From positions 62,001 through 126,000 of the forward strand of contig DUFA01000107.1 in the NCBI GenBank assembly GCA_011191975.1: a stretch of 64,000 nucleotides of DNA. The letters are read 5' to 3'. Below the pieces are notes generated by a model. That model was not told the DNA's origin. It worked only from the letters and a program-made list of their open reading frames with translations, and did not search any database. Both the position numbers and the translations under genes were made by a program. Origin of the DNA: Dehalococcoidia bacterium. Its GTDB lineage: Bacteria; Chloroflexota; Dehalococcoidia; Dehalococcoidales; UBA2162. Shown here in pieces: positions 1-64,000 of this stretch (position 1 is its first letter; each line of letters starts with the position of its first letter).

Positions 1-68
1 AAAAGAACAGGTATACCGTAACTTAAGAATCCGAAGAAAATCATCTGTAAAATATCACCGGCGTCCAT
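1..68 (-). CDS. Partial membrane protein, N-terminus only (runs off left edge)
   Basis: An ATG on the minus strand (bases 66-68) opens a frame that stays open to base 1 and begins MDAGDILQMIFFGFLSYG, which is mostly hydrophobic. The ATG overlaps the TAA of the next upstream gene by one base (TAATG), so the two are probably translationally coupled. The product cannot be named from about 22 residues. It was too short for the ORF track. Confidence 0.55.
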   Translation of the reverse strand, partial: MDAGDILQMIFFGFLSYGIPVL

Positions 69-409
69 TACGTTAACTCCGGTTTCTTAATCTTAAATTT
101 TATCCAGAACGCCAGTACCAGGCAGATAAAGCCGGCAAGGCTGATAATCATACGAGGTACAGACACCAGGAACATCATTCTACCTATCGATGCGATACCG
201 GCACCCTCCTGGTTCACCCATATATCAACCAGTATCGTAGAAAGAGGACTGAGTATTGTCTTTAAGAAGATCAGGCTACAGCCGGCCACAAGGAGTTTTT
301 CAGGCTTAGTTCCACCGCGCCTGAGCATTTTGATCGACAGCACAAGTCCGATTACCCAGACAAGGAGTAAGGGGATCATTCTTATGAGACTGGAAGTAAT
401 ATCATCCAT
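68..409 (-). CDS. Small three-helix membrane protein
   Basis: The 113-residue product has three hydrophobic stretches (about residues 9-27, 38-60 and 80-104) with short charged connectors and a basic tail (KFKIKK), so it is an integral membrane protein. I do not recognise the family. Its start overlaps the end of the acetyltransferase gene by 8 bases and its stop overlaps the next membrane-protein start by one base. It is therefore the penultimate visible gene of the long minus-strand operon. No catalytic motif is visible, and the function is unknown. Confidence 0.7.
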   Translation of the reverse strand: MDDITSSLIRMIPLLLVWVIGLVLSIKMLRRGGTKPEKLLVAGCSLIFLKTILSPLSTILVDIWVNQEGAGIASIGRMMFLVSVPRMIISLAGFICLVLAFWIKFKIKKPELT

Positions 410-842
410 TATATGGTTCGTCTTCTATCAGTCTCCTGGACATTGTGATGACTTCGTCGTGGCCATACCCGATTTTCTCGTAAAAGCTGATTACATCCAG
501 GTTGTTTTTCCGCACCATAAGGTCGATCTTCGGACATCCGATCTCCAGGAGTTTTTCTTCAGCAGCCGCCATTATCTGTCTTCCCAGTCCTTGTTTCCGG
601 TGTTTAGGATCTATCGCAAGGTAATATATCCACCCACGATGCCCATCGTAACCCGCCATTACCGACGCAACTATCTTCTCGTCAATTAAACCAACAAAGA
701 ATAGATCGGGACTGTCTTTCAGTTTACGGTCGATATCTTTTTTCGGATTATTCCATGGTTTCGTGAGACTACAGGCCCGCCAGATATGGATTACAGTTTC
801 TTCGTCTTCAGGCATGTACTGCCGGATCTTCATCTCAATCAT
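402..842 (-). CDS. GNAT-family N-acetyltransferase, YpeA-like
   Basis: The 146-residue protein has the GNAT fold. The acetyl-CoA-binding motif A is RKQGLGRQIM near residue 82, and the C-terminal FYEKIGYGHDEV strand-helix is present. The sequence closely follows the E. coli YpeA pattern, including KPWNNPKKDI, GYDGHRGWIYYL, GCPKIDLMVR and the C-terminal RLIEDEPY. YpeA-type enzymes are predicted acetyltransferases of undetermined substrate. The start at 842 overlaps the coaB stop; a second ATG at 833 aligns better with the YpeA N-terminus and may be the true start. It lies in the operon directly after coaB. Confidence 0.85.
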   Translation of the reverse strand: MIEMKIRQYMPEDEETVIHIWRACSLTKPWNNPKKDIDRKLKDSPDLFFVGLIDEKIVASVMAGYDGHRGWIYYLAIDPKHRKQGLGRQIMAAAEEKLLEIGCPKIDLMVRKNNLDVISFYEKIGYGHDEVITMSRRLIEDEPYNG

Positions 843-1479
843 CTGCCGTCATTTCTTCGACACAGTCCAAGATTTTTTCGGCTACTTCCCGCTTGCTCAT
901 CAGAGGCAACTCATTTTTTCGACCATCTTTGAAAAGGATAGTGATACGGTTGGTATCTACAGCAAAACCGGCATCAGGAGCGGACACATCGTTTGCGCAG
1001 ATAAAAGCCAGTCGTTTTTCAACAAGTTTTTTATGAGCGTTGTTCAAAAGGTCTTCAGTCTCAGCGGCAAACCCCGCCTTAAAGACGGTATCAGGCACTT
1101 CCAGTAAAAAATCTTTAGTTTGTACCAGTTCAAGGATTAACTTATCACCTTTCTTTTTTATCTTGTTCGGTGCAGGATTCGCCACCGTGTAGTCGGCTAC
1201 TGCCGCTGCCATTATCAGGATATCAGCCAATTCGCAACTACTCAGGACAGCTTCTCTCATCTCAGCGACAGTTTCTACGAACTTGATTTCATCGTATTTC
1301 GCTGGATCAGGAGGGGTGATAGTGGTTACGAGTGTAACTTTCATACCGCGATCTTTGGCTGCATCAGCAAGAGCAAAACCCATTTTCCCGGAAGACCGAT
1401 TTCCAATATAGCGTACGGGGTCGATCGGTTCCCGATTACCTCCCGCGCTGACGATAATATGCTTGCCCGCGAGACTCAT
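835..1479 (-). CDS. coaB: Phosphopantothenate-cysteine ligase (CoaB), free-standing
   Basis: CoaB joins 4'-phosphopantothenate to cysteine using a nucleotide triphosphate, the second step toward coenzyme A from pantothenate. The 214-residue product begins at the domain boundary seen in fused CoaBC proteins and carries AGGNREPIDPVR, NRSSGKMGFALA, the KKKGDKLILELV segment and the NDVSAPDAGF loop. In most bacteria CoaC and CoaB are one polypeptide. Here a TGA/ATG overlap (ATGA, 1476-1479) separates them in different frames, so they are probably translationally coupled and may form a hetero-complex. A sequencing frameshift at the joint is the alternative. Confidence 0.9.
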   Translation of the reverse strand: MSLAGKHIIVSAGGNREPIDPVRYIGNRSSGKMGFALADAAKDRGMKVTLVTTITPPDPAKYDEIKFVETVAEMREAVLSSCELADILIMAAAVADYTVANPAPNKIKKKGDKLILELVQTKDFLLEVPDTVFKAGFAAETEDLLNNAHKKLVEKRLAFICANDVSAPDAGFAVDTNRITILFKDGRKNELPLMSKREVAEKILDCVEEMTADD

Positions 1480-2027
1480 CGTTTATTATCCAGGGTCGCT
1501 TTTACTACTTCAATTATCTTTTCTAAGTCGGCAAGTCTGCCCTGGCCAATCTTCCCTGACGCAAGTCGACCGAACTCAGGTTCAACGATAATAAACCCTC
1601 GTGTTTTCAATTTTTCAATGTTCTCCTGAGTAATGGGGTTTTTGTACATGTTATCATTCATTGAGGGCGCGACAACCACAGGAGCTTCCGTAGCCAGGAT
1701 AGTGCAGGTAAGAGAATCATCGGCAATGCCGCAGGCTATTTTAGCTATGATATTGGCGGTAGCGGGCGCAATTACCACCACGTCGGCGGCTTCAGCGAGC
1801 GCAACGTGTTCAACGCTGTATTCGGATTCAAGATCGAACATATCCATCACTACCGGCTGTCCGGTGAGATTACGGAAGGTTAATGGAGTGATAAACTCGG
1901 CAGCGGAATATGTCATGATGGTCTTGACAGTGATTCCCGACTGCACAAGTTTACTGGCAAGGTCCGCCGCTTTATAAGCCGCGATCCCACCGGTTACACC
2001 GAGCACAACAGTTTGTTCTTCAGACAT
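1476..2027 (-). CDS. coaC: Phosphopantothenoylcysteine decarboxylase (CoaC), free-standing
   Basis: CoaC is an FMN flavoprotein that decarboxylates phosphopantothenoylcysteine to 4'-phosphopantetheine. The 183-residue product shows VTGGIAAYKAADLASKL at the N-terminus, the catalytic-histidine region VEHVALAEAADVVVIAPATA, and PSMNDNMYKNP, which corresponds to the PxMNxxMW signature with Tyr in place of Trp. It stops exactly where the CoaB domain would start in a fused protein and overlaps coaB by four bases. coaX lies just upstream, which gives three successive CoA-pathway genes. Confidence 0.9.
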   Translation of the reverse strand: MSEEQTVVLGVTGGIAAYKAADLASKLVQSGITVKTIMTYSAAEFITPLTFRNLTGQPVVMDMFDLESEYSVEHVALAEAADVVVIAPATANIIAKIACGIADDSLTCTILATEAPVVVAPSMNDNMYKNPITQENIEKLKTRGFIIVEPEFGRLASGKIGQGRLADLEKIIEVVKATLDNKR

Positions 2028-2048
2028 TTCAGTCTCCTCGAATAAAGG

Positions 2049-2816
2049 CTAGGCAGTATTCATTTCGTAAAGGATTTTCAGCCCCATCAGTGTTAGATTG
2101 GGATTTACTGTATCGATCACCTTAGTTTCGTCGGCAACCAGTTCGGAATAACCGCCGGTAGCAACTACCATTGCCTTTTTACCAAGTTCATCCTGGATAC
2201 GCGTAACGATACCTTCAATTAGACCGGCATAGCCGAAGATAAGACCTGATTGAATAGCGGTTACTGTACTGGTACCTATCGCTTTTTTCGGTTTAACCCA
2301 TTCCACACGAGGTAAAGCTGCGGTTCGGGTAAATAACGCTTCAGCCGCTATCGCAATACCCGGTGCAACCGCTCCTCCGAGATAATCTCCTTCTTTCGAA
2401 ACTGTATCAAAAGCAGTGGCTGTTCCCATGGCCACCACAATCACATCGTCCTTATAGATAGTATGAGCGGCTGTGGCATTCGCGATACGATCTGAGCCTA
2501 CTTCCCTCGGATTATCGATACGAATGCGTATCCCTGTCTTTATTCCGGGACCCACCATAAGTGGCGTTATATCAAAGTATTTACGAAACAGCTCATTAAA
2601 TGTACTACGCAGGGGTGGTACAACACAGCTGATTGCTACTTCATTTATATCCGATACATCAAGGCTCTGGTGGTTTAAAAGGTTGAGTATCATAACAGCA
2701 TACTCATCGGCCATCTGATTGATCTGGGTATATATACGCCAGGTTGCGCGGAGGTTATCTCCTTCAAATACCCCCATCGTTACATTGGTATTTCCTGTGT
2801 CTATAGCTAACAGCAT
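2049..2816 (-). CDS. coaX: Type III pantothenate kinase
   Basis: CoaX phosphorylates pantothenate, the committed step of CoA synthesis, and unlike CoaA it needs a monovalent cation and is insensitive to CoA feedback (family knowledge). The 255-residue length is typical. Visible motifs are the N-terminal phosphate loop DTGNTNVTMGVF, the pantothenate-binding region MVGPGIKTG, DRIANATAAH with its aspartate base, GTATAFD and GGAVAPGI. It sits between nnr (20-base gap) and coaC (21-base gap) and is clearly co-transcribed with the CoA genes. Confidence 0.93.
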   Translation of the reverse strand: MLLAIDTGNTNVTMGVFEGDNLRATWRIYTQINQMADEYAVMILNLLNHQSLDVSDINEVAISCVVPPLRSTFNELFRKYFDITPLMVGPGIKTGIRIRIDNPREVGSDRIANATAAHTIYKDDVIVVAMGTATAFDTVSKEGDYLGGAVAPGIAIAAEALFTRTAALPRVEWVKPKKAIGTSTVTAIQSGLIFGYAGLIEGIVTRIQDELGKKAMVVATGGYSELVADETKVIDTVNPNLTLMGLKILYEMNTA

Positions 2817-2836
2817 AACCTTTTCTCCTGTAAGGG

Positions 2837-4402
2837 TTATCCTGAAATTCCTTCTTTAATATTCTTTATTATTATCGGGAGTTCCATTAACAGGTCCGAA
2901 GCGATCATTCCGGTATCGCCAAATCTTTTTTTTACCCTCTCTCCGGCTTCACCATGAAGAAACACACCGCAGGAAGCTGCGTCAGCAGGAGGTAAACCTT
3001 GGGCGAGTAAACCGGCAATCACTCCGGTAAGTACGTCACCTGTGCCTGCTGAAGCCAGTCCCGGGTTAGCTGCCGGATTTATGATCGTAGCTTTTCCCGG
3101 CGACGCTATTACCGAATAGGCTCCTTTCAGCACTACAGTCTGATTCCACTTCATAGCTGCTTCTTCAGCAACCTTCAGTCTATCCTGCTGTACCTCTTCG
3201 ACTTTCATTCCGGTCAGACGTGCCATTTCACCGGGATGTGGTGTTAGTATAGCATTACCTTTGAAATCCCGCCACCATTCAGGCTCATTTGCCAGTATAT
3301 TTAAAGCATCAGCGTCAACTACGACAGGAGGATAATCAATTTCATTATCGATTAATAGTCGCTTGATCAATTCCACAATCCGTTCACTCTGCCCCAACCC
3401 ACAGCCGATAAGTACTGCATCATAGTTCGTGATTTGGTCCTTAATCAGTTTCACCGAGACTGTCGAATTAATTTGGCCGTCAATCTCAGGTAATGGTAAG
3501 TACGTTGCTTCAGTTAATTTCGATGCCAGGATCGTCTGAATACTAGCAGAAGTCGCCAGTGTCACCAGCCCAGCCCCTACTCTCATAGCGCCGGAGCAGG
3601 CTAAATAGGCAGCACCGATATAGTTCACCGAACCGGCGATTACCAGCACTCTACCGAAAGTCCCCTTGTTGGCGCTTATCGGTCGCCGGGGTAAGAGAGT
3701 TTTTACTCTTTCAGCGGTATTCAAATCCAGGTTGATATTTTCAACCATCTGAGACGGTATTCCAATATCTACTACGGTTATCCTGCCGACTCTTTCCGAA
3801 CCCGGCTGGTTGTACATACCAACCTTTGGATATCCAAGCGTTATCGTGTCATCCGCGTAAAGGCATACATCATCGACAACCCCTGTATCAGCGTTCATTC
3901 CGGAAGGAATATCAACCGCGAAAATATGTAAATTGGGATTCTTCCCAATTGCTTTACCAACCTTATCCAACGCTTGCCTGAAAACACCCTCAAGGGAACG
4001 GTTGTTTCCCGTTCCGAACATCGCGTCCAGCACAGCATCGGCATTCTGCAGATCAGAATTGAGTTCGTCAAGGTCATTGCTTGTGGATATCTCATTGCAG
4101 GATATGTTCCTGTCATGGATCATTTCTAAATTAGGATCATCCGTACGTCTCTTCCCAAACAGGTACAGACTAACTTCAAGTCCTGAATCCCAAAGATACC
4201 TGGCAGCCACCAATCCGTCTCCACCATTATTACCGGGACCGGCCAGGATGACGATTTTTTTCGAATAGTAGTCTCCCAGAATCCGCGTAACCTCAATAGC
4301 TACCGCTTTTCCGGCATTCTCCATGAGTACGCTTGTCGGCAGACCATTGTCAGCACATTCACGGTCGATTCGTATCATCTGATCGGCTGTTACTATTTTC
4401 AT
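2837..4402 (-). CDS. nnr: Bifunctional NAD(P)H-hydrate epimerase / ADP-dependent dehydratase (Nnr)
   Basis: This 521-residue enzyme repairs hydrated NAD(P)H. The N-terminal YjeF_N epimerase domain (about residues 1-215) shows GPGNNGGDGLVAARYL, MFGTGNN and DIPSGMNADTG. The C-terminal ribokinase-like dehydratase domain (about 230-515) shows NKGTFGRVLVIAGS, GCGLGQ, VDADALNIL, LTPHPGEMARL, VVLKGAYSVI and the catalytic SAGTGDVLTG. Length and order match fused bacterial Nnr. It is in the same operon as coaX. A shorter protein with the same C-terminal fold occurs in the selenium cluster at 55855. Confidence 0.94.
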   Translation of the reverse strand: MKIVTADQMIRIDRECADNGLPTSVLMENAGKAVAIEVTRILGDYYSKKIVILAGPGNNGGDGLVAARYLWDSGLEVSLYLFGKRRTDDPNLEMIHDRNISCNEISTSNDLDELNSDLQNADAVLDAMFGTGNNRSLEGVFRQALDKVGKAIGKNPNLHIFAVDIPSGMNADTGVVDDVCLYADDTITLGYPKVGMYNQPGSERVGRITVVDIGIPSQMVENINLDLNTAERVKTLLPRRPISANKGTFGRVLVIAGSVNYIGAAYLACSGAMRVGAGLVTLATSASIQTILASKLTEATYLPLPEIDGQINSTVSVKLIKDQITNYDAVLIGCGLGQSERIVELIKRLLIDNEIDYPPVVVDADALNILANEPEWWRDFKGNAILTPHPGEMARLTGMKVEEVQQDRLKVAEEAAMKWNQTVVLKGAYSVIASPGKATIINPAANPGLASAGTGDVLTGVIAGLLAQGLPPADAASCGVFLHGEAGERVKKRFGDTGMIASDLLMELPIIIKNIKEGISG

Positions 4403-4480
4403 AAGATATCCTGTTATGTCGTGTTAATTTGAAGTGTAGCAATAACCTTCTGTAGGGTCAAGATACTATCAGCTCGTTGT

Positions 4481-4948
4481 TCAACTCCCTGTAAATTTTT
4501 GTAATTTTTCAACCATTGCCTGCCAGTGGGTACCTTTCCAGTAAATCCTGTTACATACGGGGCACTCCATGTATTCTTCCTGAGTTTTGTACACATAAGG
4601 AGGTACGCGGTCCTTCACCTCAGCCACGGTTCTTTGTTCTAGAAGGTTATTACATTCCATACACCTGGTAAAAAGCCCATCATGCAAATCCAGGTCAAGG
4701 AAATTATTCACCTGCCTGATCTGCTCTTCCGGATCATTACTATCGATATGAACGGCTTTTACCTTCCCGTTGTCCACCACACCATATTTCATAATCCCGG
4801 TATCTTTAGTAAGGATGATCCTGTTTTCTCTGAGAGCACAAATCACCATCTGCCAGTCATCCTCACTGGTGAAAAAATCCGTGTCATAACCCAGCATTCT
4901 GAGCCATTTCACCAGCTTCCCTACGTTATGATCGACAATGAACTTCAT
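4481..4948 (-). CDS. Mut7-C RNAse-domain protein (DUF82 type)
   Basis: The 155-residue protein has a PIN-like Mut7-C domain at the N-terminus. The conserved acidic start is MKFIVDHNVGKLVKWLRMLGYDT and the second acidic site is RIILTKDTG. A zinc-ribbon-like tail follows, with CMECNNLL and CPVCNRIYWKGTHW. Proteins with this architecture are predicted ribonucleases by relation to the MUT-7 C-terminus; direct activity data are scarce. It lies between the MBL hydrolase (23 bases) and nnr (78 bases) in the operon. Confidence 0.85.
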   Translation of the reverse strand: MKFIVDHNVGKLVKWLRMLGYDTDFFTSEDDWQMVICALRENRIILTKDTGIMKYGVVDNGKVKAVHIDSNDPEEQIRQVNNFLDLDLHDGLFTRCMECNNLLEQRTVAEVKDRVPPYVYKTQEEYMECPVCNRIYWKGTHWQAMVEKLQKFTGS

Positions 4949-4971
4949 TTTATCGAAAATTACTTAAAAGT

Positions 4972-5742
4972 TTAGATGATTATTTCCATTCCCTCATACC
5001 CGGGAGCAATACGGCAGTTTAATTCATCTGCAACCGCCGATAATTCGATTTTGATATCCTCTTCCATACGGGGGTTTATGTGAACGGTAACGATATCGGG
5101 GAGGAATCCGTTAATCTCTTTGAAAGAGACCAGTTCCTGTTTGAGTAGATTTGGAGTAAGATGACCTGGTTTCTCAGTACCCTCTCCACTTGCATTATCC
5201 TCGGTTACCTCTATGATTAACACCTCCGGTGATGAGATCTTCCAGCATTCACCTAGTCCAGGGCCTGTATCCGAAGTATAAAATATCTGTTTCCCTTCCG
5301 CCGAAACGATCTTGAAACCATTAGTAATTCCAAAATGGTTCACCGGAACAGGAGTGATTTCATATCCGGCTATGTTATATGTCTGAAATGGCTCCACGAT
5401 ATGCATCCTGAGAGTAGGATTTCCCAGGGGTTCTCCGGTAAGGTCCCTGTATATACCGCTAGTAAAAAAATGCTTGGCGAGTGTGTCAACAACATCCAAA
5501 GAGGTATATAGATCAATGCTCGTTCCAGAGTGATAAAAATTCGTACTAAGAGCAGTTACGTCTCTGATATGGTCATAATGCCTGTGAGATAGTATCAACG
5601 CCTGCAGGTGGTTCTGTTCTTCCATTGACAGGTTTGAAGTCAAGCTGCCGGCATCGACTGCCAGTATATCATCGATAACGAAACATGTATGGCCGTATTC
5701 ACGTGTTTCGCAGTTATGAGCGCCCAGTATTTTTATCTTCAT
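4972..5742 (-). CDS. MBL-fold metallo-hydrolase
   Basis: The 256-residue protein is a metallo-beta-lactamase-fold hydrolase. The metal site HRHYDH lies near residue 53, after ALILS. A later aspartate sits in the FYTSDTGPG strand near residue 155, and a distal histidine in VTVHINPRME near residue 230. It resembles the ribonuclease Z or cyclic-phosphodiesterase-like cytoplasmic branch of the family, but I cannot name the substrate. There is no signal peptide. It is cotranscribed with its neighbours (23-base gaps on both sides). Confidence 0.82.
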   Translation of the reverse strand: MKIKILGAHNCETREYGHTCFVIDDILAVDAGSLTSNLSMEEQNHLQALILSHRHYDHIRDVTALSTNFYHSGTSIDLYTSLDVVDTLAKHFFTSGIYRDLTGEPLGNPTLRMHIVEPFQTYNIAGYEITPVPVNHFGITNGFKIVSAEGKQIFYTSDTGPGLGECWKISSPEVLIIEVTEDNASGEGTEKPGHLTPNLLKQELVSFKEINGFLPDIVTVHINPRMEEDIKIELSAVADELNCRIAPGYEGMEIII

Positions 5743-5765
5743 TCGTACCCCTGCCTTTGTATAAT

Positions 5766-6434
5766 TCAGCCTGTCTTTACCGAAAACGGTGAGAAATCCG
5801 TCTCATAGTCGTAGGTATCCATGGATTCTTTTTTCTTCAAGTAATTGACTACGAGGTATGTGAGTGGAGTGGCAACTATCTCGATACAGGTTTTCACCAG
5901 CCAGTGGTTGAATATCATGATAGGATCGAATACGGGCGTGCCAACGTATGCGAGTACAATGAAAATCGCTGTATCAAGACCCTGACCAGCTATAGTAGAA
6001 GCGATAGTCCTGCTCCACAGCCAGCGCCCTTTCGTGAATATTTTCATCTTTGCCAGAATGAAGGAGTTCACAAATTCGCCTACAAGATAGCCGCAAAAAG
6101 ATGCTGCAAGAAGCCGTGGCGTGTAGCCAAGAATCGACTCATATGCTGCCTGGCCTTCCCAGAACGGAGCTGATGGAAGGTACTGACCTATCCAGGCGAA
6201 GAACACGAATATCAGGTTACAGATAAACCCAAGCCAGATCACTCTTCTCGACCATCTGTACCCATACACCTCGGTAAGGACATCTCCGAAAATATAGCTG
6301 AGAGGAAAGACAAATATTGCCGCAGGAAGGATAAAGGAACCGTAGCTTATGACCTTTACTGCAATGATATTAGCCGTGATAAGGCATGTCACGAAAACAA
6401 CAGTAATAAAAACGAACCTGTGTGATACGCTCAT
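5766..6434 (-). CDS. Queuosine precursor transporter (YhhQ/DUF165)
   Basis: The 222-residue membrane protein has six hydrophobic segments and the signatures of the YhhQ family, which imports queuosine precursors such as preQ0, preQ1 or queuine. These include the NIIAVKVI segment, FPLSYIFGDVLTEVYGYR and an intramembrane GQGLDTAIFIVLAY. Members supply deazapurines for tRNA queuosine modification when de novo synthesis is absent. The gene is in mid-operon with short gaps. I saw no preQ1 riboswitch in front of it. Confidence 0.88.
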   Translation of the reverse strand: MSVSHRFVFITVVFVTCLITANIIAVKVISYGSFILPAAIFVFPLSYIFGDVLTEVYGYRWSRRVIWLGFICNLIFVFFAWIGQYLPSAPFWEGQAAYESILGYTPRLLAASFCGYLVGEFVNSFILAKMKIFTKGRWLWSRTIASTIAGQGLDTAIFIVLAYVGTPVFDPIMIFNHWLVKTCIEIVATPLTYLVVNYLKKKESMDTYDYETDFSPFSVKTG

Positions 6435-6473
6435 ATAAAGGTCATACTCCGCAATGGAATCTGAATTCGTTGG

Positions 6474-7487
6474 CTAGATCCATTTGTGGTGCTTAAAGAA
6501 GAAAAGCATTCCGCCGATTATCACAAGACAGATAAGAGTAACGAATACCGGCGCGTACTGAGAATCACCGAAAACACCCAGGGGTATATTCATACCGAAT
6601 ATACTGGCAACAACCGTAATGGGTAAGAGTACGGTAGCAATAATGGTCAGCATTCTGATCACTTCGTTGGTACGATTGGTAGCAACAGAATCATGGGTGT
6701 CATTTAATCCTTCTACAATTTCTTTGTATTCATCGAGTCCGTCCCATATCCTGTCGAGATGATCGACAAGGTCATCAAAATACACGGTAAGGTCTGTATT
6801 GGTAAAAGGATGAACTTTCGCTCCAAGTCGATTCAGAACGGACCGCATCGGCCAGACTATTTTCCTGAAAGCAATGACGTCGCGGCGGAGGATCGATATC
6901 TCGCGTATACCCTTGGGCATACCGGCTGAAAATATCTCTTCTTCCACCTTTTCTATATTGTCACCTATTTTACTCAGGATAGGAAGACAATAATCGACAA
7001 GTCTGTCCAAGATTTTGTACAGCAGATAACCTGAGCCATAGCTAAAGTGTTCCTGGCGTGTATCCTCGTTAAGTTCACAGTCACGGAAAAGCTTAACGAG
7101 TGGTTTAAGGTCACCCTTATGCAAGGTAATCAGGTATTTTTCGCCGATAAAAACAGCAACCTGGCTGGGCGTGGTTACCCTTGCTTCCGGATTAAACACG
7201 GGGAAGTGAAAGACGAAAAAGAGGTAATCTTTGTATTCATCAATCTTAGGGCGCTGTATCTTGCTGAGACAGTCATCCAGATCTAGCGGATGGAACGGGT
7301 ATTTAGAAGCAAGGAATGCGATCTCCGTTTGCGCCGGATCCTCTATATTCAACCATGTCAGGTCACCCCAGGTTACCTGCTCGAAATGAGGTTCACGTTC
7401 CGGAATAGCTTCAGGTGTTTTCAGTGGTTTTATTTTTTTAGTTCTTCTCTTGAAAGTTGCCATACCACCACGTCCCAAAACAGACAT
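6474..7487 (-). CDS. corA: CorA-family magnesium/divalent-cation transporter
   Basis: The 337-residue protein has a long soluble N-terminal funnel domain and two C-terminal transmembrane helices (about 282-302 and 313-331). The hallmark GMN motif is present in SIFGMNIPLG, at the end of the first helix. The C-terminus FKHHKWI is basic, as usual. CorA forms a pentameric Mg2+ channel. The listed start is the track's; an ATG eight codons later (7463), preceded by GGTGGT, is a plausible alternative. This is the first gene of the minus-strand operon, which continues with 20-80-base gaps to base 1. Confidence 0.9.
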   Translation of the reverse strand: MSVLGRGGMATFKRRTKKIKPLKTPEAIPEREPHFEQVTWGDLTWLNIEDPAQTEIAFLASKYPFHPLDLDDCLSKIQRPKIDEYKDYLFFVFHFPVFNPEARVTTPSQVAVFIGEKYLITLHKGDLKPLVKLFRDCELNEDTRQEHFSYGSGYLLYKILDRLVDYCLPILSKIGDNIEKVEEEIFSAGMPKGIREISILRRDVIAFRKIVWPMRSVLNRLGAKVHPFTNTDLTVYFDDLVDHLDRIWDGLDEYKEIVEGLNDTHDSVATNRTNEVIRMLTIIATVLLPITVVASIFGMNIPLGVFGDSQYAPVFVTLICLVIIGGMLFFFKHHKWI

Positions 7488-7660
7488 TAACGTATGATTA
7501 TTAGATACATTCTAGCACAATTTCTTCTGTATGGCAGTATATGTAAAGAATAACAGGTATATATCCATTTCGCGAAATACTTGATACGGAAGTCGATACA
7601 GAACAGATACACTGGTATCAGTATGGATTAAAGGCACGGATCACAAGCAACAGCATTTAA

Positions 7661-7808
7661 CGAAGCAATCCGTCTTGCTTGTCATTACGAGATTCTGTTT
7701 TCTCCCGTTCGTCCTTCTGTTGAAGACCAGAATCCATGATGATCCATCCCGCACTGTCATTGCGAGACTCGGCGTCAATCCGCCTAAGGCGGAAGATGTG
7801 GCAATCTC
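7661..7808. repeat. Dispersed GTCATT(G/A)CGAG-type intergenic repeat
   Basis: Two degenerate copies of a GTCATTGCGAG...GCAATCT motif lie in the 552-base gap between corA and the tRNA gene. One is near 7661-7692 (AAGCAATCCG, TTGTCATTACGAG) and the other at 7752-7808. The second contains the perfect small hairpin TCCGCC-TAA-GGCGGA (7779-7793), and outer ATTGC/GCAAT arms pair. Sequences of this kind are common dispersed intergenic repeats in many environmental bacterial genomes. No gene is seen in this gap; ORF 7675-7887 is just an open frame through the repeat. Confidence 0.55.
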
Positions 7809-7871
7809 TATAGATTACTCTAGTCATAGTAAACCAATTTATCTCTTTTTGACCTCACCTCTGTTACGAAT

Positions 7872-7902
7872 AATCTCCTCTCCTTAATAAAGAGAGGAGA
7901 TT
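7872..7902. terminator. Perfect 11-bp inverted repeat, possible bidirectional terminator
   Basis: AATCTCCTCTC (7872-7882) pairs perfectly with GAGAGGAGATT (7892-7902) around a nine-base loop and is followed by TTTTCG. It stands alone between the dispersed repeat and the tRNA gene. A terminator or insertion-derived palindrome are both possible. Confidence 0.4.
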
Positions 7903-8039
7903 TTCGAAAATAGCATTATCTGGGGACAGAGTAAACTAGCTTAGTGATAATGAATGGTTGCTGTAACTGGTTAAAGCCGAAGAAAGAAATACGGGGAATG
8001 CTTGACACTGGCGGTGCCAGTAGCTACAATTATTCACGT

Positions 8040-8114
8040 GGCAACGTAGCTCAGTGGTAGAGCAGGGGACTCATAAGCCCTTGGTCGGTGGTCCGAATCC
8101 ACCCGTTGCCACCA
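8040..8114 (+). tRNA. tRNA-Met (CAT anticodon), encoded CCA
   Basis: The cloverleaf folds completely: acceptor GGCAACG/CGTTGCC, D stem GCTC/GAGC, anticodon loop CTCATAA (CAT), T arm GGTGG-TCCGAAT-CCACC, discriminator A and genomic CCA. The gene is elongator Met, or possibly the Ile2 type that also carries CAT. The last anticodon-stem pair (31:39) is an A-G mismatch, because the expected AATCCC reads AAGCCC. Degenerate copies of its 3' half recur at 8611, 9219, 10022, 16103 and 16689, marking it as an integration target. Confidence 0.93.
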
Positions 8115-8165
8115 TTTTGTGTCCGCTAATGTTGATGTTTCCCTGCTGTTATATAATCAATTGAG

Positions 8166-8609
8166 ATGACGTTAAGCCATATAAATTTACTCGGTGCAAT
8201 TCTCGCCAACGTAATCAATCTATCAACCATCCTGGTATTTACATTCCGCCTTCTAGATAAACCGGAGGTTGGTCACTGGATAGGTATCACTGTCCAATTA
8301 AGTATATTCCCGTTAGTTTATCTTCTATATGCCGCAAGACGATTTAATAGACGCTGGATTTACTTCATATGGATTGGGCTCATGATTGTATTTATCATCG
8401 TTGAGTTCATTGTAGACTGGTACCCAAAGGTTAACTTCAGAGATAATCTTTCTATTGTAATACCTTATGTAATGTTATTCTTCGGAGCTACCGGAGGAAT
8501 GATAGGTATTGCCAGTCTTGCAGGAAAGAAATGGACAATAGTAACCGTAATTACATTCCTGGTAATGTTCGTTCTCGCATTTATTCAGAGAAGTGTGACT
8601 GGACTATAG
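8166..8609 (+). CDS. Four-helix membrane protein, function unknown
   Basis: The 147-residue product has four or five hydrophobic segments (about 8-26, 37-56, 66-88, 98-118 and 125-142) separated by short loops, and no recognisable domain. It is the first gene after the tRNA and ends immediately before a tRNA-3'-end-like scar (8611-8640), so it is probably inserted cargo. The ribosome-binding site is weak (TTGAG directly before ATG). Confidence 0.6.
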   Translation: MTLSHINLLGAILANVINLSTILVFTFRLLDKPEVGHWIGITVQLSIFPLVYLLYAARRFNRRWIYFIWIGLMIVFIIVEFIVDWYPKVNFRDNLSIVIPYVMLFFGATGGMIGIASLAGKKWTIVTVITFLVMFVLAFIQRSVTGL

Positions 8610-8610
8610 T

Positions 8611-8640
8611 TAATTCGAATCCATCTGTTGCCACTAGTTT
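8611..8640 (+). repeat. Degenerate tRNA-Met 3'-end copy (scar 1)
   Basis: TTCGAATCCATCTGTTGCCACTAG... aligns with the T-arm and acceptor of the tRNA at 8040 (TCCGAATCCACCCGTTGCCACCA), with the same trailing T-run. It lies two bases after the preceding gene's stop. This is most simply an attachment-site remnant left by insertion into the tRNA 3' end. Confidence 0.6.
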
Positions 8641-8755
8641 TTTCATACCTGTTCTTTCCAACGTTAACAAGATACATTTTATACGTTGCTGTATAATACC
8701 TCTATTTATTGTAAAATAATCCTAGACTGAACGATTCTGAAATAAGGGAGGAAAC

Positions 8756-9193
8756 ATGACATCAGATTACGAACGAAGAAGGGCTGCACACGCAAAAAGA
8801 CTCCAGGATGAAGAACAGGCTGAACGGCAAAAAGAGATAATCCTCGGTGAAACATCTGGCAAAGTGGAAAAAGATATCCGCAGCGGACAGGAACTGAAGG
8901 TAAAAATCCGTGATGTCAACGATCTACTCTTAACACCATCAAACGACTTGAAAAAGGGAGATATCCTGAAAATCACCATAAAAGCAGATCCCTCATTAAG
9001 CGAAGAGCATAAACTCTCATGGGGACGGGAGAAACCATCACGCTCGGATGAAGCATCCGGTACTGTAAAAGGGAAAATCAAAGTAAACCAAGATATAGAC
9101 CTCAAAATCGACCGTATAGAGTTAAAGAAAGTTCAGTCGTCCGTCGAGTTAGATAAAGGAGATTCGATACGGATCATAGTAGAGAAATCATAG
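8756..9193 (+). CDS. Highly charged soluble protein, unknown
   Basis: The 145-residue product has no hydrophobic segment. An Arg/Glu/Lys-rich N-terminal helix (about residues 1-45) is followed by a beta-rich part in which a related element recurs: SGQELKVKIRDVNDL near residue 44 and VNQDIDLKIDRIELKK near 110. Both are followed by a GD(I/S)(L/I)(K/R)I strand. This suggests two copies of a small beta unit. A strong GGGAGGAAAC site precedes the ATG. I do not recognise the family. The gene ends just before a tRNA-end scar. Confidence 0.6.
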   Translation: MTSDYERRRAAHAKRLQDEEQAERQKEIILGETSGKVEKDIRSGQELKVKIRDVNDLLLTPSNDLKKGDILKITIKADPSLSEEHKLSWGREKPSRSDEASGTVKGKIKVNQDIDLKIDRIELKKVQSSVELDKGDSIRIIVEKS

Positions 9194-9218
9194 GTTGTTG
9201 TTTCTGAACAGGTAAAAT

Positions 9219-9250
9219 GATGCTCCAAATCCACCGGTTGCTACTAATTT
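9219..9250 (+). repeat. Degenerate tRNA-Met 3'-end copy (scar 2)
   Basis: GCTCCAAATCCACCGGTTGCTACTAATTTT matches the tRNA 3' end (GGTCCGAATCCACCCGTTGCCACCATTTT) at about three quarters of positions, with the acceptor GTTGC core kept. It lies between two cargo genes, in the same orientation as the parent tRNA. Confidence 0.55.
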
Positions 9251-9277
9251 TATTGCGGTTGTGCTGGCGTTAAATTC

Positions 9278-9502
9278 ATGAAGTGGTTATTTGCTCTTTT
9301 ATGGATTCTCAGTATTATTCTGATCGGGAATTTCGTAGTATTGATGCTTTACGGAGATACTTTACAGAGCACTCACCTGTTCATTGTCCACGGTACCGTC
9401 TTTTATCCTGTTGCGTACCTGAACTTAGTTTCTGGAATCCTGCTTTTGAGTATTTTAACATGGAGAAGTATCAGGAAAATCCTAGTGAGTCGTAAAAAAT
9501 GA
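9278..9502 (+). CDS. Small two-helix membrane protein
   Basis: The 74-residue product has two hydrophobic segments (about 3-26 and 44-63) and a basic C-terminus (RKILVSRKK). There is no known domain. The overlapping 70-residue frame at 9283 lacks this membrane-protein character and I treat it as a shadow. The gene begins 28 bases after scar 2. Confidence 0.5.
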   Translation: MKWLFALLWILSIILIGNFVVLMLYGDTLQSTHLFIVHGTVFYPVAYLNLVSGILLLSILTWRSIRKILVSRKK

Positions 9503-9566
9503 AATACGTTAATCAATAGCGATATCGATACGTTGCAACCAATTTGTTTCGAGAAAGGAGAAGTAG

Positions 9567-9980
9567 ATGACAAAGGAAGAAATTTACGAATTTATCAAAG
9601 CCAATCGTACCGCATGGATGGCGACCGTTGAAGGAGATCAGCCCCGTGTCCGTGCCATGGGAATACCCAGAGCCGATGAAAATGGCATTATCATCCAGAC
9701 CTGGACCATTAAAGACATCCATCAACAGGTAGTCGCTAATCCTAAAATGGAACTCTGTTTCAACGACTTGAAGGGAGGAGTCCAGGTAAGAGTCAGCGGT
9801 ACCGCCGAGATTATTGATGATGTTGCGGCAAAAGAGAAAATGGTCGAAGAGCGTCCGTTCATGAAACCAACCGTTGAGAAACACGGGATCGATGTCGTGG
9901 CACTCTACCGACTCAAGGGAAAAGCTACCGTCTGGACAATGGCAAAGAACTTCGAGCCTAAAGAATATATAGACCTTTAA
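9567..9980 (+). CDS. Pyridoxamine 5'-phosphate oxidase-family (split-barrel flavin-binding) protein
   Basis: The 137-residue protein has the split-barrel FMN/F420-binding fold of the PNPOx-like family. TAWMATVEGDQPRVRAMG near residue 14 is the typical first strand pair, followed by NPKMELCFNDL and VRVSGTAEIIDD. Small members like this are general flavin-dependent reductases or flavin carriers, not true PdxH, so no substrate can be named. The GAAAGGAGAAG site precedes the ATG. It lies between tRNA-end scars 2 and 3. Confidence 0.85.
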   Translation: MTKEEIYEFIKANRTAWMATVEGDQPRVRAMGIPRADENGIIIQTWTIKDIHQQVVANPKMELCFNDLKGGVQVRVSGTAEIIDDVAAKEKMVEERPFMKPTVEKHGIDVVALYRLKGKATVWTMAKNFEPKEYIDL

Positions 9981-10021
9981 CTGTAATTAATAATATAAGA
10001 AACATTATAGGTTACAACCTT

Positions 10022-10054
10022 GATGGTCCGAATCCACCATTTGCCACCATTTTT
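10022..10054 (+). repeat. Well-preserved tRNA-Met 3'-end copy (scar 3)
   Basis: GATGGTCCGAATCCACC then ATTTGCCACCATTTTTG reproduces the T-arm, acceptor and CCA of the tRNA at 8040 with only about three differences, including the trailing T-run. No other tRNA domain is present, so it is not a second tRNA gene. It sits 41 bases after the PNPOx-family gene and looks like an attachment-site copy. Confidence 0.7.
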
Positions 10055-10083
10055 GTTTCTAATCTTTTCAGTTGGTGGGAGTG

Positions 10084-10542
10084 CTATTTTAAGGAGTCGT
10101 TATATGCTTGAATAAAGTCAGCAGTGGGAGGTAAAACTCCAAGTTGCTGATACATTCCTAACCAGTCACCTACCGCATTTGATAAACCTCGATACATTTT
10201 GCCATCCTTTAACTCGTATACACTTGATCCATTCATGGAAAATTCTATACCTGTCGGTTGTATACCGTTAAACTCTCCATCATGCGTGCCACTTACTTTT
10301 TGGAATATGGCAATCTTATCTCCCTCTGCTATCATTTCCAACGTTTCGTAAGTAAGGTTGGAAGAGTATGAATGCAATTGTTTAACGACTTGCTTATGTG
10401 CATCTACTCCCTTTAAACCACCAAGTGCAGCACCGGTGTAGTCTTCATGCAGTATTTCATCAGCTTTAGAATAGTCCTGTTTATTCATCAACTCTTCAAA
10501 ATATCGTTTTATTGTCTTCTTATTCTCTTCAATATTTGCCAT
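10084..10542 (-). CDS. SnoaL-like (NTF2-fold) polyketide-cyclase/ester-cyclase family protein
   Basis: The 152-residue protein begins IEENKKTIKRYFEELMNKQDYSKADEIL and shows the family's AEGDKIAIFQKVSGTHDGEFNGIQPTG strand pair and the Met-rich WLGMYQQLGVLPP ending. These are the usual features of SnoaL/ester-cyclase NTF2-fold proteins. Reaction specificity cannot be read from sequence. It is the second gene after an alpha/beta-hydrolase (13-base gap). Four homologues lie at 57842, 59278, 59754 and 62002. Confidence 0.85.
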   Translation of the reverse strand: MANIEENKKTIKRYFEELMNKQDYSKADEILHEDYTGAALGGLKGVDAHKQVVKQLHSYSSNLTYETLEMIAEGDKIAIFQKVSGTHDGEFNGIQPTGIEFSMNGSSVYELKDGKMYRGLSNAVGDWLGMYQQLGVLPPTADFIQAYNDSLK

Positions 10543-10555
10543 TGTTTATGCTCCT

Positions 10556-11365
10556 TTACTTCTGACTGTGACGTTTAAGAAAGTCCAAAATTACTCTATT
10601 GGTTTCATCAAAAGCTTCAATCCAGAAACCATGCCCCATGTTATCAAAGATAACTAGCTCAGCATTCGGTATCCTTGAGGCCATTATTTTCGCATTTTCT
10701 ACAGGTGTAAGACGGTCAATATCTCCGTGAATTACTAGAGTTGGGGTAATTACTTCTGGTAATCTATCGTAAGTATCATGGTTCTCGATTGCTTGACGTT
10801 GTCTTAAGAAACCATGGGGTGGTGTTGGGTATTCCATTAAGCTAGCGATAAATTCGTTTATAATACCTGGATTTTCATTTATAAACTTATCACTCATTGT
10901 TAGCCTTAACAGAGCTTTCCACATTTCTTTTTCATTGGTATTACTTTCGGTATCTGCCTCCTCATTCATATCTTCATCATTCTGTTGAATTGCATGTGGT
11001 CCTCCAAAACTAGTACACGCTAAAATTAGACTAAGAGTTCTTGTCGGGTAACGTAAACCGAAGTGCTGGGCTACAATCCCTCCCATCGAAATCCCGTATA
11101 TATGGGCAGCCTGAATACCTACACAATCAAGTAATCCCTCAATATCATCTGCCATCATCTCCATAGTGTAAGGAATATCAGGCTTGTCACTCCTACCAGT
11201 CCCTCTTGTATCTAGAAAAACCGCTTTATATTCGTTCGTGAAAATTGGTATGTACCGCAATAATGAGGTTGAGCTAGTACCGAGACCATTAATGAGTATA
11301 ATAGGTTCTCCTTCACCGTGTATCTCGTAATACAGAGTGATATCGTTGACTTTCGCATATGGCAT
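10556..11365 (-). CDS. Alpha/beta-hydrolase (paralogue 1)
   Basis: This 269-residue hydrolase has the oxyanion-hole region INGLGTSST, the nucleophile elbow GISMGG (Ser), the acid in VIHGDIDRLTP and the histidine in NMGHGFW. I start it at MPYAKVNDITLYYEIHGEGEP because a GAGGGAGA site precedes that ATG and three paralogues start identically; the track's 17-residue extension is not supported. Substrate unknown. It is followed by the SnoaL-like gene, an operon pair. About 190 bp upstream is homologous to the region upstream of paralogue 2. Confidence 0.88.
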   Translation of the reverse strand: MPYAKVNDITLYYEIHGEGEPIILINGLGTSSTSLLRYIPIFTNEYKAVFLDTRGTGRSDKPDIPYTMEMMADDIEGLLDCVGIQAAHIYGISMGGIVAQHFGLRYPTRTLSLILACTSFGGPHAIQQNDEDMNEEADTESNTNEKEMWKALLRLTMSDKFINENPGIINEFIASLMEYPTPPHGFLRQRQAIENHDTYDRLPEVITPTLVIHGDIDRLTPVENAKIMASRIPNAELVIFDNMGHGFWIEAFDETNRVILDFLKRHSQK

Positions 11366-11621
11366 ATCGCATTCTCCCTCAAAATAATATCGGGCACTAC
11401 GCTTTCCACCACACATTGAGGTATTCGTAGTACCCTTCTAATATATATGAATAATTTGTTAAGTTTGTTTGCGTGATTGTTGAGTTTATTACAGTGCTGA
11501 ATAAGAAGTCAATAAGAGAATCAAGTGTAGTTCGAGACTGAACTCTGTACTACATTCCTGTTAACCTTGTATATATCCTCTGTTATCGTCTCGCAGCTCG
11601 AATAAAAGGAGGTTAGGTTCA
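11366..11621. repeat. Recombinase-leader repeat, copy A (divergent region)
   Basis: Between the minus-strand hydrolase and a recombinase remnant lies sequence shared with 13536-13728 and 12486-12574. Shared blocks are GGGCACTAC, AATATGAATAA-TTGTTA, AATAAGAAGTCAAT, TTCGAG-CTGAACTCTGT, GTTAACC and a final AGGAGGTTAGGTTCA ribosome-binding site. With the remnant that follows, this fills the gap before the next gene. It appears to be the left end and leader of a mobile element. Confidence 0.6.
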
Positions 11622-11711
11622 ATGTCTAGAATGACTGTAAAACAGGCTATCGATGAATTACCCCCTTCACTATGTCAGGGGACAAGAAAAATCAGAAAAA
11701 TCAGGTGTTGA
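11622..11711 (+). pseudogene. Tyrosine-recombinase remnant A (first ~13 codons)
   Basis: ATG at 11622 follows a strong AGGAGG site and encodes MSRMTVKQAIDEL, matching remnant B (MSNMTVKQAIDGF) almost exactly. It then diverges and stops after 29 codons at TGA 11709. The leader upstream is also shared. Only the very start of the core-binding domain survives, so the gene was truncated, probably by insertion or deletion. Confidence 0.65.
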
Positions 11712-11766
11712 CACCGTTTCGAGCATCATATAGCATAGAGCATATTTCTGACATATGGAGGGGGAA

Positions 11767-12324
11767 ATGGCGGATCATTATAAAATCAGGATCAAGTTAT
11801 TAAGGAATGACAGACCTTGTAATCAGGGACTTAAACCGGGTACCGAATGGCTGTACGATAATGCGGCTCCGCAGGGATTATGCAGCTTTGCATTCAGCTC
11901 TCTACGTCCGTTTATCGAGGTTCTCAAAAATGGCGGCAGTTTCCCATGGGAAAAAGATCCTAACGTCGTCACCCAGTGCTGTCCCGATCACCTGGTAAAC
12001 AACGTTTTCGAAGTGAGACGTGAACCTGAGACCGATAAAAAAGCTGATGCGTATAATGTCACTTTCAGGCTGACCGGCAAGGAGTGCGATGGAGTCTGCG
12101 GTTTCGGCCACAAGGAAGGAGATACTTGGGAAATTAATAGCCCCAGGGAAATGGTTCTCGAGAATATCTGTCCTTCAGCGTTCAAGAGTATCAATGACGC
12201 AGTTATGGTGATGAGGTATGGCGGACAATATCCCTGGCAATCCGATCCTGAAACCTATACCGTAACCTGCCCTGATCCGAACGTGAGGAACAGGTTTGAA
12301 CTCAAGCGTACACCGAGAGAATAA
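11767..12324 (+). CDS. Tandem TIGR04076-domain protein
   Basis: The 185-residue protein is two copies of a roughly 85-residue TIGR04076-type domain. Each copy has a Cys/Gly segment (CNQGLKPGTEW; CDGVCGFGHKEGDTW), then a leucine/cysteine block with a Phe-rich helix (LCSFAFSSLRPFI; ICPSAFKSINDAV), then GGxxPW, then a CPD motif (CCPDHLVNN; CPDPNVRN). The first copy has lost part of the GHKxGD motif. I start at the ATG at 11767 because GGAGGGGG precedes it. Members are usually single-domain and of unknown function. The gene is the only intact one between the two recombinase remnants. Confidence 0.8.
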   Translation: MADHYKIRIKLLRNDRPCNQGLKPGTEWLYDNAAPQGLCSFAFSSLRPFIEVLKNGGSFPWEKDPNVVTQCCPDHLVNNVFEVRREPETDKKADAYNVTFRLTGKECDGVCGFGHKEGDTWEINSPREMVLENICPSAFKSINDAVMVMRYGGQYPWQSDPETYTVTCPDPNVRNRFELKRTPRE

Positions 12325-12485
12325 CGATGGAATACCAATGTGAAGATTATCAGATAGACACTCAATGACAAGTATCACTACGCCAGGTACTCTTAATCTC
12401 TTTTTCCTTTGTCTATTAATCGTCACTTCAACATCAAACATGGTTTTATCGTATCATCGGTTGTGAATATAGTAATAAAAGTTTT

Positions 12486-12574
12486 GATCCTGAACTCTGT
12501 AACATATTCTGGTTAACCTCTGTTGTATTCTCAGTTACTCTCACCTATCTCAGAATAAGAGGAGGTCAGGTTCA
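12486..12574 (+). repeat. Recombinase-leader repeat, copy B
   Basis: TCCTGAACTCTGTAACATATTC... through the AGAGGAGGTCAGGTTCA ribosome-binding site parallels copy A (11534-11621) along its whole length and ends at the ATG of recombinase remnant B. Confidence 0.65.
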
Positions 12575-12743
12575 ATGTCTAATATGACTGTAAAACAGGC
12601 TATCGATGGTTTTTTACTCAACTGCAAGGTAGAAGGTAAATCACACGGAACCATAGACTGTTACCAGGATAAACTGAAAGGCTTCTACTGGTGTGTATCT
12701 ATCCAGGAAGTACCGGATTATATTATAAAAGCAGACCAAGTTA
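12575..12743 (+). pseudogene. Tyrosine-recombinase remnant B (core-binding domain only)
   Basis: The frame encodes a typical SAM-like N-terminal core-binding domain of a tyrosine recombinase: MTVKQAIDGFLLNCKVEGKS, then TIDCYQDKLKGFYW. It breaks off after about 55 codons where the 3' end of the convergent hydrolase gene begins. The catalytic domain (R...HxxR...Y) is missing, so it cannot be active. The abrupt join suggests that arrival of the hydrolase module, or a deletion, cut the integrase gene. Confidence 0.75.
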
Positions 12744-13535
12744 TTAGCGGTGTCTTTTAAAAAAGGATAATACTATTCTCTGGTATTCTTCAGGTTGGGT
12801 TAACCAGACACTGTGTCCACACCTGGGGATGACTGCCAATTCTCCTTCGGGCAATGAGTGGTACATCAAGACTGCCTGCTCCACGTCGAACAGATAGCTT
12901 CTATCAGGATAAAGTACCAGGGCGGGACATTGAATATTCTTAAGGGTGTCCCTTAAGTCAAATGGCTTAGGACCGGCGGAGTAGGCACCTCCTCCCTCTA
13001 CGAAAAGCGTGAACAACTCCGGAGCATACGCTTCTCCTTGCCAACGGATTAAAGTGTCCCGGTATTCCTTCGAGGTGTTTTGAAAAGAAGGGATTCCCTT
13101 TCTATCCGATGCTTGTGGTGGTCTGGATGGCCGGAATGTCCCGGCGTTGCTGCAACACATTGTACTTGATACAGCTACTGCCTTTACAATATCAGGATTT
13201 TGAGCCGCGAAATGAAAAACTATGACTCCACCTTCACATTGACCTAAAATGTACACCTTGCTTTCGATATCCAGGTATTCTAACAAGGCGGACAATTCTC
13301 TGACACTATTCGCGGTATATTGTTCACTTTTATAGTAGTTCCGAAAATCCGTTTTATCAGACCTCCCAAAACCTATCCGATCGTATAAAATGACTTTATA
13401 CCTGTCAGCAAATCCGGGAAGCAGGTGTTCCCACATTTTAGTAGAGCCGGTACCATGATGAACTAATACCAGAGGTTCACCCTGACCGTGAATTTCATAA
13501 TAGATATTAATATCACCATTCTTAGCATATGGCAT
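12744..13535 (-). CDS. Alpha/beta-hydrolase (paralogue 2) with cysteine nucleophile
   Basis: The 263-residue hydrolase starts MPYAKNGDINIYYEIHGQGEP like its three paralogues. The nucleophile elbow reads LGQCEGG, so cysteine replaces the usual serine, as in dienelactone hydrolases. The histidine is in RCGHSVWL; the acid loop reads LYPDRSYLF instead of the usual G-D/E-x-D. Its activity may therefore differ from the other copies. The 3' end abuts recombinase remnant B, and about 190 bp of its upstream region resembles that of paralogue 1. Confidence 0.85.
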   Translation of the reverse strand: MPYAKNGDINIYYEIHGQGEPLVLVHHGTGSTKMWEHLLPGFADRYKVILYDRIGFGRSDKTDFRNYYKSEQYTANSVRELSALLEYLDIESKVYILGQCEGGVIVFHFAAQNPDIVKAVAVSSTMCCSNAGTFRPSRPPQASDRKGIPSFQNTSKEYRDTLIRWQGEAYAPELFTLFVEGGGAYSAGPKPFDLRDTLKNIQCPALVLYPDRSYLFDVEQAVLMYHSLPEGELAVIPRCGHSVWLTQPEEYQRIVLSFFKRHR

Positions 13536-13841
13536 ATCATACTCCTCTAACTAGTATTAAGGGCACTACAAACTACTGCACATACAGTTTTTCGTAGCCC
13601 CCTATTTACCAATATGAATAAGTTGTTGTTAAGGATATACAGTGGTTACTGAGTATAGGTTAATGTGAAATAAGAAGTCAATCCAAGAAGCAGACGTAAT
13701 TCGAGCCTGAACTCTGTGTCATTTTGCGGTTTATCTCGCCAGTTTTTTTAGTTTTACCCTTGATACAATATCAGATTTTCATATATGATTGTGCTACTCT
13801 GACATCACTGTGTATCGGTGGACAAAGGTAGGTGAAGGCGT
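13536..13841. repeat. Recombinase-leader repeat, copy C (partial), then lipoprotein promoter region
   Basis: Bases 13536-13728 match the region upstream of paralogue 1 (GGGCACTAC, TTCGTAG-CCC, AATATGAATAAGTTGTT, AATAAGAAGTCAAT, TTCGAGCCTGAACTCTGT) and then diverge before any recombinase start. The remainder to 13841 holds AT-rich sequence and the GGTGAAGG site of the lipoprotein gene. No gene is visible. Confidence 0.55.
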
Positions 13842-16061
13842 ATGCAGATGAGACGTTTGATGATAATAGTAAGCATAATTACTATTATACCGTTGATAAT
13901 CACAACAGGATGTAAAAAAACGCCTGAGGATACCTCTGAGGAAGTACTTACCTGTCCTCGTGAATGCATATGTTTGACAGAGAAAGAAGCAACGAGTCAG
14001 GACCTTGATTTGTGTGAAGGAGAAAAGACACTATGTGGGCATGATGCCCAAGACAATCCTAAATACTGCTACATAAAACCGGTCGATGATCCTTCCCAGC
14101 CACCCGGAGGACAGGAACCCAAACCCGGAGAAGAACCGTCTCAGCCAGCACAAGCTGAGGATAGTTTAATTGATATATTTAAAAGTATTGATCCCTCCAA
14201 ACCCGAATCACTGGCAGGGTTACTCGCAGCATCCCAGGAATTGGATGATGCGGTCGAAGACGGCGACATTTCAGAAGATGAAGCAGAAGAAGCCGGGAAT
14301 GAGCTTAAAAAGAAATTTAGCGACTGGGTAAGAGCCAGAATCGATGAAATAGATCCATCAGAAGAAGGAGCGTTAAAAGAACTCTTCGACCTGCAGGCAG
14401 TACAGGCCACAGAAGAATATGACAAACACACTGATCCGGCTACGAAAAAATATAAAGAAGAACAGATGACTGAAAAATTAAGCGACTGGGTCAGAAACCG
14501 GATGGACGAGATCGATCCCTCCAAAGCCGACAACCTGAAGTTCTTTTTCTGGATGCAGGCTATCCAGGCTACAGAGAAATATGAACAGCATTGTGATGCC
14601 GAAACACAGGAATACAAGCATGAGCAAATGGGAGAGAAGTTCAACGAGTGGGTAAGAAATCGGATGGATGAGATCGATCCTGATAATGCCGACGACCTGA
14701 AATATTTTTTCTGGATGCAGACCATTCAAGGGACCGAAAAATACGAGGAATACACCACTTCCGATACTCATAATTATAAAGAAGAGATGATGGGAGAAAA
14801 ATTGAACGAGTGGGTCAGGAACCGGGTGGACGAGTTAGATCCGAATGATCCGGATTTCATGGACAACCTTGAGAAATTACGCCTTATCCAGTACACGGAA
14901 AAGTATGAGAAATTCGTTACCGAAGAGACTCACGCTTATAAGACCTACCACGTCAAACAGAAACTGGGAGATTATATAACGAATCTGGTAAACGCATTAT
15001 TGCCGGGCACTCCAGACTTCATGAAAAAACTCAGTGATCTGACTGATCTGCAGCAGGCAGACACGTATAAGACATACTGCCCACCGGCGGTAAAGGAATT
15101 TAAGAGTAAAACTGTATCAACAAAACTGACAGGGGAACCTGGAGACGGATTCCGGGTAGCAGGATCATATCCGGAGTCCGGTCGGAGTGAGGTAACGGTA
15201 GACCAGCTAATTATCATAGCGTTCAACCAACCTGTGGATCCGACTCTGGTAAGTGAGAATATTTCTTTGCTTCCTCACGTTGAAACAAGTATTACCTTGA
15301 TAGATGAAAATCTTTTAGTATTACGCCCGTTGGAATTACTGGAACCGGACACTACTTATACACTCGTTGTCGGACCTCCGGCAGTATCGGCTTCCGGTCT
15401 GATACTCGAAGATATCTACGAGATACAGTTCGATACGAGTGATTCGACCGATATACCTAAAGTAATTAATACCTTGCCGGCTAACGGTCAGATAGATGCA
15501 TCTTCAGGACAATCGATCGAGATACAGTTCGACCAGCCAATGATACCCTCTGCAGTTGAAAATGCCTTAACGATCTCACCAGCCTTTGATCATGTTATAG
15601 CATGGTCGGGAAATGAATCCGTTATGCTGATCCGCCCCCTGGGACCCCTCGACGCCAATACATACTATTCGATCGGTATCGATTCCTCAGCGGTTGCCGC
15701 TAACGGCGCTCATCTCGCAAGAGATTATGGACTAAAGTATGCCACCGGTATTATGTCGGCTCCGTCGGTATGGGGTTCATTGCCGTTCGACGGCCAGGAA
15801 GGTGTTCCGTCCAACCACCCGATCCAGATAGTATTCGATCACCCCATGGACACAGCTTCAGTGGAAAATGCTCTCTACATATTCCCGGATGTCGAATATA
15901 CGACCGAATGGCTGGAAAATAACTTCGTCCTTAGAATTAAGTTTGTTGATGGATTAACTCCCGGTATACGATACTCGATTCAGGTTTACCGTTCCGCCAG
16001 GTCGGCTTACGGCATCGCGATGGGAGATACATCCAAGATTACATTTACTGGCCTGGAATGA
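13842..16061 (+). CDS. Lipoprotein with helical WVRNRMDEIDP repeats and three Big_5-like Ig domains
   Basis: The 739-residue protein has a signal peptide ending in lipobox ITTGC (Cys24), so it is anchored on the outer face of the membrane. A cysteine-rich stretch (about 30-75) and a Pro-rich linker follow. About six helical repeats of roughly 52 residues occupy 107-440; the best copies carry EKxxxWVRNRMDEIDP, FFFWMQ-IQ-TEKYE and xxY. Three C-terminal domains (about 443-540, 541-638, 639-739) resemble bacterial Ig-like Big_5/SbsA-type domains, each with the (S/T)-P-A/E-x-G, F-x-(Q/H)-P-M and YxIxV motifs. A surface or cell-envelope role is likely; no enzyme motif is present. Confidence 0.82.
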   Translation: MQMRRLMIIVSIITIIPLIITTGCKKTPEDTSEEVLTCPRECICLTEKEATSQDLDLCEGEKTLCGHDAQDNPKYCYIKPVDDPSQPPGGQEPKPGEEPSQPAQAEDSLIDIFKSIDPSKPESLAGLLAASQELDDAVEDGDISEDEAEEAGNELKKKFSDWVRARIDEIDPSEEGALKELFDLQAVQATEEYDKHTDPATKKYKEEQMTEKLSDWVRNRMDEIDPSKADNLKFFFWMQAIQATEKYEQHCDAETQEYKHEQMGEKFNEWVRNRMDEIDPDNADDLKYFFWMQTIQGTEKYEEYTTSDTHNYKEEMMGEKLNEWVRNRVDELDPNDPDFMDNLEKLRLIQYTEKYEKFVTEETHAYKTYHVKQKLGDYITNLVNALLPGTPDFMKKLSDLTDLQQADTYKTYCPPAVKEFKSKTVSTKLTGEPGDGFRVAGSYPESGRSEVTVDQLIIIAFNQPVDPTLVSENISLLPHVETSITLIDENLLVLRPLELLEPDTTYTLVVGPPAVSASGLILEDIYEIQFDTSDSTDIPKVINTLPANGQIDASSGQSIEIQFDQPMIPSAVENALTISPAFDHVIAWSGNESVMLIRPLGPLDANTYYSIGIDSSAVAANGAHLARDYGLKYATGIMSAPSVWGSLPFDGQEGVPSNHPIQIVFDHPMDTASVENALYIFPDVEYTTEWLENNFVLRIKFVDGLTPGIRYSIQVYRSARSAYGIAMGDTSKITFTGLE

Positions 16062-16102
16062 ACCTGTCTTAAGCTGAAAGAAAGTAAAATAGTAATAATA
16101 TA

Positions 16103-16130
16103 GGTGGTCCGAATCCACCCCACTATTTTT
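16103..16130 (+). repeat. tRNA-Met T-arm/3'-end copy (scar 4)
   Basis: GGTGGTCCGAATCCACCC is identical to the tRNA T-arm at 8086-8103, but the acceptor part is replaced by CACTATTTTT. It follows the lipoprotein gene by about 40 bases. The 282-base gap 16062-16343 holds this scar and otherwise no recognisable feature. Confidence 0.65.
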
Positions 16131-16343
16131 ATTGTTCCACTGTTACCAAGAATTCTTTAATATGCGGGATTACTAGTCTGCCCAACACACCAATTGATAA
16201 ACCTATTATTTCAAATCTTCCTGTACCTAATATATATTTCGTCATCTCCTTTTACCAAACGAGTGAGTCAATTGTTGACAACAGTGAACATGTGGACTAG
16301 ATTATGTGGTAAAACTGACAAGTGATAACAGTAATGTGATATA

Positions 16344-16646
16344 GTGAAGAACCGGTTTGAAGAACATACCAACAAACCTTTTATCGCAGCATTATATATA
16401 CTGGCTGGTCTTAACCTGATTGGGGGATTTATCGGTTATTTCTTCACCTCTTACGTGCTGTTGAATATCGCAGTAATAATGCTGATTGCTTTCATCATCA
16501 ACGTATCGATACTGGTTTCACTATCATGGTCGATGTACAGAGAAAGAGACATCCCGTTAAAACATCTGTCATGGCTAATACTGCCATCTGGTATATTTAC
16601 ACTCCTTGCCTTTCTGGGCTACGCGATTTTCGATTCTCTTAACTGA
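16344..16646 (+). CDS. Small membrane protein (GTG start)
   Basis: The 100-residue product has three hydrophobic segments (about 12-32, 35-60 and 75-95) with a polar MYRERDIPLKH loop. The start is GTG at 16344 with no strong ribosome-binding site. Family unknown. A weak tRNA-end-like sequence follows at 16689, repeating the gene-then-scar arrangement. Confidence 0.5.
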   Translation: MKNRFEEHTNKPFIAALYILAGLNLIGGFIGYFFTSYVLLNIAVIMLIAFIINVSILVSLSWSMYRERDIPLKHLSWLILPSGIFTLLAFLGYAIFDSLN

Positions 16647-16688
16647 TCTGATATGATTAACCGAAGCAGACAACGATCACAAGACAAC

Positions 16689-16716
16689 AGTCCGAATACA
16701 CCCGAAGTAACATTTT
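16689..16716 (+). repeat. Weak tRNA-Met 3'-end copy (scar 5)
   Basis: AGTCCGAATACACCCGAAGTAACATTTT keeps the T-loop/T-stem TCCGAATxCACCCG and the trailing ACATTTT of the tRNA 3' end, but the acceptor is degraded. I list it because it falls in the same post-gene position as scars 1-4. On its own it would be inconclusive. Confidence 0.35.
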
Positions 16717-16880
16717 CTACCTTACGATTAAGAAGTACTTGGCATTCACCACAGGTAATGAGGCTATTATGATACCCTCGTATCATATTCGTTAGCTGTA
16801 CGTATATTGTTACCATCCTTAGAATGGATTATTCTTAATAGTAAGTACGTAATCACGTGAACTTTTTATGGAGTTTGTCA

Positions 16881-17075
16881 ATGGCTACAGAGGTTAAAAG
16901 GGTTAGTGACGCTGAAAAAGTAGCAAAAAGGAGAATCAGGTCAGCTGTGATGCTTAACAAGATTTCAACAGTGACTGATGATTTCTTTATCACTCATTCA
17001 TACAACATCACTGACCTGGAATGGTCGCAACTCATGGATAAAATAGTGGAGATAGTCAATACTCAGCGTTCCTGA
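16881..17075 (+). CDS. Small soluble protein, paralogue of the 17198 ORF
   Basis: I start this 64-residue product at ATG 16881 (MATEVKRVSDAEKV), which has GGAG seven bases upstream; the track's eight-residue extension is less likely. Its second half (VTDDFFITHSYNITDLEWSQL, then MDKIVEIVNTQRS) parallels the 59-residue neighbour (VDSFLLSHPQEISKEDWLKL, then INQLLGIIHTRRI). Both are probably all-helical. Family and function unknown. Confidence 0.5.
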   Translation: MATEVKRVSDAEKVAKRRIRSAVMLNKISTVTDDFFITHSYNITDLEWSQLMDKIVEIVNTQRS

Positions 17076-17197
17076 CGTAAAGCCGATACCTCAGTCGCCA
17101 TTTGCATGAATGTGAAATTATCACTGTTTTTATATCGAAATAAGAATCGACCATTCAACTCTAACCTGAGTTTATAGATACATTATTGGTAAAATAA

Positions 17198-17377
17198 ATG
17201 GTAGTAACGAATGATTACACAGTAGATAAAGAAACAAAACACAAACTTGCCACTAAGAGTGAAATACTGTTAGCAGTCGATAGTTTCTTATTATCACACC
17301 CCCAGGAAATCAGTAAAGAAGACTGGTTGAAACTGATAAACCAGCTACTTGGAATAATCCATACGCGGAGAATTTAA
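17198..17377 (+). CDS. Small soluble protein, 59 residues, paralogue of the 16881 ORF (not in ORF track)
   Basis: The ATG at 17198 opens a 59-codon frame to TAA 17375-17377. The protein shares the D-x-F-L/I...H...I-x-x-x-x-W-x-x-L...I-I/V-x-T-x-R pattern and the same C-terminal end with the preceding ORF, which supports both being real genes that arose by duplication. The ribosome-binding site is weak. Function unknown. Confidence 0.5.
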   Translation: MVVTNDYTVDKETKHKLATKSEILLAVDSFLLSHPQEISKEDWLKLINQLLGIIHTRRI

Positions 17378-17506
17378 AACACCGTTATCGTCTGAGTCAA
17401 CCTGTTACTATTAATATTCATCCGTGTTATTGAATCTTCAGCATTATCTCTCTATTTCATTTCCCCGGTATAGTATGTATACTACTACCAGGGAGGATTA
17501 TGAAAA

Positions 17507-17962
17507 ATGACCGAATCCAATTATAACCATCTTATTACTCCAAACATCGTGCGTGATAGTATCTATCCGCCATTTCTGGGGATGATTTATTTCGCTTTGA
17601 AAGACAGTAACTTCCAGATCAGGTTTACTCATGTGAACCAACCTTATAAGATGAGTGAAGATCCCCACAAGCACGACTTCGATGAGGTTTTCGCGTTCGT
17701 ACCCTGCACAGAGGATCTAAAAGCATACGACGCTGAATCTGAAATCTATATCGGCGACAGTGGTGAAAAAATCATCATCAACCAGACATGCACGGTTCAT
17801 ATCCCGGCAGGTCTGGTACATTGCCCGATCATACACAAGAGAGTTGGAACTCCCTTTTTCTTTGTGAACTGCCCCATCACCCGGGAATATTCGGCATACA
17901 TTGGAGAAGAAAAAGTAGACTATCCGGTCAACAAGGAGATTTTGCCGGACTGGCGGCCATAA
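17507..17962 (+). CDS. Cupin-like protein (paralogue 1)
   Basis: The 151-residue beta-barrel protein has a metal-site-like PHKHDFDEVFAFV (motif 1) and VHIPAGLVHCPIIHKR (motif 2, with histidine and an invariant-looking HCP). A GxxGEKIIIN strand lies between the motifs. The same signatures recur in the cupins at 26029 and 27588. Cupins range from dioxygenases and isomerases to ligand-binding proteins, so the reaction is unknown. The gene stands alone with a GGGAGG site. Confidence 0.7.
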   Translation: MTESNYNHLITPNIVRDSIYPPFLGMIYFALKDSNFQIRFTHVNQPYKMSEDPHKHDFDEVFAFVPCTEDLKAYDAESEIYIGDSGEKIIINQTCTVHIPAGLVHCPIIHKRVGTPFFFVNCPITREYSAYIGEEKVDYPVNKEILPDWRP

Positions 17963-18125
17963 ATCGGAGATATTAATCCATCCGACGCTACCAATTTGCA
18001 CACAGCTACAAGAACGCCCAATTACCACTTATTCTCTAATAAACTCTCCACTCCGACTGCAGTGACGGTCTGTACTATCTAGCTTGCTTTCAGATTTAAT
18101 TTTTTATATACAGGTTTTGAAAATA

Positions 18126-18902
18126 ATGGACTTACAGCAGCAAATTCAAACTATGTCCTTTACTATCCAGAACATTTTAGAAGACACGCCTGTATCTATT
18201 TATCTATACGGTTCTATTACAATGGATGATTTTCAGTACGGATGGAGTGATATAGACATGCTGTGTCTGACCGACTACTCCATTTCACAAGAACAAGCCC
18301 ACAGGCTGGTTGGCCTGCGACAGGAACTTGTGGAGCAATACAGAGATCCGGTTTATCTCCTGTTTGAAGGCGGGTTACTTTCGCTAGAGTCTCTTCTGAA
18401 TGGAACACCGGATACCGTTGTATATTGGGGTACGAATAGTCAGCGGATCACAGATAGGTACAATTTTAACAGCTTTAGCAGATATGAACTAAAAACGACT
18501 GGTGTCCTGACTGCTGGAAAAGACATAAGAAACATTATAATGATGCCCACCAATGCCGATATAAAGAGAGCCGGTCAGTTTGTCTATGAAACAGTCCGCA
18601 AACACGCGGTTAAAACAAGCGAAAGCCTGTATTCCTGTGGCTGGATGCTGGATATTGCACGTTGTATTTATACGCTTCGTACGGGAAGTATAATAACGAA
18701 AACGAAAGCCGGTGAATGGGCATTGGAACAGCAGCTTTGCCCGGTGCCTGAAACGCTGAAAAAGGTCCTTCTTGTCAGAAAGGATCCCTTGAAATATAAA
18801 GATGATCCGAGGTTTAAAGTATGGGCTAGTTCTCTTGGCAATGATGTACAGAGATTCGCTGATGTTCTGGAACAAGAGTTAGATAAGGCAAACGCCTGTT
18901 AA
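18126..18902 (+). CDS. Nucleotidyltransferase-domain protein, AadA-like architecture
   Basis: The 258-residue protein has the Pol-beta-type nucleotidyltransferase signature: LYGSITMDDFQYGWSDIDML gives GS-x-DxD near residue 40. A helical C-terminal domain with CGWMLDIARCIYTLRTG and TKTKAGEWALE follows, as in aminoglycoside adenylyltransferases of the AadA/ANT(3'') group. I start at ATG 18126; the track's TTG at 18084 lacks support. An antibiotic-modifying or other small-molecule nucleotidylation role is possible but unproven. Confidence 0.75.
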   Translation: MDLQQQIQTMSFTIQNILEDTPVSIYLYGSITMDDFQYGWSDIDMLCLTDYSISQEQAHRLVGLRQELVEQYRDPVYLLFEGGLLSLESLLNGTPDTVVYWGTNSQRITDRYNFNSFSRYELKTTGVLTAGKDIRNIIMMPTNADIKRAGQFVYETVRKHAVKTSESLYSCGWMLDIARCIYTLRTGSIITKTKAGEWALEQQLCPVPETLKKVLLVRKDPLKYKDDPRFKVWASSLGNDVQRFADVLEQELDKANAC

Positions 18903-19015
18903 AGTACAATACGTAATTATCACCTTTGTAATAATTATACCTGCATGTGATGTTTGAATTATTTCTCTTCAAATTTTGTTTCGAGATGTTTCCGATATTA
19001 GCTACCATGCTTCAG

Positions 19016-19828
19016 TTATTCCAAAACGGAATGCTTTCCCAGGAAATCTAGAATGATACGATTGGACTCATCGAAGGCTTCCCACATCATGAAATGTCGG
19101 ACACTATCCAGGACGGCTAATTCAGCTCCCGGAATTCTCTCTTTTAGGATAAGAATGTTTTCAAGTGGCACCGTCATGTCTTCGCGGCCTGCCAGGATAA
19201 GGGTCGGAGCTTTGATCTCCGGAAGGCGTTCATAGTTGTCGTATAACCTTGATGCGTTGGTATGCCCTTCTCGAGCGTGTGGAGGACCGCAACCTTCCAT
19301 TATTACTTTAACCATATTTTCGGCTAGTTGACGATTTTTCGAAATAAAGTCATCGTTAACACGATCGCTTAACAGCTTCCATGCCCATTCTTCGAGTGGT
19401 TGTTCTTCCCAAAGCTTGATCTCTTCCTTCGTTACCGGTTTTGGTTGCCAGCTGATCTCGGAACTATAGGTAATAGGACCCGCAAGTATAATACTTCTTA
19501 CCTTTTCAGGGAAGCTTAATGCCATTTCTTCTGCTATCCTTGCCCCCATTGAATGTCCCAGGAAATGAGCTTTCTTAATCCCGATATTATCCAGCAGCCC
19601 GGCAAGATCTTCAGCCATGATTTCTAGAGAATATAGCCCCTCCGGCGCATCACTCTTACCTGCCCCACGGTTATCGAAGGTAATCACCTGATATTCCCGT
19701 GCGAACACCGGGACAAGTGGATAGAACAAACCCAGAGGCATAAACCAGCCGTTGATAAAGACCAGAGGTTCTCCCTCGCCGTCCATTTCGTAATAGATGT
19801 TGATATCACTGACTTTTGCGTATGGCAT
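19016..19828 (-). CDS. Alpha/beta-hydrolase (paralogue 3)
   Basis: The 270-residue enzyme begins MPYAKVSDINIYYEMDGEGEP. It has the oxyanion region INGWFMPLG, the nucleophile elbow LGHSMGARIAEEMA (Ser), the acid in LILAGREDMTVP and the histidine in SVRHFMMWEAF. It is the typical small hydrolase architecture with a helical cap. Substrate unknown. Unlike paralogues 1 and 2 it has no recombinase leader upstream that I can see. Confidence 0.87.
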   Translation of the reverse strand: MPYAKVSDINIYYEMDGEGEPLVFINGWFMPLGLFYPLVPVFAREYQVITFDNRGAGKSDAPEGLYSLEIMAEDLAGLLDNIGIKKAHFLGHSMGARIAEEMALSFPEKVRSIILAGPITYSSEISWQPKPVTKEEIKLWEEQPLEEWAWKLLSDRVNDDFISKNRQLAENMVKVIMEGCGPPHAREGHTNASRLYDNYERLPEIKAPTLILAGREDMTVPLENILILKERIPGAELAVLDSVRHFMMWEAFDESNRIILDFLGKHSVLE

Positions 19829-19921
19829 TTACCTCGTTTACCTCTATTTGTTTATGATGTCATCCTATCAACATCGGTTTCATCAAGAGAATACTACCCG
19901 TTCTGTTAGCAAGAAGTGAAT

Positions 19922-20686
19922 CTATAAAAGAACTGGAACACCTTTATCCCTGAGATACTCCTTCACCTGAAGAATGCTAAGAATCCTGAAATGGAAAACG
20001 GATGCGGCAAGGAGAATTGTAGCTCCGCCCTGCTTGACCCCTTCGTAGAAATGCTCAAGTGTTCCTGCTCCGCCGGACGCGATTACAGGCAGGTCGACTA
20101 CATCAGCAACCGCCCTGGTAAACGGCAGGTCGTAACCGGCTTGTGTCCCGTCTCCGTCCATGCTGGTCGGCAACAGTACTCCGGCACCAAGTGCCTGACA
20201 TTCTTTTGCCCATATAACCACATCCTTACCTACAGGCTTCGTGCCGCCTGACACGACGAGTTCGAATCCCGAAGGCATATCTGGGTTTTTCCTGCCGTCG
20301 ATTGCGATTGTTATCCCGTCCGAACCAAATTCCTTTGAGGCTTCACCTACCAATTCGGGACGAGTCACAGCTGCACTGTTCATCGATACTTTACTCGCTC
20401 CCGCACTAAGTACCATTTCAATATCTTCAAGTGAAGCTATGCCTCCTCCCACGGTAAGGGGAATGTCAATGACCGAAGAAACGTTTTTCACCCATTCCAG
20501 CCTTGTTTTCCTGTTTTCCAGAGTCGCTGCAATATCCAGCATCGCCAGTTCATCAGCACCTTCCTTCTGGTAAAAAACCGCGTTCTCAACAGGATCTCCG
20601 GCATCCTTCAGGTCAACAAAGTGCACACCTTTAACAACTCTGCCTTCTTTCATATCCAGGCACGGCATTATTTTTACTGTCGCCAT
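19922..20686 (-). CDS. hisF: Imidazole glycerol phosphate synthase cyclase subunit
   Basis: HisF closes the imidazole ring of IGP in histidine synthesis, using ammonia from HisH. This (beta/alpha)8 barrel of 254 residues has both catalytic aspartates (PCLDMKEGRVVKG and AIDGRK), the phosphate loops LTVGGGI, SMDGDGT and IASGGAG, and ends AASVFHF...VKEYLRDKGVPV. I start at MATVKIMPCLD because GAGAGGG precedes it. No other his gene is adjacent, which is unusual. Some loops differ from textbook HisF (MLDIAATLENR for FLDITAS). Confidence 0.88.
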   Translation of the reverse strand: MATVKIMPCLDMKEGRVVKGVHFVDLKDAGDPVENAVFYQKEGADELAMLDIAATLENRKTRLEWVKNVSSVIDIPLTVGGGIASLEDIEMVLSAGASKVSMNSAAVTRPELVGEASKEFGSDGITIAIDGRKNPDMPSGFELVVSGGTKPVGKDVVIWAKECQALGAGVLLPTSMDGDGTQAGYDLPFTRAVADVVDLPVIASGGAGTLEHFYEGVKQGGATILLAASVFHFRILSILQVKEYLRDKGVPVLL

Positions 20687-20765
20687 TACACCCTCTCTAT
20701 TTTCAAGTATTTGGTATTCGATAACGGGAATAAAGTACACAATTATACTATATTATTTCTTTTTA

Positions 20766-21035
20766 TTAGTTTAGGTTAAGTCGTTCGCATGTGGCTAGAA
20801 TAAATCCTTCAACCATAGAAAAAAGGATGAATCCTATCATTAATAATACCAGGATAGTAAATATCATTGTTGATGGTTTGGAGAGGAATGAATGAGATTC
20901 ATTCTCAACTTCTATCTTAAATTGATACCCGCAATAACATTCCTCCGCCGATACTGGATTTACCAGTTTGCAGTCGGGGCAAATTTTCCTGTGCTTTGAT
21001 TTAACTCGTTCCAGCCAATTCACTTCCGTCACCAT
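20766..21035 (-). CDS. Zinc-ribbon plus single-helix membrane protein
   Basis: The product, about 89 residues from ATG 21035, has a zinc-ribbon-like CPDCKLVNPVSAEECYCGY near residue 20 and one C-terminal transmembrane helix (IFTILVLLMIGFILFSMV). This is the common layout of small membrane-tethered zinc-ribbon proteins. The track's longer start would overlap the upstream acetyltransferase gene by 53 bases, so I prefer the internal ATG although its ribosome-binding site is weak. Confidence 0.5.
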   Translation of the reverse strand: MVTEVNWLERVKSKHRKICPDCKLVNPVSAEECYCGYQFKIEVENESHSFLSKPSTMIFTILVLLMIGFILFSMVEGFILATCERLNLN

Positions 21036-21042
21036 CTGACAT

Positions 21043-21531
21043 TCAATTTTTGCGATGGTCGATATAATCCTCTGTATCGGAGGGTATAATATCAAATAAA
21101 TCCAACTCCATCTTTATGTGTTTTATACCAGCTTCCTTAAAAGTTTTCCCGATATCACGAAAACCACAGGACTTATAGAAATCAACAGCAGTATATTGAG
21201 CATGTAAATACACCTTGGCAAGACCTTGATTTTTAATCTCGGAAACCATGAACGCCATCATTTTCCTGCCAACTCCACGGTTCCGATATTTTCCTAATAC
21301 CGCCATGCGTTCTATTTTCGCCGTATCGTGTGAAGGAAAGACGATTCTAGCCGTTCCTATTACTGATGTTCCTTCCAGTACCACAACAAGGTTCTCATCG
21401 TCTCCAGGATCGCCGCCGAACACCAGATTTTCAGGTATTTCCTGTTCTTCGACAAAAACATGTTGTCTTACCTCACGCACTCCATCGTATTCTATTTCAT
21501 TTTCCGCAAACTTATATACCAGTTCATTCAT
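21043..21531 (-). CDS. GNAT-family N-acetyltransferase, ElaA-like
   Basis: The protein is about 162 residues from MNELVYKFAENEIEYD. It shows REVRQHVFVEEQEIPENL, then GTARIVF, then motif A KYRNRGVGRKMMAFM, and VYLHAQYTAVDFYKSCGF near the C-terminus, a pattern like E. coli ElaA and relatives. Acceptor substrate unknown. I favour the internal start over the track's 16-residue hydrophobic extension. It precedes the zinc-ribbon protein by 7 bases in the same direction. Confidence 0.82.
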   Translation of the reverse strand: MNELVYKFAENEIEYDGVREVRQHVFVEEQEIPENLVFGGDPGDDENLVVVLEGTSVIGTARIVFPSHDTAKIERMAVLGKYRNRGVGRKMMAFMVSEIKNQGLAKVYLHAQYTAVDFYKSCGFRDIGKTFKEAGIKHIKMELDLFDIIPSDTEDYIDHRKN

Positions 21532-21600
21532 CGAAATAAACCCGGAAATAATAATAACAAGCCCAAATGTGTTAATCAATCGTCATAATACAAGGTGGTT

Positions 21601-22353
21601 TCAGTTTATTCGAGAAAGGAATTCCTTTATATGAGGTACTATCAGATCTGGACGACTGCCTGCCTGTATGTGATCAAGACCGGGTAATAAGATAAAAGTA
21701 GCATCAGGTAGAAGATCGCTGGTTTCTTTCACTATTGAAGGATTATCAAATTCACCGACAAAAAGCAGAAACGGTATATTCATATTCGACACATCATCTA
21801 TTACTTTCGGGCTGGACACTATTGCTTTACAGAGAGCATCTATAGCATCAAGGTCGATTTTTAACAAATGAGTTTCCTGAGGAGATAACTCACCTCCTCC
21901 TTCATATTTCGATGTAACAGCTTCCTTTCCAATTTTAAGAGAATTTATCAATTCATCATACATTTCAGAAGTCGGTTGCCTTGCACCAGCTCCTCCAACA
22001 ATCAATGATTTCATCCTTTCAGGAGCATGCTTGGCACATTCGAACGCAATTCCTCCACCGAAAGAATAACCGAACAAGTTAATAGTCTCTATACCAAGAC
22101 TATCCAGAACAGTGATTACATCACCAGCTAAAATATTTGTATCATACATTGCCGGGTTATGTGGTTTGTCGCTTTTCCCGTGCCCCCTGGCGTCCATGAG
22201 AATCACCTGGTATTCGTCATTCAACGATTTTACAAAACCTGTTTCTCTATAATCCTTCAAGCTACGGGTTAAACCATGAAGCATTAAGAGAGGTGGTCCT
22301 TTCCCCTCTACTTCGTAGTAAATATTAATAGTTCCATTCTTTGTGTATGGCAT
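21601..22353 (-). CDS. Alpha/beta-hydrolase (paralogue 4)
   Basis: The 250-residue enzyme begins MPYTKNGTINIYYEVEGKGPP. It carries the oxyanion motif MLHGLTRS, the DARGHGKSDKP segment, the nucleophile elbow FGYSFGGGIAFECA (Ser), the acid in LLFVGEFDNPS and the histidine in LPGLDHIQAG. It is the shortest of the four paralogues. Substrate unknown. Confidence 0.87.
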   Translation of the reverse strand: MPYTKNGTINIYYEVEGKGPPLLMLHGLTRSLKDYRETGFVKSLNDEYQVILMDARGHGKSDKPHNPAMYDTNILAGDVITVLDSLGIETINLFGYSFGGGIAFECAKHAPERMKSLIVGGAGARQPTSEMYDELINSLKIGKEAVTSKYEGGGELSPQETHLLKIDLDAIDALCKAIVSSPKVIDDVSNMNIPFLLFVGEFDNPSIVKETSDLLPDATFILLPGLDHIQAGSRPDLIVPHIKEFLSRIN

Positions 22354-22490
22354 CCCGTACCTCTTGCCAAAAAGTAATTAGGATTATAACACTGATCATC
22401 AATGATAGGTAGTAAAGAAAAAAATCTTGACAGAATTGATGTTTATGGATAATAAATGATTAAGAAACCTTTGGTATTGGGGGGTGAAGA

Positions 22491-22733
22491 ATGAGTACTC
22501 ATCCTTATGAATACAAGGTACTGACCGAATACATAACGCCTGATGAAAAAGGACGTTATCCTCACTTCAATCATATCGAGGACCAGGAAGGTTTCACGAA
22601 AACACTGGAGGAAATTTTTAATCATTTACCTGATTCCATTCCCGAAGGATGGGAGGTAAACTCACACAATATAACTGTCTCACGCAATACGCTTATCGTT
22701 ACCATTCTCTTAAGAAGGCCTAAAGACAACTAA
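22491..22733 (+). CDS. Small soluble protein, DUF4177-like
   Basis: The 80-residue product begins with YEYKVLTEYI, continues through LEEIFNHLPDSIPEGWEVNS and ends in an ITVSRNTLIVTILLRRP strand pair. This YEYKV...EGWE...L-I-x-x-L(K/R)R pattern is like the small DUF4177 proteins, but the match is by eye and loose. GGGGTGAAG precedes the ATG. Function unknown. Confidence 0.55.
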   Translation: MSTHPYEYKVLTEYITPDEKGRYPHFNHIEDQEGFTKTLEEIFNHLPDSIPEGWEVNSHNITVSRNTLIVTILLRRPKDN

Positions 22734-22746
22734 ACAGCATCAATAA

Positions 22747-23163
22747 TTACTCGACCGTCACTATCATAACCAGAGTCCAGGGATCTTTGGTACTACCTGT
22801 GCCCGGAGGTGTGTATTCCATTCTGATTTCTGTATTGCCGGAATTCACCGCTTCAAATGTCCAGAACTCAGTACCGGCCGCTCCGACGACATCACCTTCC
22901 GGTTCATCATAGTCATGGTCTTCTTCCATCACTATGTGATCTTCGGTCATTTTATAATCCCATTCATAGCCTGTCGAAGGATTTGCACAGAGTTCAATTC
23001 TTATCTTATCACCAACTTCAAGGGTAAATTCACTTTCATTATTCGGATTATCCTCAAAATCTTCGCAAGTAACCACAAGACTGAAATCATGGGAAGTGGT
23101 ACATGAAGACATGAGCAACATACAGATTCCCAGTACAATTATGAGCAGGATTCTCAGTTTCAT
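22747..23163 (-). CDS. Chagasin-type (I42 family) cysteine-protease inhibitor lipoprotein
   Basis: The 138-residue protein has a signal peptide ending in a lipobox (LLMSSC). A chagasin domain follows with all three inhibitory loops: NPSTGYEW (NPTTGxxW loop), GAAGTEFWTF (GxGG-like loop) and a DPWT turn replacing RPW. I42 proteins tightly inhibit papain-family cysteine proteases. The start at MKLRILLI is set by GGAGG five bases upstream. An exported inhibitor suggests protection against external or periplasmic proteases. Confidence 0.85.
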   Translation of the reverse strand: MKLRILLIIVLGICMLLMSSCTTSHDFSLVVTCEDFEDNPNNESEFTLEVGDKIRIELCANPSTGYEWDYKMTEDHIVMEEDHDYDEPEGDVVGAAGTEFWTFEAVNSGNTEIRMEYTPPGTGSTKDPWTLVMIVTVE

Positions 23164-23368
23164 TTTTACCTCCATTAGGCTTCGGTTAACGGTCATTATT
23201 CATTCAGTTTAATGCTAGTTCTTACTACGCTTGATGTCAATAACTCAATATAACATTTTCTTCGGCGTTGCGAACTCATAAATATTAGTTGGATATGTGA
23301 AGAATATAATTATATTGAAAATTACTTTACAGTTGCCCGTTTTCAGAGTCATATGAGATACTGAAACT

Positions 23369-23938
23369 GTGACCGATCTCGATATAATATCGATTATTTT
23401 TATCGCCCTCGGACTCTCGGCGGACTGCTTTGCCGTTGCACTGAGTGGTTCAGTATCGATGAAGTCGTTTACCCGTTTCCAGGTTTTCCGTACTGCATTT
23501 ACATTTGGCCTTTTCCAGTCTCTGATGCCGGTACTGGGATGGTTGCTCGGGCAGACTGTAGTAGACTTCATCGCGGATTATGACCACTGGATAGCTTTTA
23601 TTTTACTAGGCTTCGTGGGCGGAAAGATGATCCGGGAGTCTTTTCAGAAAAAAGAAGAAAAACAATCGCTGGATATCACAAGAGGTTTTCTGCTTTTTAC
23701 CCTCGGCGTAGCCACGAGTATCGATGCGCTGGCGGTCGGTCTGACTTTTGCGTTTATCAAGGTTAACATTACGCTGGCAGTTGTTACAATCGGAATTACC
23801 GCCTTCCTGGCGACTGTCGTGAGTTTCCTAATCGGTAAAAAACTCAATAAGTTGGCAGGAAGGTGGGCCGAACTTATCGGTGGTTTGATTCTCCTTGCCA
23901 TCGGTATCAGGATCGTGGTCACTCACCTGCTTTCGTAA
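23369..23938 (+). CDS. mntP: Manganese efflux pump MntP family
   Basis: The 189-residue protein has six transmembrane segments and two family repeats with conserved intramembrane aspartates: LGLSADCFAVALSGSV near residue 13 and LGVATSIDALAVGLTFAF near residue 112. It also has the GGKMIRES loop. MntP exports Mn2+ and protects from manganese toxicity. The start is GTG. I found no yybP-ykoY-type riboswitch in the about 170 bases upstream. Confidence 0.9.
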   Translation: MTDLDIISIIFIALGLSADCFAVALSGSVSMKSFTRFQVFRTAFTFGLFQSLMPVLGWLLGQTVVDFIADYDHWIAFILLGFVGGKMIRESFQKKEEKQSLDITRGFLLFTLGVATSIDALAVGLTFAFIKVNITLAVVTIGITAFLATVVSFLIGKKLNKLAGRWAELIGGLILLAIGIRIVVTHLLS

Positions 23939-23979
23939 GTGAAGACTGACTGAAAAATATTAGACATGAATTCAACGAA

Positions 23980-24408
23980 TTATAACCAGAAAACAGCAAT
24001 AATCCAAAAAGCAATCAAAAGCCAGACAAGAATAATCATTGCCAGACCGACCCACTTTAAATTACTGCCAGGTACCTGCGATTCAGCTTTTTCACGGTAT
24101 TCAGCCTTTATCTCCTCTGGTATCAGCTTGAACACAAGATATATTCCCAGTGGCAGAATAATAATGTCATCTATATAACCCAGTAACGGGACAAAGTCCG
24201 GGACTAGATCGACAGGACTAAGAGCATAGGCTATGATCAGCAGCATCAAAATCTTGACATACAGAGGAATCCGCGGATCTTTGCTGGCAAGATAAAGTGT
24301 GTATATTAGGTTTTTCAGCTGCCTTGTCTTAAGTACGAAAGCACCTACCGATTTCATCACTCTTATAGTCGTTTCGACCAATATTTTCCTGGTTAACCGG
24401 TATCTCAC
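23980..24408 (-). CDS. DUF1232 (YkvA-type) membrane protein
   Basis: The 142-residue protein contains the DUF1232 signature LIIAYALSPVDLVPDFVPLLGYIDD near residue 75, with KDPRIPLYVKILM before it and a C-terminal hydrophobic helix. The family is widespread and of unknown function. It converges on mntP with a 41-base gap. Confidence 0.88.
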   Translation of the reverse strand: MRYRLTRKILVETTIRVMKSVGAFVLKTRQLKNLIYTLYLASKDPRIPLYVKILMLLIIAYALSPVDLVPDFVPLLGYIDDIIILPLGIYLVFKLIPEEIKAEYREKAESQVPGSNLKWVGLAMIILVWLLIAFWIIAVFWL

Positions 24409-24618
24409 TATACCTTATAAGAGGAAAATTTAAAAAGCAAGAAGGTGTTTTCATTATTTAGATGAGTATTATAATGAAACACCATACATAACAGTGTCAA
24501 TTACACGAACTTACCAACCAAACAAATTTCAATTAATATTGACTTTTATCACAGGAATCGCCATTCTTTCCGTATTATAATCGGATATCGATGATACTGT
24601 TTGGAGAGGTGGCGAATA

Positions 24619-25002
24619 ATGGATTATGGGTATAAAAGACAGATCAAAGCGTCCTATCAAGAAGTACTAACAAGAACGAAAGAAGAACTGGCGAAAGAAG
24701 GTTTCGGTGTCCTGACAGAAATTGATGTCAAAGCTACTCTGAAGAAAAAACTGGATATCAATTTCGATAATTATGTCATATTGGGAGCATGCAACCCGCC
24801 CTTTGCCTATCAGGCTTTACAGACGGAAAGAGATATAGGACTACTGCTACCATGTAACGTTATTATCTATGAAACAGACGAAAAGACATATGTGTCGGCC
24901 ATCGTACCAACAGTAGCTATGAACATGGTTGAGAATCCCGGCCTTGAGAACATTGCAGTAGAAGTAGAGAAAAAGCTGATAAAGGTGATAGACAGTATAT
25001 AA
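24619..25002 (+). CDS. DUF302 domain protein
   Basis: The 127-residue protein carries the DUF302 features: a first strand-helix with EELAKEGFGVLTEIDVKATLK, NYVILGACNPPFAYQAL, IGLLLPCNVIIYE and TVAMNMVENPGLENIA. These small proteins bind ligands or metals in a ferredoxin-like fold, and the function is not established. The start at 24619 is chosen because GGAGAGGTGG lies just upstream; the track's TTG start overlaps that site. Confidence 0.88.
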   Translation: MDYGYKRQIKASYQEVLTRTKEELAKEGFGVLTEIDVKATLKKKLDINFDNYVILGACNPPFAYQALQTERDIGLLLPCNVIIYETDEKTYVSAIVPTVAMNMVENPGLENIAVEVEKKLIKVIDSI

Positions 25003-25067
25003 AAACCAATCAACGCCGATATAATCAGGATCGATTTCGTTTTCCAAACAGATTTATCATATTTGCT

Positions 25068-25925
25068 TCATGACACTTTCGGATTACGTGCTCCATAGAT
25101 TACCACTTTACTGTGCTGATTTGCAGGATTATCAGTGTAATCACCGTACGTAGTGATATTGTCGTATCCTGTATTTTCGAGCATCAATACAAACTCATAA
25201 TGAAAATACCATCGCAGCAGAAAAGCATGGGTTTCGGATCGCACACATTTTTCATCAATATAAACATCATATCTTCGTTTTGACAACAGAACCTGCTCGA
25301 AGAGATCCACGGATTCCGACCACAAGGTAGTTTTTACTTCTCCATCTCCGTCGCGAATCGGCATATCCTGCCAGTGTATCGAGTGATCGGCATCATTGCA
25401 GTTTATTCCCTGTGTAACCTGCCAAGGGATAAATAGTTCGAGCAGAAGTTGACCGCCAGGTATAAGGTGTTTTCTAAATCGTCTCAATGCTGTAATAGCC
25501 TTAACTCGTTCACCGATAACCTGGAATGAATTACTGAAAATCGTTCCGTATTTGTGAGGAATATCGCACTCTTCCATCCTCTGGTGAAATAGGGTAACAT
25601 CGACTCCCTGTCTTTTTGCCTCTTTTCTGGCAAAATTTAGTGAATCAGATGAAATATCCGCACCATGTACTTTTAAGCCTTTTTCCAGTAGTGGGAACAT
25701 ATGGCGTCCTGTTCCACAAGCCTGGTCTAGCGTTATTCCTTCATTTTCTCGGATTCTCCCTTCATAAAACGCCAGTTCTTCAGCAGGAGGATCACCTTGC
25801 ATAGCCGTATACAGCATTTCAGCAGCAAGGCTATTCCACCCCTGATGCATATCATGAATCTCTTCAGCCAAAAATATACTCCTTTTTTCGTAAAAGAATT
25901 TCGATAATATAACAGGATTATTCAT
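25068..25925 (-). CDS. Class I SAM-dependent methyltransferase
   Basis: The 285-residue protein has motif I LDQACGTGRHMFPLLEKG near residue 66, the acidic post-I VHGADISSDSL, and motif IV-like TIFSNSFQVIGE. A C-terminal beta-rich part with YDVYIDEKCVRSETHAFLLR follows. It belongs to the large methyltransferase-25/11 group acting on small molecules; the substrate is unknown. Sequence features resemble, but do not duplicate, the methyltransferase at 61219. Confidence 0.83.
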   Translation of the reverse strand: MNNPVILSKFFYEKRSIFLAEEIHDMHQGWNSLAAEMLYTAMQGDPPAEELAFYEGRIRENEGITLDQACGTGRHMFPLLEKGLKVHGADISSDSLNFARKEAKRQGVDVTLFHQRMEECDIPHKYGTIFSNSFQVIGERVKAITALRRFRKHLIPGGQLLLELFIPWQVTQGINCNDADHSIHWQDMPIRDGDGEVKTTLWSESVDLFEQVLLSKRRYDVYIDEKCVRSETHAFLLRWYFHYEFVLMLENTGYDNITTYGDYTDNPANQHSKVVIYGARNPKVS

Positions 25926-26028
25926 TCAGATTAGAATTCATGCTTTTCCCGAAACAACACACTAGCTTTAAAATAATTCGTCCCGACGAAACCGGGGCGG
26001 GTTATCAGCATATACAGCTATCTGAAAG

Positions 26029-26586
26029 TTAATATTCGCCCGGAGGACCGGCGGCTTCCGGCCATTCCATTGCTGGTCCATCGGTATCGTACCCTTGGTT
26101 GATGAATATCATTCTTTTCCACATTTCTTCAGGAACCATGTTCTTAAGGGCTTTTTCAGTATGTGTGCCGTTCTGATTGATAGTAACGATAAGAAAAGGC
26201 CTTTTTACATTCAGGATACGCCAGGGCCCGTGGGGAAGGTCTGCTGGTATGCACATAATGGTCGATCGTGTAACGATATGCTTTTCCATTTCAGGTCCCA
26301 TATGCATTTCAACTTCGGCGCCAAGATCCCACGGATTATCCGGATCAGTCCCAAGATGAACAAATAGCTCGGGATATTTATGGGTATGTGGCCCGTGAAA
26401 TATCTCACCCCATTCCTTTGTTCCATATGCTCCGTAGGGTTTGTCGCCCACCCAGAATATCTGGTATTCGTTACATCCTTCGAAGGTATTACCGTCTAGG
26501 AAGCCAATCGTCGCATAGGGTCTTTTCGCCTGCATTTCCGGGTCTATTCCTGAAATAAAAAGGTGATCATATTTGTTGTCAGCCAA
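26029..26586 (-). CDS. Cupin-like protein (paralogue 2)
   Basis: The 185-residue protein has two cupin-type motifs. Metal-site-like GPHTHKYPELFVHLG is near residue 68 and CIPADLPHGPWRI near residue 112, separated by MHMGPEMEKHIV. Its spacing and the P-x-x-L-x-H-x-P-x-x-I element match the cupins at 17507 and 27588. Substrate unknown. Confidence 0.7.
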   Translation of the reverse strand: MADNKYDHLFISGIDPEMQAKRPYATIGFLDGNTFEGCNEYQIFWVGDKPYGAYGTKEWGEIFHGPHTHKYPELFVHLGTDPDNPWDLGAEVEMHMGPEMEKHIVTRSTIMCIPADLPHGPWRILNVKRPFLIVTINQNGTHTEKALKNMVPEEMWKRMIFINQGYDTDGPAMEWPEAAGPPGEY

Positions 26587-26649
26587 TATCTTTTCCTTTC
26601 TTTCTGAATTTATTAGATATTATGTTGAAGCTTAGCTTATAGCTGTTCA

Positions 26650-26919
26650 TTAACCTTTCGACTCAAAATGATCAGCTATATTGCGACCAAATTCTTCGGC
26701 TGCTTTACCGACGTCTCTAAACTTGCTTTTTACATCTTCATCCTTAAATCGGTCTGCCAGAGTCTTAGCTGAATCAGAGGCAGAATCGACAAATTCCTTC
26801 GCTTTCTTTTTCAGTTCGGGATCATTAAATATTTCACTGACAGCTTCACCGAATGACTTGAATATATCGTTAAAACTTTCGACGGTATTTTTCTTCTCGA
26901 TGTCTTTTTCTTCCGGCAT
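26650..26919 (-). CDS. Small charged helical protein
   Basis: From ATG 26919 the product is 89 residues, very rich in Lys, Glu and Asp, with amphipathic helical stretches (FNDIFKSFGEAVSEIF, KKAKEFVDSASDSAKTLADR). GGGAGG five bases upstream fixes this start against the track's longer one. It resembles small stress or tail-like helical proteins, but I cannot assign a family. Confidence 0.6.
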   Translation of the reverse strand: MPEEKDIEKKNTVESFNDIFKSFGEAVSEIFNDPELKKKAKEFVDSASDSAKTLADRFKDEDVKSKFRDVGKAAEEFGRNIADHFESKG

Positions 26920-27041
26920 GATTACCTCCCGACGAGCAATTTCCAAATTATAACATTGTCCTAGCCAAAAAAAACAGCCGAAATTGATAATATGAGCAGG
27001 TACAGGCATAATATCACCATATCAAATCAAAGGAAACAAGA

Positions 27042-27524
27042 ATGGCAAAACTCAATGACGAAGAAAAAATTCGGTATCTGAAGAGAAGTTATACCGCGAT
27101 CGATGGTCTCTGGTTTATGAAGGCAGAAGAATCATTCAATTTCGACAAAGCCTTGGAACTCGATAATGAAGTATGGAAAGTCGTTCCTAAAATACAGGCA
27201 AGGTTTTTAAAGTCTGTACTTGGTGTCAATAACGGGCTTGAAGCACTGGAACTCTGCTTCACCGAAAAACTGCGGATGGATGATATCGAGTTCAAGGTAA
27301 CAAGGGATGGGAAAATTCTGACAATCACTATCGTCCGCTGTCACTGGCATGAATTAATGGTCAATTCAAACAGGGAACGTCTTTCATCGAGTATAGGTGA
27401 AACCATATGCAACACAGAGTATTCCGGCTGGGCGCAAGAATTCGGCGAAGATATCTCTTTTAAGATGCTGAGCAGGATTTGTGGCAGCGGAAAAGAGTGC
27501 ATCCTTCAGTTTATTGAAAAGTAA
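27042..27524 (+). CDS. DUF6125-like protein (L-2-amino-thiazoline-4-carboxylate-hydrolase-like)
   Basis: The 160-residue protein begins YLKRSYTAIDGLWFMKAEE and continues LDNEVWKVVPKIQAR. It ends with cysteines in GETICNTEYSGWAQEF and RICGSGKECILQF. The pattern matches small proteins called DUF6125 or related to the ATC-hydrolase family in anaerobes. A heme or metal site from the C-terminal cysteines is possible, but the function is not established. Confidence 0.6.
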   Translation: MAKLNDEEKIRYLKRSYTAIDGLWFMKAEESFNFDKALELDNEVWKVVPKIQARFLKSVLGVNNGLEALELCFTEKLRMDDIEFKVTRDGKILTITIVRCHWHELMVNSNRERLSSSIGETICNTEYSGWAQEFGEDISFKMLSRICGSGKECILQFIEK

Positions 27525-27587
27525 CATCTCCCGGTGAACTATGAACAGCCTACCAATTTTACGCGATTATCAAGAATCTACATATTG

Positions 27588-28040
27588 TTACAGCAGTTTG
27601 GTATATGCTTCGAATTGCTCCTCGCCTGGCTCCAGGACTCTCTTATACGATCCTTCAAGTACTATCTCAATAAACAGAACCGGTTTACCAATTCTGGTAA
27701 ATCGCAGTGGACAGTGAGTTAAACCTGGAGGAATAGAGACAACCGATGGAGAGTTTATGTTTTGTATTTCCAGTTCATCTCCGAGAACGATTTCAATATC
27801 TGCATCGAAGTCACTCATCTTCTCAAGATTACTGCCAACAAATACCAGGAGCTGGTGACCGTTATGTTTATGGGGAGGACCTTCTTCAAATGGCACCGTT
27901 ATATACTGGAACGCCAGAGTACAGTTTGCACCTCCCAGACCTTCCTGATGGGCATAGATACCTTCAAAGTTGTAACCATCATGGGGTATCTGGGAAATTG
28001 GTGCGGGAGAGACATATTTTCCATATTTTTTTTCAGCCAT
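27588..28040 (-). CDS. Cupin-like protein (paralogue 3)
   Basis: The 150-residue protein has motif 1-like EGPPHKHNGHQLLVFVGSN near residue 52 and motif 2-like VVSIPPGLTHCPLRFTRIG near residue 103. The second motif closely matches the 17507 cupin (VHIPAGLVHCPIIHKRVG). It shares the IVLGDE strand as well. Probably metal-binding; the reaction is unknown. Confidence 0.72.
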   Translation of the reverse strand: MAEKKYGKYVSPAPISQIPHDGYNFEGIYAHQEGLGGANCTLAFQYITVPFEEGPPHKHNGHQLLVFVGSNLEKMSDFDADIEIVLGDELEIQNINSPSVVSIPPGLTHCPLRFTRIGKPVLFIEIVLEGSYKRVLEPGEEQFEAYTKLL

Positions 28041-28264
28041 CTTTTTACTCCTTTAAATTATTAATGCTGTCTGAGAAAATAGAGCACTACATGGCTCGGT
28101 TTCCCGGTATAGCACCTTTCAATCCGAGAATTACATGTTATATCACTAAAGAATCCAGATTCCTTATATATTATGGAAGCTAAGTACAAGATACATCCAG
28201 ACCATTCTTTCATGGGATATATGCATTATAATTAAGACAGTAACAAAAAACGAGGAGGAAATGA

Positions 28265-28456
28265 TTGTCAGAGAATATACACACTATTATTAACTCATGG
28301 CCACACATAAAAGATGACCTAGGGGCATTTCTTTCGGATACTGACGCATGGGTAATAACACAATTAAGGAGTGCATACGAAGCGAAGAACTGGGAAGCAG
28401 TCAGTACGTTGCTGGAAATAATGGACTTCGTTCATAACCTTAGTCATTCGCATTGA
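28265..28456 (+). CDS. Small soluble protein, TTG start
   Basis: The 63-residue product (SENIHTIINSWPHIKDDLG start) is preceded by a strong GAGGAGG site. The ATG at 28261 in another frame stops after ten codons. TTG at 28265, seven bases from the Shine-Dalgarno, opens the long frame, so I take TTG as the start. Mostly helical; no known family. Confidence 0.5.
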   Translation: MSENIHTIINSWPHIKDDLGAFLSDTDAWVITQLRSAYEAKNWEAVSTLLEIMDFVHNLSHSH

Positions 28457-28492
28457 ATGGGCATAAAAAATAGTTACAATTGCCACATTTGA

Positions 28493-28870
28493 CTACTGAT
28501 TTCTGGTTTTTAACTTGCTTATGTGTAAAGTTACTCCAAGGGCGATAATAACAAGAATAATCCTGATGATGTTATTCTGAATACCAAATATAACCGTCAG
28601 TATTATAGTAAGCCATAAAAGCAGCAGAGTAATGATTTTACTTTTCATAGGCATTCCTCTGCCTTCGAGGTAATTCTTGATATACGATCCCAAAATCCTG
28701 TTATTAGTAAGCCAACGATAAAATCGATCAGAACTTCGGAAATAACATGCCGCGGCCAGTAAGAGAAACGGCGTTGTTGGCAGAACAGGTAGAAAAATAC
28801 CTATAATCCCCAAAATTACAAATATCGTACCTGCAATTATCAATATATGTTTTTTATTAATGAATTTCAT
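28493..28870 (-). CDS. DUF454 (YbaN) family membrane protein
   Basis: The 125-residue protein matches the YbaN/DUF454 pattern: a hydrophobic N-terminal hairpin with LGIIGIFLPVLPTTPFLLLAAACYFR, then RWLTNNRILGSYIKNYLEGRGMP, and a second hydrophobic hairpin. It has about four membrane segments. The family is common and of unknown function. Confidence 0.9.
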   Translation of the reverse strand: MKFINKKHILIIAGTIFVILGIIGIFLPVLPTTPFLLLAAACYFRSSDRFYRWLTNNRILGSYIKNYLEGRGMPMKSKIITLLLLWLTIILTVIFGIQNNIIRIILVIIALGVTLHISKLKTRNQ

Positions 28871-28989
28871 GGTAATGATCAGAATCTAATATTCCTATCC
28901 TAAAATATCGTACTAATATGCGATCATTGATTATTAACCCATCGATTTAATATATCTTATTAATAATATCAATCAAGTTAAGGTAATAA

Positions 28990-29346
28990 ATGATAAAAAA
29001 TAAACCGCTATTAAATTTACTACCCAGACTCCAAAGAGAATATAAGACGGTTGAAGCAATGATTTCTATCTTCTGTAAAAATCATCACGAATCACCAAAT
29101 ATCTGTGATGACTGTCAGGAATTACGGGACTATGCCATGGAGAGGTTGCAGAAATGCCCGTTCGGTGAAGATAAAACGACCTGCATAAAATGTCCCGTTC
29201 ACTGTTACAGACCTATTATGCGAGAGAAAATACGCAAGGTGATGAGATATTCTGGATCCCGGATGATATTTATGCATCCAATCCTGACAATACAACACCT
29301 CCTTGATGAGAAAAAAGGCAGGGCAAGGAACCAGCTTAAAAAGTAA
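28990..29346 (+). CDS. Nitrous-oxide-stimulated-promoter family (PF11756-type) cysteine-rich protein
   Basis: The 118-residue protein carries the family signature: LQREYKTVEAMISIFCKNHH, ICDDCQELRDYAMERL, CPFGEDKTTCIKCPVHCY and IRKVMRYSGSRM. Eight cysteines in paired positions suggest zinc or iron-sulfur binding. The family name comes from a regulated promoter, and the biochemical role is unknown. Confidence 0.9.
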   Translation: MIKNKPLLNLLPRLQREYKTVEAMISIFCKNHHESPNICDDCQELRDYAMERLQKCPFGEDKTTCIKCPVHCYRPIMREKIRKVMRYSGSRMIFMHPILTIQHLLDEKKGRARNQLKK

Positions 29347-29390
29347 CCGAAAATGAAATGTCCTTCATAAATCACCGATCATACGACAAT

Positions 29391-30140
29391 CTATTTTCTA
29401 TGCATATAATAATATTCTATTGCCCTTGTTAAAAAAATCGGTAGATCATCGCTGTATTGCTGAAAGAACTTGATAAAATCTGGATGCTGGCTATATGCTC
29501 TGCCTAGCTCAACGATTTCTTCTTCCGAGTAGTGATGGAAGTTCTCAAGCCACTGTCTCCACTCAGCTATCTTCTCCTGAACGAACTTACCATCGTATCC
29601 TTCAGACATATTTTCCATAATAGCTTTAAAGATCTTTCCGCCTTCAGCTTGTAGTGTGATAAATTTCTCCTGACCTATATCGATAACCCTCTTCTCACTT
29701 TCGATGAGTGTCTTTGATCCCCATCGACGTCGTACTTCATCACGGTACTTCTCAATTCGTTCTTCGTTAAATCCCCCGTAAAATTCTTTGATCTTTATAT
29801 TTGTTTGTTTCCCCATCTTACTCATAGTTCTCTCCACAGTATTTATCAGTTCTTTAAGTCGTTCATCCTTTTTAATCAGCAGTTTCCTTTGCTGTTGCAG
29901 TGCTTCCAATGTGGTATAATCAGGCCTTGAGATAAACGATTTAATTTCATCAAGGCTGAAGCCCAATTCACGAAAAAACAGTATTTGCTGAAGTAGAATT
30001 ACCTCCTCCTCACTGTAATATCTGTATCCGTTTTCATGCCGGTATCGAGGTTTCAGCAGCCCTATTTCATCATAATAATGCAAGGTACGTACACTGATAC
30101 CCGCAAAATCAGCCAGAGTTTTTATCGTGAATGGCTCCAT
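29391..30140 (-). CDS. MerR-family regulator with TipAS-like effector domain
   Basis: The 249-residue protein has an N-terminal MerR winged-helix domain (FTIKTLADFAGISVRTLHYY, GLLKPRYRHENGYRYYSEEE), a coiled-coil linker (about 75-110) and a C-terminal TipAS-type domain. That domain contains KEFYGGFNEERIEKYRDEVR and FHHYSEEEIVELGRAYS. TipA-type regulators bind thiopeptides or other drugs and activate nearby genes through twisted-spacer promoters. No obvious target operon is adjacent on the same strand. Confidence 0.9.
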   Translation of the reverse strand: MEPFTIKTLADFAGISVRTLHYYDEIGLLKPRYRHENGYRYYSEEEVILLQQILFFRELGFSLDEIKSFISRPDYTTLEALQQQRKLLIKKDERLKELINTVERTMSKMGKQTNIKIKEFYGGFNEERIEKYRDEVRRRWGSKTLIESEKRVIDIGQEKFITLQAEGGKIFKAIMENMSEGYDGKFVQEKIAEWRQWLENFHHYSEEEIVELGRAYSQHPDFIKFFQQYSDDLPIFLTRAIEYYYMHRK

Positions 30141-30708
30141 GATTTCTATTGTAAACTATTACGTTACGTTATAGTCAAGTGCCAAACCAGATAAGATAGA
30201 CAAATATAAACATTACTGCTTTGTATCTCTCAATACCGTATCTGTGACGTAGCCATAATATTCTGTAATATTAAAAATAAAGTCTCGTGAACCGGGACTG
30301 CATAGACGTTTGAATTCATTGATATCATGAGGAGAAAGCGCGGATTATACGTTTCTCCGTTTCATTTCAGACTAGGTTACCAGTGCCCCAGTAGTTATTT
30401 CATCAAGCGGGTTGAATACGCTGTCAGCATAGGTTTTCGCTGGTATTTCTGTTAATCCCGATCTACGTAATTAATCGAGGGTCCGTGCTAGCCGAAATCC
30501 ATGATTTATACCCCTGACAAACAAGGAGTGATCTCAGGTATGATCACGCTCAGTCATGTTTAGAGATCAGGTTATCCAGAAACGGCATATTCACACTCTT
30601 ACTCTGTACTCTGGAATATCTTACGTATATGGAGTAAAATTAACATAATTGTTTAAGTATAGTCTATATATTTCATGAAACACTAGGTAAAAAGAGGTAT
30701 CTCCAAAT
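30141..30708. other. 568-base intergenic region, no confident gene
   Basis: No coding frame of normal length is visible. On the minus strand, bases about 30395-30480 give a short frame (SGLTEIPAKTYADSVFNPLD...) that could be the decayed C-terminus of a protein, but it has stops on both sides and no recognised family. The last 60 bases hold the ribosome-binding region (AAAGAGGTAT) of the gene at 30709. Confidence 0.4.
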
Positions 30709-31101
30709 ATGACTGACAAACCAAAAGAAAGTGGTATGGAAGAATTACGGCGACTCTCTCGCCAAACTGCTAATGCAGGCCAGAAGATGCGAGAAGAGGA
30801 GAAACAAAAAGCCGAGTATGAAAAGAACATGCAGGGAGTTGTCGCAGGTTTACGCGGAATAAGTTTTTCCGTCGCTCTTAACCAATTAAAATCAACAGCA
30901 GCACCCGGTATATACGAGAAAGTCGCAGCGATGCAGAACCAACCTGATTCGAAAGAACTTCGCCGACTGATATCAGATATCGCCAGAAACCTTGAAAGAG
31001 AAACCTCGAAGGCTTCAAGGAAAAATCCAGAATTTGAATCAATCGGAAATTCGTCTAAGACGCTGGCAATCTTGATCAGTCTTCTTTTTTCATTGCAATA
31101 A
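30709..31101 (+). CDS. Helical protein with charged coiled-coil-like N-terminus
   Basis: The 130-residue product has a charged helical region (ELRRLSRQTANAGQKMREEEKQKAEYEKN), an alpha-rich middle and a hydrophobic C-terminal end (TLAILISLLFSLQ) that may anchor it to the membrane. AAGAGG precedes the ATG. I do not recognise the family. Confidence 0.6.
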   Translation: MTDKPKESGMEELRRLSRQTANAGQKMREEEKQKAEYEKNMQGVVAGLRGISFSVALNQLKSTAAPGIYEKVAAMQNQPDSKELRRLISDIARNLERETSKASRKNPEFESIGNSSKTLAILISLLFSLQ

Positions 31102-31123
31102 CAGATCCAACTTATAAAAGAGC

Positions 31124-31870
31124 TTATCCGTTCTCATATTCCTGTCTTATTCCAGTCATTACCTTCACAGAGTATTCACTCCGTTCTTCATTACTCATCC
31201 TGGTAATCGGCAACACCCATTCCATCTCCTGAAGATTTTCCAGCAGCATTGGGATTAAGTCGAATGGTACTGAAATCAGAAGTAATCCTTCAGGAAACAG
31301 TTTCTGGTTTTTCATGCCATAGCCTATTCCGGTAACCACGTAGTTCATTTCACCCGTCAAATACGGATATGAAAAAATCCAGCCACACACTAGTACAGGA
31401 GTACATTTTGAGGTAATAGGTTTTCCAGTTGAATAACTCAAAGCCCTTAGTATAATTTCTGCTTGAGAAGGAGTGGCCGTGAAAATAAGTAAATCCGGAG
31501 AGAAGGACAATTTATCGAGAGAAGAAAACGCTACATACCTGACAGTATCTTTTGGAATACGCTGTATATACCCGTATATTCTCGCGTTTGCTCGTGCTTC
31601 CTGATATATTCTCTCTTTCGCGCCTATCTGACCGCTTTCGATCACCGGATCAGGATCTTCTAATCCCAAAATCAGTGTATCAACACACGCGAAATTTTCT
31701 CTGCCTGCACAAAACGGTGATCCCTCCTGAGCTTCCTTAAACATTCTGCATATTGGAGCACTCGATCTGTACGGTTGTATTCCCTCTGGTTTGTTAAGAA
31801 GGAATTTTACAGCCACAGGTGAATATTCGAAATTAAATTTTCCCAGAATAGAATAATTCCTTAAAGTCAT
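31124..31870 (-). CDS. DUF169 family protein
   Basis: The 248-residue protein matches the DUF169 family common in anaerobes: YSPVAVKFLLNKPEGI at the N-terminus, CRMFKEAQEGSPFCAGRENFAC near residue 42, a central LLIFTATPSQAEIILRAL and SKCTPVLVCGW. Cysteines in the first third may bind a cofactor. Function unknown. Confidence 0.85.
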   Translation of the reverse strand: MTLRNYSILGKFNFEYSPVAVKFLLNKPEGIQPYRSSAPICRMFKEAQEGSPFCAGRENFACVDTLILGLEDPDPVIESGQIGAKERIYQEARANARIYGYIQRIPKDTVRYVAFSSLDKLSFSPDLLIFTATPSQAEIILRALSYSTGKPITSKCTPVLVCGWIFSYPYLTGEMNYVVTGIGYGMKNQKLFPEGLLLISVPFDLIPMLLENLQEMEWVLPITRMSNEERSEYSVKVMTGIRQEYENG

Positions 31871-31931
31871 GGTAAATTTACCTCCATCCTAGACTGAATA
31901 GAAGACAGTTGTCATGTATTCATGACACGAA

Positions 31932-32213
31932 TCATTGCATTTTGCGAAGTTTATCAGCTTCTTTCTCAATTGCTTCTCTGTCGGATCTTCGCTGCCAAAC
32001 AAAAACGTCCAGAATATGAAAAAACAAACCTATACCCCATCCTCCAAGAGGAAAAACAAACCAGGGAAAACCACCACTGGTAACAGCCCAAATAACCACT
32101 AGAAATGCATTTACTAGCACATAGATAGCAATATGCGAATACAAGTCTTTTTTCGCTTTTACGCGTTTTCTTGCTTCTTCGTATATTTCTTCTTCCGTCA
32201 TCTTAATAGCCAT
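31932..32213 (-). CDS. 2TM-domain protein
   Basis: The product is about 93 residues from ATG 32213, which has GGGAGGTG just upstream. It fits the 2TM domain: a charged N-terminal helix (EEEIYEEARKRVKAKKDLYSH), two membrane helices around a GGFPWFVFPLGGWGIGL loop, and a charged C-terminal helix. The family is often fused to histidine kinases or free-standing; a small standalone form is seen here. Confidence 0.85.
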   Translation of the reverse strand: MAIKMTEEEIYEEARKRVKAKKDLYSHIAIYVLVNAFLVVIWAVTSGGFPWFVFPLGGWGIGLFFHILDVFVWQRRSDREAIEKEADKLRKMQ

Positions 32214-32330
32214 TTCTGCACCTCCCATTGTTACTATGCAGTTTTGTTTCTTGTAGTGATGGCAAAGTGGTATTAACGAGTAGTATTAATGTTGCCGCTA
32301 TTGTACCTCATCGGTGTAAAAAAATACTAC

Positions 32331-32363
32331 AATAAAAACAGGCCAGTATTTGATACTGGCCTG
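32331..32363 (-). terminator. Rho-independent terminator downstream of the tRNA-like gene
   Basis: CAGGCCAGTAT (32339-32349) pairs perfectly with ATACTGGCCTG (32353-32363) around TTG. On the minus strand the stem is followed by TTTTTATT. It lies immediately 3' of the tRNA-like sequence, in the right orientation. Confidence 0.8.
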
Positions 32364-32369
32364 GGTTAT

Positions 32370-32444
32370 GTACCTCGATGGGGTTCGAACCCACAACCTC
32401 CTCCCTGTTTCGGAGACGCTCTTCCAGTTTGAGCTACAAGGGTA
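32370..32444 (-). tRNA. Degenerate tRNA-like gene, identity uncertain (Arg-like body)
   Basis: The minus strand folds as a tRNA: D stem GCTC/GAGC, anticodon stem TCTCC/GGAGG, and T arm GTGGG-TTCGAAC-CCCAT. Acceptor TACC(C)TTG/CGAGGTA pairs only with one bulged C. The anticodon loop is GAAACAG, so position 33 is A, not U, and the triplet would be AAC. The D and T regions resemble a tRNA-Arg. No CCA is encoded. A pseudo-tRNA or a strongly diverged tRNA is likely. The terminator just downstream shows that it was, or is, a transcription unit. Confidence 0.55.
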
Positions 32445-32524
32445 TCAGGTTTGTAATCTTGATACAACAGGATTATACCACACAATATGTTAAGAAACAA
32501 ATAACGTTCAAATCAGAGAATTAT

Positions 32525-32854
32525 CTAAAGCATAACGTGTTCCTCGACTATCCAGACTTTCGCGTCTGTCATATCAGCAAACTTTTCCCCATCTTCCATG
32601 AGCGGCCTGCCTTTCTCAGAATAGAGATACTCCATTGATTTCAGATAGGCATCGATATCGTCATACCACATTTCAACAACACCGTCACCATCATATTCCA
32701 ATCCGGGAACATCGACCAGGTGATTTTGAACATATCTACGGAGACCAGGTATCGATTTTGCCACCAATGGTCCGTGGGTGTGTTCCCAGTATTTATTGAA
32801 TTCTTCTCTACTCATCCCTGCCTTCCTGCGAGCCACAACTATCGACTTAACCAT
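32525..32854 (-). CDS. EthD-domain protein
   Basis: The protein is about 109 residues from MVKSIVVARRKAGMSREEF and has the EthD dimeric alpha/beta-barrel pattern: KYWEHTHGPLVAKSIPGLRRYVQNH, EMWYDDIDAYLKSM, and a C-terminal VWIVEEHV strand. AAGGAG precedes the chosen ATG. EthD proteins include small monooxygenase or cyclase-like enzymes; substrate unknown. A second EthD gene is at 62875. Confidence 0.85.
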   Translation of the reverse strand: MVKSIVVARRKAGMSREEFNKYWEHTHGPLVAKSIPGLRRYVQNHLVDVPGLEYDGDGVVEMWYDDIDAYLKSMEYLYSEKGRPLMEDGEKFADMTDAKVWIVEEHVML

Positions 32855-33011
32855 ACGTCTATCACTCCTTAACTTCAACAGTCTTGGATTCCAAATTATA
32901 CCGAATAAACATTATACCGAATATACAGGACGCTTTTCACCCATTTCCAAACACAGAATAATCTTAACAAATTGATGAAGTATGTTACTTTTTCAGGTAT
33001 AAAAATAATGC

Positions 33012-33130
33012 TTGACAACCGGAAAATCGGTATGTTATAAGTTTCTATTAAACTTAGAAAGTCAATAAAATATCACCAGAAAAATAAAATAAGTAATTTA
33101 TTGACAAACGGTAAATTGCTATGATATAAG
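33012..33130 (+). promoter_or_regulatory. Two near-identical tandem promoters upstream of the dpp operon
   Basis: TTGACA at 33012 with TATAAG at 33036, and TTGACA at 33101 with TATAAG at 33125, form two sigma70-like promoters 89 bases apart. Spacers are 18 bases and nearly the same sequence (ACCGGAAAATCGGTATG-T versus AACGGTAAATTGCTATG-A). The first spacer contains the inverted ACCG...CGGT, a possible operator. They fill most of the 377-base gap before dppB, which has no other visible gene. Confidence 0.6.
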
Positions 33131-33231
33131 TCATAAACAACGTGGTTAAGGGTTATGGGATTTATATAATAGCAGCATCCTAAAATACTTTGCAGTGCTA
33201 AATATATACTGCCGTCAATGAAAGGGACAAA

Positions 33232-34230
33232 ATGCGCGCTTACGTAATCAGAAGGCTCTTCTTGATTATACCAACACTCTTTCTTATCACTATTCTGGTA
33301 TTTCTTTTAGTTCGTTTCGTTCCCGGTGATGTTATCGATATGATGCTTGCCCAGATGTCCGAGCAATCGGGTATGGGGGCTGAGTTAACAGCGGAATATC
33401 TCCGGCAAGCGATGGGACTTGACCAGCCCCTATTGAAGCAATATGCAATATGGATGGGATTTATACCAAATCCCCTTCAGGAAGATAAGTTCCTGGGTGT
33501 TGTCCAGGGATTTCTTGGAGAATCATTGTGGAAGAACAAACCGGTCCTTACAGAACTCCTTGAAAGGTTACCAATTTCAATTGAACTCGGTCTGATAGCC
33601 ATGATAACAGGCTGGGCTCTCGCGATGCCGATAGGTATATACTCAGCACTCAGGCAGGATACAGCTTGGGACTATCTAGGTCGTAGTTTTGCTATCGTAA
33701 TGCTCTCTGTCCCCGGTTTCTGGCTGGCGACGATGGTTATTGTCTATCCTTCGATAATTTGGGGGTGGACACCATCCCTCGAATATATACCATTTCTGGA
33801 AAATCCGGGAGGGAACCTGTTACAGTTCCTGCTCCCGGGATTTCTCATGGGCACTCAAATGTCCGGCGGTCTTATGAGGATGGTCAGGACCATGGTGCTG
33901 GAAGTTATGAGACAGGACTATATCAGGACAGCATGGTCAAAAGGTCTGAACGAGAGAACCGTTATCATCAGGCACGCCCTCAAGAATGCGTTAATGCCGG
34001 TTGTTACTATCGCTGGTATGATGCTTCCGAGTTTAATTGCCGGTTCTGTCATCATGGAGCAGATATTCTGTCTGCCGGGTGTAGGGCGACTTACCTTCGA
34101 AGCACTCACGCAGCGTGATTATCCAATCATATCCGGCATTAACCTAGTTATGGCCACGACGGTACTACTTTGTAATCTACTGACTGATATTACTTACGCC
34201 TGGATGGACCCCAGGGTACAGTATCGATAG
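33232..34230 (+). CDS. dppB: Oligopeptide/dipeptide ABC transporter permease (DppB/OppB type)
   Basis: The 332-residue protein has six membrane segments, starting MRAYVIRRLFLIIPTLFLIT. The EAA-type coupling motif is YIRTAWSKGLNERTVIIRHALKNALMP near residue 225, and the C-terminus ends YAWMDPRVQYR as usual for this group. It pairs with DppC to form the channel for peptides or related solutes (nickel or sugars are possible). It is the first gene of a four-gene operon behind tandem promoters. No substrate-binding protein gene is nearby. Confidence 0.9.
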   Translation: MRAYVIRRLFLIIPTLFLITILVFLLVRFVPGDVIDMMLAQMSEQSGMGAELTAEYLRQAMGLDQPLLKQYAIWMGFIPNPLQEDKFLGVVQGFLGESLWKNKPVLTELLERLPISIELGLIAMITGWALAMPIGIYSALRQDTAWDYLGRSFAIVMLSVPGFWLATMVIVYPSIIWGWTPSLEYIPFLENPGGNLLQFLLPGFLMGTQMSGGLMRMVRTMVLEVMRQDYIRTAWSKGLNERTVIIRHALKNALMPVVTIAGMMLPSLIAGSVIMEQIFCLPGVGRLTFEALTQRDYPIISGINLVMATTVLLCNLLTDITYAWMDPRVQYR

Positions 34231-34243
34231 GAGTATATAAATA

Positions 34244-35245
34244 ATGGCAGCTACGGCCCAGGGCATACAATCGGCGGACGTACGCAAACGGCGTAATGCA
34301 ATAGTGGATTTCTTTATAAGGCTGATTAAGGAAAAACCACTTGGTCTGGTAGGTCTTATTATCGTTATTACGCTGCTCCTGGCAGGTATCTTTTCGGAGT
34401 GGCTGGCACCTTACGGATATAATGAAATCATCCTCTCAGACCGTCTTGACGGACCTACGATTAATCACCTACTTGGATGTGACAACCTTGGAAGAGATCT
34501 GTTAAGCCGAATTATTTTTGGAGCTAGGATCTCTATGATAGTCGCGCTTGCAGGTTCGGCTATCAGTTCTACCGTAAGTTTCCTGGTTGGAGCCATTTCC
34601 GGGTTTCTCGGCGGCAAGTATGATATGACCGTCCAGAGGTTTGTCGATGCCTGGATGTGTTTCCCCCCGCTGGTACTCTACCTTATTGTCATGTCGATTC
34701 TCGGCCCTGGTCTTATGCAGGTTATTATAGTTCTCGGCGTATCGATGGGGCTTGGCGGCGGTTCGAGAGTATCAAGAAGTGCCGTTATACGCATTAAAGA
34801 AGACGTGTATTTCGAAGCGGCCAGAGCAATCGGCGTGCCGACATGGACCATTCTGATGCGTCACGTATTACCGAATATTCTACCAATTATGATAATCGGT
34901 TTTTCTACCGGTCTTGGTGGATTCATACTTGCCGAAGCATCGCTCAGCTTCCTTGGCTTCGGTATCCCACCTCCCGTCCCGAGCTGGGGAGGAATGCTCA
35001 GCGGCACCGGACGCCAATATATGCTCCAAGCTCCCTGGATGGCTCTATGGCCAGGGGTGGCATTGGCAGTCGTTGTCTACGGTGTGAACATGCTGGGTGA
35101 CGCTGTGAGAGACTTATTCGATCCAAGGTTGAGAGGTGGTCTGGGACGATTCGGTGGACTGGCCGGAAATCAGGAGAAACTTGAGAAACTGGTAGAAAAG
35201 AAGAAAGCCGAAGCTGAAAAGCAACGTGCATCATTAAGAAGCTAA
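34244..35245 (+). CDS. dppC: Oligopeptide/dipeptide ABC transporter permease (DppC/OppC type)
   Basis: The 333-residue inner-membrane permease has the OppC N-terminal cytosolic arm, a HLLGCDNLGRDLLSRIIFGAR signature after the first helix and the EAA motif EDVYFEAARAIGVPTWTILMRH near residue 188. It ends NMLGDAVRDLFDPRLRGG plus a charged, Lys-rich tail. It follows dppB by 13 bases. Confidence 0.9.
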   Translation: MAATAQGIQSADVRKRRNAIVDFFIRLIKEKPLGLVGLIIVITLLLAGIFSEWLAPYGYNEIILSDRLDGPTINHLLGCDNLGRDLLSRIIFGARISMIVALAGSAISSTVSFLVGAISGFLGGKYDMTVQRFVDAWMCFPPLVLYLIVMSILGPGLMQVIIVLGVSMGLGGGSRVSRSAVIRIKEDVYFEAARAIGVPTWTILMRHVLPNILPIMIIGFSTGLGGFILAEASLSFLGFGIPPPVPSWGGMLSGTGRQYMLQAPWMALWPGVALAVVVYGVNMLGDAVRDLFDPRLRGGLGRFGGLAGNQEKLEKLVEKKKAEAEKQRASLRS

Positions 35246-35291
35246 ACTCATTTGAGTATTAGTTAATGTTAAAGAAACGAGGTGATTTGAG

Positions 35292-36296
35292 ATCGCAGAG
35301 AAAGTAATCGAAATCGAAAACCTCAAGACTTACTTCTACACGGAAGAGGGAGAGGTCAGAGCGGTTGACGGCGTTAGTTACTACGTAAACAAAGGCGAAT
35401 CACTAGGACTGGTAGGTGAAAGCGCCTGCGGAAAAAGTGTAAGCGCAATGTCCATCCTCCAGCTTATTCCCTATCCTCCTGGAATAATAGTCGGTGGAAA
35501 GGTATTGTTCAAAGGTAAAGACCTGCTCAGAGCCACGGATGAAGAGCTTCGAAAGGTCAGGGGTGCTCAAATCGCAATGATATTCCAGGAACCTACTACC
35601 TCGTTAAACCCCGTACTTTCCGTTAGACTTCAATTGGCTGAATCGCTTGAACTGCACCGCGGGATAAGCAGGCATGAAGGATACGAAGAGGCTGTTAAAC
35701 TCATTAAACTCGTGGGTATTCCGGATGCAGAAAGGCGAGCTGAAGATTATCCATACCAGTTCAGCGGTGGCATGCAGCAGCGTATTATGATGGCTATGGC
35801 TCTCGCATGCAATCCTGACCTGATCATAGCAGATGAGCCGACAACATCACTTGACGTTACGGTTCAAGCCCAACTCCTTGAGTTAATCGATAACTTACGA
35901 AGCCAATATGGCACCGCAGTGATTTTGATCACACATAATCTTGGTGTCGTAGCTCGGTATGTTGACCGGGTCAATGTTATGTACGCAGGCAGGCTTGTTG
36001 AGTCAGGACCAACAGACGAGATTTACGGTGCATCCAGGCACCCTTATACCATGGGTTTAATCAGGTCAGTTCCAAGACTTGATCTACCCCGAGACCGAAA
36101 ATTATACGTAATCGATGGTTTACCACCTCACCTGGCCCATCTTCCTGAAGGCTGTGCATTCTCTCCTAGATGTAAATATGCTCTCGATAGATGTCATACT
36201 GAAAGACCTGAACTTGAAGAAGTAGGAGAAAATCATTTATCCGCCTGTTTTAGAAGAAATGAGGTCGAGTTATTTAAGAGGGAAGAAGAAGACTAA
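35292..36296 (+). CDS. dppD: Oligopeptide ABC transporter ATP-binding protein (DppD type), non-ATG start
   Basis: The open frame extends well upstream of the track's ATG (35448) and includes [14 protein letters not shown], the Walker [12 protein letters not shown] and more, so the protein cannot start at 35448. No in-frame ATG, GTG or TTG exists between the TGA at 35283 and this region. ATC at 35292 lies seven bases after GAGGTG and aligns with the usual initiating Met, so it is the likely start or a mutated ATG. Walker B IIADEPTT, signature FSGGMQQRI and the C-terminal [11 protein letters not shown] oligopeptide-transport domain are all present. About 334 residues. Confidence 0.85.
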
Positions 36297-37279
36297 TGGC
36301 AACAAATACTGAGAATTTAGTTGAAATCGAAAATCTGTATATGTATTTCCCGGTACTCGCCGGTGTCATGAGAAGAAAGGTAGGCGACGTAAAGGCAATC
36401 GACGGGGTAAGTTTTACTATTAGAAAAGGAGAAACACTCGGGCTGGTAGGAGAAAGTGGATGCGGCAAGACTACCACCGGACGCTGTATATTACAGTTAT
36501 ACAAGATTACTGGCGGTAAAATCACTTTCAGTGGCAAAGATCTCACGAAAATGAAGGGTAATACGCTGCGCCGAGCTCGAAGGGATATGCAGTTGATATT
36601 CCAAGACCCCTATGCTTCACTCGATCCTCGTATGAATGCCGGTAGTCTTATAGGCGAACCAATGCTCGTTCATAATCTGGTAAAAAAAGGGAAAGAGTAT
36701 ACCGAGCAGGTCGCCGAATTGTTAAGACTCGTTCAGCTTGAACCCTACATGGCAGACCGGTATCCCCATGAGTTCAGCGGAGGTCAAAGGCAGCGTGTCG
36801 GGATCGCACGAGCTCTGGCAACAAGACCTGAGCTTATAATATGTGACGAACCCGTATCTGCTTTGGATGTATCGATTCAGACGCAGATTATAACATTGTT
36901 AATCAGGCTACGTGAAGAAATGAACCTGACATACCTTTTTATAGCTCACGATCTTTCCGTAGTCCGTCATATTAGTGACCGGGTGGCGGTCATGTACTTG
37001 GGGAAGATTGTGGAAATCACCAATAGTGACGAGCTTTATGACAACCCACTCCATCCTTACACTCAAGCTCTGCTATCAGCTGTGCCTATACCGGATCCTG
37101 CAGTTGACCGTCAGCGAAAGCGTGTTTTATTAACGGGTGATGTACCCAGACCCGTAAATCCCCCTCCCGGTTGTAATTTCCATCCCAGATGCCATATGGC
37201 ATTAGACGTATGTAGAGAACAGACTCCTGAATTCCGGGATATAGGAAACGATCACTGGGTTGCTTGTCACCGGGTATAG
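36296..37279 (+). CDS. dppF: Oligopeptide ABC transporter ATP-binding protein (DppF type)
   Basis: The 327-residue ATPase has Walker [13 protein letters not shown], signature [14 protein letters not shown], Walker [13 protein letters not shown] and the C-terminal oligopeptide-ABC extension [11 protein letters not shown]. It overlaps dppD by one base (TAATG), giving a translationally coupled ATPase pair. The operon encodes both permeases and both ATPases, but its periplasmic binding protein must be encoded elsewhere. Confidence 0.92.
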
Positions 37280-37404
37280 ACTGTTAGAATCTGATAAAGC
37301 GGTGTAATCTGGCTGGATGGAGAAAGCAGCAGCTTTTTACCATCATTTTTTATGTCTCTACCTGCCGCCACAACAATCCGGTATTGCTTTAATTTAAGGT
37401 AATT

Positions 37405-38442
37405 ATGTCTAAAGCAAAGCGAAGAAGAATCGAAAGAGAAACTCAAAGACGGGTAGCAGAAGCCCAGGCAGTAGAGAACGTCTGGAGCAGCAGACGCATT
37501 ATCATCACTGTTTCTATTATCTTCGTTTTAATCATCGCTGTTATTATTGGAGTCAACCATTATTTCAGTGAAGACCAGAAATACCTTCGAATAGACGTAA
37601 TATCGGTAGATGGTGAACTTGTTAGCATGGATTATTTTGTCAGGAGATGCTTTGCTTCCGGATCAGATCCAATGGGTGCTTTGACAAACATTACCAAGGA
37701 AATGGTACTTAAGAAAGAAGCAGAAGCAGTAGGCATAGAGATAAGCCCGGAAGCGGTTGAAAATAAACTGATTGAGATGGCCAGCGGTGAAGATGACCCG
37801 ATAACCCAAAGCGAGTTTAAAGAATGGTTCAGGCAACGTCTTAACGACACTAAATTATCAGATGTTGAATATCGCGACATAGTGGCTACCCAGCTCATCG
37901 GAGAGTTTTTCTATGAGATAATCGCCGATGCTACTCCTAACACCGCCGAACAGGTACGTCTTCATGTAATTCTCACTGATACAGAAGAGCAAGCTGAAGA
38001 AACGAGGGCACGATTAGTGGCAGGTGAGAGTTTTGCTGACCTGGCACGAGAGATATCTCTTGACGCAACTTCGAGAGAAAACGGGGGTGACATTGGATGG
38101 GTACCAAGAGATGTACTATACGATTCGCGGTATGATGATGTAATATTTGAGCTTGATATCGGTGTAATCAGTGAACCATTAGCTTATTATGACATTTCGG
38201 TACCTGATCCAAGCTCACCTTCATACATTAATTATTATCTAATGATGGTATCAGAAAAAACAGATTCACGTGAAATAGATGAGAAGTATATGGATACTGT
38301 CCATGATATAGCCTTTGATCAATGGATCTCACAAATGTATTCCGAACATGAAATTAAATATCATGGTATAAAAAACGGATTTGATTCAGAGACCTATGCA
38401 TGGATAAACTGGCAATTGCAGAAACTTATTGGTGACAAATAG
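37405..38442 (+). CDS. Membrane-anchored parvulin-type peptidyl-prolyl isomerase (SurA/PpiC-like)
   Basis: The 345-residue protein has a basic N-terminal segment, one membrane helix (IIITVSIIFVLIIAVIIGV) and a SurA_N-like helical chaperone part (about 70-165). A parvulin domain (about 175-275) carries VRLHVILTDTEEQAEETRARL, GESFADLAREISLD and NGGDIGWVPR. These proteins assist folding of exported proteins on the outside of the membrane. The gene is 30 bases before the GldA-like ATPase gene and possibly in that operon. Confidence 0.85.
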   Translation: MSKAKRRRIERETQRRVAEAQAVENVWSSRRIIITVSIIFVLIIAVIIGVNHYFSEDQKYLRIDVISVDGELVSMDYFVRRCFASGSDPMGALTNITKEMVLKKEAEAVGIEISPEAVENKLIEMASGEDDPITQSEFKEWFRQRLNDTKLSDVEYRDIVATQLIGEFFYEIIADATPNTAEQVRLHVILTDTEEQAEETRARLVAGESFADLAREISLDATSRENGGDIGWVPRDVLYDSRYDDVIFELDIGVISEPLAYYDISVPDPSSPSYINYYLMMVSEKTDSREIDEKYMDTVHDIAFDQWISQMYSEHEIKYHGIKNGFDSETYAWINWQLQKLIGDK

Positions 38443-38472
38443 GTTAAAATAACGATAAAATCAGACAGTACA

Positions 38473-39411
38473 ATGATTAGAGTAAGAAATCTTACAAAAT
38501 ATTATAATAAACGGCTAGCACTCGATAACATCAGTTTCAACGTTGAAAAGGGAGAAATTGTCGGTTTCCTGGGTCCCAATGCCGCCGGTAAAACCACCAC
38601 GATGCGAATACTGACCGGATTTCTTGCCCCTACCCGTGGGGAGGCATGGATTGCCGGTAAAAGTGTGTTGACCGATTCTCTTGAAGCACGACAGCATATA
38701 GGGTACTTTGCCGAATCAGTTCCCCTGTACACCGATATGACTGTCCGTTCCTACCTGGAATTTTGGGCTAAGCTCAGAGGACTCGATAAAGAAAGGATTA
38801 AAAAGAGAGTAAATGATGTAGTCGAAACCTGTCACCTGGAAGAATACAGGGATGTATATATCGGCAAGCTTTCGAAAGGATTCAGACAGCGTGTGGGAGT
38901 AGGTCAAGCAATTATTCACGAACCCGATGTACTTATTTTAGATGAACCTACTGTAGGTATCGATCCCATACAGGTAGCAATGACACGGCAGTTGATCAAA
39001 GAACTCGGCAAAACCAGCACAATACTTCTTTCAACCCATATACTTCCAGAAGTAAGTATGACCTGTGACAGGGTCATCATTATCCATGAAGGGAAAATCA
39101 TAGCCGAAGACAAGATCGAAAACCTCTCATCAATGGTAGGAACGTCAAAGCGGATACGTCTTGAAGTACAGGGACCAGCAGACGATGTAACAAAGAGTTT
39201 ACGACAGATCAGGGGTATCACCAGTGTAAAAATGATCGACGAACGCCATCACATCGCGGAATACCCGGTAAACCAGGACTTGAGAAGCAAGATAACGGAA
39301 ACGATTATAAAAGGCGGCTGGACACTGCTTTCGATGGAATCCCTCGAAATGAGTCTCGAAGATGTATTCCTGAAACTAACTACGGAAGAAGAAGAGGAAG
39401 AAGAACGGTGA
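38473..39411 (+). CDS. ABC-2 transporter ATP-binding protein (GldA-like)
   Basis: The 312-residue ATPase shows Walker A GFLGPNAAGKTTTMRIL, Q-loop FAESVPLYTDMTV, signature LSKGFRQRVGVGQA, Walker B LILDEPTVGIDP and the H-loop STHILPEVSMTCDRV. A C-terminal beta domain ends in an acidic run. It is followed by a GldF-like permease (4-base overlap) and GldG- and DUF4340-like genes. This set matches the export-type ABC modules called gliding-motility-associated, which also occur in non-gliding bacteria. Confidence 0.9.
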   Translation: MIRVRNLTKYYNKRLALDNISFNVEKGEIVGFLGPNAAGKTTTMRILTGFLAPTRGEAWIAGKSVLTDSLEARQHIGYFAESVPLYTDMTVRSYLEFWAKLRGLDKERIKKRVNDVVETCHLEEYRDVYIGKLSKGFRQRVGVGQAIIHEPDVLILDEPTVGIDPIQVAMTRQLIKELGKTSTILLSTHILPEVSMTCDRVIIIHEGKIIAEDKIENLSSMVGTSKRIRLEVQGPADDVTKSLRQIRGITSVKMIDERHHIAEYPVNQDLRSKITETIIKGGWTLLSMESLEMSLEDVFLKLTTEEEEEEER

Positions 39412-40121
39412 AAAATACGCTGACCATAGCTCAGAGAGAGCTCAAAGCATATTTGACATCGCCGATGGCATATATAGTTATCTGTATATTCCTGGCTCTT
39501 GCCGGTCTTTTCTTCAGTGTATTGAGCTCAGCAGCATATTATGAGACCAGCATTAGTGGGTTTTTAAACTGGGGTAGTCTGGTACTGTTACTGATGACGG
39601 CTGTCATCACGATGAGATTGATTTCCGAGGAGAGAAAGCTCGGTACTCTTGAACTGCTACTTACCTCACCTATAAGAGACAGCGAATTAGTACTTGGTAA
39701 GTTTCTGGGTAGTTTAGGAATGCTTGCAATCATGATTGGACTCACCGTACTCTACCCGATCCTGCTTGAAATCTATGGAGATCCGGATCCGGGACCGATA
39801 ATTTCAGGCTATATCGGCATGTTTCTGTTAGGAATGACATGCCTTGCAGTAGGGATATTCGCCTCAACGCTTTCCTCCAACCAGATAGTTTCGGCTGTCG
39901 TTGCAGGAGGAATCCTTTTCGGTCTCTGGTATATAGGAGTTGCAGCCGGGTATCTCCCCGAGGCATTGGGTAATGTAATCCAGTATTTTTCACTGCAGTA
40001 TTACTATCCTGATTTCCTTTCTGGATTCATCGACACGAAAGGAATCGTGTACTATATCAGTATCACTGCGTTATTCCTCTTCCTGGCAATTAGATCAATT
40101 GAAACCAGCAGGTATAGCTAA
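39408..40121 (+). CDS. ABC-2 type permease (GldF-like)
   Basis: The 237-residue protein has six membrane segments and starts KNTLTIAQRELKAYLTSPMA, the classical ABC-2 permease opening. It also has a TMRLISEERKLGTLELLLTSPI cytoplasmic loop. It overlaps the ATPase gene by four bases and abuts the GldG-like gene (no gap). It is predicted to form the membrane part of the export module. Confidence 0.88.
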   Translation: MKNTLTIAQRELKAYLTSPMAYIVICIFLALAGLFFSVLSSAAYYETSISGFLNWGSLVLLLMTAVITMRLISEERKLGTLELLLTSPIRDSELVLGKFLGSLGMLAIMIGLTVLYPILLEIYGDPDPGPIISGYIGMFLLGMTCLAVGIFASTLSSNQIVSAVVAGGILFGLWYIGVAAGYLPEALGNVIQYFSLQYYYPDFLSGFIDTKGIVYYISITALFLFLAIRSIETSRYS

Positions 40122-41735
40122 ATGCGCACAACGCCTCCAATCTATAAATACGCAGGAACAATCGCAGGATTCGGTCTGGCAGCACTCCTCATAGGCTTTA
40201 TCCTCCTTTTAGCCGTCGAGAGCCTTCGGCTTGCCTCCTGGATAATCCTGGCTCTTGGCGTTCTCCTGTTGATAACCGCAGCTATTATCGATTTCAGGGC
40301 AGTAAAAGGAGCAGTTACAGGAAGACGCGGCAGGTTCAGTACCGGCAACACCGTTATGGTATTTGTCTTCATCGGTATTATCGTACTGGTCAATGCAATC
40401 AGCTTCCAGTATAACAAGCGATACGACATCACTGAGCTGGCACAATTTACGCTGACCTCTCAGACAAAAGATATGCTGGCTGAGATGTCCACACCTGTTG
40501 AAGCGATTTTCTTTTCGCCTCCCCAGGACGTCTGGGGATTAGGTCTACCTACACTTGTAACGAATTTACTCTCTGAATATCAGAACTATACCGATTTACT
40601 GACAGTCACGGAAATAGATCCTGATGAACAACCGGAGACAGCTCGGAAGTACGGTATTGGGGTTAACTCCTACCAGTCGGTCGTGTTTGAAAGCGAGATC
40701 GGTCGGCGAATTGTGACTCCGGAGGATATGCTGATATTCAGCGGAGGGCAACCAGCCGGTATCGAGATGGAGAACCCGTTTACCTCAGCAATCCTCGAGG
40801 TAACTGGTATCGTACAAAAGAAGGTATATTTCCTCGCCGGACACGGGGAAGAGAGCATTGAGCCAACAGGTCAATATTATTTCGCAGCAAAAGCGTTACA
40901 GGACGTTTTATATAAAGTAGAAACCCTTGACCTCATGGCTGTCGGGGAAATTCCTGTAGATTGCACGGTACTGGTGATCGCAGCTCCTCAGAATCCACTC
41001 AGTGTGCCTGAATATAACATGATACGGGATTATCTTGATAACAGAGGCTGGTTGATCATACTGATCAATCCTGGAACTACCGATGATATGAAAGAATTTA
41101 TCAGTGAATACTGGATTAACATCGAAGAAGGGACGGTCATCGATCAATCCGCGTATTTTTCCACGCCCAATATTCCGATTATACCGAGAACTCAAAATGC
41201 CTTCGATACCCTCTACGGAATAGCCGAAACGTACTATCCTGGAGCTGTATCCCTCGACTCGGTAGAAGAACCACCAGATGAAGTCATGATGTTACCTCTT
41301 TTCTATACGAGTTTAACGAGCTGGGTCGAAGTGGAATTCGATCCGACGACCGAACCAGTATTTAACAGAGAAACAGAAAAGTTAGGGAACAGGTTATTAG
41401 GAGTATTAGTAGCTATCCTACCTCCGGAAGAAGAGCTTAATGAAGACGGAACCATCCCTGAAGGTACCAAGTTCACCAAGATAATAGTTATCGGTGATTC
41501 GGACTTTGCCTCGAATCAACACGTTTACAATGCCGATAACATATACCAGTTCCTCTATATGTTTGAGTACATCACTGCTGGTGAAGAACTTATCAAGATA
41601 GAGCGTAAAGTACTTCCGTACCGCAGCCTGGTAATAACAGAGGAAGAAGAAACATTCATCCGTGTATCCAGCATCGGCCTTCTTCCGTTGCTGGTACTGG
41701 TCGCAGGTACCATTATATGGTGGCGTCGAAGATAA
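40122..41735 (+). CDS. GldG-like ABC transporter auxiliary protein
   Basis: The 537-residue protein has an N-terminal double membrane hairpin (about 15-50 and 80-105), a large extracytoplasmic part of the DUF7088/GldG type and a C-terminal membrane helix (GLLPLLVLVAGTIIWW). Recognisable segments are the NKRYDITELAQFTLTSQTKDML start, VYFLAGHGEES and LIILINPGTT-like strands. It works with the preceding ATPase and permease genes; the cargo is unknown. Confidence 0.85.
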   Translation: MRTTPPIYKYAGTIAGFGLAALLIGFILLLAVESLRLASWIILALGVLLLITAAIIDFRAVKGAVTGRRGRFSTGNTVMVFVFIGIIVLVNAISFQYNKRYDITELAQFTLTSQTKDMLAEMSTPVEAIFFSPPQDVWGLGLPTLVTNLLSEYQNYTDLLTVTEIDPDEQPETARKYGIGVNSYQSVVFESEIGRRIVTPEDMLIFSGGQPAGIEMENPFTSAILEVTGIVQKKVYFLAGHGEESIEPTGQYYFAAKALQDVLYKVETLDLMAVGEIPVDCTVLVIAAPQNPLSVPEYNMIRDYLDNRGWLIILINPGTTDDMKEFISEYWINIEEGTVIDQSAYFSTPNIPIIPRTQNAFDTLYGIAETYYPGAVSLDSVEEPPDEVMMLPLFYTSLTSWVEVEFDPTTEPVFNRETEKLGNRLLGVLVAILPPEEELNEDGTIPEGTKFTKIIVIGDSDFASNQHVYNADNIYQFLYMFEYITAGEELIKIERKVLPYRSLVITEEEETFIRVSSIGLLPLLVLVAGTIIWWRRR

Positions 41736-41766
41736 TTCGGAGAACCGATTCTCGGGAGGATACTTC

Positions 41767-42327
41767 TTGAAAACCCAGAATATCCTTATATTGTTTATCA
41801 TTCTCCTGATTACAGGAGGACTGTTCTACTTTCTCAATATGCCAGTACCTCCGGAAACTCCTGATGTCCAGGAATTTGTCTGGATGATCGAAATGGAAGA
41901 CATCGATCATATCACCCTCGAGCTTCCCCGTGAAGGCAAGTCTCAATCTTTCATAAAAATATCTAAAGAAGACGAATTCCCCTGGTATTTCGACGACGAA
42001 GAAAATACACCAGTGGACAGCAAACGCTGGGGTGGAGGTATACCATTGCTTTTAAGCGGACCCGGGGCTGGTAGAGTTATAGCCGAAGATGCTACACCTG
42101 AAAAGCTGAGAGAATTCGGGTTAATCGAACCGAATCTAAGAATCTCTCTCGTCCTTTCAGACGGGAAAGAAATGAATATCAATGTAGGTGACGCAACACC
42201 CAACGGAGCTTTTTATTACGTACAAGCACCAAGTACAACCGATATAGCACTGGTTGATTATACCTGGTATGACATCCTGGCCAGACTTATCAACGAACCT
42301 CCGTATGCTCCTGCAGAAGAAGAGTGA
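41767..42327 (+). CDS. DUF4340-like membrane-anchored protein, TTG start
   Basis: The product is about 186 residues from TTG 41767, which has GGGAGGA six bases upstream. The track's ORF start at 41662 lies inside gldG and is not supported. It has one N-terminal membrane helix (ILILFIILLITGGLFYFL) and a DUF4340-type domain with LREFGLIEPNLRISLVLSDG and VGDATPNGAFYYVQ. DUF4340 genes habitually follow GldG-like genes, so it completes the export module. Confidence 0.85.
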   Translation: MKTQNILILFIILLITGGLFYFLNMPVPPETPDVQEFVWMIEMEDIDHITLELPREGKSQSFIKISKEDEFPWYFDDEENTPVDSKRWGGGIPLLLSGPGAGRVIAEDATPEKLREFGLIEPNLRISLVLSDGKEMNINVGDATPNGAFYYVQAPSTTDIALVDYTWYDILARLINEPPYAPAEEE

Positions 42328-42383
42328 TGGGTTCACAAGCCTAATCAGTTATGTTTCTAGCAGAGGCCAAGGATTTCTCCGTC

Positions 42384-42905
42384 TTATTTAGCTTTTAACT
42401 GAGGCAAGTATTTTTCCCATTCAGTCCGTATCCCAGAATAGTGCGATGGGATAAAGAACAGACCACTAGGATGAGGTTTGGATGGTTTGGTTCGAAGTTT
42501 CATGCCTGCCTCTTCGGGAGTTCTCCCTGCTTTAATCCTGTTACGTGGTACACAGGCACTGACAACATTTTCCCAGGTATGCTGTCCGTTACGGGATCTG
42601 GGAATGACATGGTCAAGAGTCAGGTTCCGGGTTACCTTTCCACAATACTGGCAGGTATAATTATCCCTGCGAAAGATCTCCATACGTGTAAGTTTTCTTT
42701 CAAGCTGGTGTGGACGTTTTATAAGCCTGGAGAGTTTTATTACCGAAGGCACAGGAAGGTCACGGTCAATGGTATGAAGAGTACCATAACCGTTTTCAAG
42801 CATCTCGGCTTTGTCCTGGTATACCAGCACCATCGCCCGCCTTACCCTGCAGATGTTCAGCGGTTCATAGGTCTGATTTAACACCAATACTGGATGGTTA
42901 ATCAT
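42384..42905 (-). CDS. HNH endonuclease-domain protein
   Basis: The 173-residue protein has an HNH domain at about residues 70-145. First zinc pair CQYCGK and the catalytic LDHVIPRSRNGQHTWENVV are intact. The expected second CxxC reads CVPRN, so one ligand cysteine is replaced by arginine, which may weaken zinc binding. The N-terminal part (VLVLNQTYEPLNICRVRRAM) is typical of the small HNH proteins next to replication genes. Nicking or repair activity is possible; no restriction partner is adjacent. Confidence 0.85.
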   Translation of the reverse strand: MINHPVLVLNQTYEPLNICRVRRAMVLVYQDKAEMLENGYGTLHTIDRDLPVPSVIKLSRLIKRPHQLERKLTRMEIFRRDNYTCQYCGKVTRNLTLDHVIPRSRNGQHTWENVVSACVPRNRIKAGRTPEEAGMKLRTKPSKPHPSGLFFIPSHYSGIRTEWEKYLPQLKAK

Positions 42906-42970
42906 AATTCAGGTATCTTTCCGTCTCCAGATAACGGTAATTTTACCCCAAAGACTTTGAGTACGCAAAT

Positions 42971-44335
42971 TTAGCTTGATCTGTACTCTATTCGTGGACG
43001 ATAATCAGGGGCGATAATGTTTTCAACAGCACTTATATCCGGATCAGACAGCCTGGACGCTATTGGAGTATCAAGTTCATCCAAGGAACAATTTGTCGTT
43101 ACAACCATAGGAAGGCGAGCATTATAACGGTAATTTATAACCTGGTAAAGTTTTTCTTGAGCCCAGGGAGTTGTTGTCTGCCTGCCAAAATCATCAAGGA
43201 TTAACAAAGGAGAGTTCTTCACACTCTCGAAAAGCTGGTCATAGGAAATTCGACTGTCAGGACTGAAAGTCGAGCGGAGATGGTCGAGAAAATCCGGAAC
43301 TACGATAAACATAGCCGGTTGTTTTTGTTGGTATCTATAATTTACGATAGCGGCAGCAAGATGTGTCTTTCCACATCCGTTCACTCCAAGCAATACGAAC
43401 CAACCTACGGGATTTTCTGCATATGCTCGCGACATCGTTACTATTTTCTCAAGATTATCCTGTTGATCTTCCGGTAAATCTCTCCTAAGATCGAAATTTT
43501 CGAAAGTCATCTCTTTTTGAAGTTTATATTGCTGCTGCCATTCGTAAACAAGTAACGGTGATTTACTGTTAAAAGAACAAACCTGATACAACGGAGAACT
43601 GACTAACCGCGTATGTATTCTATCATCCAATTCATCGATAGCCCCTATTACTACAATTACCGTAGGAATTTGATTGCTATAACGGTGGCTGATAAGCTGC
43701 TCGAGTTTTTCTTTTGCCCATGGAGTGCTTGATTGTGCTCCGAGATCATCTAATATTAACAGTGGTGTATTCTTAACCTGTTCAAAGAATTCATCATAAG
43801 GCATATCACTATCGCGATTAAAACTGGAACGGAGATGGTCGAGTAAATCCGGAGTTGTTATGTAAAATACATGACCGTTGTTTTCTATCTGGTAACTGGC
43901 TATTGCTGCCGCCAGGTAGGTCTTCCCACATCCACTCGGCCCGGTAAATACCAGCCATCCCTGAGGGTTTTCAGCGAATTTTTTTGCTGCCCGGCAAGCT
44001 TTTCCGTATTGTTCCCGGTCTGAGGGATTATCTCTCATTCCCTCTTTATTCAGTACATTAAAGCTGACACTGCCTAGATTACCCAGATTACTGTATCGCT
44101 GTAACTGGGCTTTCCGCTCGGCATCTGCCTCCTGCCTGGTGCAGGTACAGGGTACTACCTGACTGTAGTCCGGTTTTCCCGACCGAAGAAGAGGATGGAC
44201 GAACCTAGCCCCTTTACATACAGGACATAGAGAACGCAAATCAGTATCTTCTTCAGCGTCTGACGATGTGTCCGTATTTACCCTTGATATATTTGTCCGG
44301 GTCTGTTTCAGAACCTCGCTTATGTGTTCCATCAC
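42971..44335 (-). CDS. Fused tandem DnaC/DnaI-like helicase loader (two AAA+ domains)
   Basis: The 454-residue protein begins with a zinc-binding module (CPVCKG...CTCTR) and has two helicase-loader ATPase domains in tandem. Domain 1 is at about 95-265 with Walker A FTGPSGCGKTYLAAA, LLILDDLGAQ and TPWAKEKLEQLI. Domain 2 is at about 290-445 with LLGVNGCGKTHLAAA, LLILDDFGRQ and TPWAQEKLYQVI. The sensor region of domain 1 (VIGAIDELDDRIHTRLV) lacks the polar residue that domain 2 has (TTNCSLDELDTPIASRL). It is next to dnaD and dnaB, the expected context for a loader. The start overlaps dnaD by 83 bases. Confidence 0.88.
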   Translation of the reverse strand: MMEHISEVLKQTRTNISRVNTDTSSDAEEDTDLRSLCPVCKGARFVHPLLRSGKPDYSQVVPCTCTRQEADAERKAQLQRYSNLGNLGSVSFNVLNKEGMRDNPSDREQYGKACRAAKKFAENPQGWLVFTGPSGCGKTYLAAAIASYQIENNGHVFYITTPDLLDHLRSSFNRDSDMPYDEFFEQVKNTPLLILDDLGAQSSTPWAKEKLEQLISHRYSNQIPTVIVVIGAIDELDDRIHTRLVSSPLYQVCSFNSKSPLLVYEWQQQYKLQKEMTFENFDLRRDLPEDQQDNLEKIVTMSRAYAENPVGWFVLLGVNGCGKTHLAAAIVNYRYQQKQPAMFIVVPDFLDHLRSTFSPDSRISYDQLFESVKNSPLLILDDFGRQTTTPWAQEKLYQVINYRYNARLPMVVTTNCSLDELDTPIASRLSDPDISAVENIIAPDYRPRIEYRSS

Positions 44336-44966
44336 CCCTGCCTTCTGCAGACCAGTTTTCCAGGATCCTGTCTATATACCGCCAGTTCCTCTTGTTCAGG
44401 CTGACGGCTTCCTTTATCGCATCTCTGATCCATGATTCAGGATACAGATTTTCTGCTTCTTTAAGCCATTCAGCTATTAAAGGATTGAGCATACCAATAT
44501 TTTCTTCATAGAGTGTGAATATATCCGGAGGAGTCTCGGTTTCTCTGGCACGAGTTCTTTTTCCAGGTTTAAGACCTTCCAACACGATCTCCCCATTTCC
44601 TATTTTCTCCAGCGCTCTTTTATCATTTTCTGTATTTATAAAGTACAACTCCTCGGGGTTTCCATCACGGACAAGTTCAAGTCGTAATATCGTTCCGCGT
44701 TTTACAGCCTGATTAAGAGCACTTGATAACATTTTTTCGGATTCCTCACTTTTTCCATCCAGACTCTTTACAAGACCGGGATCAGAAAGTAAATTCTCGA
44801 AGGTAACAAAACGCGGATATCCTCGTTTACCATAGACAGCCCGAAAAATGTGGAGGGTCACTTTCAGCTCATTGATGTCTTCTATCTGGGGTAAGAGTTT
44901 GCTGATAAACAAATTAGGTATCGGAGTAAACTGCATTCTGGCAGGAAAACCTTCGAACTGTTTCAT
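44253..44966 (-). CDS. DnaD-like replication initiation protein
   Basis: The 237-residue protein has the DnaD/DnaB-N type layout: an N-terminal winged-helix part (IPNLFISKLLPQIEDINELKVTLHIF) and a C-terminal helical DnaD_Ct-like domain with LAEWLKEAENLYPESWIRDAI-like sequence and NKRNWRYIDRILENW. DnaD helps open and remodel DNA at the origin in Gram-positive systems. The gene lies between dnaB (4-base overlap) and the loader. Confidence 0.85.
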   Translation of the reverse strand: MKQFEGFPARMQFTPIPNLFISKLLPQIEDINELKVTLHIFRAVYGKRGYPRFVTFENLLSDPGLVKSLDGKSEESEKMLSSALNQAVKRGTILRLELVRDGNPEELYFINTENDKRALEKIGNGEIVLEGLKPGKRTRARETETPPDIFTLYEENIGMLNPLIAEWLKEAENLYPESWIRDAIKEAVSLNKRNWRYIDRILENWSAEGRGDGTHKRGSETDPDKYIKGKYGHIVRR

Positions 44967-46330
44967 AGCATACTCGGTTCCTGGTTTGGCAGATTTTCAA
45001 ATTTCGAAAGTCTGGGAACGAAACGAAGGTTCACCGTGCCGACAGGTCCGTTCCGATGCTTGGCAATGATTATATCCGCAATACCTTCTGGGTAATCCCT
45101 ATCGGGATACTGGTTATCCCACTCTTCACGGCTGTAATAATACTCATCACGATAGATAAACATCACGACATCAGCATCCTGTTCAATGCTCCCGCTATCT
45201 CGAAGATCTGACAATTGTGGACGATGTGAGGCTCTCCACTCCGATGCACGACTCAGTTGAGAGATCGCTATCACAGGGATCTTCAATTCCCTTGCCACTG
45301 CTTTCAATGAGCGTGAGATAAAACTTATTTCCTGAACACGATCGCGTATCTGTCCATCCATCAAACCAAGATGATCTATAATCAGAAGATCAAGACCATG
45401 TTCATAGTATAATCTCCTTGCTCGACTTCTTAACTCTCCTACCCTCAGACGTGGATTATCATTTATATAAATCGACGCTTCGGAAAGGATACCGGTTGCA
45501 TCCATAATCCTCTTCTCCTCCGCTTCCGAATGCAAACCGAGTCGGACGTGATTTAGATTAACGTCAGCCTCACTCGCCAGTAAACGCATCACCAGGGGTT
45601 CTCTTGCCATCTCTAAACTGAAAAAAGCGACGCTTGCTCCCTGCTCTATCGCAGCGTTCCTTGCCATGTTTAAAACAAGGCTGGTTTTTCCCATACTGGG
45701 CCTACCAGCAATTATGATCAGATCCGACGGCTGGAAACCGCCAAGAAATTCATCAAGACCAGTGTAATAAGTCCTGACTCGGGAAATAGGTTCGCCAGGT
45801 TCATCTTCTGTGGAAATTGGAGCTTCAAAATACTTATCTAACACCGACCGGATATGGACAAAATCACCTGAGGTTTGTCCATGTCTCAGGCTAAAGAGAA
45901 CATCTTCAGCCCGGTTCAGGCTGTTTTCAACATCAGGATCGACATCAAAACCAATAGATTCAATATGTTGAGCAGCTTCGATTAACCGGCGGCTGATAGA
46001 AAGACGGTATACTATCTGAGCATAATGCTCTATATCCAGAGATGTCGGTACGATGGATACAAGATGGCTAAGATAGGCGGCTCCACCGCACTCTTCCAGT
46101 TTCTCCCGTCTGTCTAGTTCCTGGGCAACTGTTATCTGGTTAATGGCTTCGTCACGACTGTTAAGTTCAAGGCAAACATCATAGAGAATTCGATTTCTTT
46201 CATCATAAAAATAGTCCGATTCGGAAAGCTGCCCGGTGATCTTGTATATAGCAGCTCCATCGATAAGGAGAGAACCGATTACAGCTTCCTCAGCATCAAT
46301 ATCGTGTGGCGGCAACTTCTCCATATCCAA
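44963..46330 (-). CDS. dnaB: Replicative DNA helicase DnaB
   Basis: The 455-residue protein has the N-terminal helical domain (PPHDIDAEEAVIGSLLIDG) and the RecA-like motor with Walker A AGRPSMGKTSLVLN, LLIIDHLGLM and AISQLSRASEWRASHRPQLSDLRDSG...FIYRDEYY. It unwinds DNA ahead of the replisome as a hexamer. Order rplI-dnaB-dnaD-loader is conserved in many bacteria. It overlaps dnaD by four bases. Confidence 0.95.
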   Translation of the reverse strand: MDMEKLPPHDIDAEEAVIGSLLIDGAAIYKITGQLSESDYFYDERNRILYDVCLELNSRDEAINQITVAQELDRREKLEECGGAAYLSHLVSIVPTSLDIEHYAQIVYRLSISRRLIEAAQHIESIGFDVDPDVENSLNRAEDVLFSLRHGQTSGDFVHIRSVLDKYFEAPISTEDEPGEPISRVRTYYTGLDEFLGGFQPSDLIIIAGRPSMGKTSLVLNMARNAAIEQGASVAFFSLEMAREPLVMRLLASEADVNLNHVRLGLHSEAEEKRIMDATGILSEASIYINDNPRLRVGELRSRARRLYYEHGLDLLIIDHLGLMDGQIRDRVQEISFISRSLKAVARELKIPVIAISQLSRASEWRASHRPQLSDLRDSGSIEQDADVVMFIYRDEYYYSREEWDNQYPDRDYPEGIADIIIAKHRNGPVGTVNLRFVPRLSKFENLPNQEPSML

Positions 46331-46368
46331 CCCGTTCCGTCTCCTTCAACCTTATAGAAAATTCACTA

Positions 46369-46833
46369 CTATTCTGTTTCTTCAGCGGGTTTTTCCGTTA
46401 CCGTGACTTTTATTTTCGGAGTTATATCCTTACTAAGCCTGATTTCCACTTCATAGGTACCCAGCTGGTGAATGGCTTCAACGAGTTTAATCTTTCTCTT
46501 ATCAACGTCCAAGCCCGTTGCTTTTTCCAGTTCGACAGCAATATCAGCATTTGTTACCGATCCATAAAGGCGTTCCTTACCGCCGCTTTTTGCTTCAATA
46601 AAAATCTCTTTTCCATTCAGAGATTCGCCTAGATCTTTTATTTCGATTTCTGCCAGGGCGTCAGCCTTTTTTCTGGCTTCCATTTTCGCTGCCATAGCCT
46701 TGACCGTCCCGGAATTGGCGAATACGGCAAGTTTCCGGGGAATCAGGTAATTTCTCGCATAACCATCAGCAACATCCTTCATCTGACCGGATTTTGCTAC
46801 ATTGGGTACATCTTCAATAAAAATAACTTTCAT
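46369..46833 (-). CDS. rplI: 50S ribosomal protein L9
   Basis: The 154-residue protein opens MKVIFIEDVPNVAKSGQMKDV and DGYARNYLIPRKLAVFA, the L9 N-terminal rRNA-binding domain. A helical connector (about 40-75) and a C-terminal domain follow, with GKERLYGSVTNADIAVELEK and GTYEVEIRLSKDITPKIKVTV. It binds 23S rRNA near the L1 stalk. It is 38 bases upstream of dnaB and is the first gene of the replication cluster. Confidence 0.95.
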   Translation of the reverse strand: MKVIFIEDVPNVAKSGQMKDVADGYARNYLIPRKLAVFANSGTVKAMAAKMEARKKADALAEIEIKDLGESLNGKEIFIEAKSGGKERLYGSVTNADIAVELEKATGLDVDKRKIKLVEAIHQLGTYEVEIRLSKDITPKIKVTVTEKPAEETE

Positions 46834-46961
46834 CAGCTTCCTCTTTTGCCATAATTATACTGTAACAAACTTTATTTGTAAAAAATATCCCAAGACTGAT
46901 GTGAAGCACTTATTAAAAATTTTCGATATCAGATTAATTTATGAATCAGGCTCGATCGTTG

Positions 46962-46991
46962 TTGACAAGCTGATTCGTATTGAGTTATACT
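46962..46991 (+). promoter_or_regulatory. Probable promoter of the fdh/selenium operon
   Basis: TTGACA (46962-46967) and TATACT (46986-46991) are 18 bases apart, about 140 bases upstream of fdhA, in the divergent gap from rplI. The positions and strand suit the fdhA operon. Confidence 0.6.
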
Positions 46992-47009
46992 ACTGAGTTG
47001 GAAATGATT

Positions 47010-47063
47010 GAGTCTTTTTACATCATTACGTTTTCGTATTGAGGGGAAAAAGACTCATTTTTT
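47010..47063 (+). terminator. Leader terminator/attenuator between the promoter and fdhA
   Basis: GAGTCTTTTT (47010-47019) and AAAAAGACTC (47047-47056) form a perfect 10-bp stem around a 27-base loop, followed by ATTTTTTG. It lies 20 bases after the -10 element and 65 bases before the fdhA ATG. This placement makes it a conditional terminator candidate controlling the whole operon, rather than an end-of-gene terminator. Confidence 0.55.
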
Positions 47064-47128
47064 GTCCATAATTCCCGATTTCAGGAAGACTAATACCAAA
47101 GAAAGAAATACAACTAAGAGGAGGTCGT

Positions 47129-50100
47129 ATGGAGTTAAACCGGAGAGAATTTCTAAAATTCGGCAGCGCAGGGATGGGAGCCCTCGTGCTGCTGAGAGGA
47201 GCCGGTTCCTTAAAAGAAGGTAGCAGCGCTATTAAGCCTGTACCTCTAAGGAAAAAGATCGGCGAAACGACAACGATATGTCCGTATGACGGGTCCGGAT
47301 GCGGATTTATCGTCGCCGCCGATGCCGAAAAAGTAATCAACGTCGAAGGAGATCCGGAGCATCCGATTAACCGTGGTGGTGGATGCGCCAAAGGTCAAGC
47401 CATTTCCCAACTTAGAACTGTCGATGGTAAAGACAATGCACGACGTCTTACCAACGTTATGTACAGGAAACCAGGCGGAACGGAGTGGGAAACAAAGGAT
47501 TGGGACTGGGCCATCGACAAAATATCTCAAAACATCAAGAAAACCCGTGATGCATCATGGGTAAGCACTGATGATCAGGGATATATGGTAAACCGAACCG
47601 AAGGTGTTGCTTCGGTGGGTGGCTCAGCTCTAGACAATGAAGAATGCTACCTGCTGGTAAAAATGCTGAGAGCCCTCGGCCTGGTCTACATCGAGCATCA
47701 CGCCCGTATATGACACTCCGCTACAGTTGCGGCTCTGGCAGAGTCGTTCGGTAGAGGGGCAATGACCAATCACTGGAATGATATCGCAAACAGTGATTGC
47801 ATAATGGCTATCGGCTGTAACGCTGCCGAAAACCACCCGGCTTCTTTTGGTCATATCACAGATGCTAAAGAAAAAGGCGCTAAACTCATAAGCGTCGATC
47901 CCAGATTTACCCGTACTTCATCCAAGGCTGATATTTACGCTCCTATCAGATCTGGAACGGACATAGCCTTTATCGGAGGCATGATAAACTACGTTCTTAA
48001 CGATATGGATCAAAACCCATCCAACTATAATATGGTATATGTGAAAGAATATACCAATGCCTCGTTCCTGATTAACCCGGGATTCAAGGGTGCAGTCGAT
48101 CTTGACGGCCTTTTTTCCGGGTACAGCGAATCCTCACGCAGTTATGACAAGTCCACCTGGTCATACCAGAAAGATGCCAACGGTATTCCTTTGAAAGACA
48201 AGACCCTCCAGGATCCGAACTGCGTATTCCAGCACCTGAAACGACATTACGTACGGTATACACCAGCCAAGGTAAATGAAATTTGTGGCACTCCCCAGGA
48301 TGTCTTCATGGAGATTTGTCGAACGTATGCCGCTACAGGAAAAGCCGGCAAAGCCGGGACGATCATGTATGCCATGGGTACTACGCAGCATACTTATGGA
48401 ACGCAGAATGTCAGGATTTATGCCCTTCTCCAATTACTGCTGGCTAATATCGGTATTACCGGTGGCGGAATTAACGCCCTCAGAGGCGAGGCAAATGTCC
48501 AGGGATCGACCGATCAGTGTTTACTCGTCCACATTCTCCCTGGTTATCTTGGACAACCCATCAACAAAGATGACACCCTGGCATCCTACCTTAAGCGGGT
48601 CACTCCTGTTACCAGCGACCCAAATAGCGCCAACTGGTGGCAGAACTATCCGAAATATATCGTATCCCTGCTTAAGGCATGGTATGGCGACGCCGCCAAG
48701 CAGGATAACGATTTTGCTTTCAACTACCTCCCCAAAACCACCAAACCCTATAATGATTACTCCTGGATAGGTCTTTTCGAAGACATGTATGCCGGCACGA
48801 TCAAAGGACTAATGGTCTGGGGACAGAATCCTGCGGTCTGCGGACCCAACTCAAATATGGAACGCAAAGCCCTTGATAAACTCGACTGGCTGGTTGCCGT
48901 CGACCTATGGGAGACGGAAACAGCCGCTTTCTGGAAACGACCAGGTGTTAATCCTCAAGATATCGATACTGAGGTATTCCTGCTTCCCGCTGCGGTCTCT
49001 TTCGAAAAAGAAGGCAGTGTCACTAACAGCGGACGCTGGATGCAGTGGCGTTATAAAGCCCTGAATCCTCCGGGAGAAGCCATGGAAGACCTCTGGATAA
49101 TCAACCAGCTTGTCATGAAACTTAAAGAACTCTACAGGTCCGAGGGGGGACCTCACTCCGAGGCTATTACCGACCTTGCCTGGAATTACGGCGAACACCC
49201 GAGCCCCCGCGATGTAGCCAAGGAAATCAATGGCTACGACCTGGCTACCGGCAAGCTGCTGAACAGCTTCACCGCTCTTAAAGATGACGGGACAACCAGT
49301 TCTGGCAACTGGCTCTACTGCAATAGCTATGTTGAGCCTGACATGGAACCGAATGCCCCCATCCCCGGCAACAGATCCACTCGAAGGGATACCGATCCGG
49401 GTATGTACAATGTCGGACTTTATCCGAAGTGGGCCTGGTGCTGGCCGGTGAACCGAAGGATCATCTATAACCGCGCATCGGTCGACCTCAATGGAGACCC
49501 CTGGGATAAAGAGCATCCAGTTATCTGGTGGAAAGACGGCAAATGGACCGGTGATGTACCTGATGGAGGTTGGCCGCCAATGGCAGTCGATCCAGCGGCT
49601 ACGAAATATCCATTTATCATGCAGAGTGAAGGACATGCGCATATCTTCGGCCCCGGTCGCGTAGACGGTCCCTTCCCTGAGCATTACGAACCCTGGGAGA
49701 GTCCGGTTGAAAATGCAATGTCTAGAACCCAGAATAATCCCACCTTTAAAATCTGGAATTCCGAGATGGACTACAAAGGTACCGCGGATAAATATCCCAT
49801 CGTCTGTACTACCTACCGCGTTGTCGAACACTGGCAGGCAGGCCAGTTAACCAGAAACCTGCCCTGGTTGGTCGAGCTACAGCCCGAAATGTTCATCGAA
49901 ATGAGTGAGGAGCTGGCTGCAGAAAAAGGTATCGAGAACGGAGAGAAAGCCATCGTGGAAACAGCCAGAGGCAAAGTTGAAGCGGTAACTCTCGTAACCC
50001 AGCGCTTTAAACCATTCCAGATGAACGGCAAGGTTGTACACCAGATCGGTATGCCCTGGCACTGGGGCTACACAGGACTATCGACAGGTGACAGTGCCAA

Positions 50101-50182
50101 TGTATTGACCCCACATGTCGGTGATGCCAATACAATGATCCCTGAGTACAAGGCATTCTTGTGCAACGTGAAAAAAGCGTGA
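47129..50182 (+). CDS. fdhA: Selenocysteine-containing formate dehydrogenase catalytic subunit (TGA at codon 195 = Sec)
   Basis: The track shows two ORFs (47129-47713 and 47762-50182), but both lie in the same frame and are joined by a single TGA at 47711. The sequence around it reads HHARI-U-HSATVAALAESFGRG, exactly the Sec site of molybdo/tungsto-formate dehydrogenases. The 1017-codon product has a Tat signal (NRREFLKFGSAGMGALVLL). The N-terminal [4Fe-4S] motif is CPYDGSGCG...GGGCAKGQA, with Asp where the second Cys is usual. A bis-molybdopterin fold follows (ALRGEANVQGS, GSVTNSGRWMQWR, ATKYPFIMQSEGHAHIFGPG and other family blocks). It oxidises formate to CO2 outside the membrane; electrons pass to FdhB and the NrfD-type anchor. 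Confidence 0.93.
47711..47752 (+). promoter_or_regulatory. Bacterial SECIS-like element of fdhA
   Basis: Immediately 3' of TGA 47711 the sequence CACTCCGCTACAGTTGCGGC resembles the E. coli fdhF SECIS. A UUGC/GCAG stem (47727-47730 with 47738-47741) closes a GGCUCUG loop that begins 17 nucleotides after the UGA and starts with G, as bacterial SECIS elements require. SelB would bind here. Confidence 0.75.
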
Positions 50183-50218
50183 TCGTAGAAACAATCAGAA
50201 TAACTAAGGAGTAAATAA

Positions 50219-50968
50219 ATGTCTAAAGCAAGATTGATAGATACTTCAAAATGCACAGCTTGCCGCGGTTGTCAGGTCGCCTGTAAGCAATGGAATGACT
50301 TGCCTGCTGAACATACAACCCAGAGAGGTACCTACGAAAATCCACCGGAGCTATCAGGTACTACCTGGATAAAGGTGGAATTCAGAGAAAAACCTGGCGA
50401 ATGGCTGTTCAGAGCACATACCTGTATGCACTGTACCGATGCGAGCTGTGAAAAGGTTTGTCCGACCGGAGCAATCTCACATAACGGCGAAGTGGTTATT
50501 ATCGACCAGGACTGGTGCATCGGATGCGGGTACTGTGTACAGGCGTGTCCTTATGGTGTTCCTCACAAGGATGAAGAAGGTGAAGGTACTGCCCGTAAAT
50601 GCAGGTTCTGTATCGACCGCATCAGTAATGGTCTTGAACCAGCCTGTGCAAAAGCATGCCCGACAAACACGATTCAATTCGGGGAACGCGATGAATTGAT
50701 AGCGATGGCAAAACAGAAGGTGCAAACTCTCAAAACAATGGGGTACCCTAATGCTAATCTGTACGGCGAAAATGAGCTGGGAGGACTTCATACACTTTAT
50801 GTTCTCACTGAAGCTCCATCGGAAATGGGACTCCCTGACGATCCTGTTCTGGCGACCAACACCACATGGGCTCATTGGGTGAGTGGCGCTGTCGCCGCCG
50901 GTGTAGTCGCAGCCGTACCTTTGTGGTTATTATTCAGGAGAAAACAGAAAGTACAAGGAGGTGCATAA
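50219..50968 (+). CDS. fdhB: Formate dehydrogenase iron-sulfur subunit with C-terminal membrane helix
   Basis: The 249-residue protein has four cysteine clusters for [4Fe-4S] centres (DTSKCTACRGCQVACKQ, CMHCTDASCEKVCPT, CIGCGYCVQACPYG and CRFCIDRISNGLEPACAKACP). A C-terminal membrane helix (about 219-238) with a basic end anchors it. It transfers electrons from FdhA to the quinone-reactive subunit. AAGGAG precedes the ATG, and it overlaps nrfD by one base (TAATG). Confidence 0.93.
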   Translation: MSKARLIDTSKCTACRGCQVACKQWNDLPAEHTTQRGTYENPPELSGTTWIKVEFREKPGEWLFRAHTCMHCTDASCEKVCPTGAISHNGEVVIIDQDWCIGCGYCVQACPYGVPHKDEEGEGTARKCRFCIDRISNGLEPACAKACPTNTIQFGERDELIAMAKQKVQTLKTMGYPNANLYGENELGGLHTLYVLTEAPSEMGLPDDPVLATNTTWAHWVSGAVAAGVVAAVPLWLLFRRKQKVQGGA

Positions 50969-51912
50969 TGGCTTGGGCTCCACCCATCTGGTTTTATTTA
51001 TGGCTGGCCGGTATGGCTGGTGGCGGATATTTCGCTGCTTACCTTATCGAGCGATATACGAAAGCAACGGACAATAATCTACTCCGGTTGGCAACATACC
51101 TCGGTGTACCGATGGCGATTATCGGTGTGCTGCTCCTTATTATTGATCTTGGTGCCCCACTCAGGTTCTGGCACCTGTTCACACAGTTCAACCTGGCGAC
51201 ACCAATGTCCGCCGGGACCTGGATACTGCTTTTATGGGTAATTATCGCAGTTGTCCTTATAATGATCTGGTGGCTTTCAAATAAAATGCCCGGTAGAGTC
51301 GATGGACTTCTAAAACTTGCAGGAATACTGAAACCGGTGAATGTCGTACTGTCCGTGCTGTTGATCGCGTACACTGGTGTGCTGTTGTCCGTCAGTAATC
51401 AACCGATGTGGTCAAGCACGATACTCCTTCCAGCATTATTCGTAGCTTCCGCAGTCTCGACCGGCGTGGCTCTGCTGATTATAACATCGATTGCATCGAA
51501 TGCGATAAGCAAAGGTAATATGGTCGAACTAAGAATGACCATGAACACCCTGTACGGTTCATCGGATTGGACCATCCCTGAGAAAGTTATCGAGAAGCTT
51601 GCCGAAATGGACGTAGTCGTTATAGTCATCGAACTTCTCACATTAATCGGTTACGCTATATGGCTTGCAGTTTCCTCAATGAGTGGGGCAGGTGATGCAC
51701 TCGGATTACTTACAACAGGCGTACTAGCAGCACCATTCTGGGTAGGCGTAGTACTCCTGGCTCTCCTTATCCCTCTGGGACTGGAGATTGCAAACTGGGG
51801 TAAAGGTATTGCCACCAAGAGTGTATCCCGCGCTATCATAGCTTCATCTGTATGCGTTGTGCTGGGTGGTCTGGTACTCAGAGCCATAATAACTATCGGC
51901 GGTCAGATGTAG
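50968..51912 (+). CDS. NrfD/PsrC-type membrane anchor subunit of formate dehydrogenase
   Basis: The 314-residue product from ATG 50968 has eight to nine membrane segments and the NrfD-type opening WFYLWLAGMAGGGYFAAYLIER, followed by a LIIDLGAPLRFWHLF loop. It has no heme ligands of the FdnI type, so it replaces cytochrome b as the quinone-reactive anchor. The track's start at 50866 lies inside fdhB. It overlaps fdhB by one base and is followed by fdhE. Confidence 0.88.
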   Translation: MAWAPPIWFYLWLAGMAGGGYFAAYLIERYTKATDNNLLRLATYLGVPMAIIGVLLLIIDLGAPLRFWHLFTQFNLATPMSAGTWILLLWVIIAVVLIMIWWLSNKMPGRVDGLLKLAGILKPVNVVLSVLLIAYTGVLLSVSNQPMWSSTILLPALFVASAVSTGVALLIITSIASNAISKGNMVELRMTMNTLYGSSDWTIPEKVIEKLAEMDVVVIVIELLTLIGYAIWLAVSSMSGAGDALGLLTTGVLAAPFWVGVVLLALLIPLGLEIANWGKGIATKSVSRAIIASSVCVVLGGLVLRAIITIGGQM

Positions 51913-51932
51913 TTAAAGGAAGGGAGAAACAG

Positions 51933-52775
51933 GTGACGGAAGGTAGAGGGAACGGAACACTAAGACAACTTGATGAAAAGGGAAAGAAAATAGGCCTACC
52001 TTCTAGACTGCTAGATTTTTATCAGGGCTTACTGAATCTCCAGTCAAAGGCTGAACAACAAATAGGAAAAGTAAATCCTGATATAAAAAAACAGGTGATA
52101 AATGAGCGGCTTGCCCATGGGCGGCCGCTCATTACTTATAATGAGATCGCCTTCAACTGGGATATAGTAAACAACCTCTTTACACAGGTTATAGAACTTT
52201 TTTCTCACTACTCGGATCTGTTCGGTGAGATTCCCAACAGCTTAAATAAACGGAATACAATACCAAGGAATCTTGTTAAAGCATGGTACAAAAAGTCACC
52301 TCCCCCGTCATCACTCGCAACAGATGATGCCGACGAACTCCTCCTTGTGGATGCTATTATCCACGCAACCATTAAACCCACTCTTGTGCGTTATGCTAGC
52401 GCATTATCTGGATTCGTTCAGCAGGAAAAATGGAAACAAAATATATGCCCCGTATGCGGTGGTCTGGCAGACATTGCATTTCTTGAGGAAAAAGAAGGAG
52501 CAAGATGGCTTGTTTGTTCCAGGTGCGATACAGAATGGCTTTACAAACGGTTCGAGTGCCCCTACTGTAAGAATAATGACCAGTCGAAGTTGGGGTATTT
52601 TACCGATGATGACAGTATTTATCGACTCTATGTTTGCGAAGAATGCCGAAAATATATTAAGGCTATTGACATGAGAGCTACGGAAGACAAAATACTATTC
52701 CCCATTGAACGAATCCTTACTATTAACATCGATAATCAAGCTCGTGAAGAAGGCTACGAACCGGGTACTTCTTAG
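51933..52775 (+). CDS. fdhE: Formate dehydrogenase accessory protein FdhE
   Basis: FdhE is needed for maturation of exported formate dehydrogenases. The 280-residue protein starts at GTG 51933 with GGAAGGGAG just upstream. It has a helical first half and a C-terminal rubredoxin-like metal region with paired cysteines: CPVCGGLADI, CSRCDTEW, CPYCKN and CEECRKYI. Its position between the FDH subunits and tat genes suits a maturation role. Confidence 0.9.
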   Translation: MTEGRGNGTLRQLDEKGKKIGLPSRLLDFYQGLLNLQSKAEQQIGKVNPDIKKQVINERLAHGRPLITYNEIAFNWDIVNNLFTQVIELFSHYSDLFGEIPNSLNKRNTIPRNLVKAWYKKSPPPSSLATDDADELLLVDAIIHATIKPTLVRYASALSGFVQQEKWKQNICPVCGGLADIAFLEEKEGARWLVCSRCDTEWLYKRFECPYCKNNDQSKLGYFTDDDSIYRLYVCEECRKYIKAIDMRATEDKILFPIERILTINIDNQAREEGYEPGTS

Positions 52776-52932
52776 ATTGATGTACATTATTCCCCATCAT
52801 GTATTTATTCGATAATAGCGCTTTATACTGGTTGCTGTTTCTCTTTATGTAAACTCCACAGGCAATTCGGAATTGATAATTGTACCTCGACTACCTATAA
52901 TTGAGCAGTAACACATTTCAGGAAGCCGAATA

Positions 52933-53208
52933 ATGAACTTTCTAGACATGGGTATTATGGAAATATTGCTGGTACTTGTGGTTGCCCTGATAATCTGGGG
53001 ACCAGGCAAGATACCTGAGATTGCCCGAAATCTTGGAAAGTTCATGAGTGCCATGAAAAAAATGAGTTTCGACCTGACGACTCAGGTCAGGAAAGAAATG
53101 GAACTTGAAGAAAAGAAGACCAGTTCATCTACCGGCAGCCAAGAGAAAACCGTGAAGAAAGTGGAACCAGCTGTCGATGACAAAAAGAAATCCGAAAAGA
53201 ATCCATAA
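52933..53208 (+). CDS. tatA: Sec-independent protein translocase TatA/B-type subunit
   Basis: The 91-residue protein has one N-terminal membrane helix (MGIMEILLVLVVALIIWGPGKIPEIARNLGKFM), the FGPGKLPE-like WGPGKIPE motif, an amphipathic helix and a charged Lys-rich tail. TatA/B proteins form the translocation channel for folded proteins. It overlaps tatC by one base (TAATG) and follows fdhE by 157 bases without a visible gene. Confidence 0.93.
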   Translation: MNFLDMGIMEILLVLVVALIIWGPGKIPEIARNLGKFMSAMKKMSFDLTTQVRKEMELEEKKTSSSTGSQEKTVKKVEPAVDDKKKSEKNP

Positions 53209-53960
53209 TGAGTGACAGCGAAAAAAATCTCTCGATACTCGGGCATTTCAGCGAAATGCGAAAACGCCTTATAAGGAGTGTCGTCGTCCTTATCATTATG
53301 ATCATTGTTGCCTTCGTCTTCTGGGAGAGATTAGTTGAGATTCTTCTCTACCCGGCCCCTGAAGGTATTACCCTCCAGGCCATCAAGATGACAGAAATGT
53401 TCGGGACTACTATGAGAATATCTCTTGTAGCCGGAGCGATCCTGGCAATGCCTTACCTTACCTACGAGCTTCTCATGTTCGTTTCTCCAGCACTAACCCG
53501 TAGCGAAAGAAAATATGTCTATATCGTTCTGCCGTGGATAGCCCTGATGTTCATCGGTGGTGTAGTGTTCGCCTATTTCATCATGATACCTAATATCACA
53601 AACTTTCTTCTCAGCTGGGGTGCCGATCTTGTTACTCCCCAGCCTATGTTCAGCGACTATGTCAATATCGTAACCAGAATGCTGCTTGTATCAGGACTGG
53701 TATTTGAGTTACCGGTACTTATCACTTTCCTGGCACGAATCGGTATCATCAAACCCCAGTGGCTTGCCAGTAAATGGAGAGGAGCCATAATCATTTCTTT
53801 TATCCTGGCAGCCATTATCACCCCCACACCTGATCCGATAAACCAGTCAATAGTTGCCGGCGTACTTATCTTCCTTTACGGATTAAGTCTGCTCCTTGCG
53901 AAACTCGTCTACAGGAAAAAGGAAGCGGACGAAGAAATGGAAACCTTCCCCTCCGAATAA
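53208..53960 (+). CDS. tatC: Sec-independent protein translocase TatC
   Basis: The 250-residue protein has six membrane segments and the TatC signatures HFSEMRKRLIRSV near residue 12 (signal-peptide binding), APEGITLQAIKMTEMF and MPYLTYELLMFVSPALTRSERKY. TatC is the Tat receptor for twin-arginine signals such as that of FdhA. Encoding Tat genes inside the FDH operon is uncommon and supports a dedicated function. Confidence 0.95.
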   Translation: MSDSEKNLSILGHFSEMRKRLIRSVVVLIIMIIVAFVFWERLVEILLYPAPEGITLQAIKMTEMFGTTMRISLVAGAILAMPYLTYELLMFVSPALTRSERKYVYIVLPWIALMFIGGVVFAYFIMIPNITNFLLSWGADLVTPQPMFSDYVNIVTRMLLVSGLVFELPVLITFLARIGIIKPQWLASKWRGAIIISFILAAIITPTPDPINQSIVAGVLIFLYGLSLLLAKLVYRKKEADEEMETFPSE

Positions 53961-54057
53961 ATCCTTGCATTGCGCTTTCTTATTGCTTATAATAAGTAAC
54001 TGTTATAGAATAATGTAACTTTTCCTTATAATAAACATGCTGAAGGAGGTGCAGAAA

Positions 54058-54129
54058 ATGCCAGGAAAACCTACACTAACATTCACTTGAAGCAATTATG
54101 CACAGCCTGATGCATGTAGTGTATCCTAG
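54058..54129 (+). CDS. Candidate TGA-containing minigene (small selenoprotein or leader peptide)
   Basis: ATG 54058 follows a near-consensus AAGGAGGTG site and opens MPGKPTLTFT. TGA at 54088 follows, and the same frame continues SNYAQPDACSVS to TAG 54127. If the TGA is read as Sec the product has 23 residues; otherwise it is a 10-residue leader. A hairpin ATGCA...TGCAT follows the TGA, but its loop is only about 12 bases away and begins with C, short of normal bacterial SECIS criteria. It sits 97 bases upstream of the YedE selenium transporter. Confidence 0.4.
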
Positions 54130-54225
54130 TACCTTTCCTGAGGTAGTACTAATCTGATAAACACCATCATCAGAAATTCTGCGATTATTTCCTAAAATAT
54201 TCATCTATCCAGAATGGAGGTATCT

Positions 54226-55305
54226 ATGCGACGTTTCTTAACGCGCAGATTATTGATAATTTACGCCGGACTCATTTTCGGAGTTCTGGCTGCATTGATG
54301 GTCAACTGGGGAAATCCGGCTAATATGGGCATATGTGTCGCCTGTTTTATTCGTGATATTTCAGGCGCTCTGGGACTTCATCGCGCAGGTGTTGTCCAGT
54401 ACGTTCGCCCGGAGATCATCGGTTTTATCCTTGGGGCCTTTATCACGGCATTTGCATTCCGAGAGTGGCGTTCTTCAGGTGGTTCTTCGCCACTGGTACG
54501 TTTCTTCCTCGGTGCGTTCGTAATGATCGGAGCGCTCGTATTCCTTGGTTGCCCAACCCGTATGATAATACGAATCGCCGGCGGAGATCTTAACGGGATT
54601 CTCGGCCTGGCTGGAATAATCGTCGGGGTGCTTATAGGTATCGTTTTCCTGAAACGTGGATTCAATCTTGGTCGGGCAACGTCGATGAAACCGGCAGTCG
54701 GATGGATAATGCCCATCGCCATGATAGGTCTCCTTGTACTCGCCCTGGTGAAACCGGGTTTTATATTCGCCAGTGAAAGCGGACCGGGAGCAGCAAGTGC
54801 AGCAATAGCGGTTTCACTTGTAGTCGGGCTGGCTGTCGGATTCATGGCCCAACGTACCCGTATGTGCTTCGTCGGCGCCTGGCGCGATATATTTCTTGTA
54901 AAGGATTTCTATCTTGTCAGCGGTATCATCGCTTTCTTCATTGCCGTTCTGGTAACGAATTACCTAGCAGGAAACTTCGGGGCTGACGGTATCTACCACT
55001 GGGGTTTCGATAGCCAGCCTATAGCCCATAACGACCATCTTTGGAATTTCCTCGGTATGACCCTGGTAGGTCTGGGGGCAACATTATTAGGTGGCTGTCC
55101 ACTAAGGCAGCTCATCCTTACCGGTGAAGGCAATACCGATTCCGGTATTACCATTCTCGGTCTTTTTGCCGGGGCAGCTTTTGCCCATAACTTCCTCCTG
55201 GCATCAAGTCCGGCTGGTACAGGCGCATGGGGACCCGTGGCAGTAATTATCGGCCTGGTATTCTGTGTAGCCGTCGGATTCCTGATGAGAGAGAAAATAG
55301 CCTAG
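54226..55305 (+). CDS. YedE-type selenium transport/metabolism membrane protein
   Basis: The 359-residue protein has about nine to ten membrane segments and the sulfur-transport (YeeE/YedE) fold. The signatures of the selenium-linked subgroup are NPANMGICVACFIRDISGAL near residue 26, GCPTRMIIRIAGGDLNG, RTRMCFVGAWRDIF and GGCPLRQLILTGEGNTDSG. The conserved cysteines are believed to handle selenite- or selenide-type species. The start at 54226 is set by GGAGG five bases upstream. It is followed by DUF3343, kinase-like and TusA-like genes and selC. Confidence 0.88.
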   Translation: MRRFLTRRLLIIYAGLIFGVLAALMVNWGNPANMGICVACFIRDISGALGLHRAGVVQYVRPEIIGFILGAFITAFAFREWRSSGGSSPLVRFFLGAFVMIGALVFLGCPTRMIIRIAGGDLNGILGLAGIIVGVLIGIVFLKRGFNLGRATSMKPAVGWIMPIAMIGLLVLALVKPGFIFASESGPGAASAAIAVSLVVGLAVGFMAQRTRMCFVGAWRDIFLVKDFYLVSGIIAFFIAVLVTNYLAGNFGADGIYHWGFDSQPIAHNDHLWNFLGMTLVGLGATLLGGCPLRQLILTGEGNTDSGITILGLFAGAAFAHNFLLASSPAGTGAWGPVAVIIGLVFCVAVGFLMREKIA

Positions 55306-55316
55306 GAGCAGGTGAC

Positions 55317-55853
55317 ATGCCATTTTTTAAACGCGACAAGAAACCGGAGTTCGAAGGAGGAGGGCTGGTTCTCTTCCACGAGGTGCAGGAGGCCATGAAG
55401 GCTGAAAAGGTGTTGAAAAATGCCGATTATACCGTGAAGCTGGTGGCACCCCCTCCCGAACTGCGAAAAGGTTGCGATCTTGCCGTGGAGATAAACCTGG
55501 TGGAGCAGCCTGGTATCGAGCGGCTGCTGGCTCAGAAAAACGTAATATATATGTATATCACTCCACTGAAGAACGGTACCCGAGAAATACTGGAGATAGT
55601 TAAGGTTACCGATTTCGGTCAATGGCTTATGGTTAAAGCTGGAAACATGAAACTGACCTTCGAAAAAGAAACCGGCGAGATAGTCAATACATCAGGTGGT
55701 GGATGCCCTGACATTCCGGTGATGCACATGAAATTGATCGGGAAAAAACTGGAAGAAGCGCCAAAACCGAAGGACATAGGTTTCACGCTATGTTCGTTGA
55801 TGCTCGATAAAGCCCTCGAAGAAAGCATCATCCTGCAGAAAGGAGGAAGTTAG
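55317..55853 (+). CDS. DUF3343 (putative Se/S carrier-like) protein with a C-terminal cysteine region
   Basis: The 178-residue protein has a DUF3343-like N-terminal part (about 18-82: GLVLFHEVQEAMKAEKVLKNADYTVKLVAPPPELRKGCDLAVEI) of the kind found in the selenium protein YedF. A second part with TSGGGCPDIPVMHMKLIGKK and GFTLCSLMLDKALEE follows. ATG 55317 follows AGGAGCAGG. In YedF, DUF3343 is fused to a TusA domain; here TusA is a separate gene three positions on. A role in carrying or reducing selenium is inferred. Confidence 0.75.
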   Translation: MPFFKRDKKPEFEGGGLVLFHEVQEAMKAEKVLKNADYTVKLVAPPPELRKGCDLAVEINLVEQPGIERLLAQKNVIYMYITPLKNGTREILEIVKVTDFGQWLMVKAGNMKLTFEKETGEIVNTSGGGCPDIPVMHMKLIGKKLEEAPKPKDIGFTLCSLMLDKALEESIILQKGGS

Positions 55854-55854
55854 T

Positions 55855-56748
55855 ATGCTGCTTATTGCAGGGACCGTACCGTATGCCGACTTCCCTCTTG
55901 TCACGGGAAAAATCTGGCTTGATGGTGAGGTGCTGGTTGCAGGAAGGCACAGCTTTCCGCGTACCCAGGGAACCGGCGCCATGATAGGTGCTGCCCTTGC
56001 CGTTACCAGTTATCTTGGACAGAATAATCCTTATGTTGTTCTTGCTGGTGACACGGGTCAGGGAAAAGGCAGCAGGGCAATATATGAACACCTTATCCAG
56101 ACCATCGATGAACTCTCACCGGATGTCCTTGCTCTGCACTACTGGCTGCCGGACATGATGCTTTCCAGAAGACTCTGTGATGCAATCGATAAGTGTCGGA
56201 AAAGGCCCTTAATGATTGCCGACGCCGCCTCGATGTATTCTGCCAAAGCAGCCGGATTAGCCGCCAAATTCGATATCTTTACACCTGACGCAACCGAAAT
56301 GGCCTTTCTTGCCGATCCGGACGCTACCCACCCGGCTTATATCAACAAGCACTTATTTGATACCGATGTCAGTAGAACGCCCGAACTGGTTGCCGCGGCA
56401 TATAAAAATAACGATGCCGCAAAGCTATTACTGGTTAAAGGCTCAACAGATTATATCGTACGAAACGGAGAAATAATTGAGACAGTGACCGAACCCAACG
56501 TACCTGAGCTTGAAGCGATCGGCGGTACCGGGGATACGATCACCGGGCAGGTCGCTGCTTTTACCAGTGCCGGTCTGGAACCACTTGAAGCTGCAATAAT
56601 CTCTGCCAGAGCAAACCGCCTGGCTGGAAAACTAGCCCAGGCTACTCCGGCAACGAAGGTAGCTGAAATAATCGATCATCTCCCTGCAGTGTTTACAAAA
56701 AACCTGTGTGAGTGGAGTGGTGTCTGTATACCGAAAGGAGAAAAATGA
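55855..56748 (+). CDS. Ribokinase-like / NAD(P)H-hydrate-dehydratase-related protein in the selenium cluster
   Basis: The 297-residue protein has the C-terminal fold of YjeF/Nnr proteins: AGDTGQGKGSRAIYEHL, FTPDATEMAFLADPD (compare LTPHPGEM), LLLVKGSTDYIV (compare VLKGAYSVI) and the catalytic AIGGTGDTITGQVAAF. The usual SAGTGD becomes AIGGTGD. An active repair enzyme is possible but its placement between DUF3343 and TusA genes suggests a specialised role in selenium metabolism. A similar gene recurs in published selenium clusters to my recollection, but I cannot verify this. The last base overlaps tusA. Confidence 0.7.
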   Translation: MLLIAGTVPYADFPLVTGKIWLDGEVLVAGRHSFPRTQGTGAMIGAALAVTSYLGQNNPYVVLAGDTGQGKGSRAIYEHLIQTIDELSPDVLALHYWLPDMMLSRRLCDAIDKCRKRPLMIADAASMYSAKAAGLAAKFDIFTPDATEMAFLADPDATHPAYINKHLFDTDVSRTPELVAAAYKNNDAAKLLLVKGSTDYIVRNGEIIETVTEPNVPELEAIGGTGDTITGQVAAFTSAGLEPLEAAIISARANRLAGKLAQATPATKVAEIIDHLPAVFTKNLCEWSGVCIPKGEK

Positions 56749-56957
56749 TCGAAATAGATGTACGCGGCTATTCTTGTCCAATACCCGTCGTTAATACGAA
56801 AAAAGCGATCAAGGAGAATCCCGGCAAAGAACTCATTGTACTGGTTGAGAGTGCAGTCTCCAGGGAAAATGTGACCCGCCTAGCTCAAAGTGAAGGTTAT
56901 ACCGCGCAGGTAGAAGAGACTGACGACGGGTACAAACTAGTATTGAAACCGAAGTAA
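56745..56957 (+). CDS. TusA/SirA-like sulfur (selenium) carrier
   Basis: The 70-residue protein has the TusA fold with IDVRGYSCPIPVVNTKKAI; the CPxP cysteine is the persulfide or perselenide carrier. It overlaps the kinase-like gene by four bases (ATGA). In the company of YedE and DUF3343 it most likely carries selenium rather than sulfur for 2-thiouridine. Confidence 0.88.
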   Translation: MIEIDVRGYSCPIPVVNTKKAIKENPGKELIVLVESAVSRENVTRLAQSEGYTAQVEETDDGYKLVLKPK

Positions 56958-56969
56958 GTAATAATGGGC

Positions 56970-57085
56970 AAAATCCTAACCTCTAATATCTAAAATCTAA
57001 ACAAATTCGCAACACTAATAACCAAATAATTTCGTGTTTTGAGATTAGGGATTCGATATTTGGATTTTTGGTATTATTGCGCCTG
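56970..57085. repeat. AT-rich intergenic palindromic repeat before selC
   Basis: The stretch between the TusA-like gene and selC reads CTAACCTCTAATATCTAAAATCTAAAC and, on the other side, GAGATTAGGGATTCGATATTTGGATTTTT. The second half is loosely the reverse complement of the first. Sequences of this composition are widely repeated in environmental anaerobe genomes. It could act as a terminator between the operon and selC. Confidence 0.4.
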
Positions 57086-57117
57086 ATGGAGCCTGTAGTA
57101 TATACTATGACTGGAAC

Positions 57118-57214
57118 GGGAGCGGATGAGTCCCGGTGGACTTCGCGGACTTCAACTCCGTCTGGGGGGCGTTAGAGCGTCTTCGGTGGGTTCGACTCCC
57201 ATGCGCTCCCGCCA
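57118..57214 (+). tRNA. selC: tRNA-Sec (selC), anticodon TCA, encoded CCA
   Basis: The 97-nucleotide sequence has the bacterial tRNA-Sec architecture. The acceptor GGGAGCG/CGCTCCC is followed by G-CCA and the T stem GTGGG/CCCAT. It has a six-base-pair D stem GAGTCC/GGACTT with a CGGT tetraloop, an anticodon loop CTTCAAC with TCA, and a long variable arm. It decodes UGA as selenocysteine, and no other tRNA has this layout. It lies 160 bases after the last selenium gene. Flanking ORFs in the track (57126, 57136) are shadows. Confidence 0.95.
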
Positions 57215-57471
57215 TCTATCATTTCATCCCGTTTTCCTTTGTTATTCCTCTTCTTTCTTTTATTGCCTTCTTATTCACCAATATAGTATACTCAGTGTCT
57301 ACCTTATTCATAATTCTTTAGTAAATTATCGACGTTTGCAGTGGGGTACTACTAACACCTGTATGTGTGGTGGAGGAGTATCCCCAATTTATTTTAAAGG
57401 GAGGTGATATTTTTAGAGCAGTACCACTATTAATTCTTGAAAGTAATTTAATTAATAAAGGAGATATAACT

Positions 57472-57771
57472 ATGTATTTGGTTTCAAACAGTACCTATCC
57501 CCTATCAAGTGCAAAAGAAATAGCTGCAGCCTTTGTAAAAGCAGCAGCAGAGCCTTTACCACCATATATCAAACGAACTCACACACTAACTACAGCTGGT
57601 GACCTTGGAATCAGGGTACTCGGTATTTACGAAGTGGAAGATGATAAAGTATCCCAGGCAATCAAGGATCTTACAAAGTATTTCGTTCAGTATTATGAGA
57701 TGGAGGGATTTTCGTATACGTTAGAACCTATGTTAACTGCTCAAGAAGCAATACCTCTACTGGGATTATAA
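57472..57771 (+). CDS. Small soluble protein, unknown
   Basis: The 99-residue product starts MYLVSNSTYPLSSAKEIAAAF; AAAGGAG eight bases upstream fixes this start rather than the track's earlier one. It is alpha/beta with a GDLGIRVLGIYEVEDDKVSQAIKDL centre, reminiscent of small ferredoxin-like-fold dimer proteins such as its neighbours, but I do not recognise the family. The 257-base gap back to selC shows nothing else. Confidence 0.6.
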   Translation: MYLVSNSTYPLSSAKEIAAAFVKAAAEPLPPYIKRTHTLTTAGDLGIRVLGIYEVEDDKVSQAIKDLTKYFVQYYEMEGFSYTLEPMLTAQEAIPLLGL

Positions 57772-57841
57772 ATAAGCAGAACTAAATTATCTTGGGTGAT
57801 ACAAGCTAATGGGTATTGAATACTAAAAAGGAGTGAAAGAA

Positions 57842-58276
57842 ATGAGCGTAGAGGAAAATAAAAAGACATTATATCGGGTTTTTGAAGAGGTGTGGAATAA
57901 AGGTAATTTAGATTTAATACCTGATCTTGTTTCACCCGATTATGTCGGTACACATGCACAAGGCGTTGCTAAAGGTCACGATGGATATGAGCAAATGGTA
58001 AAATCTATGATATCATTTCTACCCGACCTTCATTATACGGTGGAAAATGTAGTCGGTGAAGGTGACATATTGACGGCTAAAGTAACTTACACAGGGACTA
58101 TCGCTAATGGCAAGATAGGTGATCTTGATATATCAGGAAAAAAGATAAAAGTCACAGCTGTTCTTATAAATCGATATGAAGACGGTAAATGTATAGAATC
58201 AGAAAATTATAGTAATCCCCTTAATCCACTAAAGCAAGTGGGGGTAACCATACCGCCTGAGTGGGGTATGGGATAA
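57842..58276 (+). CDS. SnoaL-like (NTF2-fold) ester-cyclase family protein
   Basis: The 144-residue protein from ATG 57842 (AAGGAGTG upstream) reads VEENKKTLYRVFEEVWNKGNLDLIPDLV. The GEGDILTAKVTYTGT strand and C-terminal NPLNPLKQVGVTIPPEW match the homologues at 10084, 59754 and 62002. Family members are polyketide cyclases, isomerases and hydrolases. Substrate unknown. Confidence 0.85.
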   Translation: MSVEENKKTLYRVFEEVWNKGNLDLIPDLVSPDYVGTHAQGVAKGHDGYEQMVKSMISFLPDLHYTVENVVGEGDILTAKVTYTGTIANGKIGDLDISGKKIKVTAVLINRYEDGKCIESENYSNPLNPLKQVGVTIPPEWGMG

Positions 58277-58315
58277 CAATCACTTAGAAATAAAAAATAA
58301 AAGGAGAAACAAAAA

Positions 58316-58645
58316 ATGTTAGTTGCGGATATTTACAGACTTAAAGATTCTTATTACGCTATGTCTGCCGAACTCCAATCTGGAGATGAAGAAGCAAAGA
58401 AAAGGAGAGAAGAAATCCAGAAGGAAGCAAGTGCTTGGATAGAGAAATATGCCAAACTTGGGAAATGGAAGGCGCATTACCCATTTGCCAACGGGAGGGG
58501 AGGTATCTCTATTTGGGAATTTGAATCTGGGGAAGAAATGGCTCGCATTCTCTCGGAGTCTATTATATTCGGTCATATTGAGTCAGAAACTATCCCTCTT
58601 TCAGAGGTTGATATGATTGCCAATATACTTAAGGAGTCAGCTTAA
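58316..58645 (+). CDS. Muconolactone-isomerase-like (ferredoxin-fold) protein
   Basis: The 109-residue protein is a small alpha/beta-barrel-type protein: LVADIYRLKDSYYAM, a helical charged centre (SASWIEKYAKLGKWKAHYPFANGRG region) and ISIWEFESGEEMARILSES. It resembles the neighbour at 58808 in the x-x-S/L-W-x-W/V-x-S-x-E-E-x pattern. Probably a dimeric small-molecule-binding protein. Strong AAAGGAGAAAC site. Confidence 0.65.
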   Translation: MLVADIYRLKDSYYAMSAELQSGDEEAKKRREEIQKEASAWIEKYAKLGKWKAHYPFANGRGGISIWEFESGEEMARILSESIIFGHIESETIPLSEVDMIANILKESA

Positions 58646-58748
58646 GCAGGCTACCAAGAAAGAATTTAAATACTATCATCAGCCAATAATCGGTAAATCA
58701 GAACCATAGTTAGGGAAGGCTATCTGGTTATAGATATTAACGACATAG

Positions 58749-58776
58749 GCTAGCAGGTCTTCAATGGTCTGCTAGC
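58749..58776 (+). repeat. 28-nt intergenic stem-loop, copy 1
   Basis: GCTAGCAG and CTGCTAGC (8 bp, perfect) flank a 12-base GTCTTCAATGGT. G-U and U-G pairs plus C-G extend the stem to 11 bp around TTCAAT. It lies 31 bases before the ATG of the next gene. The preceding TTAACGACA motif (58737-58745) recurs before copies 2 and 3. Confidence 0.75.
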
Positions 58777-58807
58777 TTCCACTCAATAAAGTTGAAGGAG
58801 AATAGCA

Positions 58808-59110
58808 ATGAATTTTTTGATGACTATTACGTACAAAGATTCCTGGTATGCTTTACCACAAGAAAAGAGGTCAGAGATTGTGGGGCAAGTTGTAGCATAT
58901 CACGAGAAGTATCTCAAAGAAGGCAAACTCAAAGATACTTACTCGTTTGCTGGTGGGATACTGATGAGTGTCTGGAATGTAGACTCTCTTGAGGAATTTG
59001 TCCTCATTCAATCAGAACACCCTTATTCTGTGTTAGTCAATTACGAGTCTGCTCCATTTCTTGACCATCAGGAGGTTGTCACGCTCATGGGGAAATTGAG
59101 AAACCGCTAA
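58808..59110 (+). CDS. Muconolactone-isomerase-like / DUF-type small alpha-beta protein
   Basis: The 100-residue product (MNFLMTITYKDSWYALPQEK) has the strand-helix pattern of the muconolactone isomerase and YCII-like dimeric ferredoxin folds: FAGGILMSVWNVDSLEEFVLIQSEHPY. It is preceded by AAGGAGAATAGCA. Stem-loop copy 1 is just upstream. The 66-residue frame at 58792 is a shadow. Confidence 0.7.
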   Translation: MNFLMTITYKDSWYALPQEKRSEIVGQVVAYHEKYLKEGKLKDTYSFAGGILMSVWNVDSLEEFVLIQSEHPYSVLVNYESAPFLDHQEVVTLMGKLRNR

Positions 59111-59225
59111 TAAGTTTAACTAGATAAAAAGTTTTGGACTTACCATGATTCCCTCGGCATGTATCAACAAATAGGCATTATCTCACCCACTGGATAGACC
59201 TGTCCATATAAGGTATTAACTACAA

Positions 59226-59253
59226 GCTAGCAGGTTTTCGTTGGTCTGCTAGC
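59226..59253 (+). repeat. 28-nt intergenic stem-loop, copy 2
   Basis: GCTAGCAG/CTGCTAGC around GTTTTCGTTGGT. The spacing to the next ATG (59278) is 24 bases and the sequence CCTGAATTAAGAAAGGA after the stem is shared with copy 3. TTAACTACA (59216-59224) precedes it. Confidence 0.75.
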
Positions 59254-59277
59254 CTGAATTAAGAAAGGAATTAATAT

Positions 59278-59670
59278 ATGGATATAAAAGAATTCGCAGA
59301 AAAGTTCATTGAAGCGGAAGACAAAGCATTTCAGCAAGGTGATTATGAAGCATTAGAGCAAATCGAATCACCAAATATCGTGATACATTATCCACCACTA
59401 CCAGACTTCAATGGGTTCGAAGCACACAAACAATATATTATGGCTGCCCGTGAGGGAACTAAAGACCTTCAACAAGAGTGGCAATACGTTGTTGGTGATG
59501 GTAATATAGCTGTCCTGTCCTTGAAGCAACAAATGACTACTACAGTAGATAATCCACAATTCCAGATACCAGCTGGTTCGACTGTGAATGCTGATGGGTT
59601 GTTTGTATTAAAACGAGAAAACGATAAGATTGCTGAAATTTGGTTACATTCCAATCTTGCTGTTGAATGA
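59278..59670 (+). CDS. SnoaL-like (NTF2-fold) family protein
   Basis: The 130-residue protein shows the short SnoaL/ester-cyclase pattern: FIEAEDKAFQQGDYEALEQI, GDGNIAVLSLKQQ and INADGLFVLKRENDKIAEIWLHS-like ending. GAAAGGAATT precedes the ATG. It is diverged from its neighbours and lacks the C-terminal LGVxPP element. Confidence 0.78.
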   Translation: MDIKEFAEKFIEAEDKAFQQGDYEALEQIESPNIVIHYPPLPDFNGFEAHKQYIMAAREGTKDLQQEWQYVVGDGNIAVLSLKQQMTTTVDNPQFQIPAGSTVNADGLFVLKRENDKIAEIWLHSNLAVE

Positions 59671-59700
59671 ATTTTTATTTTTAACTACATAAAGGATGAA

Positions 59701-59728
59701 GCCAGCAGGTCATCAATGGTCTGCCAGC
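59701..59728 (+). repeat. 28-nt intergenic stem-loop, copy 3
   Basis: GCCAGCAG and CTGCCAGC around GTCATCAATGGT. The T-to-C change is on both arms at the same sequence position, so it leaves a two-base internal mismatch rather than a compensated pair. The loop is nearly identical to copy 1, and the CCTGAATTAAGAAAGGAG trailer matches copy 2. It lies 25 bases before ATG 59754. Confidence 0.72.
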
Positions 59729-59753
59729 CTGAATTAAGAAAGGAGAAATACAA

Positions 59754-60173
59754 ATGTCACTCGAATCAAATAAAGCCGTTGTGCTCCGGGAAATTGATTT
59801 CTGGAACGGTCACGACGCCGAAAAGATAGATGAGGTTTATGCTGACGACTACGTTGGCCACGAGATCAATGGATCCCACGGCGGAAGCCGAGACCAGGTG
59901 AAGCAGGGCGCTGTTGCCATTTTTGCCGCTTTCCCCGATGTGCATCTGACTGCTGATGCCATCATCGCCGAAGGGGATAAGGTCGTCAAGCTCTGGACGG
60001 GTCGCATGACCCATAAAGCCGAGTATATGGGCATTCCGGCGACAGGAAAGGAAATCGTCGTCACCGGGTGTAATGTCTTCCGCATCGTTGACGATAAGAT
60101 CGCAGAGTGCTGGGCCCACACGGATTCCCTGAGCATGATGCAGCAACTCGGCGTAATTCCGCCGATGGGATAG
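59754..60173 (+). CDS. SnoaL-like ester-cyclase family protein (GC-richer than neighbours)
   Basis: The 139-residue protein has the full ester-cyclase pattern: LREIDFWNGHDAEKIDEVYADDYVGHE, IIAEGDKVVKLWTGRMTHKAEYMGIPATG and MMQQLGVIPPMG. Its sequence is visibly GC-rich at third positions compared with the flanking genes, suggesting a separate origin. AAGGAG site. The minus-strand frames over it are shadows. Confidence 0.87.
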   Translation: MSLESNKAVVLREIDFWNGHDAEKIDEVYADDYVGHEINGSHGGSRDQVKQGAVAIFAAFPDVHLTADAIIAEGDKVVKLWTGRMTHKAEYMGIPATGKEIVVTGCNVFRIVDDKIAECWAHTDSLSMMQQLGVIPPMG

Positions 60174-60199
60174 TTTCACTTTATATTGATATGAAAGGA

Positions 60200-60227
60200 G
60201 CTAGCAGTTTTTTAACAATCTGCTAGC
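60200..60227 (+). repeat. 28-nt intergenic stem-loop, copy 4
   Basis: GCTAGCAG/CTGCTAGC around a diverged TTTTTTAACAAT loop of the same 12-base length. It follows the 59754 gene, and unlike copies 1-3 no ATG follows closely (the next gene starts 204 bases on). The rest of the 60228-60431 gap has no visible gene. Confidence 0.65.
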
Positions 60228-60431
60228 TTACTTCTTCTTTGCCAGAGCACGGCTGAGGCAACACAAGATTGCCGTACAGGCGTAGTGTGAGTGCAATGTG
60301 AGTAATTCTCTTATTGACATCACCGCCCCACTCCTTTAAACTCAATAACCATAAGTAACGGGTACTATAGCTGCCGATAGTGCGGTTGATAGTGCCCGAT
60401 TATGTTTTAGGGAGTTAACTAAGATAGGACA

Positions 60432-61130
60432 ATGTCAAGCTTTTTAATTTTTATTGCAGAACCAGCAGTAGGTGGAGTAGTTGAAAAGACTTTTTTCGGA
60501 AAGCATAAGGTGAGTATCGGTAGTTTGTATAACGTAGTTGGTTACTGGGCTTACCAGCAGGGCGCTGTACTTGGTTATGCTTTACGAAATAACCTAAAAT
60601 TACTAGCAAAGTTAGCAGGACTGTTAGGTGCGAATATCCATGATAAGGAGGCTGAAGAACTAACCATTTCTTTAAGAGAATGGTTAAGAAAAATGGCGTT
60701 AGAACAACTGGAAGAAGCGGGAAATGAAGAAAAGACTTTCTACCATTTATATACAGCAAGAGAATTACGGACATTTGGAATAAAAAATCCACGTTGGCCT
60801 TCAGATAAGGCACTTAAAAAGAAAGTCGATACAAAATTCGTTGGTCGCGTACTGCGTTCTTCTTTTATAAAAGGGGTAGCACTAGGTCTCAATTTTCCAA
60901 CTGAATTCATAAATTTTTGGGAATATACTTATCGAATTAGGTCAAATAGTGAATCGAAGGAAACTTCTAAGATAGTTGATTTAGAGACTGAAACACAACC
61001 GTTTCGAACACTAAGTGAGGTTATTGTTGAAATTTGTCGATCAACGATATCCTGGGCATCGGAAGGATCAGGAATACTCAGTCGAAAGGAGATCAAATAT
61101 CTCGAACAGTTAGTCATAGAAAATGAGTAA
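60432..61130 (+). CDS. Soluble protein of unknown family
   Basis: The 232-residue product has an N-terminal SFLIFIAEPAVGGVVEKTFF part and mostly helical, charged middle and C-terminal parts (WLRKMALEQLEEAGNEEK, YTARELRTFGI, SGILSRKEIKYLEQL). No catalytic motif or membrane segment is clear. The ribosome-binding site is weak. I do not recognise the family. Confidence 0.5.
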   Translation: MSSFLIFIAEPAVGGVVEKTFFGKHKVSIGSLYNVVGYWAYQQGAVLGYALRNNLKLLAKLAGLLGANIHDKEAEELTISLREWLRKMALEQLEEAGNEEKTFYHLYTARELRTFGIKNPRWPSDKALKKKVDTKFVGRVLRSSFIKGVALGLNFPTEFINFWEYTYRIRSNSESKETSKIVDLETETQPFRTLSEVIVEICRSTISWASEGSGILSRKEIKYLEQLVIENE

Positions 61131-61170
61131 AAATATACTGAGTATATATTACCCATTAAAAACAGAAAAG

Positions 61171-61205
61171 CACTCCCACCAGCCGAAGAGATTGGGAATT
61201 AAAAA
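61171..61205 (+). promoter_or_regulatory. Leader motif with CCGAAGAGATTGG (copy 1)
   Basis: TCCCACCAGCCGAAGAGATTGGGA is a TCCCA/TGGGA hairpin about 35 bases before the methyltransferase gene. The core CxGAAGAGATTGG recurs at 61961 before the next gene with the same spacing. Confidence 0.45.
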
Positions 61206-61218
61206 ATGAGGTATCTCG

Positions 61219-61950
61219 ATGTTAAATAATCAACAGGATGCTTTTGGTCATAGTTTATATGACTACTTACAAGGTAAAGCTGAGTTCCAGATCGTTGAAA
61301 GAGATGATGGGTATATTGAATCCGAAAGACTTCAAGGGTATTTCAACCAATACAAGGACTGGCGTCCAATTGAGAAGACGGCTATGAGGTTCGTACGGGG
61401 TAGAGTCTTGGATATAGGCTGTGGCGCTGGCAGACATGCCTTATACCTTCAAGAGAAAGAGCATGATGTTGTTGGAATAGACATTTCCCCATTAGCAATC
61501 AAGGTGTGTAAGGAGAGAGGATTTAGAGATGCTAGACTTGTATCAATAAATCAGATTAGTCCCAAACTCGGTGTATTTGACACAGTGATTATGATGGGTA
61601 ACAACTTTGGTTTATTTGGCAGTTTTAAAAAAGCAAAACACCTGCTCGGTAAACTCAGCAAGATAACTTCACAAAGAGGCAGGATAATTGCCAGTACTAA
61701 TGATGTGTACAACAATAAGATTCCAGAGCATTTTGAGTATCAAGCATCAAATAGAAGTAAGGGTAAAATGTCAGGGCAGCTACGAATCAAGGTTAGATAC
61801 AAGAGATACTCTACACCTTGGTTTGACTATCTTATAGTGTCCAAGAATGAGATGGAGAGTATTCTTGAGGGGACTGGTTGGGTGGTGAAAAAGTACATAG
61901 ATTCTGATAACTCCTATTACATGGCAATCCTTGAAAAGGTCAAACCTTAA
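61219..61950 (+). CDS. Class I SAM-dependent methyltransferase
   Basis: The 243-residue protein has motif I RVLDIGCGAGRHALYLQEK near residue 66, VVGIDISPLAIKVCKERG (post-I) and VFDTVIMMGNNFGLFG (motif IV-like). It is a small-molecule type (methyltransferase-25/11 group) with substrate unknown. The preceding leader motif is shared with the next gene. Confidence 0.82.
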   Translation: MLNNQQDAFGHSLYDYLQGKAEFQIVERDDGYIESERLQGYFNQYKDWRPIEKTAMRFVRGRVLDIGCGAGRHALYLQEKEHDVVGIDISPLAIKVCKERGFRDARLVSINQISPKLGVFDTVIMMGNNFGLFGSFKKAKHLLGKLSKITSQRGRIIASTNDVYNNKIPEHFEYQASNRSKGKMSGQLRIKVRYKRYSTPWFDYLIVSKNEMESILEGTGWVVKKYIDSDNSYYMAILEKVKP

Positions 61951-61960
61951 TGGTTAAGCT

Positions 61961-61993
61961 GCCAACTGAAGAGATTGGAAAGTAAGAAAGGAG
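61961..61993 (+). promoter_or_regulatory. Leader motif with CTGAAGAGATTGG (copy 2)
   Basis: CCAACTGAAGAGATTGG (CCAA/TTGG hairpin) followed by AAGTAAGAAAGGAG sits just before the SnoaL-like gene at 62002, parallel to the element before the methyltransferase gene. Confidence 0.45.
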
Positions 61994-62001
61994 TATAAAC
62001 A

Positions 62002-62442
62002 ATGTCAACTGTAGAAGAGATAAACATGGAAAGTATTCACCGTTGTACAGAAGAATTCATGAACCAGAAAAATATATCGTTATTACCTGAGTTGTTCACG
62101 GAAGATTTTATCAATCATCCTAATGAAGGAGAAGATGTTGTAGGTCTGGACATTTTAAGGAAAGCGACTGAGATGACATTACATGCTTTTCCTGACTTTC
62201 ACTATGAGATAGTAGAAATGTTTGCTGTGGAAGACAAAATAGCTGTTGTATATAGGCAAACAGGGACTTTCAAGGGAGAGTACATGGGTATACAGCCAAC
62301 TGGCAAGAAATTTAATATCAGGTCGATATACGTATGTAGAATGAAGGATGGAAAACAAGCCGAAGCTTGGGGATGTAATGACCTATTAACTGCTTTCATA
62401 CAACTTGGCGTAATTCCTCCACCTTTTGTAATTCCAGAATAA
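62002..62442 (+). CDS. SnoaL-like ester-cyclase family protein
   Basis: The 146-residue protein reads MESIHRCTEEFMNQKNISLL at the N-terminus, then AVEDKIAVVYRQTGTFKGEYMGIQPTG and LLTAFIQLGVIPPPF. It is the family's canonical form and resembles the 10084 protein in IQPTG. AAGGAG site. Confidence 0.86.
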   Translation: MSTVEEINMESIHRCTEEFMNQKNISLLPELFTEDFINHPNEGEDVVGLDILRKATEMTLHAFPDFHYEIVEMFAVEDKIAVVYRQTGTFKGEYMGIQPTGKKFNIRSIYVCRMKDGKQAEAWGCNDLLTAFIQLGVIPPPFVIPE

Positions 62443-62457
62443 CAGGAGCAGAAACAT

Positions 62458-62856
62458 ATGGGAATTGAAGAGAATAAAGAGGTTGCTAGTGTGAAATACC
62501 CACGTATATATGCAGATGAATCTGGTGAAACGCATTTTGATGACGTTGAAATTGAACTTACGCCAACTATCGCTGCTCCACCAGCACCTCCAATAAACCT
62601 TTCATCTCCTATGCCAGCAACTCAATTTATTTATTATTCTTTCCCCGCCGGATATATAGGTGAATGGCACCCTGTTCCACACCGACAGATATTCTTCATT
62701 CTTTCAGGTGAGATTGCGGGAGAGGTAAGTGATGGTGAGGTGAGAACCTTCAAAACAGGAGATACTGTTCTTGGTGAAGATACGGTAGGGAAAGGTCATA
62801 GGACTTGGGTTACCAGTGATACTGACGTACTCACGGCAGTCGTGCAATTATCATAA
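62458..62856 (+). CDS. Cupin-domain protein
   Basis: The 132-residue protein contains the cupin motif region WHPVPHRQIFFILSGEIAGEVSDGE near residue 73 and a second strand set KTGDTVLGEDTVGKGHRTWV. It starts IEENKEVASVKYPRIY. Its motifs differ from the HCP-type cupins of the accessory region, so it belongs to another branch. It may act with the preceding SnoaL and following EthD genes. Confidence 0.75.
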   Translation: MGIEENKEVASVKYPRIYADESGETHFDDVEIELTPTIAAPPAPPINLSSPMPATQFIYYSFPAGYIGEWHPVPHRQIFFILSGEIAGEVSDGEVRTFKTGDTVLGEDTVGKGHRTWVTSDTDVLTAVVQLS

Positions 62857-62874
62857 GTAAAAGGAGAAAAAGCG

Positions 62875-63186
62875 ATTCGTGGATCAGTAATGTATCCGAA
62901 TGATCCCGATAAGAAATTCGACATGGATTATTACCTCAACAAACATATGCCAATGCTACATGAAACACTTAACCCGGTAGGTTTAATCAAAACTGAGGTA
63001 GACAAAGGACTAAGAGGGCAAGGAGAAAATACACCACCTGCATATCGTGTTATCTGTCACTTATACTTCAACAGTATGGAAGACTTTCAAAAGATAGAAC
63101 CTTATGCAGCAGAATTATTTGCTGATGTCCCTAAATATACCGATATAGTACCCGTTGTCCAGATAAGTGAAATAGTCCAGGGATAG
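62875..63186 (+). CDS. EthD-domain protein, non-standard start
   Basis: The family N-terminus (MIxGSVMYPNDPDKKFDMDYY) shows that coding begins upstream of the track's ATG at 62890. In frame are ATT-CGT-GGA-TCA-GTA before that ATG, and AAGGAG lies nine bases upstream of the ATT. There is no ATG, GTG or TTG in frame. ATT 62875 is therefore the best start, or the original ATG was mutated. The HMPMLHETL and VICHLYFNSMEDFQK segments are typical of EthD proteins. Length from ATT is 103 residues. Confidence 0.65.
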   Translation: MRGSVMYPNDPDKKFDMDYYLNKHMPMLHETLNPVGLIKTEVDKGLRGQGENTPPAYRVICHLYFNSMEDFQKIEPYAAELFADVPKYTDIVPVVQISEIVQG

Positions 63187-63197
63187 TCAGCCCGTTA

Positions 63198-64000
63198 TCA
63201 ACTCTCATCCAGTATCTTGTACATATCACGGTAGGAACGACCGAAATCGGGATCGGCTTCAGGCAGTTTTTCCTTCAACAAATTCATCTTTTCGATGAAC
63301 TGCTCTCTGTTTCCGCTTTTCACTATGTCTGCCCAGGTTGCGGCAGTCTTCATGAACAGTTCCTCCATTTCGGAAAGCCCAGGCAGATTCATCTGAATCG
63401 ATGCATAGAGTTCAGGATCCTCGGTGATCACACTCTCGGCCAGCGTCAACAATACACGGTAGGTTGGACCGCCGATAGCCTTCATTTTCTGAAGCTGTTC
63501 GAAGCCGAGAAGCACATCCGCCGATGCGATAGCGATGAAATGAGACAGACCAAGGACGACAGCCATCAGGTGGTCGTGCTCCTCAGGCGTCATCATCGTC
63601 ACCAGCCCACCTTTTTCAGTCAGGTTATCTCTTACCTTATTCGCTATCGTCTGTTCGGCGTCATTGGTGGGGGTAAGGATGAAATTCTGGTTACGGGCAC
63701 TCCTGGCACCGGGACCGAAGACAGGATGAGTTCCCAGTACGGTCACATTATCCAGGTATTCATGCATAACTCTGACCGGCATCACCTTGACCGAGGTTAC
63801 ATCCATCACTACCTGGCCGGAAGAAAGGTACGGTTTCAACTGTTTGATTACGCCGGTAAAACTGTCAATCGGCACGGAAACAATTATCAAACCGGCACCA
63901 TTAACAGCCTGTGCAAGGTCCGTTTCAATATCCGCACCAAGTTCGCGACCGGCAGCCAGCAGCTTCCCCTTATCTCGCCCGTACAGAATTACTTCTTTAC
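63198..64000 (-). CDS. Prephenate dehydrogenase (partial, 5' end outside window)
   Basis: The track's ORF stops at an internal start, but the frame is open to base 64000 and continues KEVILYGRDKGKLLAAGREL, which is part of the N-terminal Rossmann domain. The C-terminal part shows GLIIVSVPIDSF, VMDVTSVK, THPVFGPGARS, MMTPEEHDHLMAVVLGLSHF (substrate-binding histidine) and GPTYRVLLTLAESV. The enzyme converts prephenate to 4-hydroxyphenylpyruvate in tyrosine synthesis. The missing first ~30 residues and start lie beyond the right edge. Confidence 0.85.
   Translation of the reverse strand, partial: KEVILYGRDKGKLLAAGRELGADIETDLAQAVNGAGLIIVSVPIDSFTGVIKQLKPYLSSGQVVMDVTSVKVMPVRVMHEYLDNVTVLGTHPVFGPGARSARNQNFILTPTNDAEQTIANKVRDNLTEKGGLVTMMTPEEHDHLMAVVLGLSHFIAIASADVLLGFEQLQKMKAIGGPTYRVLLTLAESVITEDPELYASIQMNLPGLSEMEELFMKTAATWADIVKSGNREQFIEKMNLLKEKLPEADPDFGRSYRDMYKILDES

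Follow-up and report, generated by a model that had tools for sequence, protein, structure and literature searches.

The locus and its repeated element

The window, a 64-kb stretch of DNA from a Dehalococcoidia genome (G000; 3.33 Mb, 93% complete and 8% contaminated), contains four near-identical 28-nt palindromes, all on the + strand and each 26–115 nt past the stop codon of a small gene (Table 1). A search of the whole window for GCTAGCAG-N12-CTGCTAGC with up to three mismatches found exactly four copies, which have 0, 0, 2 and 0 mismatches in the order of Table 1. Averaged over shuffled windows, 0.13 matches are expected, and no shuffle reached four, so the four copies in one orientation on which the original prediction rested are confirmed. 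A weight matrix derived from all copies of the element scores the window copies at 31.8–51.0 bits, against 7.6 bits for the best of 20 shuffled windows, and nothing else on the + strand of the window scored above 0.

Table 1. Features around the four copies of the element in the window
Feature	Position	Strand	Remarks
MIase/GYD-like small protein gene	58316..58645	+	upstream of copy 1
Copy 1	58749..58776	+	exact consensus, internal type; 103 nt after stop of 58316-58645, 31 nt before ATG at 58808
Small protein gene, no Pfam match	58808..59110	+	product 38% identical over 88 aligned positions to product of 58316-58645
Copy 2	59226..59253	+	internal type; 115 nt after stop of 58808-59110, 24 nt before ATG at 59278
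SnoaL_2-like gene	59278..59670	+	homologue in genome G092 also followed by the element, 34 nt past its stop
Copy 3	59701..59728	+	internal type; 30 nt after stop of 59278-59670, 25 nt before ATG at 59754
SnoaL-like gene, last of four	59754..60173	+	upstream of copy 4
Copy 4	60200..60227	+	terminal type; 26 nt after stop of 59754-60173; next gene 204 nt off
U-rich (pyrimidine) tail of copy 4, TTACTTCTTCTTTG	60228..60241	+	terminal copies elsewhere typically CTTCTT
Promoter-like TTGACA-17-TAAACT	60314..60342	+	after copy 4, ahead of gene at 60432

The full unit is 28 nt long, GCTAGCAGGTCTTCAATGGTCTGCTAGC, and CTTCTT usually follows it elsewhere. The 8-base arms and 12-base loop first described for it are the Watson–Crick part of a longer hairpin: on the sense strand, positions 9–11 also pair with positions 18–20 (G.U, U.G and C-G), and the consensus sense RNA forms a stem of 11 bp closed by a 6-nt loop (−14.9 kcal/mol, z about −5). 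The consensus antisense RNA forms an 8-bp stem plus one isolated pair (−11.7 kcal/mol). Copy 3 carries two T-to-C changes that are not compensatory, as originally noted; they make two mismatches in the sense-strand stem and weaken the hairpin. Copy 4 folds about equally well on both strands. The motif TTAAC(T/G)ACA is indeed present upstream of copies 1–3 but does not generally accompany the element elsewhere.

Small SnoaL-, GYD-, EthD- and cupin-like genes form recurrent arrays in Dehalococcoidales, with or without the element (window 57472–63186; L033:3143–5106; contig C5 of G133; contig C41 of G144). Elsewhere in the window, a gene for a formate dehydrogenase-like large subunit (47129–50182) is read through an in-frame TGA at about 47711–47722 (HHARI-U-HSATVAA) and therefore probably encodes a selenoprotein. 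A tRNA-Sec lies at 57118–57210 and a YedE-like gene at 54226–55305.

Distribution among Dehalococcoidales

We found the exact pattern, in a species-level genome collection, only in Dehalococcoidia/Dehalococcoidales records (CP070842 bin10, DUFD01 W589 and JAUWYE01), and a scan of viral contigs returned no element. Copies within three mismatches occur in seven of 156 genomes of the order Dehalococcoidales, belonging to three families. With a covariance model, G092 and G120 give about 20 matches apiece, G074 about 10 and other genomes few; these numbers are inflated by opposite-strand matches to the palindrome. The one-contig genome G092 has about 14–16 copies, all solitary, and the richest genomes have about 14–20. 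The genome of the window contains one more full copy (C2:11760) and degenerate copies. The weakest model matches are chance-like: among those in family f37, the one that was read (L086, G123) falls in apparently coding sequence, probably an NADH dehydrogenase gene, and was taken as a chance match.

The 28-mer, loop included, is thus a dispersed repeat limited to a few Dehalococcoidales genomes, and nearly all of its copies are intergenic. There are also half copies, with unrelated sequence in place of one arm (L072:5213–5240, L078:4732–4759, L040:4001–4028 and L041:3493–3520); they could reflect decay or recombination. No relevant paper came up in a literature search for palindromic repeats of Dehalococcoidia. 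For Dehalococcoides mccartyi, generic REP candidates have been counted with RepRanger, and we did not see the 28-nt family described there (PMC12306157). The repeat is a real, lineage-restricted family, apparently undescribed.

Position relative to genes

The positions of 39 full copies were compared with genes called by a hexamer model that had been trained on G092; a gene of 105–111 aa at L025 and L068 (89% identity), missed by the caller, was added by hand. In gaps between tandem genes, 26 copies are in the sense orientation and one is antisense (p = 4e-7; 39 copies). Convergent gaps hold eight copies and divergent gaps one, even though the latter outnumber the former two to one in G092. 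Most copies start 8–120 nt after a stop codon. By automatic calls, the nearest upstream gene is on the same strand for 13 of the 14 best-scoring copies of G092, 11 of them within 120 nt, the exception being the L025 copy at 63772.

The original prediction linked the element to gene starts, since three copies stand 24–31 nt before a start codon. This spacing is real in the window; the feature that generalises, however, is the gene 3' end. Outside the cases with a close ATG, the next gene is 59–592 nt away or on the opposite strand. The element is attached to gene 3' ends across genomes, not to gene starts, and copies recur genome-wide without a link to the latter, the outcome that the original prediction had named as counting against it. 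Of the proposed new cis-regulatory RNA, an RNA element with fixed orientation and its best fold in the sense strand is supported, and its placement at gene starts is not.

A second repeated hairpin family is present in G092, TACGCATGGCTGGACAAACATCCCGATGTTTGTTC, with 18 near copies, 13 of them downstream of a same-strand gene and three of an opposite-strand gene. This hairpin sometimes directly follows the 28-nt element (L034 and L074).

Terminal and internal copies

Copies with the start of the next gene no more than 60 nt away were called internal, and those with a more distant next gene, or one on the opposite strand, terminal. The six internal copies are copies 1–3 of the window, two in G074 (L033) and one in G039 (L039). 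A U-rich tail (at least five T in the 8 nt after the stem) follows 26 of 33 terminal copies and none of the six internal ones, and the two types differ in pyrimidine content after the stem (p = 6e-4). At internal copies, the Shine–Dalgarno site of the next gene comes after the hairpin, and no promoter fits between hairpin and gene; copies 1–3 and those of G074 have CT(G/C)AAT(A/T) between the hairpin and the Shine–Dalgarno site. Promoter-like sites (at least 10/12) follow seven of the 19 terminal copies that precede a same-strand gene, against 0.5 expected. Copy 4 is of the terminal type in both tail and promoter-like sequence, and a simple terminator scan of the window did not call it. The simplest reading of the locus would be one operon running from about 57.4 kb to copy 4, with hairpins between its last cistrons; we infer its boundary.

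Two repeated promoter-like modules (−35, 17-nt spacer, −10; for example TTTGACTTCCCACGTTTGCGGTGGTATTGT and TTGACAACACCCCTCCAAAGGACTACAAT) occur in G092 (L108–L222). They have about 16–18 copies each and face a downstream gene within 200 nt in 10 versus 1 and 12 versus 1 cases.

Accessory genes and sequence evolution

In G120 and G074, none of the 15 genes directly upstream of a copy has an orthologue in G092 (at least 60% identity, 50% coverage), compared with 30 of 67 other genes at the same loci (p = 7e-4); the L068 gene missed by the caller does have one, and the count is 1/16 when it is included. Genes directly downstream are mostly accessory too, with an orthologue for three of 15. Homologues of the SnoaL_2-like gene elsewhere in G000 and in G133, G144 and G146, some in tandem arrays, are without the element. 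We rejected a link of the element to the SnoaL gene as such, since these other homologues have no copy within about 1.5 kb.

Differences between copies are mostly transitions and are scattered over the element. The covariation check suggested with the original prediction gave pair counts for the 11-bp stem that are not above shuffles. Because there is no covariation and mismatches are tolerated, selection on folding of the stem RNA is not supported. Across five homologous pairs, the element matches at 122/140 positions (87%) and the aligned flanks at 68–87%, so any extra conservation of the element over its surroundings is moderate at most. Over 46 nt, copies 2 and 3 share 87% identity, while the products of the genes after them share 27% over a partial alignment. 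Simple tandem duplication of gene plus element, raised originally as a possible origin, was rejected on this divergence of the neighbouring proteins.

Several blocks of homology begin or end within a few nucleotides of the element, on its 5' side in L030/L073 and on its 3' side in L033/L069, L029/L070 and L026/L071. Such ends are equally compatible with a unit of gene plus terminator and with recombination at the element. In G120, conserved genes enclose an accessory block (L076) whose ends are not at the element.

Possible roles of the element

We consider it somewhat probable that the four copies belong to a dispersed, sequence-conserved repeat of some Dehalococcoidales, functioning as a hairpin in the RNA at the 3' ends of coding regions. 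The best reading of the sequence is a REP-like, lineage-specific 3'-end hairpin, which would be a terminator at copy 4 and intercistronic within an accessory SnoaL-type operon at copies 1–3. Transcription in the sense direction would form the 11-bp stem and 6-nt loop. Where a transcription unit ends, as for copy 4 and most copies elsewhere, the hairpin is joined by a U-rich tail and often a new promoter, and would most likely act as an intrinsic terminator and 3'-end protector. In an operon interior, as for copies 1–3, it would be read through and would define the 3' ends or the stability of the mRNA for each segment separately, a role that has been proposed for REP sequences between cistrons. 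What is shown is the sequence, its distribution and orientation, the difference in tails and the association with promoters; termination, protection and read-through are inferred. In favour of this reading are the 26:1 sense bias between tandem genes, the eight convergent copies against one divergent, the usual position 8–120 nt after a stop codon, the U-rich tail confined to terminal copies, the promoter-like sites after some of these, the lack of a fitting promoter behind internal copies and the greater stability of the consensus sense RNA. Against it, a plain terminator needs no fixed 28-nt sequence with a conserved loop; covariation does not rise above shuffles and mismatches are tolerated; copy 3 is weak, copy 4 folds without strand preference, and the terminator scan missed copy 4.

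It appears unlikely, though credible, that the repeat is a REP-like miniature mobile element on which no role is selected; a transposase would have spread it, and its copies would be tolerated at gene ends for being nearly harmless in that position. Near-identical dispersed copies that include the loop, decayed and half copies, and mosaics with other intergenic repeats would be expected of such an element, as would the scattered, mostly transition differences without covariation and the position among accessory genes. However, strict sense orientation and a context-dependent tail are unexpected from random insertion, copy number is low, inverted pairs are absent, and the copy-rich genomes have no Y1/RAYT transposase.

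It seems improbable that a dedicated trans-acting factor, either an RNA-binding protein or a recombinase at an 11-6-11 site, recognises the 28-nt sequence, so that the genes tagged at their 3' ends would be a shared regulon or units exchangeable between Dehalococcoidales families. If true, this would explain the identical loop and arms, the accessory genes and the homology blocks that end at the element.

A site for site-specific recombination, in which an accessory gene and its 3' element form an exchangeable cassette recombined at the 11-6-11 site, is very doubtful. The accessory nature of the upstream genes, the homology blocks ending at the element, the array of gene–element units in the window and a recombinase-like gene near three copies in G120 (C12) point towards it. 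Against it, seven genomes searched have no integron integrase above cut-off and the copies no attC boxes, the inserted block of L076 is not bounded by the element, homologues and tandem arrays exist without it, and most copies are solitary; the cassette array suggested originally is not supported on these grounds. A leader element, acting as an operator or cis-regulatory RNA for the following gene, is very improbable: copies 1–3 and the two G074 copies do end 24–32 nt before an ATG with the common CT(G/C)AAT(A/T) before the Shine–Dalgarno site, but elsewhere the next gene is distant or on the opposite strand, the orientation bias towards the upstream gene is unexpected of a symmetric operator, and no Rfam family matches.

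This lineage-restricted repeat places a single sequence behind unrelated accessory genes, and within the one family its two settings, operon end with U-tail and operon interior without, are open to comparison. It provides a simple test of whether such palindromic repeats are under selection as signals for mRNA 3' ends or are mobile DNA that is tolerated, in a group that has been little studied and for which genetic tools are few.

Comparison with known systems

Rfam searches at gathering and relaxed thresholds returned nothing relevant, and a weak let-7 match at copy 4 was dismissed as chance. A dif/Xer site was also rejected: its geometry fits the 11-6-11 arrangement, but the sequence of the element seems unlike dif. 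Integron cassettes are similar in that small genes are each followed by a palindrome in one orientation; the element differs in being mostly solitary and dispersed. As the original prediction held, there is no match to attC: the RYYYAAC/GTTRRRY boxes are absent at all four window copies, as read from the sequence. A search for the integron integrase (TIGR02249) in seven genomes found none above cut-off, only ordinary tyrosine recombinases.

In Neisseria, DNA uptake sequences in inverted pairs make one repeated motif the terminator stem at many gene ends. The element is likewise a repeated motif at gene ends, differing in its 28-nt length and its rarity. With intrinsic terminators it shares a GC-containing sense hairpin after the stop codon and, in terminal copies only, a U-rich tail with the next promoter following; unlike them, it keeps one near-fixed 28-nt sequence across unrelated genes and families, and its internal copies have no U-tail.

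The closest likeness is to REP/BIME sequences, for which roles in termination and mRNA stabilisation have been proposed (PMC3733652, PMC2817692). Both are dispersed extragenic palindromes of 20–40 nt with a conserved sequence that includes the loop, with G.U pairs in one strand, found within operons and at operon ends. The flanks of the element are without the GTAG or CGTC tag of the REP definition (PMC3733652), it has about 14–20 copies rather than more than 100, and it is strongly sense-oriented without inverted pairs. The Y1/RAYT transposase family (PF01797) is absent from G092, G120, G074, G084, G113 and G039, and spread driven by RAYT was rejected for the copy-rich genomes. While it departs from the described REP families in tag, RAYT and copy number, the element resembles REP in kind.
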